Shown here: in pieces, positions 1-35,987 of the stretch | How positions within the stretch are numbered: the stretch's first letter is position 1 | How the letters are laid out: each line of letters begins with the position of its first letter | Assembly: GCA_026989535.1 (NCBI GenBank) | Contig: JALSJD010000001.1 | Coordinates: 1 to 35,987, forward strand | DNA from: Cyclobacteriaceae bacterium | GTDB lineage: Bacteria; Bacteroidota; Bacteroidia; Cytophagales; Cyclobacteriaceae | Length of the DNA: 35,987 nucleotides | Reading direction: 5' to 3' | Position numbers and translations under genes: made by a program | Notes under the pieces: generated by a model | The model's input: the letters and a program-made list of their open reading frames with translations, nothing else | The model's database searches: none | What the model was told of the DNA's origin: nothing

Positions 1-198
1 TTCCTTTTGACGGTTCGCATGCTTTTTGACGGCTAATTCATATCTATATTTCCCGCTTCTTGCATCACAATTGCGCTTTAATTCTCGGCAGATAACAGAC
101 TTGTCTTTTTCTATAGCCTGTCCAATTTTAACCTGACTAAACCCTTGGTCGTGCATACGCCAAATAGTGTATCTTTGCTCTGTAGTAATATGTGTCAT
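1..198 (-). CDS. IS30-family transposase, N-terminal part (runs off window)
   Basis: This 66-codon open frame starts at an ATG (complement of 196-198) and continues past the left edge, so only the N-terminus is visible. The protein begins MTHITTEQRYTIWRMHDQGF and continues with a helix-turn-helix in which a KDKSVICRELKRN stretch is visible. This is the classic N-terminal DNA-binding region of IS30-family DDE transposases (a short Thr-Glu-Gln-Arg start, then a Ser-x-Ile-x-Arg-Glu-Leu recognition helix). The catalytic DDE core would lie outside the window, so integrity of the element cannot be judged. The family assignment rests on recognised motifs; the completeness of the gene is unknown. Confidence 0.85.
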   Translation of the reverse strand, partial: MTHITTEQRYTIWRMHDQGFSQVKIGQAIEKDKSVICRELKRNCDARSGKYRYELAVKKHANRQKE

Positions 199-207
199 TC
201 ACAACTT

Positions 208-215
208 TATTTTTG
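208..215 (+). promoter_or_regulatory. Possible outward -7 box in the IS30 end
   Basis: TATTTTTG matches the Bacteroidota -7 consensus TAnnTTTG and points out of the IS toward the membrane-protein gene. No TTTG lies at the usual ~20-base distance upstream (the nearest is 30 bases away), so this is weak. If real, the IS supplies the promoter of the neighbouring gene. Confidence 0.22.
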
Positions 216-286
216 AAGATTTAAAAAAGTGAATTTACATGTGCTACACTGAAAGTTGCATTTACTACTTGAACTTAAGGGTTACT

Positions 287-1120
287 TTGCTAAAGCACCT
301 AAGAATTATAAATACTTTAAATATTGATACTGCACTAGGTGCAGTATCTTTTGTGTTTATAGTAAGCTCTGTGCGCAAGGTTGAGGTTGATATCGCTATC
401 TATTTAGCGTTAATTGTTAGTGTACTATCCATTTACAACCTCGATCATTTGATAGATGCTTATTGGTTAAAAGAGACAAAAAGCTCATTTAGGCATTTAT
501 TTTATCAAAAATATTTTAAGGTACTTTTAGTTTGGCAATTTTTAGTATTGGTTGCCGGAGTTTGGTTGCTTTTTCAATTGCCATTGGCTGTAATTTATGC
601 AGGTATAGCTATGGGTGCAGCCATTGGCTTGTATTTTTTAATAATTTTTAACACTCGGTATAAGAACTACCTACTTCGCGAAGTTATTATAGCAGCAGGT
701 TATACATTTTCGGTAGCAGTTATTCCTTTTACTGCCTCCCAAAACATGCCTAAATTAGATTTTTATGGGATTTTGCTTATCATATTTTTAATAGCACTTA
801 CTAATTTATGGGTTTTTGCTGTTTATGATTATGAGGTTGACAAGGCGCAAAACCATCATTCTATAGCCATGAGTGTAGCCAATAAAAACCTTGCTAAAAT
901 GGCTAGGGCTGTTGTCGGATTGTTACTGGTTATAATAGGTATGTATATGTTATATTTTCAATTTTGGATTTTAGGAATGTCTTTAATCGCTGTAGAGCTT
1001 ATTTATTTAATGCTCTTAACAAATCAATCGTTTTACAGGAAAAACGAATATTATAGAATTGTAGGAGAATCTATACTGATACTGCCTAGTTTGGTTTTAT
1101 TAGCCGCTTATGCAATTTAA
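287..1120 (+). CDS. UbiA-like polytopic membrane protein
   Basis: An integral membrane protein of about 277 residues with roughly nine hydrophobic segments. Two polar loops sit where UbiA prenyltransferases have their Asp-rich motifs: NLDHLIDA (Asp53 and Asp57) and YDYEVD followed by a His-rich HHSIA (Asp181 and Asp185). The motifs are degenerate relative to NDxxDxxxD, so transferase activity is not assured. An open frame exists from ATG 239, but its first residues would come from the IS30 end. The body of the protein begins KHLRIINTLNID, and a TTG at 287 directly precedes it, so I place the start there. The stop overlaps the start of the methyltransferase by 11 bases, implying translational coupling. 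UbiA plus a SAM methyltransferase recalls quinone or prenyl-lipid synthesis, but the substrate is unknown. Confidence 0.65.
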   Translation: MLKHLRIINTLNIDTALGAVSFVFIVSSVRKVEVDIAIYLALIVSVLSIYNLDHLIDAYWLKETKSSFRHLFYQKYFKVLLVWQFLVLVAGVWLLFQLPLAVIYAGIAMGAAIGLYFLIIFNTRYKNYLLREVIIAAGYTFSVAVIPFTASQNMPKLDFYGILLIIFLIALTNLWVFAVYDYEVDKAQNHHSIAMSVANKNLAKMARAVVGLLLVIIGMYMLYFQFWILGMSLIAVELIYLMLLTNQSFYRKNEYYRIVGESILILPSLVLLAAYAI

Positions 1121-1721
1121 TTTTATAGCAAAGTACTATTTAACACTAAGCAAACTAGTGCATGGTGCCACCTTAGAAAGGGCTAAAACTTCGCTATTCT
1201 GCAAAATTCCTACCCATGCTAACGTGCTATTTATTGGTGGTGGCACAGGCACCTCTTTAAAAACGTTGGTGCTTTTAAAACCTAATGTGCAAGTAGATTA
1301 TGTAGAGGTTTCGGAGCAAATGAGTATGAGGGCAAGAGCGCAAATGAATTTTGCTGATGGCATCAATTTTATTAATTTACCTATTGAGGAATTCAAAGGC
1401 GAAAAATATGATGTAATAATTACAGAGTTTTTTTTCGATTTGTTTACCAAAGAGAAAATAAAGCAATTAATACCGCATATTATGTTAAAATTAAACGTTG
1501 GTGGTTGTTGGATTGATACTGATTTTCGGCCCACAACCAAGCTAGCACAACGAATGCTTTTAAAAATAATGTACTTGTTTTTTAACCTAACAGTAGGCTT
1601 AAAAACGTTAAGTCTTGTTGATGTGCAGAAACTATACCTAACTAACAGTTTTACGTTAACAATTGAAAAAAAGTACAAGAAAGGCTTTGTTACAAGCCGA
1701 CTCCTTACTCGGAAAGCATAA
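1110..1721 (+). CDS. Class I SAM-dependent methyltransferase
   Basis: A 203-residue protein with a Rossmann-type SAM site: motif I VLFIGGGTGT at residues 39-48, then an acidic residue at the end of strand 2 (Glu66 in DYVEVSE), then a motif-IV-like YDVIITEFFFD. There is no signal peptide, so it acts in the cytosol, probably near the membrane given its partner. Its start lies inside the 3' end of the UbiA-like gene, so the two are co-translated. The combination resembles MenA/MenG or UbiA/UbiE pairs, but the sequence is short and not a recognisable MenG. The last 17 bases overlap the end of the convergent minus-strand gene. The methyl acceptor is unknown. Confidence 0.8.
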   Translation: MQFNFIAKYYLTLSKLVHGATLERAKTSLFCKIPTHANVLFIGGGTGTSLKTLVLLKPNVQVDYVEVSEQMSMRARAQMNFADGINFINLPIEEFKGEKYDVIITEFFFDLFTKEKIKQLIPHIMLKLNVGGCWIDTDFRPTTKLAQRMLLKIMYLFFNLTVGLKTLSLVDVQKLYLTNSFTLTIEKKYKKGFVTSRLLTRKA

Positions 1722-3123
1722 TTTCATTTGCTTTCTGAAGCATTTTTAAATAAGTAGCTCTATGCTTTTGGTTAGTTTCATAAACAGCAATTTCTTTAGT
1801 TAACTCTTCTAATAGGTTATTTTGATGCTTGGCTAACCCACGGTAAATTAATTCTGTTTGCGCAGAAATACCGTCAGGAATGGGAGGTGAAAAGCCCAGT
1901 GAGCTTACTAGCATGCTATATGCTTTTAAAATTCTGTAAAAGGGGAGCTTAAAAGTTATTAAAAAATCATTGCTCTTTTTATTATTTGTAATTGCTGCAG
2001 TTGCTGCAGTCAACAACCTGTTATTATACAATACTTGTGTGTTATACCACTCTCCCACCGTAATAAACCGATGGTCAAGTTCTAATTCAAATGCGTTTAA
2101 GTGCGAGTTTTGTCCTCCCACATGTATGGAGTAATTAGAGCCAATTATTTCATTGGCATCAAGCGAAAAATTGTGTGTACGAAAGCCCATATTTATAAAC
2201 TCCCAATCGTATAAATGATTATGGCTTTCTACGTCAAACCGATGATCGTATTTATACGTACCCATATTAGCCATACTATAAATAGTAGTAGCGGCTTGTG
2301 CAGGTAAAATCGGGTTTCTTAGCAGGTTGGGTATGTCGTCTCTCAACCTTAAAACAAGGGCATTCGGGCCAATTTCATTAATAAAAATATCAATAGATGT
2401 GCTGGTGAGCCCATGTAAAACATCTAGGTAAACCACTTCTGCAACTCCATCTTTAATGTACACACTGCCTAAATGTTTATATACATTTGGGAGCTCTTTG
2501 ATAAAAGAACTATAGGTTTCATCTTTTGTGATGGAGTTAAATGCGATAATATCTCCTGCTTTAAATTGGATATTACCCAAAGAAACGGAATTTTTTGTAG
2601 AGCTGATGTCTCTATCAATGTTAGATAATGAAATCGATTCCTTTTCGGATTGGATAAGGGCAGATTCAAAGGCTAATCTGCTTTCAATCATTAGCCTAAA
2701 AAGCCTATTTTGAGTAGATTTTGAGGAGTTATCCCAATACCTGCTTTGGTACTTGAGCAGCTTTCTCCATCGTGCCACATTGCGTTCATACTCGGTAATT
2801 TTACCTGGCATCAATGAGGCTAAAGCTGATAATTTGTTAATATGAAAGTTAATACTATCTAATATCGGATTGTCTGGTTCGGTTAAGTCTAATAGTAAAT
2901 TATCAAGGTGTTGCTTTACTAAACTTTTATGCTTTTGATATTGATATGCTTGATTTTCTGTCGATGTAATCCTAAATTTTACTAAATTTTGAGCAAAATT
3001 TCCCCACCACTTAGCACTGGCCGTAAGCTCTTGTTTCGGTATATGAAGCGAAACTTTGTTGTCTGGTATTGCCAACAATCCATAAATAATGATGATAATT
3101 ATGATTTTGTAAAGTATTTTCAT
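1705..3123 (-). CDS. YiiX-like (permuted NlpC/P60) exported protein, catalytic Cys apparently absent
   Basis: 472 residues with an N-terminal hydrophobic segment (signal peptide or anchor, about residues 5-20), a helical charged region to about residue 180, and a domain resembling YiiX/YebB permuted papain-like hydrolases. The GDIIAFN strand lies near residue 188 and HLGSVYI near 215, the latter carrying the expected catalytic His. Where family members have a YCSEL-type nucleophile motif following a YD-x-F strand, this protein reads YDHRFDVESHNHLYDWEFI, so the Cys is replaced by Asp. It may be a binding-only pseudoenzyme. The gene converges on and overlaps the methyltransferase by 17 bases. 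Its ATG directly abuts a palindromic repeat element, leaving little room for a native promoter. The fold assignment is moderately sure; the function is unknown. Confidence 0.6.
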   Translation of the reverse strand: MKILYKIIIIIIIYGLLAIPDNKVSLHIPKQELTASAKWWGNFAQNLVKFRITSTENQAYQYQKHKSLVKQHLDNLLLDLTEPDNPILDSINFHINKLSALASLMPGKITEYERNVARWRKLLKYQSRYWDNSSKSTQNRLFRLMIESRLAFESALIQSEKESISLSNIDRDISSTKNSVSLGNIQFKAGDIIAFNSITKDETYSSFIKELPNVYKHLGSVYIKDGVAEVVYLDVLHGLTSTSIDIFINEIGPNALVLRLRDDIPNLLRNPILPAQAATTIYSMANMGTYKYDHRFDVESHNHLYDWEFINMGFRTHNFSLDANEIIGSNYSIHVGGQNSHLNAFELELDHRFITVGEWYNTQVLYNNRLLTAATAAITNNKKSNDFLITFKLPFYRILKAYSMLVSSLGFSPPIPDGISAQTELIYRGLAKHQNNLLEELTKEIAVYETNQKHRATYLKMLQKANEIMLSE

Positions 3124-3291
3124 CCTTAGGAACTGTAAAAAAATAAGTTGTGCATAAAAGCCTTAATTATTTTTGTTCCTGATAAGGCAAAAAATTTGCG
3201 CATAGTAGCATTACGCAATGATTTTTTAACGCAATCAGGGGCAAAAAGAATAAGGATGACTGTGCAAGTTATTTCTTTACAGTTCCTTAGG
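3124..3291. mobile_element. MITE-like palindromic element
   Basis: The ends are long inverted repeats: GGAACTGTAAAAAAATAAG at 3129-3147 matches the complement of 3268-3286 with two mismatches, and similarity continues inward. The centre (3196-3218) has TTGCG/CGCAA arms, so the whole element could fold into one hairpin. CCTTAGG occurs as a direct repeat at 3124-3130 and 3285-3291, consistent with a 7-base target duplication (or TTA with longer terminal repeats). It has no coding capacity. The remaining 215 bases up to the kinase start are AT-rich, with nothing else recognised. Confidence 0.7.
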
Positions 3292-3506
3292 CTTTGTTGA
3301 AGCGTAATTTACAAAAATGTTTATATAGTCCAATAAGATTTTCTATAGAATTAAATGTGGCTCAATATTGTATTAGTTATTACTATTCTGTTATTTTATT
3401 GACCGAAAAACGAGAATCTTACAACAATCTATAATCGGATTTTTTTTATTTTTAAAATCTTATTATTATCGAGAGAGTAACTGGCTTGAAATTATTGATA
3501 TTTTTT

Positions 3507-6086
3507 ATGATGACAAAAATCAAGGAAACGAACTCCATTGAGTCGTACATTTTTAATAGCCAGCCTACAGGGGTTTTAGCGTTTAACTCTAAGTTTGAAG
3601 TTACGCTTTGTAACAAGGCTTTTACTAATCAAACCCTATTAAATCAACAAAAAATAGCGGGCGCCAATCTTTTTGATATTGCTAAATTTGACACTAAAAA
3701 GTTAAATTTTAAAAGCCAAATACTAGCCGGAAACCAACTTAATACATTAATAAAAATTAACGGAAAGAGTTTTGAAGTAGCCGTACTGCCTCTTTGGGAT
3801 GAGGAGAAGAATATAGGAGGTTCCATTACGTTGGGCGAAGAGATAACTGGCAGCCCTCAATTAAATTATTTATCAAAATCAGGCTTTAAATCGGTTATTG
3901 AAAATACCCCAATGACCATTATGATTTTTAGGGAAGACGGATCGGTGTTTTATACCAATCAACATTATAGAGATTTATGGGGCTTAACCGATAAAGAACT
4001 GTACCTTATTCATGAGTATTATAATATTTTTAACGATAAGCAGCTGAACAGTCAGGCCATGGATCCTTATCTTAAAAAGGCATTTGAAGGAAATAATGTT
4101 GAGCTACCTGTTATTAATTATGTGTTGGATTATGCTGGTTTAGGCCGTACTGATTTTGCCGCCAATCCAAACTGGCTTCTAGGCTATTTTTTTCCGCTTG
4201 AAAACCCTGATACCAAAGAACGCTTAGTTGCCCTTATTTTTACCGAAATAACACGACAAGTAGAGGCAGAACAAGCATTTAAGCAAAGCCAGCAAAGGTT
4301 AGAACTAGCGTTAGAAGGAGGCGAATTAGGTGTTTGGGATTGGGGCCTTGAAAACAACTCAATGGTTTATAATAAGCAGTGGGCTAAAATTTTAGGATAC
4401 GAACTTGATGAAATAGATATGTTTTCGTGGACGGGCTTGGTGCATCCCGATGACCTTGAATGGGTAGAGAAAAAGCTGAACGATCATATTGAAGGCAAGT
4501 CAGATTCCTATTTTGCGGAGTACCGTGTAAAAAGCAAAGCAGGGGAGTGGAAATGGATTTTAGATAGGGGTAAAGTTGTAGAATTTAACAAAGAAGGAAA
4601 GGCGAAACGAATTTCTGGCACTCATTTAGATATTACTGCTAAAAAACAATATGAAGAAGAGCTGAAAGCGAGTGAAGAGCGATATCGTAGCCTCGTAGAT
4701 GATTTACCGATTGGAGTGGCCATTGTGCAAGACGATATGGTAGTATATGCGAATAGAGAGTTGCATACTATTTTAGGGGCATCCAACGATAATGAACTTA
4801 TGGGGCTTTCGGCTTTAAAGCACTTTGCAGACCCTGAGGCTTACCACAATAAAGTACAAAGCATATTAAATAAAAGCGAAACAGAGACTACGGACGAAGT
4901 TAAAATAAGGGATTTAAGCGGTAAGCTTAGATGTGTTGAAATTACATCTATTCCATTTATGCACAATGATAAACCTGCAGTGCAATCAATTGTGAATGAT
5001 ATTCAGCAGCGTAAGGAGATTGAAGAGCAAACACTAAGAGCCGAAAAATTACTAAGCGGCCTGTTCGAAAATGCTCCAATGGGCATTGTAATGCTTGGTT
5101 TTGATGATGAAATTTTGAAAATAAATAAAGGCTTTGAGCAAATGTTTGGTTACACACCAAATGAGGTTGTTGGCAGGTATATAAACGATGTAATTGTCCC
5201 CGATAATTTAGCCGAAGAAGGAGCTAATTTGAGCAAAGGTTCGGCAATGGGAAAAGCCCTCTATAGTGAAACTGAAAGAGTAAGCAAATCAAAAGAACAG
5301 ATACCTGTAATGATTTACACACTTCCTGTAATTCATGACGATCAGCGATTGGGCGTGTATGGTATTTATATCGACTTAAGAAAAAGAATAAAGGTAGAAG
5401 AGGAATTAAAAGTACGCAACTTGGAGCTTGATAATTTTGTGTATAAGGTTTCGCATGATTTACGTTCACCATTGGCCTCCATCTTGGGGTTAATAAACTT
5501 GGTAAAGCTAGAAGGAGGCTTTCATGATAGTTTTGAATACCTTAAGCTCATGGAAAGGCAAGTACATAAGCTCGATCATTTTATCCACGATGTACTAAGC
5601 CATTCAAAAAATTTAAAAATGGCATTAGTAACCTCACCCATTAATTTTAAGGAGGTGATTGATAGGTGTATAAAAGATTTAAGTCACTTAAATGGGTTTG
5701 AAGAAGTAACTAAAAATATTAAAATTAAAATTAAAGGAGGTGAATTTTTAAGTGATCAGTGGAGGATAAACGAAATTTTTAGAAACTTAATTGCAAACTC
5801 AATTAAGTATAAAGACATAAGTAAGAATAACTGCGAGTTCAATATTAATGTAGATATAACTTCGCAAGCCTGCCAAATAATAATTTCAGATAATGGTATT
5901 GGTATTGTTGAGAAAAGCCTCCCGCATATTTTTGAGATGTTTTACCGCGCAACTGATACGTCAAAGGGATCCGGAATTGGCTTATACATTGTAAAAAATG
6001 CCATAGAAAAATTAGGAGGCACCATAGAAGTAGAAAGCGAGCATGGCAAGGGAACAAGTTTTATCATTGAACTACCGGTAATTTAA
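3507..6086 (+). CDS. Multi-PAS sensor histidine kinase
   Basis: A cytoplasmic hybridless kinase of 859 residues from the tandem ATG at 3507/3510; an in-frame TTG at 3486 is possible but less likely. Five PAS-like sensory domains cover roughly residues 10-630, including a PAS_3-type module whose C-cap reads GTHLDITAKK and a fifth with FENAPMGIVML. The dimerisation/phosphoacceptor domain has VSHDLRSPLASILG, with the phosphorylated His at about residue 650. The ATPase domain shows the N box (NLIANSIKYKD), G1 (DNGIGI), F box (FEMFYRA) and G2 (GSGIGLYIVKN). No transmembrane segment is evident, so it likely senses an internal signal such as redox state, light or a small ligand. No response regulator gene is next to it, so it is an orphan kinase and its partner lies elsewhere. 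Confidence 0.93.
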   Translation: MMTKIKETNSIESYIFNSQPTGVLAFNSKFEVTLCNKAFTNQTLLNQQKIAGANLFDIAKFDTKKLNFKSQILAGNQLNTLIKINGKSFEVAVLPLWDEEKNIGGSITLGEEITGSPQLNYLSKSGFKSVIENTPMTIMIFREDGSVFYTNQHYRDLWGLTDKELYLIHEYYNIFNDKQLNSQAMDPYLKKAFEGNNVELPVINYVLDYAGLGRTDFAANPNWLLGYFFPLENPDTKERLVALIFTEITRQVEAEQAFKQSQQRLELALEGGELGVWDWGLENNSMVYNKQWAKILGYELDEIDMFSWTGLVHPDDLEWVEKKLNDHIEGKSDSYFAEYRVKSKAGEWKWILDRGKVVEFNKEGKAKRISGTHLDITAKKQYEEELKASEERYRSLVDDLPIGVAIVQDDMVVYANRELHTILGASNDNELMGLSALKHFADPEAYHNKVQSILNKSETETTDEVKIRDLSGKLRCVEITSIPFMHNDKPAVQSIVNDIQQRKEIEEQTLRAEKLLSGLFENAPMGIVMLGFDDEILKINKGFEQMFGYTPNEVVGRYINDVIVPDNLAEEGANLSKGSAMGKALYSETERVSKSKEQIPVMIYTLPVIHDDQRLGVYGIYIDLRKRIKVEEELKVRNLELDNFVYKVSHDLRSPLASILGLINLVKLEGGFHDSFEYLKLMERQVHKLDHFIHDVLSHSKNLKMALVTSPINFKEVIDRCIKDLSHLNGFEEVTKNIKIKIKGGEFLSDQWRINEIFRNLIANSIKYKDISKNNCEFNINVDITSQACQIIISDNGIGIVEKSLPHIFEMFYRATDTSKGSGIGLYIVKNAIEKLGGTIEVESEHGKGTSFIIELPVI

Positions 6087-6090
6087 TTGC

Positions 6091-6107
6091 AGGGCGATAG
6101 CCCTTTT
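6091..6107 (+). terminator. Short hairpin terminator after the kinase
   Basis: AGGGC-GATA-GCCCT followed by TTT begins five bases after the kinase stop codon. The stem is only 5 bp and the T-run is short, so it is a weak intrinsic terminator. Confidence 0.4.
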
Positions 6108-6241
6108 GGCCTCTTGGGTTGGGAAATAATTTTGTTTGCGTAACAAACTGCTATAATACCCTAATAGCTTTGCCTTGGGGCCGTTTATTACCTGATCCTA
6201 ATCTAGCTCATTCCATCTTTTTTTCTGTTAAATCTTTACGC

Positions 6242-6249
6242 TAATTTTG
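6242..6249 (+). promoter_or_regulatory. -7 promoter box upstream of the VTT-domain gene
   Basis: TAATTTTG is an exact match to the Bacteroidota -7 consensus TAnnTTTG. No clear TTTG sits 19-21 bases upstream. Its last base is the first base of the longest GTG start (6249), so translation from that codon is unlikely if this promoter is used. Confidence 0.4.
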
Positions 6250-6266
6250 TGTTTACTCTATTGCTT

Positions 6267-6839
6267 GTGATAACAGAAAATAAATACAAATTTTTACTCA
6301 AAAACCTGCTTAAAGGCTTGGCTTGGCTGGCAGTTCTGTTATTGGTATTTATTTATTTTAAGGATAATATCAGCTTTCAATCAGATAGTAGTTTAATAAA
6401 ATATGGAAACAATCCTTGGGTGGTGTTTTCAATTTATACGCTGTCGGAAATTGTCGTAGGCATTATTCCGCCCGAATTGTTTATGATATGGTCATTAGAG
6501 TTGGCAGAGTACAGAAACTACATTAGTGACCTCGTATTATTGGCAAGTATATCTTATGCAGCAGGCACCTTATCTTATATTTTTGGTCGATACTTTAGTG
6601 GCACAATTTTGTATCGCTATTTACGAAAAAAATACTTAAAAAAGTATGAAGAAAAATTTAATAAGTATGGCGCTTTTTTACTTATTGTGGCTGCAGTAAC
6701 CCCTGTACCTTATTCGGCAATCTGTGTTTTGGTTGGGTCGGTAAAATACCCTGTTAAAAACTTTTTGTTAATTACTTTATTTAGGTTTGCCCGGTTTGGC
6801 GTGTACGGCTATTTGGTTTGGAAAGCTAGCTTGGTATAA
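6267..6839 (+). CDS. DedA/VTT-domain inner-membrane protein
   Basis: About 190 residues. An N-terminal transmembrane helix is followed by a VTT (SNARE-associated/DedA) region with re-entrant-type segments: GIIPPELFMIW, a Gly-rich AAGTLSYIFGRY helix, and the characteristic AVTPVPYSAICVLVGSV segment near the C-terminus. DedA-family proteins act in membrane homeostasis and lipid carrier (for example undecaprenyl phosphate) flipping, but this subgroup is uncharacterised. The longest frame opens at GTG 6249, which overlaps a -7 promoter box, so I favour GTG 6267 (TTG 6261 is also possible), giving MITENKYKFLLKN. It is monocistronic, with kinase upstream and a 3' intergenic region that leads to a shared terminator. 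Confidence 0.8.
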   Translation: MITENKYKFLLKNLLKGLAWLAVLLLVFIYFKDNISFQSDSSLIKYGNNPWVVFSIYTLSEIVVGIIPPELFMIWSLELAEYRNYISDLVLLASISYAAGTLSYIFGRYFSGTILYRYLRKKYLKKYEEKFNKYGAFLLIVAAVTPVPYSAICVLVGSVKYPVKNFLLITLFRFARFGVYGYLVWKASLV

Positions 6840-7057
6840 GCTTATAAGGCTTGCTGAAAACATATAAGCACTAATTAAACAATAGGTTTGCCCATTTAAG
6901 TCTCAAGCCATTGGTATTCTATAATTTGCAAAATGCAAGAACTCAAAACTGCTGCAAAAGAGTATAGAACTTTTGAGAAATGTAGAAGTGCTATCCCTTT
7001 TTTCATGGCGGATTAAACCTTTGCCCATTAAATTCATAGTAGAACCAACAAAATAAA
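6840..7057. other. Intergenic stretch without recognised features
   Basis: AT-rich sequence between the VTT-domain gene and the terminator hairpin that ends the secDF transcript. Both strands have only short frames, and I see no repeat, RNA gene or promoter. Confidence 0.5.
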
Positions 7058-7090
7058 AACCGAAGAGGCATGATGCCTCTTCGGTTTTAG
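7058..7090 (-). terminator. Intrinsic terminator of secDF (bidirectional)
   Basis: A 13-bp perfect stem, AACCGAAGAGGCA paired with TGCCTCTTCGGTT, with a 3-base loop. It is flanked by an A-rich tract on the left (7051-7059) and TTTT on the right. Read from the minus strand it follows the secDF stop by about 80 bases and has a T-rich tail, and it can also stop plus-strand transcripts from the VTT-domain gene. Confidence 0.85.
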
Positions 7091-7135
7091 CTTTTAGCGG
7101 GCTGAGTTTTTCAGCAGATTCTAACCTACATTATT

Positions 7136-7156
7136 TATGAATAATGCAGGCTAAAT
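7136..7156. repeat. Copy of a dispersed AATNCAGGCTAAAT motif
   Basis: On the minus strand this reads ATTTAGCCTGCATTATTCAT. It matches 10669-10688 at all but one position, and the right part recurs at 13738-13751. All copies are intergenic. The role is unknown: it could be a remnant end of a small mobile element. Confidence 0.4.
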
Positions 7157-7168
7157 ATGTATTCTTTT

Positions 7169-10144
7169 TTATTTTTTCTTTTCTAAATCTATTACAATTG
7201 GTGATGCAATAAAGATAGAAGAGTAAGTTCCTACCAATACACCTATAACAAGTGCAAAAGAGAAGCCTCTAAGCACTGCGCCACCAAAGAATAATAATAC
7301 TAATACAACCACTAAAGTAGTTAAAGAAGTAATTACTGTTCGGTTCATGGTACTATTAATGGCACTATTAAATATATCAGCTTTGTTTGATGATGTGTGC
7401 AAGTTGATGTTTTCTCTAATACGATCAAATACAATTACCGTATCATTAATAGAATAACCGATAATGGTTAAAATAGCCGCAATAAACACCTGATCTATTT
7501 CGAAACTAAAACCAAATAAGCTAGCAATGGCAAATGCCGAAAGCACCATCATTGTATCATGAAACAAGGCCACAATGGCTCCTAAGCCAAACTGCCATTT
7601 TCTAAATCGAACTAAAATGTACAAGAAAATAACAATAAGCGAAAGAACCATTGCTTTCATCGAATCCTTTTTAATATCATCGGCAATGGTAGCTCCCACT
7701 TTTTCTGAGCTTAAAATGGCAAAATGTGTATCATCAACTTTACTACCATCAGCAATGTAGATTTGACCCGTAGATTCGGCTAACCCAGCTACTAATAATT
7801 GCTGTACTTTTTCATCCATTTCAGATGATTCATCGCCTACCTCGTAACTTGTAGTTACCTTAATTACATTATTGGCTCCAAATGTTTTTACTTCGGTACC
7901 GGCTCCCTCAAAGCTGGAGGTTAAATCCGTTTTAATATCAGAAGCAACTACAGGCTGGTTAAAGCTAACCACATAAGACCTGCCTCCTTTAAAATCAACG
8001 CCAAGATTTAATCCATTTACAAAAAGCAACACTGTGCCAATTACTATTATTACGGATGACAAAATGTACGCTCTTCTCCTTTTCGACATAAAGTCGATAT
8101 TCATATTAGAAAGTAAGCCTGCTGAAAACCTAGTTTTGAAATTAAGGTTACTGGCATCTCCTTTTTTACGTAGCCATTGTTCCACAATTACTCGCGTAAT
8201 AAATACGGATGAAAAGAATGAACTAGCAATACCAATCATTAAGGTAATGGCAAATCCTTTCACAGGGCCTTGCCCTAATGAGTATAATATTGCTGCTGTT
8301 AAAAATGTAGTTACGTTTGAATCAATAATAGAGCTAAACGCTTTACTATAACCCGAAGAAACTGCCTCCCTTAAAGCCACTCCATTTCGTAATTCTTCTC
8401 GAATCCTTTCAAAAATAAGTACGTTGGCATCAATAGACATACCAATGGTAAGCACAATACCTGCAATGCCGGGCAGTGTAAGAGCCGCACTTAATTGTGC
8501 CAGAATGCCCATAATAAAGAAGATATTAAAGAGCAATGCAAAATTTGCTATAAATCCTCCTCGTGCATAATAAAAAATCATAAATATAACTACCAAAGCT
8601 AAGCCGGCTACAATAGATTTAACGCCTTGCAACTGAGCCTCTTTGCCTAAAGTTGGGCCAATAATAGCTTCTTGTACAATTCGAGTTGGGGCAGGTAATG
8701 TACCCGCTTTTAACACATTGGCTAAATCTTTGGCTTCTTCAATTGAAAAATTTCCTGAAATTTCTGAATTTCCATTAGGGATTTCTCCATTAACATTGGG
8801 GGCTGAATATACATAGCCATCTAGTACGATAGCGATACGTTCGCCTATATTAGCAGCTGTTAATTTTCGCCACTTTTTGGCTCCATTTGCATTCATTTGC
8901 ATAGATACTGAAGGGCGTGTTGCTTGGTCTAACGACTGACGAGCATCTGTAATTACGTCTCCTTCTAAAGGTGCTTTGCCTCCACGGCCTGTTTTTAAAA
9001 TATGAAACTCTATATGTGGCTCTGCTGTTAAATCATCATGATCGTGTGCTTTAACTTCCCAAGCAAATTTAAACCCACGTGGAATAAGTGCCTTTACATC
9101 GGCACGTTTAAAGATCCTGTTAATTTTAAACGTATCTTTTACATTATACACCAACCCTTCTTGGCTTGTAATTAGGCTAAAAATGGGCGAAACCTGAGAG
9201 TTAGCTAATGAGTCAAGCTTAGAATCTGTACTGGTACTATCAGCCCCAGCTACACTTGTGGTATCGTTTCCATCACCTAATAAACCTTGTAAACTTTCTT
9301 CTTCAGCAGGCTCGGCCTCTGTAGATTCTAAATTAGTAGTTGAAACGTTTGCCTTTTGTTCGGCCACTAAAAACGCATTAATCGATTGTAAAAAGTTACC
9401 CGATTCTTGTGGTGTAGCTACTTCAAAAAACTCCAGTTTAGCAGCCCCTTGTAATAGTTTACGAACTCTTGCGGGGTTATCAGCACCGGGTATTTCTACT
9501 TGAATCCTACCAGTACCTTGCAAACGCTGGATATTGGGTTGAGAAGTACCAAATCGGTCGATACGGGTACGAAGAATATTAAATGAGCGATCCATGGCAT
9601 CTTCAATTTCTTCGTTAATAATGCGCATAATCTCCTGATCGGTAGTTTCGAACGAAATTTTGCCACGGTTAGCAGCATTGGCAAAAATGGTACTTAGTTT
9701 ACCATCAGGTTTAATTTCTTTAAACGACTCATAAAACAAGCTGCTAAACGCTTCCTGACTTGTTTTTTGCTTTTCTACCGCCATATTAATGGCCGAAATA
9801 AAATCAGGGTCTTCGTTATTTCCACTGAGCCCCTTTATAAGCTCAACCGGAGAAACTTCCAGTACTACGTGCATACCTCCTTGTAAATCAAGTCCTAGGT
9901 TAAGCTCGGTGTCTTTAATTTCTTTAAATGTGTAATCTACGCCAAACAAATTATACACAGGCTCGTTCCAAATGGAGTCTAAGTACACCTGTTTTTTAGC
10001 GAGATCAACAATCCCTTCTTCGTTAGTAGCTGCGACTACGGCTTGTTTCTGTATATCCCTCGATATAAATGTGAAGGATAAATAATACAGACATAATGCT
10101 GTTACAATTAATGTAAGTACAACTATTGCACCTTTATTTCTCAT
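7169..10144 (-). CDS. secDF: Fused protein-export subunit SecDF
   Basis: A 991-residue inner-membrane fusion of SecD and SecF, the proton-driven accessory of the SecYEG translocon. The SecD half starts with one membrane helix, then GLDLQGGMHVV, the large periplasmic P1 region with a Gln/Asp/Ser/Thr-rich insertion (about residues 265-310), and a six-helix core with the signature GMSIDANVLIFERIREEL. The SecF half begins after a cytosolic linker (LSNMNIDFMSKRR), with GVDFKGGRSYVV and the signature SINDTVIVFDRIREN. Such a single-chain SecDF is usual in Bacteroidota. It ends in a lysine-rich tail and is followed by a strong terminator at 7058-7090. A 124-base gap with a palindromic repeat separates it from the upstream small gene. 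Identification is secure. Confidence 0.97.
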   Translation of the reverse strand: MRNKGAIVVLTLIVTALCLYYLSFTFISRDIQKQAVVAATNEEGIVDLAKKQVYLDSIWNEPVYNLFGVDYTFKEIKDTELNLGLDLQGGMHVVLEVSPVELIKGLSGNNEDPDFISAINMAVEKQKTSQEAFSSLFYESFKEIKPDGKLSTIFANAANRGKISFETTDQEIMRIINEEIEDAMDRSFNILRTRIDRFGTSQPNIQRLQGTGRIQVEIPGADNPARVRKLLQGAAKLEFFEVATPQESGNFLQSINAFLVAEQKANVSTTNLESTEAEPAEEESLQGLLGDGNDTTSVAGADSTSTDSKLDSLANSQVSPIFSLITSQEGLVYNVKDTFKINRIFKRADVKALIPRGFKFAWEVKAHDHDDLTAEPHIEFHILKTGRGGKAPLEGDVITDARQSLDQATRPSVSMQMNANGAKKWRKLTAANIGERIAIVLDGYVYSAPNVNGEIPNGNSEISGNFSIEEAKDLANVLKAGTLPAPTRIVQEAIIGPTLGKEAQLQGVKSIVAGLALVVIFMIFYYARGGFIANFALLFNIFFIMGILAQLSAALTLPGIAGIVLTIGMSIDANVLIFERIREELRNGVALREAVSSGYSKAFSSIIDSNVTTFLTAAILYSLGQGPVKGFAITLMIGIASSFFSSVFITRVIVEQWLRKKGDASNLNFKTRFSAGLLSNMNIDFMSKRRRAYILSSVIIVIGTVLLFVNGLNLGVDFKGGRSYVVSFNQPVVASDIKTDLTSSFEGAGTEVKTFGANNVIKVTTSYEVGDESSEMDEKVQQLLVAGLAESTGQIYIADGSKVDDTHFAILSSEKVGATIADDIKKDSMKAMVLSLIVIFLYILVRFRKWQFGLGAIVALFHDTMMVLSAFAIASLFGFSFEIDQVFIAAILTIIGYSINDTVIVFDRIRENINLHTSSNKADIFNSAINSTMNRTVITSLTTLVVVLVLLFFGGAVLRGFSFALVIGVLVGTYSSIFIASPIVIDLEKKK

Positions 10145-10183
10145 GATTTTATAAAATTAGATTAGTTATTAAATGTTTTAAAC

Positions 10184-10260
10184 GTTATTCCTGCGCGGGG
10201 AGGAATCTGAAGATACTCTTAGTTTAATATATAAGAGATTCCTGCCTGCGCAGGAATGAC
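10184..10260. repeat. REP-like inverted repeat (ATTCCTGCG family)
   Basis: Two 25-base arms, 10184-10208 and 10236-10260, are inverted copies with about four mismatches and share the core ATTCCTGCGC. Together they form a stem-loop between the small membrane gene and secDF, which could act as an RNA-stability or termination element. A single copy of the same core palindrome occurs at 31241-31265. Confidence 0.75.
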
Positions 10261-10267
10261 ATTTGAA

Positions 10268-10621
10268 TTAGGGGGCATTGGGCGAAATAACCTGCCGAAA
10301 CAGGGTTTTGAAGAACGAAGATACATATTTTGTCACTACATGTGTATGCTTCTCTTTTTTATCATCCCCAAAAACAATTTCTTTAATTTGATGATAGACT
10401 TGATCTACCTGAATGGTTGAAACAGAAAGAAATACGTCTTGTGAAGCTACTGCAACTTCCGACTGATGATCTGAATTAGATGCATCGTTGATTACTTTGG
10501 CACTAACCACGAGGCTCGATTGCATATAGTCATGGCTGGTTTGATATACCAACACAGACATGCCCAACAGTACTAACAAAAGTAAAACCGATGGATGTTT
10601 ATATGTATTTTGCTTACTCAT
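10268..10621 (-). CDS. Small membrane-anchored protein of unknown function
   Basis: 117 residues that I do not recognise. It has a short basic N-terminus (MSKQNTYKHPS), one hydrophobic helix at about residues 11-27 (LLLLVLLGMSVLVYQTS) and a polar remainder, probably facing the periplasm. A helical C-terminal part has KKEKHTH followed by VVTKYVSSFFKTLFRQV. There are no cysteines and no lipobox. A good promoter lies directly upstream. It is followed on the same strand by secDF after a gap carrying a REP-like hairpin, so co-transcription is possible but not clear. Confidence 0.6.
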   Translation of the reverse strand: MSKQNTYKHPSVLLLLVLLGMSVLVYQTSHDYMQSSLVVSAKVINDASNSDHQSEVAVASQDVFLSVSTIQVDQVYHQIKEIVFGDDKKEKHTHVVTKYVSSFFKTLFRQVISPNAP

Positions 10622-10634
10622 TTATATTGGGTCG

Positions 10635-10666
10635 CAAACTTATTTAATACATTCATTATCAGCAAA
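10635..10666 (-). promoter_or_regulatory. Bacteroidota-type promoter of the small membrane gene
   Basis: On the minus strand, TTTG (10666-10663) is followed after 20 bases by TAAGTTTG (10642-10635), an exact -33/-7 pair. Transcription would start near 10629, only about 8 bases before the ATG at 10621, giving a nearly leaderless mRNA. The -33 box overlaps the edge of an inverted repeat (10666-10685). Confidence 0.5.
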
Positions 10667-10902
10667 CTATTTAGCCTGAATTATTCATGCGTTTAGATTG
10701 ATGCGGATACAAGGCGTCAAAAACATCGCTGTCCGCTAGCTAGCGAACAGCGATGTTTTTGCAACGAAGTAGACGTATTAAAATAAATGCACATTTTGAA
10801 AAAAAATAAATACTAAGAATGACATAAATAGCAGCTTTTCAAAGCTTGAGATTGGTTTGAGTTTATTTTCAAAATGTTTATAAATAGTTCAGGCTAAGTA
10901 GT
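10666..10902. repeat. Nested palindromic element, MITE-like
   Basis: The outer arms 10666-10685 and 10883-10902 are 20-base inverted repeats with two mismatches (ACTATTTAGCCTGAATTATT). Inside is a second imperfect palindrome around a perfect hairpin: AAAAACATCGCTGT at 10718-10731 pairs with ACAGCGATGTTTTT around 10748-10761, with CGCTAGCTAGCG between the arms. No flanking target duplication is visible. The element fills most of the 439-base gap between the divergent small membrane gene and fadR. Confidence 0.6.
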
Positions 10903-11023
10903 CACCCTATTCTTTTTTATACTCATAGTCTGAGGGTAAATCAATAACACCGCTCAAACTTTCTACTATAAGGAGTGATTAATATCTCTTTGTCCTTTGT
11001 TAAATTAATATGCAATTAAGGTG

Positions 11024-11031
11024 TAATTTTG
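11024..11031 (+). promoter_or_regulatory. -7 box of the fadR-glpD operon
   Basis: TAATTTTG matches TAnnTTTG exactly, 29 bases before the fadR ATG. A TTTG at 10996-10999 is upstream at a spacing of 24, slightly long for this promoter class. The predicted start site (about 11037) falls inside the FadR operator-like palindrome. Confidence 0.5.
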
Positions 11032-11046
11032 TGGTCTGACCTCTTA
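11030..11046 (+). promoter_or_regulatory. FadR operator-like site (autoregulation)
   Basis: TTGTGGTCTGACCTCTT contains the perfect 9-base palindrome GGTC-T-GACC (11033-11041). E. coli FadR sites have the core TGGTC-n-GAC with T-rich right flanks, and this sequence fits that pattern. All E. coli FadR base-contacting residues except one (Thr46 to Pro) are present in the regulator encoded 15 bases downstream. The site directly overlaps the predicted transcription start, as expected for repression. Confidence 0.6.
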
Positions 11047-11060
11047 CCTTTAAACTCCCA

Positions 11061-11759
11061 ATGGAAAAGTACAAAAAATATGTAAAACCAACCCAGTTTG
11101 CCGAGTTTGAAATAATTAAGGCAATTGTTACAAAAAAATGGGCAATTGGGCAAAAGCTTGCACCTGAACGTGAGTTAGCAGAAACGCTTGGCATTACCAG
11201 GCCTACCTTGCGCGAAGCATTACAGCGGTTATCAAGAGATGGCTGGATAACAATAAGACACGGGAAACCAACCATTGTAAATGATTATAAAAACAATGGA
11301 GGCCTCGGAATCCTAAATTCTTTGGTTCATTTCAACGATTTAGCATCAAGCAAACTAATAAAAGACTGGTTGGAGTTTAGGGTTATTGTGTTTCCAACTT
11401 TGGCTTATAAAGCAATTTTGTTAAAACCCCATGAAGTAACAAATATGCTAAATAAGGCACCTGCTTTAAATGCCACAAAGCAGGAGTTTGCTGTTTATGA
11501 TTGGGATTTGCAAATGGTAATGATAAATAATTGCGATAATTCAATTGCCAGAATGCTCTACAATGATTTATCAGAGCTCTACCACAAACATTGCCTCAAG
11601 TACTTTGATAATGAGCTTACCAAAACAACATCTTTCAAGTATTACAAAGACTTAAAATATGCTATCACTAACAGCAAAGAAAACATTACAGCAATAATAA
11701 AAAATGCGATGCAAGAAGGTTCAACTCTTTGGAGTAAGGTGCAGGAATTCAACTATTAA
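11061..11759 (+). CDS. fadR: FadR-type GntR-family transcriptional regulator
   Basis: 232 residues that align with E. coli FadR along the whole length. The winged helix-turn-helix (about residues 10-74) has PERELAETLGITRPTLREAL and DGWITIRHGKP. It keeps the positions of E. coli Arg35, Thr44, Arg45, Thr47, Arg49 and His65 as Arg37, Thr46, Arg47, Thr49, Arg51 and His67. The C-terminal all-helical domain matches the FadR acyl-CoA domain rather than a metal-binding FCD domain. Trp224 matches E. coli Trp223, but E. coli Gly216 and Ser219 are not kept, so the ligand may differ. It heads an operon, with glpD starting two bases after its stop. A FadR-like operator in its own promoter suggests acyl-CoA-relieved autorepression. 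Confidence 0.85.
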   Translation: MEKYKKYVKPTQFAEFEIIKAIVTKKWAIGQKLAPERELAETLGITRPTLREALQRLSRDGWITIRHGKPTIVNDYKNNGGLGILNSLVHFNDLASSKLIKDWLEFRVIVFPTLAYKAILLKPHEVTNMLNKAPALNATKQEFAVYDWDLQMVMINNCDNSIARMLYNDLSELYHKHCLKYFDNELTKTTSFKYYKDLKYAITNSKENITAIIKNAMQEGSTLWSKVQEFNY

Positions 11760-11761
11760 TA

Positions 11762-13417
11762 ATGAAGCGGTTTATCGAAAGCTATACAGGCAAAGAATTT
11801 GACTTAATAGTAATTGGCGGTGGAATTACAGGAGCCACCGTAGCTTACGAGGCGGCATCACGTGGCTTGTCGGTTGCCTTAATCGAAAAGTCTGATTTTG
11901 GGAGTGCCACTTCTGCGGCTACCTCAAAAATGATACATGGCGGCTTACGTTATTTATCAACCTTTCAGTTTTCTCTGGTAAGGGAATCTTTAAGAGAAAG
12001 AAGAGTGCTTACCAATATTGCTCCCAATTTTGTTCATCCGGTGCCCTTTCTTTTTTCAAATTACAAAAGCGATAAGGTTTCGACTTTAAAAATGAAAATA
12101 GCAATGCTGTTGTATGAATTATTTTCGTTTGATAAAAATTGGATGAAAGATAAGAGCAAAAAAATGCCCCGTTTTAAAATTATTTCCACTGAAAAAATTA
12201 AGGAGTTAGTGCCCAATGCTAACAAAAAAGAATTGGTTGGAGCACAGTTATACTACGATTGCGCAAGCCATTCGCCCGAAAGATTAACGTTGGCTTTTAT
12301 TAAATCAGCTATAAACTATGGGGCATCTGTTGCTAATTATACCCAAATGGAAGGGTTTATTATGGAAGAAAGCGTAAAATTTAATACGATAAAAGGCATT
12401 AAAGTAATTGACACAATCAAGAATAAAAAAATTAACGTTTATGGAAAACTGGTAATTAATTGTGCTGGCCCTTGGGCTGATTTAGTTTTAGATAAAGCTA
12501 AATCCATGCCCACCCACCCCACTGGCAATAATATATTAAGGCGTTCGGAAGGCATTCATATTATTACAAATAAACTTGTAAACGATTATATATTCTCGGG
12601 CTTTACACCCACCGATAAGCACTTTTTTTTAGTGCCCTACCGAAACCATACCTTAATTGGTACCACCGATAAAGAATTTATTGGCAACCCCGATGAATAT
12701 AAAGTTACCCGAAAAGCCATCGAAGAATTGCTTGAGGAAGTAAATAAATCCTTTGGCGATGGCAACAAAATTAAATATGAAGATATTGTTTATACCTATG
12801 GTGGGCTTCGCCCATTGGTTGAAGAACAAACAGAAGATGTGTATAACTCATCGAGAAAATATGAGATTACCGGTGAAAAGAAAAATGGAATTGAAGGGCT
12901 GATTACGGTTGAAGGAGGCAAATTTACTACCAGCAGACGGCTCGCTGAAAAAGCAGTTGATAAAGCTTTGAAAATTTTAAAATTACCAAAGAAGAAATCT
13001 ATTTCTGAAAATACCTATTTGAAAGGAAGTGAGATTGATAATTTTCAAGATTTTGTGCTTGAAAAACAAAAGCAATATGCTGAGTTTCTTCCTGAACGAA
13101 TTGAATATTTGGCAAAAAGCTATGGTACTGAAATTGATAAATTGTTTGAAATTATATTGGAAAACCCAGCTTATAAAGAAGCCCTTAATACCGATGGAGA
13201 AAACCTTGCTCAGGTAGTATTTGCCATAAGAAATGAAATGGCTAAAACATTGCCAGATATTATGCTTCGCAGAACAGGGCTGGCACAATTAGGACACCCC
13301 AGTAAAGAGACTCTTACAAAAGTGGCTAAACTTGCCGCAAAAGAATTAAATTGGGATGATGAAAAAATGAAGGAAGAGATATATAAACTTGAAAAAATAT
13401 TGGAAATACCAAGCTAA
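11762..13417 (+). CDS. glpD: Glycerol-3-phosphate dehydrogenase/oxidase (FAD)
   Basis: A 551-residue flavoprotein of the GlpD/GlpA family, which oxidises sn-glycerol-3-phosphate to dihydroxyacetone phosphate and passes electrons to the membrane quinone pool. The N-terminal dinucleotide fold has IGGGITGATVAYEAASRG (residues 18-35), then the family signature SKMIHGGLRYL. The substrate-domain segments VPYRNHTLIGTTD and YGGLRPL are both present, as is the C-terminal DAO_C-type helical domain. Translation begins two bases after fadR, so the two are coupled. A 293-bp mobile element separates it from the next gene. The co-encoded alkyl-DHAP-synthase-like enzyme leaves open that the true substrate is a substituted glycerol phosphate. 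Confidence 0.9.
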   Translation: MKRFIESYTGKEFDLIVIGGGITGATVAYEAASRGLSVALIEKSDFGSATSAATSKMIHGGLRYLSTFQFSLVRESLRERRVLTNIAPNFVHPVPFLFSNYKSDKVSTLKMKIAMLLYELFSFDKNWMKDKSKKMPRFKIISTEKIKELVPNANKKELVGAQLYYDCASHSPERLTLAFIKSAINYGASVANYTQMEGFIMEESVKFNTIKGIKVIDTIKNKKINVYGKLVINCAGPWADLVLDKAKSMPTHPTGNNILRRSEGIHIITNKLVNDYIFSGFTPTDKHFFLVPYRNHTLIGTTDKEFIGNPDEYKVTRKAIEELLEEVNKSFGDGNKIKYEDIVYTYGGLRPLVEEQTEDVYNSSRKYEITGEKKNGIEGLITVEGGKFTTSRRLAEKAVDKALKILKLPKKKSISENTYLKGSEIDNFQDFVLEKQKQYAEFLPERIEYLAKSYGTEIDKLFEIILENPAYKEALNTDGENLAQVVFAIRNEMAKTLPDIMLRRTGLAQLGHPSKETLTKVAKLAAKELNWDDEKMKEEIYKLEKILEIPS

Positions 13418-13443
13418 GGGCTAATTTGATTAAGAATTAATCA

Positions 13444-13736
13444 CTAATGTTACGCAAAACAAATAAAGACCGTCATTGCGAGGGAGGAACGACTGAAGCA
13501 ATCTCTTTTTACAGTATAAAAATGCAGATTGTCACGCTGCGCTACCATTGACAGATTAAAAAGGGGATGCCGGATCAGCCAGCTGGCTGACCGGCAAAGT
13601 ACATAAAAAGAACGTTTCCCCGTACTTGTTGCGGGGTCTCCATTTTTAGACATATTTTCTGTCATCTTTCTAGCTGATCCGCCAACTGGTCGGATTCCGC
13701 GCTCGCAATGACGTAAGTTGTTTTGCGTAACATCAG
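13444..13736. mobile_element. 293-bp MITE with terminal repeats and target duplication
   Basis: The terminal inverted repeats, 13444-13462 (CTAATGTTACGCAAAACAA) and 13718-13736, are 19 bases with one mismatch. They are flanked by a 7-base direct repeat, TTAATCA, at 13437-13443 and 13737-13743, the mark of a transposition event. A second inverted pair inside (CGTCATTGCGAG at 13471-13482, CTCGCAATGACG at 13702-13713) is a well-known bacterial intergenic repeat core. The interior has further GC-richer palindromes (around 13572-13592). A 71-codon minus-strand frame here is incidental. The element occupies nearly all of the 344-base gap between glpD and the next operon gene. Confidence 0.85.
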
Positions 13737-13761
13737 TTAATCAGGCTAAATAAAACTATTT

Positions 13762-15462
13762 ATGTCAACCAAAAATACGTTTAAACCCAATTGGATAAAT
13801 GAACCTCCTAAAAAAGGCTCGTTCCGCTCTATATTCAAATTTGGGAACCCTAAAGGATTTAAGCACCCTAACGATAATCTTTACCAGGAAATAAAAAGTA
13901 AATTTAACCTTACGGATGCCGACTTTATTGAAAAAACAACCACAGGCAACGAACCGGTTGAGATTAAGAAAGAAAGTGGACTGGAAACCCATCAAATAGA
14001 TAAATTTATACACATAAGTGGCAAGGAGAATGTTTCACCCAAAGAATACGAGCGGCTAAAATTCTCGACTGGTAAAACAGTTGAAGAAGCCTTGAAATTG
14101 CGGGCAGGAAAAGTTGATAAAATATCAGATTTAGTTGTTCATCCTCGAAACAAAAGTGAAATATCAGCCATTATAAAGTATTGTAATCAACAAAAAATAC
14201 CGATATACGCCTATGGTGGAGGCTCCTCTGTTAATTTTGGGTATTACCCTGAAAAAGGAGGGATAAGTTTGGTTTTATCAACCCACTTAAACAAAGTGGT
14301 AGAATTTAATGAAATCAACCAAACGGCAACCGTAGAAGCAGGAATGATGGGGCCTGCATTTGAACATGTGCTGAATAATGCGCCCAAACTCTATGGGGCA
14401 AACCACGCATTTACCTGCGGTCATTTTCCGCAATCATTTGAATACTCTACCGTTGGGGGCTGGTTTGTTACCTTGGGCTCGGGGCAACAATCATCGTATT
14501 ATGGCGATGCTGCCGATTTGGTTTTGGGTGTTGAAATAATAACGCCCGTAGGAGAAATAATAACCAAAGATTACCCCGCAACTTCCACCGGACCAAAAGT
14601 GTTGGATATTATTAAAGGCAGCGAAGGCACACTAGGCATTGTGGTTGAACTAACCTGGAAAATTTTTAGGCATAAACCCAAAAACAGACAATATTTTAGT
14701 TTTATTTTTCCTAACTGGGAGGCAGCCGTACATGCAAGTAGAGAAATCTCACAAAGCGAATTTGGTATGCCCGCAGTTTTTAGAATATCCGATGCGGAAG
14801 AAACGCATCACGGGTTAAAATTATATGGCATTGAAGATACCATTATTGATAAACTCATGAAATTTCGTGGCTTTAAACCTATGGAAAGATGCCTGTTTTT
14901 GGGCACTGCCGATGGTGACAAAAGGTTTGCCCGAAACATAAAATCCAGTGTAAAGAAAATTTGCAAAAAGTATGGAGCCATGAATTTAACCTCCTATCCG
15001 GTTAGAAAATGGGAACCCGGCAGGTATAAAGACCCCTATTTACGCGAAGATTTAATGGACTATGGGATAATAATGGACACCTTGGAAACGAGTGTAAAAT
15101 GGGATAATTTACACAAAGTACATAAAATGTGCAGGGATTATGTAAAAAGCAGACCTGCCACAATTTGTATGACCCACGCTTCGCATTTTTATGAACAAGG
15201 CACCAATCTGTACTTTATTTTTATAATTAAAGAAAACGATATGCAGGCATACCTTGATTTTCATAAAGGGTTAATTGACCAAATTGAAAAAAGCGGAGGG
15301 TCGCTTTCGCACCATCATGGCGTAGGCCGAATGATTGCCCAATGGATGCCCCAACATTTAGGAGAAAACCAGATGAATGTAATTCGTGCTTTAAAAAAAC
15401 ATTTCGACCCCAATAATATCATGAACCCCGGATCGCAACTAGGTCTTGAAGAGCCCTGTTAA
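13762..15462 (+). CDS. Alkyl-DHAP-synthase-like FAD-binding oxidase
   Basis: A 566-residue flavoprotein of the vanillyl-alcohol-oxidase fold, close in layout to alkyldihydroxyacetonephosphate synthase (AGPS). It has the FAD loop YGGGSSVNFG (residues 151-160), EYSTVGGW near 229, STGPKVLDIIKGSEGTLGIV, LETSVKWDNL, and the C-terminal SLSHHHGVGR with the His triad 517-519. It ends in DPNNIMNPG as in the family. AGPS swaps the acyl chain of acyl-DHAP for a fatty alcohol to make ether lipids. Bacterial relatives may be D-2-hydroxyacid-type dehydrogenases instead, and the sequence alone does not settle it. A MITE lies immediately upstream, and the kinase starts 10 bases after the stop. The neighbours point to a glycerophosphate- or DHAP-like substrate. 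Confidence 0.78.
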   Translation: MSTKNTFKPNWINEPPKKGSFRSIFKFGNPKGFKHPNDNLYQEIKSKFNLTDADFIEKTTTGNEPVEIKKESGLETHQIDKFIHISGKENVSPKEYERLKFSTGKTVEEALKLRAGKVDKISDLVVHPRNKSEISAIIKYCNQQKIPIYAYGGGSSVNFGYYPEKGGISLVLSTHLNKVVEFNEINQTATVEAGMMGPAFEHVLNNAPKLYGANHAFTCGHFPQSFEYSTVGGWFVTLGSGQQSSYYGDAADLVLGVEIITPVGEIITKDYPATSTGPKVLDIIKGSEGTLGIVVELTWKIFRHKPKNRQYFSFIFPNWEAAVHASREISQSEFGMPAVFRISDAEETHHGLKLYGIEDTIIDKLMKFRGFKPMERCLFLGTADGDKRFARNIKSSVKKICKKYGAMNLTSYPVRKWEPGRYKDPYLREDLMDYGIIMDTLETSVKWDNLHKVHKMCRDYVKSRPATICMTHASHFYEQGTNLYFIFIIKENDMQAYLDFHKGLIDQIEKSGGSLSHHHGVGRMIAQWMPQHLGENQMNVIRALKKHFDPNNIMNPGSQLGLEEPC

Positions 15463-15472
15463 AAAGATAGAT

Positions 15473-17032
15473 ATGGAACCTTTAATACTTTCGATTGATT
15501 GTGGCACACAAAGCATAAGAGCCATTTTGTTTACCTTAAAAGGAAATATTATTGATAAAGAGCAAATAGTGTACGAACCCTATTTTAGTTTAAAAGCAGG
15601 CTGGGCTGAGCAAAATGCTGAAGTATATTGGGAAGGTTTATGTGAAGCTACCAACATCCTGAAAAACCGGAATTTGGAAAATTTTAAAGATATTAAGGGT
15701 GTTGGCGTTACCACCTTGCGCAGCACCATGGTAAATGTAGATAAAGAGGGCAATACTCTTCGCCCATCATTGGTTTGGCTCGACCAACGAATGGCCAATA
15801 ATGTGTATAAACCAAACCTTGCCTTAAAATTAATATTTAAAGCACTTGGGCTTAATGCTACCTTGCAAAAAATGGAGCGCAAAGGCCACTGCAACTGGAT
15901 ACGGCAAAATGAGCCTGAAATCTGGAAAAAAACCCATAAATATTTACAAATTTCAGGTTATCTAAATTATAAACTTACTGGTGAATTTAAAGATTCGGTT
16001 GCATCTCAAATTGGGTATATACCTTTCGATTACAAAAAACAAACATGGGCAAACCCCAACGATTTACTTGAACTAAACAGCAAACTTTACCCCGTTGAGC
16101 AGGAGAAACTGCCTGAATTGGTAAGTCCAGGCGAACGTGTAGGAGAAATAAGTAAAAAGGCATCGGCTTTATCTGGCATTCCGCAAGATGTACCGGTAAT
16201 TGCCTGTGGATCGGATAAAGGCTGCGAAACGCTGGGAATGGGTGTTACAGATACCAAAACCGCCAGTTTAAGTTTTGGCACCACGGCTACGGTTCAAACT
16301 ACTTCTAATAAATATTTTGAACCTATCTCCTTTTTTCCGGCATATCCATCAGTTATACCCAACCACTGGAACCCAGAGATTGAGATTTATAGAGGATACT
16401 GGATGATACGATGGTTTAAAGATGAATTTGCCCATAAAGAAGTAGAAGAAGCGGCTAAAAAGAATATTCCTGCGGAAGAAGTAATGAATAAACTGCTCCA
16501 TAAATCACCTCCCGGAGCTATGGGTTTAATTATACAACCTTATTGGTCGCCTGGGTTGGGCGAAAAAAATGCCAAAGGTGCTATGATTGGCTTTGGCGAT
16601 GTACACAAAAAAGAACATATTTACAGAGCCGTAATCGAGGGGTTGGCTTATGGCCTGCTTGATGGAATGCACAAACTGGAAAAGCAAGGGAAGCTAACAT
16701 TTGAAAAACTGGCGGTTTCTGGAGGAGCATCTCAAAGCGATGAAATTTGCCAAATAACTGCCGATGTATTTAATATGCCTTTGGTGAGAGGCAAAACTCA
16801 CGAAACCTCAGGGTTAGGTGCTGCCATTTTAACTGCTTATGGTGTAAATGAGTTTTCATCGTTGCATAAAGCAGTAGAAAGTATGGTGTCGTATGCAGAT
16901 GTGTTTAAGCCCAAAGCTGAAAATACTAAAATTTACAGTGCCTTATACAAGGATGTTTATTTAAAAATGTACAAGAATTTAAAGCCTCTCTACAAAAAAA
17001 TTCAGGAAATAACCGGGTATCCAGAAAACTAG
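15473..17032 (+). CDS. FGGY-family carbohydrate/polyol kinase
   Basis: 519 residues from the ATG at 15473, preceded by an A/G-rich AAAAAGATAG; a TTG at 15446 inside the previous gene is unlikely. The two-domain FGGY fold is shown by IDCGTQSIRAILF (residues 8-20), WLDQRM, ISGYLNYKLTGEF, the catalytic Asp248 in CGSDKGCETLG, and SGGASQSDEICQITAD near the C-terminus. It resembles the XylB/xylulokinase group more than classical glycerol kinase. The operon context (glycerol-3-phosphate dehydrogenase, AGPS-like enzyme, FadR) suggests a glycerol-, dihydroxyacetone- or alkylglycerol-type substrate rather than a pentulose, which is inference. Its transcript ends at the hairpin at 17060-17088. Confidence 0.85.
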   Translation: MEPLILSIDCGTQSIRAILFTLKGNIIDKEQIVYEPYFSLKAGWAEQNAEVYWEGLCEATNILKNRNLENFKDIKGVGVTTLRSTMVNVDKEGNTLRPSLVWLDQRMANNVYKPNLALKLIFKALGLNATLQKMERKGHCNWIRQNEPEIWKKTHKYLQISGYLNYKLTGEFKDSVASQIGYIPFDYKKQTWANPNDLLELNSKLYPVEQEKLPELVSPGERVGEISKKASALSGIPQDVPVIACGSDKGCETLGMGVTDTKTASLSFGTTATVQTTSNKYFEPISFFPAYPSVIPNHWNPEIEIYRGYWMIRWFKDEFAHKEVEEAAKKNIPAEEVMNKLLHKSPPGAMGLIIQPYWSPGLGEKNAKGAMIGFGDVHKKEHIYRAVIEGLAYGLLDGMHKLEKQGKLTFEKLAVSGGASQSDEICQITADVFNMPLVRGKTHETSGLGAAILTAYGVNEFSSLHKAVESMVSYADVFKPKAENTKIYSALYKDVYLKMYKNLKPLYKKIQEITGYPEN

Positions 17033-17059
17033 AACTGAAAAATTACTTTTCAAACATAA

Positions 17060-17088
17060 AAAAAGCCCTGGCAATGCCAGAGCTTTTT
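17060..17088 (+). terminator. Intrinsic terminator, shared by convergent genes
   Basis: AAAAAGCCCTGGC-AAT-GCCAGAGCTTTTT forms a 13-bp stem with one mismatch, with an A-run on the left and a T-run on the right. It therefore works for the kinase operon (plus) and for the CsgB-like gene (minus). Confidence 0.85.
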
Positions 17089-17089
17089 A

Positions 17090-17641
17090 TTATCGGCTAC
17101 TAATAGCCACTCTCATGCCAACCATACCAGTTTGCTTGATAGTGTATCCAGGGCTTTTCGGACTAAAGCCCAAATCAACAACTTCATGCCCAAACCCTTG
17201 CTGAATAATGGTGTATTTCATGCCATTACTTCCTAGCTCTTGTTGGACTTTGTTATTATTTCCAAACTGAATAACTTCTGTAGAAATTGAGTTACCGAGT
17301 TCAGTTACTTCGATAAAATTTCTATACCCATTTTGGCGCAAGCTAGCCAAGTTGTTCATACCTGATTGGGTTAATAACACACTAACCGCTTCTCCATATT
17401 GTACAACAAACGCCTTATTACCTCTGTTTAGTTGTGAATATTGAGCAATGTTTGCACTATTATTATTCCCAATTTGCTGCAAAAACACTTCGTCATCTTT
17501 AAATTCTTGCAGTGTTAAGTACCCACTTGTTTCCAGTTTTTTAGTGATACCTTGTTTTTCAACCTCTTGCTCTTGCGCAAAAATTGCTGAAGTTATAATT
17601 AATAAAATAAGAAAAAGTCCAATTTTAATGGCTGTATTCAT
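17090..17641 (-). CDS. CsgB-like minor curlin-repeat protein
   Basis: 183 residues with a signal peptide (IGLFLILLIITSAIFAQ) and a middle region of about eight degenerate 11-residue curlin half-repeats of the type Q-x-G-x-x-N-x-A (for example QQIGNNNSANIAQ, TQSGMNNLASLRQ, IQFGNNNKVQQ). The repeats are less regular than in the neighbouring large subunit, and the C-terminus (MVGMRVAISSR) is basic. These are features of CsgB-type nucleators, which stay cell-associated and template amyloid growth. It lies downstream of the CsgA-like gene, separated by a strong hairpin, and shares the 3' terminator with the kinase operon. The nucleator role is inferred from repeat degeneracy, size and position. 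Confidence 0.75.
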   Translation of the reverse strand: MNTAIKIGLFLILLIITSAIFAQEQEVEKQGITKKLETSGYLTLQEFKDDEVFLQQIGNNNSANIAQYSQLNRGNKAFVVQYGEAVSVLLTQSGMNNLASLRQNGYRNFIEVTELGNSISTEVIQFGNNNKVQQELGSNGMKYTIIQQGFGHEVVDLGFSPKSPGYTIKQTGMVGMRVAISSR

Positions 17642-17655
17642 TCTCTTAATAGTTA

Positions 17656-17691
17656 AAATAGTTGAAGGCGAAGAAAAGCCTTCAACTATTT
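17656..17691 (-). promoter_or_regulatory. Strong intercistronic hairpin between csgA-like and csgB-like genes
   Basis: A perfect 14-bp stem, AAATAGTTGAAGGC (17656-17669) with its complement at 17678-17691, and an 8-base loop. It begins 9 bases after the CsgA-like stop and ends 15 bases before the CsgB-like start. In the minus-strand transcript it is followed by UUUUAACU-like sequence, so it may terminate partially or protect the upstream mRNA, giving more major than minor subunit. Confidence 0.7.
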
Positions 17692-17700
17692 ATGTGGTAA

Positions 17701-19416
17701 CTAATTAGACTGAGTTATAACCGAAACGTTTCCAATACCAAATTGGAAACTGGCAGCATTATTGCCAATACCAAATTGAGTGGTAAGCGAGTAATTTCCA
17801 AACCCATCTTGGTATTGCATACTTGCGTTAAATGCTCCTAATTGTACACCTATTGCTAGGTTATCAGCACCAAACTGATATTGAGTTGCGCTATTGCCCA
17901 ATCCTGTTTGAAAAACTTCACCCATGTTAAAAATCCCGTCTTGTTCCTGAAATGCTTCATTGCCCAATCCTTCTTGAACACTATTTGCAACATTAAATGC
18001 TCCAAATTGTAATTGATACGCACTATTACCCATTCCAAGTTGGAAAGCATTAGCATAGTTTAATTCATCATATTGCTCTTGAACAACACTATTTTCATCT
18101 CCAAATTGTGTGGAAACCGCATAGTTATCTGCTCCGTTTTGGTATTGCCCAGCACTATTACCTTGCCCAAATTGAGCTGCAAAAGCATTATTGTACACAC
18201 CATATTGCTCTTGAACTACCATATTATAATCTGCAGCTCCTGAGCCAGTACCAACTTGCCAAACATAAGCTTGATTGTCTTCGCCTACTTGTACTTGGAA
18301 AGCAGCACTATAGCTATCATATTGCTCGGCTCCTGCTATATTATAGTTTCCATATTGCTCTTGGTCTGCATAATTATTGTTTCCTTCTTGATAAGCATCA
18401 GCGTAGTTCCAAGCTCCAACTTGGTATTGGTCTGCACCATTTTCAACTCCTGCTTGCCAAACAACTGCATCGTTTAATTCGCCCACTTGATCTTGATTGG
18501 AGTAGCTACCTTCTCCAATCTGGGTAGCAGTAGCAACATTAAATTCGCCAATTTGTGTTTGAGTTGCCCCATTACTAATACCCATTTGAACAATATCGGC
18601 ATAATTATCGTGGCCATCTTGTACTTGAGTTGCTTCATTATAGTCGGCAGCACTTGCGCCAAAACCTACCTGCCCAATATAGGCATTATTATCTGCCCCA
18701 ATTTGTGTTTGACTGGCACTGCTATAATCGCCATATTGCTCTACAAATGCATTATTATACTCACCGTCTTGATCTTGATTTGATGCATTATTATTGCCCT
18801 GCTGCCAAACTCTGGCATTGTTTACATAACCATATTGGTTAACAGTAGCTTCGTTAGCATCCCCATCTTGAATAACACCAGGGTCGGTAAAGTCAGTAGT
18901 TGTACCTACAAGGTTGCCTTCCCCTTCCTGAGTTATATCAACACTGTTTCCAAAACCTCCATCGGCAACTTCAGCATTAGCAATATTACCTTCGCCAAAC
19001 TGATTAACGCTAGATGTATTATATGCTCCATTAATAACTCTTATATGCGAAGCGTTTAAAGTTCCTTCCTGACTAACACCAGAGCTGTTACCAGTTCCTG
19101 AAAGGTCTATTACAGTAAGGTTTTCTTCTCCAAGCTGAAACTGGTTGGAACTGTTGCCCATGCCATTTTGGAACACATTGCTGCTATTATCGTTGCCAAT
19201 TTGTTCCTGGTTAGCAGCATTATCTACACCGAATTGGAAAACATATCCAAAATTATCACTTCCATCTTGGACTTGATTGGCATTGTTATCCATACCTGTT
19301 TGATCGGCAATGGCAATATTGCCGACACCTGTTTGAGTAACTGTGGCATTGTTATTTTGAGCATAGCCAAAAGAGGCTGCTAATAATAATGTACCAACTA
19401 ATAATGATTTTCTCAT
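17701..19416 (-). CDS. Very large CsgA-like curlin-repeat amyloid subunit
   Basis: 571 residues: a 20-residue signal peptide (LLLAASFGYAQ) followed almost entirely by about 47 curlin half-repeats of ~11 residues (x-Q-x-G-x-x-N-x-A-x-x), roughly 23 full repeats. E. coli CsgA has 151 residues and five. Such repeats stack as a beta-solenoid amyloid outside the cell after export through CsgG. The mature part has no Lys or Cys, only two Arg and two His, and many Asp/Glu and aromatic residues, so it is very acidic. Residues 204-341 and 342-479 look like a segmental duplication with 138-residue period; both contain a non-canonical AADYN insertion (256-260, 394-398). The 5' leader has a GGAGA/TCTCC hairpin (19441-19453). 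Confidence 0.9.
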   Translation of the reverse strand: MRKSLLVGTLLLAASFGYAQNNNATVTQTGVGNIAIADQTGMDNNANQVQDGSDNFGYVFQFGVDNAANQEQIGNDNSSNVFQNGMGNSSNQFQLGEENLTVIDLSGTGNSSGVSQEGTLNASHIRVINGAYNTSSVNQFGEGNIANAEVADGGFGNSVDITQEGEGNLVGTTTDFTDPGVIQDGDANEATVNQYGYVNNARVWQQGNNNASNQDQDGEYNNAFVEQYGDYSSASQTQIGADNNAYIGQVGFGASAADYNEATQVQDGHDNYADIVQMGISNGATQTQIGEFNVATATQIGEGSYSNQDQVGELNDAVVWQAGVENGADQYQVGAWNYADAYQEGNNNYADQEQYGNYNIAGAEQYDSYSAAFQVQVGEDNQAYVWQVGTGSGAADYNMVVQEQYGVYNNAFAAQFGQGNSAGQYQNGADNYAVSTQFGDENSVVQEQYDELNYANAFQLGMGNSAYQLQFGAFNVANSVQEGLGNEAFQEQDGIFNMGEVFQTGLGNSATQYQFGADNLAIGVQLGAFNASMQYQDGFGNYSLTTQFGIGNNAASFQFGIGNVSVITQSN

Positions 19417-19514
19417 AATGAAATGGTTTAGTTAATAAGTGGAGATTTTCTCCAACTACTGTGCAATTTTACAACCAATTTCAGTTAAATTATAGCCATA
19501 CTTATAGCTGTTCG

Positions 19515-19530
19515 TCAATTAAATAATTGA
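19515..19530. promoter_or_regulatory. Candidate operator upstream of csgA-like gene
   Basis: TCAATTAAATAATTGA is a perfect 6+6 palindrome with a 4-base spacer, about 100 bases upstream of the CsgA-like start. Its shape fits a Crp/Fnr-type dimer site and the curli locus encodes such a regulator. In AT-rich DNA it could be chance. No exact TAnnTTTG box is found in this 242-base gap. Confidence 0.25.
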
Positions 19531-19658
19531 AATAAATCAAAATTTAATAATAAAAATTAGAGAGCTGTATTATTCTAATAATAATATTAAAATTTGACAA
19601 TAGTTTTTTTATAAAATACTGATTATCAAATAAATAAGATGTTAATGAATAATTAATG

Positions 19659-20351
19659 CTAGCCTGTAACACTTATCCTATTTAACTTAACTTCATTAAT
19701 TATTTTAATACTATGTTCAAATTCTTCTATAATTTTATCATTCTTTAATTCTTTAAAAAGCCTAGACATGCTTTCCTTAGAAGTACCCAATATTTCAGCC
19801 ATATCTGTTTTGCTCAAGGTGAGATAGAAAGGGTTAGATTTATAAACATTATTTTTTAAGTACAATAAAAACTCGGCCAGCCTGCCATGCACATGTTTTG
19901 TAGAGAGTGAGAACAATCGGTCAAACACTTCCACCAGTTCTTCGTTTATGCTTTTAATTACCTCCACAGAAAATTTAGGATTCTCAAGTAATAGCTGTTG
20001 AAAAACTGGAAGGTCGATGGAACATGTATTTGTGTCTGTTAATGCTTCGGCTGAAGAATGGTAGATTCCTTTATTAAATAGTGCTTGCAAGCCGATAACT
20101 TCCCCTTGTTTTTTTAACAGTAATGTAAACGATGCATTGGTATTTTCTTTATGCACTTTAACAAGGCCAGAGTGAATGCAAATTATGCTCGAAGCAAATG
20201 CTCCTTGTTTGCAAATACTTTCTCCGCGTTTATAACTAAGCTCCACTCGCAGCTTGTTCATCTTGGCCAATTCGCTATTTGACAAAGCGTTACAATATGC
20301 CTTATTTAAAAAGCAATTCTGGCATCGTTTGTTTAAGCAGGCTTCAACCAT
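19659..20351 (-). CDS. Crp/Fnr-family transcriptional regulator with Cys-rich N-terminus
   Basis: 230 residues: a cyclic-nucleotide-binding-like beta barrel (about 25-145), a dimer helix, and a winged helix-turn-helix with LSKTDMAEILGTSKESMSRLFKEL near residues 178-203. The N-terminus has Cys5, Cys10, Cys13 and Cys20, with further cysteines at 47, 58 and 110. This recalls FNR, where three N-terminal cysteines plus one later cysteine hold an oxygen-labile [4Fe-4S] cluster, but the spacing is not identical. The classical cAMP pocket (RxS with conserved Glu) is not evident. It is the last gene of the csgEFG operon, starting three bases after the lipoprotein gene. With no csgD here, it is the most likely local regulator of curli genes. 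Confidence 0.88.
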   Translation of the reverse strand: MVEACLNKRCQNCFLNKAYCNALSNSELAKMNKLRVELSYKRGESICKQGAFASSIICIHSGLVKVHKENTNASFTLLLKKQGEVIGLQALFNKGIYHSSAEALTDTNTCSIDLPVFQQLLLENPKFSVEVIKSINEELVEVFDRLFSLSTKHVHGRLAEFLLYLKNNVYKSNPFYLTLSKTDMAEILGTSKESMSRLFKELKNDKIIEEFEHSIKIINEVKLNRISVTG

Positions 20352-20354
20352 ATT

Positions 20355-21848
20355 TTATTTCCAGTTTGGCATTTCAGCATTTTCAAACAATAAACTTCTG
20401 TTAGCTCCATCAACATCCATTATATAAACCGATTTAATACCGCTGCCATCGTTAAGCACATTGGTAAAAATAATTTGCGAACCAAAAGGAGAGAAATACG
20501 GTTGTAAATCGTTGGTTCCTGCAGGTTTATTGCCCGAAACATCAATGGTTTGCATTGTTAGTATATCGAGAATAAAAATATGGGTATCAAGCTGCCTTCC
20601 ATCTGCAGAATCAAAACCAGATACATCTCGTGTGTACATCACTTGCTTACCATCAATTGAAAAAGTAGGGTAATTTATAATGCCAGGCAGGTCGTCAACA
20701 ATCCTAACCGTATCGGAACCATCATCATTCATTAAATAAATTTCTCCTTCGTATATTAATGAACCTACCGTTTGCACTACAATTTTATTGGTACTCCCTG
20801 AGTAATCACTGTTTCCAAAATTTCTTCCGGGCAATGCTTTTGATACAAGTGTTAAGTTGGATCCATTACGATCTATACTGTATAAGTTATCATAATTACT
20901 ATAAATAAATCCACCATTATCTGGCCACCAGCAAAACCCTGTGCCTGTGTTATGAAACCCAGCTATAGGAATGTTGGTTATTTGTCTTGAGTTGTTACCC
21001 TTAAAGTCCATTAGGTGGATTTGATAGTCAAGATTTTTATTTGCACCATAAGCTATTTCAGCTCTGCCATTACTAAACAATGGGTGTACACTATTATAGG
21101 ACGTTCTGGTAATCTGTATTTTCTGATCAGTACTATCGTTAGTAGAATAAATTTGATAGTTGCCATTTACGTTAGTAGAGAGTGCAAAGCGATTATCTGG
21201 AAATTGGATAGTGCTAAAATTCCAAACCTCTCCATTTGATTTGCCTCCGGTGGCGGATATCGCATTTACCTGCCAAAAATAAGTGGTTTCGTAACGAAGA
21301 TTTTTGAGTACTAAAAACGTGTCAGAAGAGTTAATTAAGGAGAAAACTGCGGAGTCTATATTAGATTCCCAAACAAATACATCAAATAACAGGCTGTCGT
21401 TTTTAGGTGTTGTGGAGTTCCAGGTTAGAGTAATGTTTCGAGGTTGTTGAGAAGCTCCTGCGGCAGGTGTTGGGTTTGTTGGCGGATCTGGCAAAATTAC
21501 CTGCCTATCCATTTTAAAGTGTATTTCTGTAGTTATTTTTTTATCTATTGTTGCATTTAAAAATGTTTTTTCATAGCCATTTAAATTGGCTGTAAAAGAG
21601 TATTCGCCAGTAGCAATTTCGTCAATGGTAAAATTTCCTAAGCTATCTGAAATTACCGAGCTTGAGCTTGGGTTCGTATTTATTTCTACTCCGGCAAGTG
21701 GCTCTCCATTAAAATTATCTATTACACTGCCTTTTAAAGAACCGAAAGACACTGGCTCTACGACCTGCTCTAAACAAGAGATTGCAGCTATTGATACAAA
21801 AAATAGTAAAGCAATCAATTTTATTTTATTCCAGTGTGAGTTTATCAT
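20355..21848 (-). CDS. Outer-membrane lipoprotein: CarboxypepD-reg, Fn3-like and PD40 beta-propeller domains
   Basis: 497 residues. The signal peptide ends in a lipobox, AISC, with the lipidated Cys at about 25. Domain order: a carboxypeptidase-regulatory-like beta sandwich (LKGSVIDNFNGEPLAGVEI to about residue 115), a fibronectin-III-like domain (PPTNPTPAAGA to about 215, with TTYFWQVNAIS), and a C-terminal TolB/PD40-type beta-propeller with repeated blades such as QIYSTNDSTDQKIQIT, IYLMNDDGSDTVRI and IYIMDVDGANRSL-like segments. It has no enzymatic motif. It sits between csgG (15-base gap) and the Crp/Fnr gene (3-base gap), so it belongs to the curli operon. A role in anchoring fibre or assembling the secretion complex at the outer membrane is plausible but inferred. 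Confidence 0.8.
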   Translation of the reverse strand: MINSHWNKIKLIALLFFVSIAAISCLEQVVEPVSFGSLKGSVIDNFNGEPLAGVEINTNPSSSSVISDSLGNFTIDEIATGEYSFTANLNGYEKTFLNATIDKKITTEIHFKMDRQVILPDPPTNPTPAAGASQQPRNITLTWNSTTPKNDSLLFDVFVWESNIDSAVFSLINSSDTFLVLKNLRYETTYFWQVNAISATGGKSNGEVWNFSTIQFPDNRFALSTNVNGNYQIYSTNDSTDQKIQITRTSYNSVHPLFSNGRAEIAYGANKNLDYQIHLMDFKGNNSRQITNIPIAGFHNTGTGFCWWPDNGGFIYSNYDNLYSIDRNGSNLTLVSKALPGRNFGNSDYSGSTNKIVVQTVGSLIYEGEIYLMNDDGSDTVRIVDDLPGIINYPTFSIDGKQVMYTRDVSGFDSADGRQLDTHIFILDILTMQTIDVSGNKPAGTNDLQPYFSPFGSQIIFTNVLNDGSGIKSVYIMDVDGANRSLLFENAEMPNWK

Positions 21849-21863
21849 ATCAATTTCATTAAT

Positions 21864-23240
21864 TTACTTTCCTAAATAATAATTCAATCCAATTTTTGCT
21901 TCCCAAAGGGCATCATTATATTTTCCACTTTCAATCCTGTCTATGTTGTCATCAATGGTATATCTATAGGTGGCGCCAAAAGACAACCCAAGCTTCTTAT
22001 TAAGCAAAATTTCATAGCCCAGCTCTCCTAATATATAAGGCGACACCCTGCTAAAAGCCTTGGTGCTGTCATTTAAATTATTATTAGTCTCTGCCATGGC
22101 ACCTAACCCAAACCGTATGTATGGTGTAGATTTTAATTTCGGGAACCACTTATAATTGCCAGAAATTTCTCCTAAAAGCATATCGGCCTTATAGTTTTGA
22201 GCAGTGCCAATGGTGCCATAGCCAAACCCTACATTTAATGAAACAGGGCGATCGGAAAACATTTCGGCATGAATGCCAATAGCTGGCAAAACTTGCGAGC
22301 CGCCTAAATCTCCTAAATAATACCATCCTGCTCCCTTAACACCTACCGAAAAATAGCTTCTGCGCTTTTCAAATTTAGAGCCAACCACATCAATTGATTT
22401 GTTTTCGCTTTTTTCTTTTAGATAAGTTTTTACTACTTTACTATTGATGTCATCCTTATTTTTAAACTTCCAAAGCCCCTCAATAGCTCCTTCAATAATT
22501 AGGCTGGTTACTGCTTTTTCAATGGCCTCTCGCACCACCATTTCTCCTGGTTCATTATAAGTAAATCCTGTTTCAACCTCTAGCAAACGTTTAAAATCTA
22601 CAAATCTAAAAATACCCACATCTACTTTTTGTGAGAGAATTGTTTTGGAGGTATAAACGGTTTTAAGTATTCGCCCATTGCTGGTAGAGGTTGCCCGCAG
22701 GTAAATAGTAATTCTGTCAACTCTGTATTGACCAGATAGCCCAACTCCAAAATAACGAGCTCCGGCTCCTCCTGTCATCATATTAGAATCAAATGAAATA
22801 ACACCGCCTTCTAAAATTACTCCCGCAAAAAGAAGAGGCGGAATTAATGGTTGCTGATCTTGGCCTCCATTTTTTGAATAGCCCGCTCTGCTAGAGCGGA
22901 TAATTTTTCGTTCATTTAACAAGTTATTTAGCCCCTCCCTTTCAATGGGTACAAACCATTTAGATTCTTCCAGTGCCCTAAGCAAGATAGAGGTTGCCCC
23001 TTGTGTAACTGCTGTTGACCAACTTGTACCCAACTCGGCATCTTTATATTGCCCGGTTTGATCTCTAAATTTGTAAACAGCAACTATAATAGGTTCGTCT
23101 GCTTCTGGTAATGATTCTAACATCTTATGCTGCTCAGATTCTGACCCCAGCCTTGGTTGTGTAGTGCGCATAGGCTGGTTTAGGTACTGACTACACCCTA
23201 ACAAGAGTAAGGCGAAGGCTATAATTATTATTTTTCTCAT
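21864..23240 (-). CDS. csgG: CsgG curli secretion channel with C-terminal beta-barrel-like extension
   Basis: 458 residues, against 277 in E. coli CsgG. The signal peptide ends in LLLLGCSQ with the lipidated Cys16. The CsgG core covers about residues 45-270: VAVYKFRDQTGQYKD, FVPIEREGLNNLLNERKIIR, LFAGVILEGGVISFDSN, the transmembrane hairpin region with GGAGARYFGVGLSGQYRVDRITIYLR split over two strands, and VREAIEKAVTSLI. CsgG forms a nonameric outer-membrane pore for curli subunits. Residues about 290-458 are an added domain of alternating amphipathic strands (SVGVKGAGWYYLGD, SLNVGFGYGTIG, YIRFGLGAMAE, LGLSFGATYRYT, WEAKIGLNYYLGK), like an 8-strand outer-membrane barrel. It lies 6 bases downstream of csgF. 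Confidence 0.93.
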   Translation of the reverse strand: MRKIIIIAFALLLLGCSQYLNQPMRTTQPRLGSESEQHKMLESLPEADEPIIVAVYKFRDQTGQYKDAELGTSWSTAVTQGATSILLRALEESKWFVPIEREGLNNLLNERKIIRSSRAGYSKNGGQDQQPLIPPLLFAGVILEGGVISFDSNMMTGGAGARYFGVGLSGQYRVDRITIYLRATSTSNGRILKTVYTSKTILSQKVDVGIFRFVDFKRLLEVETGFTYNEPGEMVVREAIEKAVTSLIIEGAIEGLWKFKNKDDINSKVVKTYLKEKSENKSIDVVGSKFEKRRSYFSVGVKGAGWYYLGDLGGSQVLPAIGIHAEMFSDRPVSLNVGFGYGTIGTAQNYKADMLLGEISGNYKWFPKLKSTPYIRFGLGAMAETNNNLNDSTKAFSRVSPYILGELGYEILLNKKLGLSFGATYRYTIDDNIDRIESGKYNDALWEAKIGLNYYLGK

Positions 23241-23246
23241 TATATA

Positions 23247-23666
23247 TTAAAAAGTAGGAACAGTAACCGTAGTAGTTGAACCAGTTAGGATATCTAAAAT
23301 GCCAATACTAACACCATCAATGCCATTAATAATTTCTATTTGATAACTGCCAATTTCAAATATTCCTTCATTTAGCCGGCCATCAGCATCAAATAAGTCT
23401 CCTACTAATGCCCGAGACAGTTGACTAAGAATTTGTCTGTTTAAATCGTTTTGAAAGTCGGCAAGTGGATCTGATCCAAAAAGATTAGCGTTGGGGTCTT
23501 CTGCAAAATCATTTTGTGCCTGTGCTTGGCTTAACAACCAGTTATAATTAAAGGTGTCGCCCCCAAAAGCAGGGTTAATAGGTTTGTACTTTAAATCCTG
23601 TGCAAACAATGGGCTTGAAGCCAATGTTATAAGTAAGCAGATTAATAGTTTCATTTCATTTTTCAT
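23247..23666 (-). CDS. csgF: CsgF curli assembly factor
   Basis: 139 residues with a signal peptide (LLICLLITLASSPLFAQ). The mature N-terminus, KYKPINPAFGGDTFN followed by WLLSQAQAQNDF, matches the CsgF segment that inserts into the CsgG pore and forms a second constriction. The C-terminal part is the beta-rich domain that faces the surface and supports nucleation (DGVSIGILDILTGSTTTVTV). It has normal length for the family, 16 bases after csgE and 6 before csgG. Confidence 0.94.
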   Translation of the reverse strand: MKNEMKLLICLLITLASSPLFAQDLKYKPINPAFGGDTFNYNWLLSQAQAQNDFAEDPNANLFGSDPLADFQNDLNRQILSQLSRALVGDLFDADGRLNEGIFEIGSYQIEIINGIDGVSIGILDILTGSTTTVTVPTF

Positions 23667-23682
23667 TTTATTTTTGTTTAAA

Positions 23683-24201
23683 TTAATAAATGCCCGACCC
23701 CGAACGATCTTCTCCGTCTAAATCGAGTATAAGCTGCTGATAATTAATTATATACATTTTAGTTATTTGCTGCGCATACAATGCAAGTTCCTGCAAATAA
23801 GTATCTTTAGATTGCAACACATTTTGAAATACCTCTAAATCATTAACTGTAATAGTTACTAAGGTTGTGTTCGAGCGGAAAGGCTTTTCTGAAATAACAA
23901 TAATATAATCTCCTTCTGCTTCGGGCCATGAAAAGTCTCCTGTAAAATAATCGAAAAAAGTATTGCCCATTTTTGTAATTAAAGAACTTACAATTAGTTC
24001 ATCTATTTCAAGATCCTCATAATTTGCCTCGGTCTGCTGCTTCTTTGTAGCAGACTCTTCCAGCAATCTCTTTAAAAATGCTTCTGTTTGATTATTAATT
24101 ATTTGTGTTGAATCTACTTTGGTAGAATCACTTTGACCCGACACCAAAGAACATGGTAACAGACTTACTGCAATAAGTATGATAAGGTATTTTACTGTCA
24201 T
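23683..24201 (-). CDS. csgE: CsgE curli secretion specificity factor
   Basis: 172 residues. A signal peptide (LIILIAVSLLPCSLVSGQ) is followed by a Gln/Glu-rich linker and the CsgE domain: LEIDELIVSSLITKMGNTFFDYF, cut here by length into the visible ELIVSSLITKMGN and DYF parts, then WPEAEGDYIIVISEKP, and the C-terminal helix LALYAQQITKMYIINYQQ. CsgE caps CsgG in the periplasm and selects substrates. Its ATG overlaps the stop of the upstream SprB-repeat gene by four bases, so the two are translationally coupled. Confidence 0.92.
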   Translation of the reverse strand: MTVKYLIILIAVSLLPCSLVSGQSDSTKVDSTQIINNQTEAFLKRLLEESATKKQQTEANYEDLEIDELIVSSLITKMGNTFFDYFTGDFSWPEAEGDYIIVISEKPFRSNTTLVTITVNDLEVFQNVLQSKDTYLQELALYAQQITKMYIINYQQLILDLDGEDRSGSGIY

Positions 24202-27200
24202 CTTAAAATAATTTTTCTAAAATATTTAGTTGTTTCGGTAGTAATAATTATAATATTTTCTCCCTTGTTTTTATACGCAGTATTAACACTAAATTTATTG
24301 TTCGAAAGAGATATTTGTTGGGTTTTTTTTAACCAAACTGTCCCCTTAGCATCTGCCATAAATAGTGTAGCAAAACCCGTATAATTATTGATAACAATAT
24401 TTAAAAAATGACTGGCAGGATTTGGAAACACTTCAATTCCTATCTTCTCGAAATTATTATTTACAAGGGTTGGTTGACTCAGAAAGCCTTCTGATAAATC
24501 TGATTTGCAGCCATAAAGTGTTTGACTTACATAATACACGCCATTAAATAGGGGTACTAAAAAAGAATCCACTTCCCCTGGCAATATATCTTGTTCTAAA
24601 TACCACTGATTGCCCTGTAATGCACTTGAAAAAAGGGTGTCCTCCTTAAGCGAAATAGTGGGGGTGTCAGGAGTTTGAAATATGTTTATATTAACCGACA
24701 CAACATCTGTACACGAACCAAAAACGGTACTTTTAAAAATGTAATAAGTACCTGTTTGGTCTATAGCAGTAGAAACTGCCACCGCATTGGTTAGCTCCTC
24801 ATTTAACCAATAAGAAACCTGCCCTGTAGTATTATTTGTATCTGTAAAAACATTGGCTAAATTAATTGTGTGAGGGCTACAAGCGGAGGTATCTCCTGAA
24901 ATAATAAGTAATGGTTTTTTTATTATTACTACATCTACCGAAACCGAGCTGGTGCATCCAATTACGCTGGTTTTTTTTATATAATAAGTGCCGGAAATTG
25001 TTGCTAATCCATCTACCAATTCCTCTGTAAAATCTGGGTCTTTCCAATATGAAAACACGCCCGAAATATTTGCCACATCTACTGTAGTGGGTTTTAAATC
25101 TACCACAAGACCATCGCACACAGCATCTGGCTCTGTCAATTCCAGTACAGGGTATTGCCCAACAACAATTTCTACACTGTCAATATCTGTACAGCCTGCG
25201 TCAGAAGTAAATTGGATATAGAATTTTCCAGAATCAGTTATTGCCGTAGGGGTTGTAACAGGAATGGTAGCTGCAAGGTCTAACCAAAAAGTTGCAGAGC
25301 CAACTAACCCAACCGACTCGGTATAACTAGTTGTGAGGTCGATAAATTCTCCCTGACAAATGGGTGCGGGTGTAGTAATAATAATGTTAGGCAAAGGATT
25401 TACCACCACATTTACAGGTGCTGTATTACTGCATCCACTCGAAAGTACCTTATGAATATAATATATACCTGAATTAGCTATCTGTGATGGGGCTGGTATA
25501 ACTGAATCACCCGGTTCATCGTAAGAATAAGAAATTACCCCCTCGGTATTATTTTCATCTTGGTACGAGTTTGTAATATCTACCGTATTAGGAAAACAAA
25601 CTGACGGAGGGTCGGTTATTACTAAAGAGGGCTGGATGGTTATAAATATTTCAACTGGTTCAACATCAATACAGCCATTTTCTGTTTCTTTTTTAATATA
25701 ATAGGTATCTGATGTTCGTATATCTGTTGGGTCAGGAATGGCTTGAGTTGTTGCAGCATCATACCAATAGGTAACAGTACCTATAGTCGCATTATTATCT
25801 ACATATACGGTGGCAAGATCAATAGAAGTATCACTACATACGGCATTTTGATTAGTTATTGATAGGTTGGGGATAGGGTAAATTTCAACCACAACAGGTC
25901 TAACTACATAGCATCCGTCAATTGTTGTCTTTTTTATATAATAAGTGCCAGAACTAGATACATGGGTGGGGTCTGGAACAGATGTTTGCAGTTCAGCCTC
26001 ATTCCAATAAGTTACTGTTCCTGAAAAATTATCGACAAAGGAAGTGGTTATATCAACGGCTTCTGGTTGACATATACCAGCAGGGTTTGTTACTGTCATA
26101 CTAAGTGCAGTAGGTTGCATAATAGTTACAGTTATCGTAGCAGTGCAATTGTTTTGATCTGTTACCGTTAAGGTATAATCTCCTGAGGCAAGCCCCGATA
26201 AGTCTTCGGTAGTTTCTCCACTTTGCCACAAGTATGAGTATAACCCAACACCCCCTGTAACTTCGATATCTATGCTGCCATCATTTGAGAGGCCATTATC
26301 ATCATTACAACTAACATTTGTATGGGTTTCGGCAATAGAAATAGGGGCAGGGTTATTAATAATAATGGATAGGCTTGCCTGGCAATTTTTCAAATCTGTT
26401 ACCGTAACCGAATAGGTTCCGCTTGCCAAATTGCTAATGTCTTCTGTGGTGGCATCATTATCCCATAAATACGAATAGGGTAAATTGCCTCCGGTTACTG
26501 TTATATTTATAGTGCCATCGCTCGTGCCAGTAGTGCCATCAAAGCATAATACATCGGTATGCGTTTCAGAAACAGCCAATACAGCAGGTTCAAACACATT
26601 AACTGTTAACTGAACCTCGCACTCATTTTGATCTGTTGCAGTAACCGTATAATCGCCACCTGCCAAGCCTGTTAAATTTTGGGTTGTCGCTCCATTGCTC
26701 CACAAATAGGTGTATGGGGGTGTGGCATCGGTTACAGAAATTGTAATTGCACCCTCTAAATTTCCATTACAGCTAACATCTGTAACCGTTGTGGCAGTAA
26801 CCACCAATGCGCTTGGTTTGGTTATAGTAATTGATAAGGTTGCCTTGCAGCCTGAAGCATCTGTTACTTCTACTGTATAGTCTCCCGCATTTAAACTGGA
26901 AAGGTCTTCGGTAGTAGCTCCATTATCCCACAAATACGTATAGCTACCCGTTCCACCTAAGGGGGTAATATTTATAGACCCGTCATAAGATGAATCGCTG
27001 CATCTTGCATTAATATGCGTTTCAGATATCGTTAATAATGGAGGCTCTGTAATCGTAATGGTTTTTGAAGATTTGCACCCCACCTCATCGGTAACCTCAA
27101 TGGTATAATCACCAACGGTCAAATTCGTAAGATCTTCTGTGGTAACACCATTGCTCCACAAATAGGTATAAGAACCTGTACCACCTGTAACGGTAATATC

Positions 27201-28097
27201 AATAGCTCCGTCAGTATTTTCTTCGTTGCCAATGTTACAGGTTAGATTGGTTTGAGTTTCAGAAATAATTAATTGATTGGGTTGAGTAATCGTAACTGTA
27301 GTGTCAGCACTACATCCCTCAGAGTCTGTAACGGTAGCTGTATAGTCTCCAGCAGTTAAATTAATAATGTCTTCAGAAGCAGAGCCATTGCTCCAGGAAG
27401 TAGAGTAAAAACCCGAGCCACCTGTAATAGTCAAGTCTATTGACCCATCTGCACTAGAGCCAGCATCATCAAAACACGTAACATGCGCAAGAACTACAGA
27501 TAATTGAAGTAGCGGTGGATCTGTTAGAGTTATAGTAGCGGTAGAAGAGCAATAATTTCCATCTGTAACAACTACCGAATAGGTTCCTGCCGCAAGCCCT
27601 GAAACTGAAGCTGTGCTTTGTGCCTCAGGGTCGTCCCACAAATAAGTATAAACATCGTTACCTCCACTAGCAGTAACTGTAGCCGACCCGTTAGTATTTC
27701 CAGCACAATTAGGTTCACTAAACGTAGTTATTGTTGTAGTAAGAACCGCAATAGCCAATGGCACATTATTACTAACCACTACCGGGTCTGTGCTAACAAC
27801 ACGAACTAAATATCCTGCCCCATCTACGCTACTGGCTGGTATGGTAGAGGCAATACTGCCTTCGGCAATAGAGTTAACAGGCCCTCCAATAATTAACCCG
27901 TTAAACATACCTGACGCATCGGAAAGTTCAACAGAAAATTCATTGGCAGTATTAAAAGGAGTACCGCTCACGGTGTACTCTATTGAAAGGACAGCCTCAG
28001 GGCAATAAGCTCCGCCCACAATTGAATTTGCAACAATTGTTTGTGCGTAAATATAGGAGGGCAGCACAATTAACACTATACCCATCAAGCTTTTCAT
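24198..28097 (-). CDS. SprB-repeat surface adhesin with T9SS sorting domain
   Basis: A 1299-residue secreted protein. After a signal peptide (IVLIVLPSYIYAQ) comes an N-terminal beta domain to about residue 125, then seven SprB-type repeats (about 125-665; core SYTYLWSNGATTEDL-like, then GDYTVTVTD, each with a Cys pair). Six Ig-like repeats follow (about 665-1145; typical Tyr-Tyr-Ile-Lys-Lys and paired Cys), and a type A T9SS C-terminal domain begins with VEVFPNPASHF-like IEVFPNPASHFLNI near 1217. SprB in Flavobacterium is a gliding adhesin moved on the cell surface. Here the gene is first in the curli operon and overlaps csgE by four bases. A role in adhesion or matrix building together with curli is inferred. 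Confidence 0.9.
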   Translation of the reverse strand: MKSLMGIVLIVLPSYIYAQTIVANSIVGGAYCPEAVLSIEYTVSGTPFNTANEFSVELSDASGMFNGLIIGGPVNSIAEGSIASTIPASSVDGAGYLVRVVSTDPVVVSNNVPLAIAVLTTTITTFSEPNCAGNTNGSATVTASGGNDVYTYLWDDPEAQSTASVSGLAAGTYSVVVTDGNYCSSTATITLTDPPLLQLSVVLAHVTCFDDAGSSADGSIDLTITGGSGFYSTSWSNGSASEDIINLTAGDYTATVTDSEGCSADTTVTITQPNQLIISETQTNLTCNIGNEENTDGAIDITVTGGTGSYTYLWSNGVTTEDLTNLTVGDYTIEVTDEVGCKSSKTITITEPPLLTISETHINARCSDSSYDGSINITPLGGTGSYTYLWDNGATTEDLSSLNAGDYTVEVTDASGCKATLSITITKPSALVVTATTVTDVSCNGNLEGAITISVTDATPPYTYLWSNGATTQNLTGLAGGDYTVTATDQNECEVQLTVNVFEPAVLAVSETHTDVLCFDGTTGTSDGTINITVTGGNLPYSYLWDNDATTEDISNLASGTYSVTVTDLKNCQASLSIIINNPAPISIAETHTNVSCNDDNGLSNDGSIDIEVTGGVGLYSYLWQSGETTEDLSGLASGDYTLTVTDQNNCTATITVTIMQPTALSMTVTNPAGICQPEAVDITTSFVDNFSGTVTYWNEAELQTSVPDPTHVSSSGTYYIKKTTIDGCYVVRPVVVEIYPIPNLSITNQNAVCSDTSIDLATVYVDNNATIGTVTYWYDAATTQAIPDPTDIRTSDTYYIKKETENGCIDVEPVEIFITIQPSLVITDPPSVCFPNTVDITNSYQDENNTEGVISYSYDEPGDSVIPAPSQIANSGIYYIHKVLSSGCSNTAPVNVVVNPLPNIIITTPAPICQGEFIDLTTSYTESVGLVGSATFWLDLAATIPVTTPTAITDSGKFYIQFTSDAGCTDIDSVEIVVGQYPVLELTEPDAVCDGLVVDLKPTTVDVANISGVFSYWKDPDFTEELVDGLATISGTYYIKKTSVIGCTSSVSVDVVIIKKPLLIISGDTSACSPHTINLANVFTDTNNTTGQVSYWLNEELTNAVAVSTAIDQTGTYYIFKSTVFGSCTDVVSVNINIFQTPDTPTISLKEDTLFSSALQGNQWYLEQDILPGEVDSFLVPLFNGVYYVSQTLYGCKSDLSEGFLSQPTLVNNNFEKIGIEVFPNPASHFLNIVINNYTGFATLFMADAKGTVWLKKTQQISLSNNKFSVNTAYKNKGENIIIITTETTKYFRKIILR

Positions 28098-28216
28098 CTC
28101 TCTGGGTTTTAAGTTAATTTATAACAATCCTCAACAGTATATTACTTGCACAGTAATCTACCAGTGCAGAAAATTGTTTCATCGGCTAAATGGTTTTGAA
28201 ATTAACAAGCCAAAAC

Positions 28217-28224
28217 CAAATGTA
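28217..28224 (-). promoter_or_regulatory. Candidate -7 box of the curli operon
   Basis: On the minus strand TACATTTG matches TAnnTTTG, about 120 bases upstream of the SprB-repeat gene. A TTG lies 26 bases upstream, too far for a canonical -33. Confidence 0.3.
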
Positions 28225-28247
28225 CTTTAGACTTTATTATTAATCTA

Positions 28248-28259
28248 TGACAAAAGTCA
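28248..28259. promoter_or_regulatory. Candidate operator at the curli operon promoter
   Basis: TGACAAAAGTCA is a perfect palindrome (4+4 with 4-base spacer) located just upstream of the candidate -7 box, where an activator would bind. A second imperfect one, TTTGTCAATTATTGCAAA, is at 28275-28292. Binding by the operon's Crp/Fnr protein is a guess. Confidence 0.3.
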
Positions 28260-28501
28260 ATTCCTTATGTGTCATTTGTCAATTATTGCAAAGTTTGCTC
28301 TTTTATAATACTACATTTTATAAGATTTGTTATTTTTTGTAGGCTTGCAATATTTTGCAATAAACTAAGATTTATCTTTGTTTTGGAGATTTAACCTCTA
28401 ATGAGTGAAACCCCTTTGGGTTAGATTAAAGCACTTATCTGCTTCGTTATAATCGACAAAAAGGCAACCAGCCCTCTTTGCTGATTCTGCCTTGCATCTA
28501 A

Positions 28502-28556
28502 GCACTTTAATTTCTAACAGAGGGAAAATCAATTAATAGAGGTGTCCTTAAGCGAA
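28502..28556. repeat. Dispersed 55-base intergenic repeat, copy 1
   Basis: Shares TTTCTAACAGAGG and CAATTAATAGAGGTG, in the same order and spacing, with 31794-31849. Both are in the same orientation and both are intergenic, on either side of the hydrolase-nuclease block. The nature of the element is unknown. Confidence 0.7.
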
Positions 28557-28640
28557 ATTTTCATATAATACGCATTCTGGATATCCATCGGGATTGTAGG
28601 ACTTTCGAGTTAATTCAAATAGATTTGGGGCAGTTTAGGG

Positions 28641-28660
28641 ATTCCGATAGCTATCGGGAT
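28641..28660. repeat. CCGATAGCTATCGG palindrome
   Basis: ATTCCGATAGCTATCGGGAT has a perfect 14-base palindromic core. I recall this core as a frequent intergenic palindrome in Bacteroidota genomes. Possible protein site or REP-like element. Confidence 0.5.
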
Positions 28661-28752
28661 GCTAAAGTCCAAAGGAAAATCTCACCCACTACTAATTTTC
28701 TGATAGCTATTCCTTATTCCTAACTTAGGGTATAAAATTACTGCGCTTACTT

Positions 28753-30435
28753 ATGAGATACGTTTTATTACTTCTGCTAAATGGGTTTTCATTAATTACT
28801 TATACCCAAAACATACCGAAGCCAGCAAGCAATATGATTGTTTTATTAAAGAACGAAAACAATCTTCTTCCATTTAAAAATTTAGACTCTCTATCAATTT
28901 CATATTCTAATGCCGAATTAGAATCACTCGGAAGTCGTTACACTCAGAATAAGGGAGTAAAAGCTGTTATGATAACAGATAATCCAAATTCAAAAAATGA
29001 TTCAGAAATCAAGCTATTGGTATTATTAGGAGATTCTACCCAAATAGACTCTAATAAGTTAGAAAAATTTCAAGCGGTTGTCTATTCAACATCCAAAAAT
29101 TCTTATGCACTAGATTTAGTTTTCCAAAAACTTTTTGGAGGGAGGGGATTTACTGATACTCTATCTTATGCTGTTTATGGGTATGAGCAAGGAGCGGGCA
29201 TTCAAACCCAAGGCAATCTTCGGTTTAGCTTTGGCAATCCCTCTGAAGTTGGAATGGATTCCACTTTTTTAAATCAGAAAATAGATTCCGTTGCCTTAAT
29301 GGCCATTGACTCAGGAGTTGCTCCCGGAATTCAGGTATTAGTGGCTCGTAATGGGCGAGTAATTCTTCATAAAACGTATGGCTACTTAACGTATAAGAAC
29401 AAAGAGCCTGTAAAAAAAGACCTTCTGTATGATTTTGCATCTATCACAAAAATTACGGGAGCTTTGCCTGCTTTAATGCAATTGTACGACCAAGATAAAT
29501 TTAGCTTAGATGCTACTATGGACACTTACCTGCCTTATTTTGCCAAAGGCAATAAAAAGAATTTGCAGTATCGGCAAATCCTTTCGCATAATGCACGATT
29601 AAAAGCGTGGATACCTTTTTGGACTACCACCATAAAGAAGAACGGAAAGTACAAGCGAAATACGTTGAGCCACGATTCTACGGCTAATTACTCTGTTAAA
29701 ATTGTAGATAACCTCTACTTACATACTAATTATAAAGACATTATTTATAAGCAGATTCGAAAATCACCATTGCGCAAAGAGGCTGGTTATACATATTCGG
29801 GCTTATCGTTTTACCTCTACCCAGGTATTATCGAGAAAATTACGAACCAAGATTATGAAATTTACCTCAAGTCGAATGTGTACGAACCATTAGGAGCAAG
29901 CACGATTACCTATAATCCGTTGCGGTTTTATCCGTTAGATAAAATTGTGCCTACCGAAATAGATACATTTTTTAGGATGACTCCTCTTAGAGGCACTGTG
30001 CATGACGAAGGGGCTGCTATGATGAAAGGCGTATCTTCCAATGCAGGTTTATTTGGGACAACTTTAGATCTAGCCAAAATAATGCAAATGTATTTATGGA
30101 TGGGCAGTTATGGGGGAGAGCAACTCATTTCTAAAAACACGATGGAACTATTTACAGTTTGCCATTATTGTAACGAGGGCAACCGAAGAGGGCTTGGGTT
30201 TGATAAACCAGTGTTGGTTGATAAGGAGAATGGCTCTACAGCCATTGATGCATCGGCTCATAGCTTTGGCCACTCAGGTTATACGGGTACTTTTGCTTGG
30301 GCCGACCCCGATAATGGGCTACTTTTTATTTTTATGTCAAACAGAGTGTACCCAACTCGCAATAATCGAAAGCTCTACCAATTAAATATAAGGCCGGCTA
30401 TGCACCAAGCCATTTATGATGCAATTACGCATTAA
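28753..30435 (+). CDS. Serine hydrolase (AmpC/class C type), truncated NagZ-AmpC fusion
   Basis: 560 residues. After a signal peptide (VLLLLLNGFSLITYTQN), residues about 26-165 match the C-terminal sandwich domain of family 3 glycosidases (MIVLLKNENNLLPFKN, and LDLVFQKLFGGRG). From about 175 to the end is a class C beta-lactamase/DD-peptidase-like domain. It has the nucleophile motif SITK (Ser230, Lys233), YSG (Tyr348) and a KTG-equivalent HSG (507-509). Many Bacteroidota encode a ~1000-residue protein in which a complete GH3 catalytic domain precedes these two parts. Here the catalytic GH3 domain is missing but the signal peptide is kept, so it looks like an internal domain loss rather than 5' truncation. 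Expected role: periplasmic or surface peptidoglycan/ester hydrolysis; the substrate is unknown. Confidence 0.85.
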   Translation: MRYVLLLLLNGFSLITYTQNIPKPASNMIVLLKNENNLLPFKNLDSLSISYSNAELESLGSRYTQNKGVKAVMITDNPNSKNDSEIKLLVLLGDSTQIDSNKLEKFQAVVYSTSKNSYALDLVFQKLFGGRGFTDTLSYAVYGYEQGAGIQTQGNLRFSFGNPSEVGMDSTFLNQKIDSVALMAIDSGVAPGIQVLVARNGRVILHKTYGYLTYKNKEPVKKDLLYDFASITKITGALPALMQLYDQDKFSLDATMDTYLPYFAKGNKKNLQYRQILSHNARLKAWIPFWTTTIKKNGKYKRNTLSHDSTANYSVKIVDNLYLHTNYKDIIYKQIRKSPLRKEAGYTYSGLSFYLYPGIIEKITNQDYEIYLKSNVYEPLGASTITYNPLRFYPLDKIVPTEIDTFFRMTPLRGTVHDEGAAMMKGVSSNAGLFGTTLDLAKIMQMYLWMGSYGGEQLISKNTMELFTVCHYCNEGNRRGLGFDKPVLVDKENGSTAIDASAHSFGHSGYTGTFAWADPDNGLLFIFMSNRVYPTRNNRKLYQLNIRPAMHQAIYDAITH

Positions 30436-30572
30436 AAGCACAGAAGGCTAAAATGCTGATAAACTGTGTTTTAGAGTTATATCTAGGTTAAGATACTAAG
30501 GCCATCTACGTATAAAAGCGGGTATAATTTGAGTAAGTTACTCCTCAACTTTGTGTTTCCCAATACACAGAT

Positions 30573-31124
30573 ATGAAGACAAAATTACTAGGAACACTCG
30601 TAAAGCACCCCATAGCATTCGTGCTAATCGTGTTAGCATTAATTTTTGTTTTATTACTTTCTTCCAAAGCAGTTGAAGCGTCTGACATGCCAGCTATAAA
30701 GCAAATATTGGAAGTAATTGACGGTAACACGCTCAAGGTATCAACCATTGAAGGCGACACTTTTACTGTAAAGCTGAAAGGTGTTGATGCACCCGAGCTG
30801 GGGCAAGAATTTGCACAAGAATCTTTAAATTATTTACAAAAGATTGTGGCTAACGAAAATGTATTAGTTGAATATAGTGGTAAGGATAGATGGGGCAATC
30901 GTTTGGTACATGTTACCACTAAAAAAGGCAAAAGCATTAACGAATTAATGATAAAAGAAGGTTATGGTTGGGTAGATCGATTTTTCCTAAGCCAAGCAAA
31001 TCTTATAGAATTGCAAGAAGCGGCTAAGATTAAAAATATTGGTTTATGGAATAAAGAGGAAGAGCCAATGGCTCCTTGGGTGTACGATCGTATCCAAGTA
31101 AGAGTTCGCTCAAATGGAAGATAA
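30573..31124 (+). CDS. Membrane-anchored SNase-like (thermonuclease-fold) protein
   Basis: 183 residues: an N-terminal membrane helix (about 13-30, FVLIVLALIFVLLLSS) and an SNase OB-fold domain (about 40-165) with VIDGNTLKV, LKGVDAPELGQEF and NELMIKEGYGWV. Asp50, Asp72 and Glu75 match Staphylococcus nuclease Asp21, Asp40 and Glu43. However, the Arg35 position is Lys67 and the Arg87 position is Asn109 (DRWGNRL), with an Arg one residue later. Both arginines are important for catalysis in the classical enzyme, so activity may be low or altered. The protein probably faces the periplasm. It is monocistronic, with a terminator at 31131. Confidence 0.87.
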   Translation: MKTKLLGTLVKHPIAFVLIVLALIFVLLLSSKAVEASDMPAIKQILEVIDGNTLKVSTIEGDTFTVKLKGVDAPELGQEFAQESLNYLQKIVANENVLVEYSGKDRWGNRLVHVTTKKGKSINELMIKEGYGWVDRFFLSQANLIELQEAAKIKNIGLWNKEEEPMAPWVYDRIQVRVRSNGR

Positions 31125-31130
31125 ATAATG

Positions 31131-31152
31131 GAGGTTTGAAATAACCTCTTTT
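31131..31152 (+). terminator. Terminator of the SNase-like gene
   Basis: GAGGTT-TGAAAT-AACCTC followed by TTTT, starting 6 bases after the stop codon. Confidence 0.7.
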
Positions 31153-31240
31153 GATATAAAGTATTTAGAGGCAGGCATTTACGTACATATTTAATTTAGG
31201 CGTTTCTATTACTTAATGGTAACACTCAAATTTCATACCC

Positions 31241-31265
31241 GTCATTCCTGCGTAGGCAGGAATCC
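31241..31265. repeat. REP-like palindrome (ATTCCTGCG family), single copy
   Basis: GTCATTCCTGCGTAGGCAGG followed by AATCC. It is the same core as in the 10184-10260 inverted pair. It lies in the middle of the 319-base gap between the nuclease gene and the small basic protein gene; the rest of that gap shows only terminators. Confidence 0.65.
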
Positions 31266-31389
31266 GTAAATACGGTTAAGTTATGGAATTGAGAAATTTT
31301 GTACCTTAATATTCCATATTGACATATTTATCGCTATTGGTGTATGTATATAAATGCCTACCTCTAAAAGTATTTTTTGGTTATTTTTT

Positions 31390-31420
31390 ATTGCCCCGTC
31401 AGCTGATGGGGCAATTTTTT
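31390..31420 (+). terminator. Strong hairpin with T-run just upstream of a small gene
   Basis: ATTGCCCC paired with GGGGCAAT, with a TCAGCTGA palindrome inside, followed by a run of eight T (overlapping the stem by the last base). Structurally it is an intrinsic terminator, yet it lies only 24 bases before the next start codon and 240 bases after the previous gene. It may insulate that gene or act as an attenuator. Confidence 0.75.
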
Positions 31421-31443
31421 TACATTGTTTTTGTTAAGAGAGT

Positions 31444-31791
31444 ATGATAAACAAACTAATAATTCTATTGGTATTTATTGGCTCTTCTGCCTTTGCACAA
31501 AATAGTGTACAAATTACTTCTATTAAAAAAGAGACTGTTTCGTCTAAATATGTAAAGGGCAAATCGTACAGTTATTCAACATTTGTACACCCTTATGATT
31601 TTTATTTTGACCAAAAAGTAAAAGAATATGAAGAGCGGATGGTGGCTAATGTTAAAAAGTACAAAAAGCAAGAACGCAAAATGAAGAAGCCCCAGTACTC
31701 CGATCCTTCTTATTTTGGGCATAAGCGCAAACCTAAAAAACGACTACCCGGCAAACGCAAGTTTTGCAAAGAATGCGAAATTGTGCATTAA
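31444..31791 (+). CDS. Small basic secreted protein, unknown function
   Basis: 115 residues that I do not recognise. A clear signal peptide (LIILLVFIGSSAFAQ) is followed by a mature part that is strongly basic toward the C-terminus (KKYKKQERKMKKPQ, HKRKPKKRLPGKRK). It ends with a CxxC motif, CKEC, at about 109-112. An aromatic block FVHPYDFYF occurs near residue 48. It could bind nucleic acid, acidic polymer or a metal, but this is only suggested by composition. A terminator-like hairpin precedes it and a dispersed repeat follows immediately after its stop. Confidence 0.65.
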   Translation: MINKLIILLVFIGSSAFAQNSVQITSIKKETVSSKYVKGKSYSYSTFVHPYDFYFDQKVKEYEERMVANVKKYKKQERKMKKPQYSDPSYFGHKRKPKKRLPGKRKFCKECEIVH

Positions 31792-31793
31792 GG

Positions 31794-31849
31794 GCACTTT
31801 ATTTCTAACAGAGGACACAAGCAATTAATAGAGGTGCCCATAAGTCGAA
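31794..31849. repeat. Dispersed 55-base intergenic repeat, copy 2
   Basis: Second copy of the 28502-28556 repeat. In this copy the ends form an inverted pair GGGCAC (31792-31797) and GTGCCC (31834-31839), so it can fold as a hairpin. Confidence 0.7.
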
Positions 31850-31918
31850 CTCAGGATATTGTATTATTTTTACGTTCTTGATTTACTTTTTTAGAAATCA
31901 AGTAATTGCAAATTAATT

Positions 31919-32890
31919 ATGAAGAAAGATTCTGCTAAAAGCCATATTCAACGCAATCCGGGTACGGAGTTGGATTTGAGCTTAATCAATAAAATAAAAA
32001 TAAACAGAAGTGCCGTTGAAAGGCGTGCAGCCACCATGGGCACGAGGCGTGCGGTTAAAAAAGAGTGGCAAGCCGCTTGGTTACTAAGAGCAATTACCTG
32101 CATCGACTTAACCACCTTGGCAGGGGATGATACCGATGGCAATGTAGCTCGATTATGTGCCAAAGCACGCCAGCCAGTGAGGCAAGATATTTTACAAGCC
32201 TTAGATTTTGCTCAACCCATAACCACAGGAGCGGTTTGTGTGTATCACAATCTAATTCCTGCAGCTTTAAAAACGTTGGAGGGGAGTAATATTCCTGTGG
32301 CAGTGGTATCCACTGGTTTTCCGGCAGGGCAAATCACAAACAAGCAAAAAATAGAAGAAATAAAAGCTTCGGTAGCAGCTGGAGCTAAAGAAATAGATAT
32401 CGTAATTAGCCGAGCAATGGTGCTCACAGGTAATTGGGAGGCTCTCTATAACGAAGTAAAAGGATTTAGAGAAGCTTGTGGAGAGGCGCATCTTAAAACC
32501 ATTTTGGCAACGGGTGAATTAGCCACGTTAACCAATGTGGCTAAGGCAAGCCAAATTTGTATGATGGCTGGAGCTGATTTTATCAAAACTAGCACGGGCA
32601 AAGAGCCTGTTAACGCCACGTTGCCTGTAAGTTTAGTAATGGTACGAGCCATTAGGGATTATTACGAACGAACTGGTTTTAAAGTAGGGTTTAAACCTGC
32701 AGGTGGAATTAGCAAGGCAAAAGATGCCATCACTTGGCTCATTCTTATCAAAGAGGAGTTAGGCAATGAATGGTTGAATAACCACCTTTTTAGGTTTGGT
32801 GCTAGCAGCTTGCTAGGCGATATAGAACGACAATTAGAACATTTTACTACGGGTAGATATTCTGCTAGTTACAGACACCCCGTAGCTTAA
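31919..32890 (+). CDS. deoC: Deoxyribose-phosphate aldolase, animal-type
   Basis: 323 residues, longer than E. coli DeoC (259), and close to the animal DERA type from the N-terminal NPGTELDLSLINKI through VKKEWQAAWLLRAITCIDLT to the end. It cleaves 2-deoxyribose-5-phosphate to glyceraldehyde-3-phosphate and acetaldehyde. The TIM-barrel active site is intact: Lys223 in DFIKTSTGK forms the Schiff base, Lys259 in GFKPAGG and Asp160 in KEIDIV complete the proton relay. The acetaldehyde product is probably consumed by the aldehyde dehydrogenase encoded 21 bases downstream, so the pair forms a deoxynucleoside catabolic operon. Confidence 0.96.
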   Translation: MKKDSAKSHIQRNPGTELDLSLINKIKINRSAVERRAATMGTRRAVKKEWQAAWLLRAITCIDLTTLAGDDTDGNVARLCAKARQPVRQDILQALDFAQPITTGAVCVYHNLIPAALKTLEGSNIPVAVVSTGFPAGQITNKQKIEEIKASVAAGAKEIDIVISRAMVLTGNWEALYNEVKGFREACGEAHLKTILATGELATLTNVAKASQICMMAGADFIKTSTGKEPVNATLPVSLVMVRAIRDYYERTGFKVGFKPAGGISKAKDAITWLILIKEELGNEWLNNHLFRFGASSLLGDIERQLEHFTTGRYSASYRHPVA

Positions 32891-32911
32891 GTTTTCCTTA
32901 ATAAAAATATA

Positions 32912-35296
32912 ATGAGTGTAGCTTCAATTTTTGAATCAATGGAATACGGACCAGCTCCTGAATCGAAGGACGTGGCATTAGAATGGTTAAAAAATCATCA
33001 GCCTAGTTTTAAGCAATTTATTAATGGCAAATGGGTAGCTCCTAAGTCGAAAAAATACATGGATAGCCTTAACCCTTGCTCGCAAGAAAAATTGGCATCC
33101 GTTCCTGTGTCCAATAAAGAGGATGTGGATGATGCTGTAAAAGCGGCAGATAAAGCGGTAAAAGGCTGGGTTAAATTAGGAGGGCACGGAAGGGCTAGGT
33201 ATTTATATGCGATTGCTCGTCAAGTTCAAAAGCACGCAAGGTTATTTGCTGTATTGGAGTCGATGGATAATGGCAAACCCATTCGTGAAACACGAGATAT
33301 CGATATCCCATTAGTGGCTCGCCATTTTTACCACCACGCAGGGTGGGCGCAGTTGCAAGCAGAGAAACTGCCCGATTATAAAGAAATTGGCGTGGTTGGG
33401 CAAATTGTTCCTTGGAATTTTCCGATGTTAATGCTTAGTTGGAAAATTGCCCCAGCCTTAGCCATGGGTAATACGGTTATTTTAAAACCTGCCGAATTTA
33501 CTTCATTAACAGCTCTCCTTTTTGCAGAAATTTGTGAAAAAGTGGGGCTTCCAGCAGGTGTGGTTAATATTATTACAGGCGAAGGCGAAACTGGTGCTGC
33601 GATGGTGGATCACCCAGGCATCAGTAAAATTGCTTTTACAGGCTCTACCGAAGTAGGTAGAATTATAAGAAGAGCAGCTTCTAGCACCGAAAAGAAACTA
33701 TCACTCGAATTAGGAGGTAAATCTCCGTTTATTGTATTTGAAGATGCCGACCTTGATAGCGTGGTAGAAGGGGTGGTAGATGCCATTTGGTTTAACCAAG
33801 GGCAAGTATGTTGTGCAGGTTCTCGTTTATTGGTGCAAGAAAGTATTGCGGATAAATTATATGATAAAATTCGTAAACGAATGGAATCGTTACGGATAGG
33901 GAATGCCCTAGACAAAGGCATCGATATTGGTGCGATTGTAGCTCCTGTTCAACTTAAAACGATTGAAGAACTGGTTCAAAAAGGCGTTGACGAAGGAGCA
34001 GAATTATGGCAACCCAGCTGGGAATGCCCAACCGAAGGGTGTTTTTATCCGCCCACCTTATTTACCAATGTAGCTCCTGCATCTACCATTGCACAAGAAG
34101 AAATATTTGGGCCCGTACTCGTTGCTATGAGTTTTCGAACTCCTGCCGAAGCCGTAAAACTAGCCAATAATACACGCTACGGCTTGGCCGCTAGTTTATG
34201 GACAGAAAACATAAATTTGGCACTAGATATTGCTCCCAAAGTTAAAGCAGGTACCATTTGGATTAACTGCACCAATATGTTTGATGCAGCTTCTGGTTTT
34301 GGGGGTTATCGCGAATCTGGCTTTGGACGAGAAGGAGGACTTGAAGGGCTATATGAATATGTAAAACTAAAAGTAGAAGATGAGTTTAAATCAGCTCCAG
34401 AGCCCAAAAAGCTAACCGAAAAATTACCTAGTGCCGAAAATGGCATTCCTGCATTGGATAAAACAGCCAAATTTTACATTGGAGGCAAGCAAAAACGACC
34501 TGATGGTGGGTATAATAATAATGTGCTTGACACCAAAGGAAATGTAATTGGGGAAGTGGGCGAAGGAAATAGAAAAGACATTCGTAATGCAGTGGAGGCA
34601 GCGCATGCTGCTAGTAAATGGGCTAGAACAACAGAACATACACGTGCCCAAATAATTTATTATATGGCAGAAAATTTAGAAGCACGAGCCACTGAATTTG
34701 CAGACCGTTTGTCAACGGCTCTCAATCAATCTACTAAAAAATCGAGGCAAGAAGTGGAGGCATCCATTGATTGCCTATTTACCTATGCAGCTTATGCCGA
34801 TAAATATGATAGTAGTGTACACGCCACACCCCACCGAAATGTAACATTGGCAATGAAAGAACCGATTGGTGTTATGGGCGTTGTTTGCCCGAATGAAGCT
34901 CCGTTACTAGGATTTATTTCTACTGTTATCCCATTAATTTCTATGGGCAATACGGTGGTGGCAATACCCTCAGAAACAGCTCCACTTTCTGCTACCGATT
35001 TATACCAAGTACTCGAAACTTCGGATGTGCCAGGCGGTGTAATTAATATTATTACTGGAGATAAGGAAGAATTAACCAAGGTACTAGCCACCCACGATGA
35101 TGTAGATGGACTTTGGTATTTTGGCTCTAAAGAAGGAAGCTCGCTGGTGCAAAATGCAGCCGCTGAAAATATGAAACGCACGTGGGTAAACTTTGGTAAA
35201 AACCGAGATTGGTTTAACCCCAAACACGTACTTGCCCACGACTTTTTAAGACGAGCCACCGAAATTAAAAATATTTGGGTGCCTTATGGGGAGTAA
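32912..35296 (+). CDS. ALDH16-type double-domain aldehyde dehydrogenase
   Basis: 794 residues with two aldehyde dehydrogenase modules. The first (about 30-490) is complete: VPWNFPMLM, FTGSTEVG, Glu266 in LELGGKSP and catalytic Cys300 in GQVCCAGSR. The second (about 505-794) keeps the fold (EPIGVMGVVCPNEAPLL, NTVVAIPS) but has no catalytic Cys or Glu and ends in NIWVPYGE. This layout, the N-terminal ESMEYGPAPES and the C-terminal ending match ALDH16, known from animals and some bacteria; the bacterial enzymes, unlike mammalian ALDH16A1, keep the Cys. It likely oxidises acetaldehyde or another aldehyde from the deoC reaction. It starts 21 bases after deoC, and the following small gene overlaps its end. 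Confidence 0.93.
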   Translation: MSVASIFESMEYGPAPESKDVALEWLKNHQPSFKQFINGKWVAPKSKKYMDSLNPCSQEKLASVPVSNKEDVDDAVKAADKAVKGWVKLGGHGRARYLYAIARQVQKHARLFAVLESMDNGKPIRETRDIDIPLVARHFYHHAGWAQLQAEKLPDYKEIGVVGQIVPWNFPMLMLSWKIAPALAMGNTVILKPAEFTSLTALLFAEICEKVGLPAGVVNIITGEGETGAAMVDHPGISKIAFTGSTEVGRIIRRAASSTEKKLSLELGGKSPFIVFEDADLDSVVEGVVDAIWFNQGQVCCAGSRLLVQESIADKLYDKIRKRMESLRIGNALDKGIDIGAIVAPVQLKTIEELVQKGVDEGAELWQPSWECPTEGCFYPPTLFTNVAPASTIAQEEIFGPVLVAMSFRTPAEAVKLANNTRYGLAASLWTENINLALDIAPKVKAGTIWINCTNMFDAASGFGGYRESGFGREGGLEGLYEYVKLKVEDEFKSAPEPKKLTEKLPSAENGIPALDKTAKFYIGGKQKRPDGGYNNNVLDTKGNVIGEVGEGNRKDIRNAVEAAHAASKWARTTEHTRAQIIYYMAENLEARATEFADRLSTALNQSTKKSRQEVEASIDCLFTYAAYADKYDSSVHATPHRNVTLAMKEPIGVMGVVCPNEAPLLGFISTVIPLISMGNTVVAIPSETAPLSATDLYQVLETSDVPGGVINIITGDKEELTKVLATHDDVDGLWYFGSKEGSSLVQNAAAENMKRTWVNFGKNRDWFNPKHVLAHDFLRRATEIKNIWVPYGE

Positions 35297-35664
35297 GTAT
35301 TCTGAAATTATTGCTCTTTTCTCTGTCTAGTTTAATGCTTGTTGGTGAAACAACACCAACAAGGGGTAATAGCACTACATCTCTTGAACACGTTGTTAGC
35401 ACTACTGATGATAGGTTTAAAAAGATAAAAACTAATAAAGGTAAAGTTTATCATTTGAGAAGAATTGAAATAAGAGATGGTAAACTCTATGGAAGTAAGC
35501 AAAAAACAGGAGAAATGCTTCCACAAGATTTTATTATTGAAGATATTATTAGCATCCGTGCACAACACAAATCGGCAAGTATTGGTGCTACAATTATAGT
35601 GGGCACAGGTATTGGTATAGCCTTAGCTTTTTCAATTTTTTTAATAACATTTGATTTAAACTAA
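35275..35664 (+). CDS. Small membrane protein of unknown function
   Basis: Up to 129 residues; not recognised. A signal-like hydrophobic stretch (LKLLLFSLSSLMLVG) is followed by a beta-rich segment with KVYHLRRIEIRDGKLYG and IIEDIISI, which looks like a short surface or sensor motif, and a C-terminal transmembrane helix (ATIIVGTGIGIALAFSIFL). The start is uncertain. TTG 35275 lies inside the aldehyde dehydrogenase gene (22-base overlap), and the first in-frame ATG would remove most of the hydrophobic N-terminus. It may be co-transcribed with deoC and the dehydrogenase. Confidence 0.55.
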   Translation: MGALWGVSILKLLLFSLSSLMLVGETTPTRGNSTTSLEHVVSTTDDRFKKIKTNKGKVYHLRRIEIRDGKLYGSKQKTGEMLPQDFIIEDIISIRAQHKSASIGATIIVGTGIGIALAFSIFLITFDLN

Positions 35665-35710
35665 GAAGTTGTAGAACGGTATTTGTATTACTTTATAATA
35701 AACAAATGGA

Positions 35711-35905
35711 ATGAAACCCATTATACATAAATCAACAATGGCTTATTTGGAGGAACTTTCAAATAAGGAAAAAGAAGGAAAATCAACTTCTTTCTTTAAC
35801 CTATATCCAGATGCTTTAGATCAATTAATAGCGAAGGAGAAATTGCAAATACAAAAGCTTTTTTTTGACACCGAGCTAGATTTAATGCTAATTAGTGTCT
35901 CTTAG
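35711..35905 (+). CDS. Small hypothetical protein
   Basis: 64 residues, mostly helical and charged, with a hydrophobic C-terminal strand (LFFDTELDLMLISVS). It has no signal peptide and no motif that I recognise. The start could be ATG 35711 or the internal ATG 35738. A promoter is not evident in the 46-base gap before it. It might be one half of a small two-gene module whose partner lies beyond the window, but nothing visible supports this. The remaining 82 bases (35906-35987) contain no identifiable feature. Confidence 0.4.
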   Translation: MKPIIHKSTMAYLEELSNKEKEGKSTSFFNLYPDALDQLIAKEKLQIQKLFFDTELDLMLISVS

Positions 35906-35987
35906 AAAACACCTTGTTTTGTAACAACTACTGGAAATGTTGCCAATTATCCGCCAACATTTTCTCTAACTTTGGGGTCTAATTTCT

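Follow-up and report, generated by a model that had tools for sequence, protein, structure and literature searches.

The stretch of DNA analyzed herein (the window) comprises 35,987 nucleotides from the start of a contig of a Cyclobacteriaceae bacterium of the phylum Bacteroidota. It carries a gene for a FadR-like regulator of the GntR family, followed on the same strand by genes for three enzymes that are presumably co-transcribed with it: a GlpD-like dehydrogenase, a flavoprotein related to alkyldihydroxyacetonephosphate synthase (AGPS), and an FGGY-family kinase (Table 1). The GlpD-like and AGPS-like genes are separated by a gap of 344 bp, which leaves room for another promoter. The original prediction placed a FadR operator-like palindrome, GGTCTGACC, between a −7-like promoter box and the ATG of the regulator gene at position 11061, and the sequence bears this out, with the 10-mer TGGTCTGACC occupying positions 11032 to 11041. 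Further upstream, a strong inverted repeat with a T-run at its end (AACATCGCTGTCCGCTAGCTAGCGAACAGCGATGTTTTT, positions 10722 to 10760) resembles a terminator and lies between the start of a minus-strand open reading frame (ORF) at 10621 and fadR. Beyond the kinase gene, two minus-strand ORFs (17090 to 19416) are built from short repeats in which N and Q residues recur, and which by eye we take to be curlin-like. Near the end of the window (31919 to 35296) lie a DeoC-family ORF (PF01791) and, after it, a 794-aa ORF whose single chain contains two aldehyde dehydrogenase stretches (PF00171).

Table 1. Features of the fadR locus in the window
Feature	Position	Strand	Evidence
−7 promoter box (putative), TAATTTTG	11024–11031	+	fits Bacteroidota −7 pattern TAnnTTTG
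Palindromic half-site pair, GGTCTGACC	11033–11041	+	canonical FadR-type GGT-N3-ACC
Composite operator (candidate), GGT-CTG-ACC-TCTT-ACC	11033–11048	+	half-site pair 11033–11041 plus third half-site ACC 11046–11048
FadR-like GntR-family regulator, 232 aa	11061–11759	+	PF07840 E 1.9e-23; PF00392 E 1.2e-16; PDB FadR matches; tree
GlpD-like FAD-dependent glycerol-3-phosphate dehydrogenase relative, 551 aa	11762–13417	+	PF01266, PF16901; NF008899 299.2 bits, below cut-off of 360
AGPS-like flavoprotein (alkyldihydroxyacetonephosphate synthase relative), 566 aa	13762–15462	+	PDB 2uuu E 1.8e-73, 4bby E 4.4e-59; SHHHGVG at residues 516–522
FGGY-family kinase	15473–17032	+	PF00370, PF02782; XylB 248.5 bits > GlpK 159.7 bits, both below cut-off

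The regulator combines a GntR-type winged helix-turn-helix domain (PF00392, 60.5 bits against a cut-off of 27) with a FadR_C domain (PF07840, 83.6 bits against 23.6). It scores below the cut-offs of both equivalog models for gammaproteobacterial FadR (TIGR02812, 169.7 versus 249.2 bits; NF003444, 175.1 versus 189 bits). A PDB search with the 232-aa protein returned FadR first, and E. coli FadR structures are the top Foldseek matches of its predicted model (mean pLDDT 83.4, pTM 0.65). The match to 1hw1 has an E value of 1.4e-11 and a TM score of 0.59. Its whole-chain rmsd of 11.6 means that the two domains of the regulator probably sit differently from those in 1hw1.

Orthologues were selected by the protein alone, without reference to any site. 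The resulting set of 13 genomes, including that of the window, comprises three from Bacteroidota and 10 from Desulfobacterota. Five loci (L007 to L011) were joined by eight from 395 genomes of the phylum of L011, one of the eight being L011's own genome. Two of the five (L007 and L008) are metagenome-assembled genomes titled Bacteroidales and Ichthyobacteriaceae, and the other three belong to Desulfobacterota, with L011 representing Desulfatibacillum alkenivorans. Among the 32 genomes matched in the larger draw, the eight with E values of 2.3e-61 or better were taken as orthologues, and the 24 at 8.9e-37 or worse as other GntR regulators. A Bacillus candidate (L012) was rejected, since its 34% identity extends over residues 17 to 75 only and represents an ordinary helix-turn-helix match.

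Residues were compared with the E. coli FadR sequence, using contact residues listed in a section of PMC4259882. The window protein retains six of the seven DNA-contact residues (R35, T44, R45, T46, T47, R49, and H65), with proline at position 46, precisely as originally predicted. Across the set, R35, R45, T47, R49, W60, and G66 are retained in all 13 regulators, and T44 and H65 in 12, whereas T46 is replaced by P in 12 and by A in one. Of the ligand-contacting positions, W223 is kept in every protein and S219 in 10, while G216 is M in all 13. In the window, positions 216, 219, and 223 are M, G, and W. Because Gly216 is Met throughout and Ser219 is Gly in the window, acyl-CoA is a plausible but uncertain ligand.

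The palindrome is conserved upstream of the orthologous fadR genes, as the original prediction would have it, but as two thirds of a longer and asymmetric element in which a third ACC follows seven bases on. The sequence GGTNNGACCTCTTACC is found exactly in 11 of the 13 promoters, with one mismatch in another (TTGCC in L102), and is absent from the last; the extended site GACCTCTTACC is likewise exact in 11. The exception, L103 (genome G506), is the weakest scorer of the eight added orthologues and carries only a canonical AATCAGGTAATACCTGATG. All three Bacteroidota sites read GGTC[TA]GACC, and the nine Desulfobacterota sites read GGTATGACC (eight) or GGTAAGACC (one), with five being exactly CTGGTATGACCTCTTACCAG. 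The flanks of the element show no conservation, and its distance to the ATG differs among the loci. It is this conservation across orthologous promoters, and not the 10-mer alone, that gives the palindrome its significance: with up to one mismatch the 10-mer has four matches in the window against 2.25 expected, a count reached in 21 of 100 shuffles. The element is most likely an extended variant of the known FadR site type, serving as the operator of a FadR-like local repressor. We also considered whether the outer arms (GGT-N10-ACC) might form a second dimer site. This was set aside, as the arms pair at three to six of six positions in 12 loci, with the fewest (three) in the window.

The position of the element relative to the promoter differs between the two phyla. 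Bacteroidota promoters carry a −7 box of the pattern TAnnTTTG, which TAATTTTG presumably represents in the window. Similar boxes occur at the same place in L007 (TATCTTTG) and L008 (TAATTTAG, one base off), and in all three Bacteroidota loci the element begins one base 3′ of the box. At seven of the nine Desulfobacterota sites, a TTGACA-like hexamer (TTGACA, TTGACT, or TTGATA) lies 16 to 18 bp before a TATGAC or TAAGAC within the element, such that most of these sites overlap what we take to be a −10-like box. No TTGACA-like hexamer is present at the right distance in L100 and L102. The location at the core promoter suggests autorepression. Since the sequence of the element stays the same although its location within the promoter region varies, the element is more readily understood as an operator than as a component of the promoter.

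A genome scan for the palindrome, suggested along with the original prediction, revealed no wider regulon: TGGTCNGACC has three exact matches in the whole genome compared to eight for a reversed-pattern control, and the other two exact copies of TGGTCAGACC fall within ORFs for a subtilase and an asparagine synthase. The exact 16-mer of the extended element occurs once per genome, at fadR, in all six carrier genomes, and no set of fatty acid degradation and biosynthesis genes comparable to the gammaproteobacterial FadR regulon emerges from its single genomic copy. Allowing up to two mismatches in genome G000 gave nine matches, the same as the control and thus none beyond chance, in scans that would miss degenerate sites. 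Among 345 Desulfobacterota genomes, 10 contain the exact 16-mer, including five of the seven fadR carriers of that draw, where it always sits at the fadR promoter, and five of the 338 non-carriers; the reversed control has 17 matches in the same genomes, as counted by eye. Of the five non-carrier sites, one is intergenic and the other four fall within a long ORF, and no relative of FadR, GlpD, AGPS, or FGGY is encoded in the 3 kb examined at each. Judged by the single exact element in each of the six carriers, the FadR-like system is a local switch rather than the head of a fatty acid regulon.

We consider it probable that the element serves a FadR-like repressor as its autoregulatory operator, from which a ligand releases it. 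A FadR-like dimer would most likely occupy the canonical half-site pair immediately 3′ of the −7 box and thereby block initiation. The third half-site, which is nearly invariant, would most likely be held by a further DNA-binding domain, contributed by a second dimer or a tetramer, which would tighten repression. A lipid, most likely a long-chain acyl-CoA, would then free the operator and turn on the regulator gene together with those for the GlpD-like and AGPS-like enzymes and the FGGY kinase. The regulator, the operator, and at least part of the gene set would have been exchanged between Desulfobacterota and Bacteroidota.

A simpler proposal is that only an ordinary FadR palindrome of 9 to 11 bp acts, and that CTCTTACC is kept through promoter function, the start of transcription, or shared ancestry. 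The Desulfobacterota operator does overlap a plausible −10 sequence (TATGAC), which would place some bases under a double constraint, L103 has the canonical palindrome alone, and a section of PMC4494728 indicates that FadR-subfamily sites typically need only GT-N3-AC. However, the same bases follow the −7 box in Bacteroidota and lie over or after the −10 box in Desulfobacterota, and no single promoter role fits both arrangements. The variable distance to the ATG and the unconserved flanks also count against this explanation. Moreover, the 10 Desulfobacterota proteins are only ~34 to 40% identical to the window protein, and descent alone would hardly keep the bases at such divergence. We therefore regard the palindrome acting by itself as improbable, and favor the operator with three half-sites.

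The regulator is distributed patchily. It is found in only one of 98 relatives, which is the genome of the window itself, in none of four others of the same genus, and in one of 295 genomes of the class (again its own). The AGPS-like gene occurs in two of 59 relatives, namely the same genome and one with 33% identity. When a profile built from six orthologues was run against Bacteroidota samples of 395 and 295 genomes, the sole match in each was the genome already in the set (G487, with the next best at E 1.8e-27, or G000 for E up to 1e-40). Weak PF07840 matches in 20 other Bacteroidota of the 395 (best E 6.9e-10) were on this basis rejected as orthologues.

In a tree containing E. coli FadR as its one gammaproteobacterial sequence, the 13 regulators and this protein (14 rows) separate from 11 other GntR proteins with support of 100/99, at a split that carries a long-branch warning. 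Without E. coli FadR, the 13 separate from six GntR proteins at 100/100. The three Bacteroidota regulators form one clade (100/99) located next to L102 and L009. Support for this joining of Bacteroidota with L009 and L102 is 97/92 in the full tree but 84/77 in trees with fewer rows, where the nearest joins have 84/77 and 80/74. Desulfobacterota as a single clade is disfavored, with an AU p of 0.0075 when E. coli and Bacteroidota are both outside, 0.0263 without E. coli, 0.033 when L102 is left out as well, and 0.0362 with E. coli constrained to group with them. A clade of all 13 that excludes E. coli FadR has an AU p of 0.102, and E. coli FadR could lie inside or beside the group. Together, the patchy distribution and the trees favor, with moderate confidence, transfer from Desulfobacterota to Bacteroidota. 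Long branches, the drop in support with rows omitted, and the single gammaproteobacterial sequence keep this short of proof. The original prediction held that a conserved pair of protein and site would point to transfer or to an older origin. The sporadic occurrence indeed points to transfer, but the apparent source is Desulfobacterota, and the link to Gammaproteobacteria seems to be a deeper relation.

The presence of a FadR_C-family regulator, and of an operator-like site that its orthologues share in their promoters, agrees with the FadR reading first put forward for this locus, but no classical fad genes follow the regulator gene. A GlpD-like match is present in 12 of the 13 clusters, with L007 cut by the contig end and L100 having a match of only 53 residues. 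The FGGY kinase is present in 11, the contigs of L007 and L099 ending before it. AGPS-like genes are found in 10 clusters, five of the window type and five of another type that is ~30% identical; the contig of L007 ends, only 4 kb of L101 was examined, and L100 has none in the stretch. The AGPS-like gene in L010 and the kinase gene in L101 are divergent from fadR. Homology of the window flavoprotein to AGPS spans the FAD and C-terminal domains (2uuu aligned over residues 96 to 557) and includes the HHH of SHHHGVG, which we take to be the functional motif of AGPS. The other type carries HQH in its place, and the best solved relatives of both types are AGPS.

The GlpD-like protein of the window is ~50% identical to those under other GntR regulators (L072 to L078) and only 25 to 30% identical to those of the Desulfobacterota fadR clusters, so the operon looks mosaic. 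In L106 (genome G806, positions 3728 to 8007) and L082, a different GntR regulator with 26% identity and a TTGGTCGGACCACCG site precedes an AGPS-like gene (59% identical to that of the window) and an FGGY gene. This enzyme pair has thus been placed under different regulators.

What the gene set does can be read in several ways. One tentative possibility is that the operon encodes an oxygen-independent route of ether-lipid breakdown. The FGGY kinase would phosphorylate 1-O-alkylglycerol, the GlpD-like enzyme would oxidize the product at C2 to alkyl-DHAP, and the AGPS-like enzyme would run its exchange in reverse and free a fatty alcohol. This alcohol would be converted into acyl-CoA, which would in turn release the repressor from its three half-sites. 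With its kinase step, C2 oxidation, and reverse AGPS reaction, this reading gives each of the three enzymes a role. AGPS is known for the synthesis of alkyl-DHAP, and the operon might instead serve ether-lipid synthesis in this forward direction, with FadR coupling it to acyl-CoA supply. Consistent with this, D. alkenivorans is rich in alkyl ether lipids, but the same source (PMC11150832) attributes the ether bonds of this species to the glycerol ester reductase Ger. Pfam searches of six neighboring ORFs of carrier clusters (two with TPR, one each with DUF362, Mur ligase, and pyridine nucleotide-disulphide oxidoreductase, and one without a match) revealed no acyltransferase or acyl-CoA reductase. 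GlpD-type enzymes are oxidizing and quinone-linked, and their presence beside an FGGY kinase points the other way. A biosynthetic role seems slightly less probable than breakdown.

It is also possible, at similarly modest odds to breakdown, that this is a second, ordinary operon for glycerol-3-phosphate utilization, in which the AGPS-like flavoprotein acts simply as a general GlcD/D-lactate-type dehydrogenase. A GlpD-like gene and an FGGY gene are a typical glycerol pair, and the flavoprotein also matches GlcD models. However, AGPS structures are by far its best solved relatives (1.8e-73 versus 9.6e-21), and the window kinase is far from GlpK. Elsewhere in the genome, on contig C51, a true GlpK (713.3 bits, cut-off 590.35) adjoins a second GlpD-like gene, and the gene set of the window is therefore extra.

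PMC4259882 describes fatty-acid-responsive FadR as exclusive to Gammaproteobacteria, and PMC5343134 reports its absence from other proteobacterial classes among 196 genomes. PMC4494728 lists 10 deltaproteobacterial and no Bacteroidetes regulators in what appears to be its FadR column. The finding that Desulfobacterota and Bacteroidota have a regulator of the FadR clade, together with a conserved operator-like site, widens the range of FadR. FadR2 of Desulfococcus multivorans was considered as the same protein and rejected, since a passage of PMC5109826 calls it TetR-type. Among the literature matches listed, none concerned this operator or operon, and none retrieved with the string ACCTCTTACC concerned FadR, as judged by titles and the beginnings of abstracts. 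The locus offers an extended operator type for structural study and marks out a conserved set of kinase, GlpD-like, and AGPS-like genes. A 2021 review (PMC7911779) gives the O2-dependent AGMO as the sole alkylglycerol-degrading enzyme then known. If ether lipids are indeed broken down without O2 by these enzymes, this would bear on the recycling of ether-lipid biomarkers in sediments.

The closest solved structures are the FadR proteins of E. coli and Vibrio (PF07840, GntR superfamily). They share with the window regulator the two-domain architecture, residues R35, T44, R45, T47, R49, H65, W60, and W223, and the core operator GGT-N3-ACC. The window regulator differs from them in its ~30% identity (structural alignment) and in the T46 to P and G216 to M replacements. 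The system also differs in its extended operator, in its phyla and target genes, and in that no fad/fab regulon was found in this genome.

A related target gene is found with Desulfobacterota GntR regulators that are encoded upstream of GlpD-like genes (L072 to L078, L080, L084, L086, and L091 to L093) and whose aligned parts share ~25 to 36% identity with the window protein. At 10 of these 13 loci, GGT-N3-ACC is followed after four or five bases by ACC, giving TTGGTCGGACCACCGGACCAA-like sites, although L078 and L080 do not differ in their sites and are perhaps closely related. By eye, L073 and L074 have an analogous site with one change, and L092 has none. The third half-site extension thus recurs in regulators of related genes, but is one base further away than in the window, and the recognition helix reads NRST in five aligned loci compared to TRPT in the window protein. 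Further Desulfobacterota GntR genes (L079, L081, L083, L085, L087, L089, and L090) share CTGGTAATACCACCAGCC-like sites (TTGGTATTACCATCAGCC in L087), in which the canonical pair is overlapped by a further half-site; no GlpD, AGPS, or FGGY match lies within the stretch examined around them.

NanR likewise uses more than the canonical half-site pair. According to a section of PMC4494728, it binds direct repeats of TGGTATAW, whereas the window site combines the canonical inverted pair with a third half-site. Finally, the predicted AGPS-like enzyme belongs to the same sequence family as eukaryotic alkyl-DHAP synthase (2uuu and 4bby), with which the window type shares the HHH motif. Unlike the eukaryotic enzyme, it is encoded in an operon with a kinase and a GlpD-like protein, and in five clusters the HQH type takes its place.
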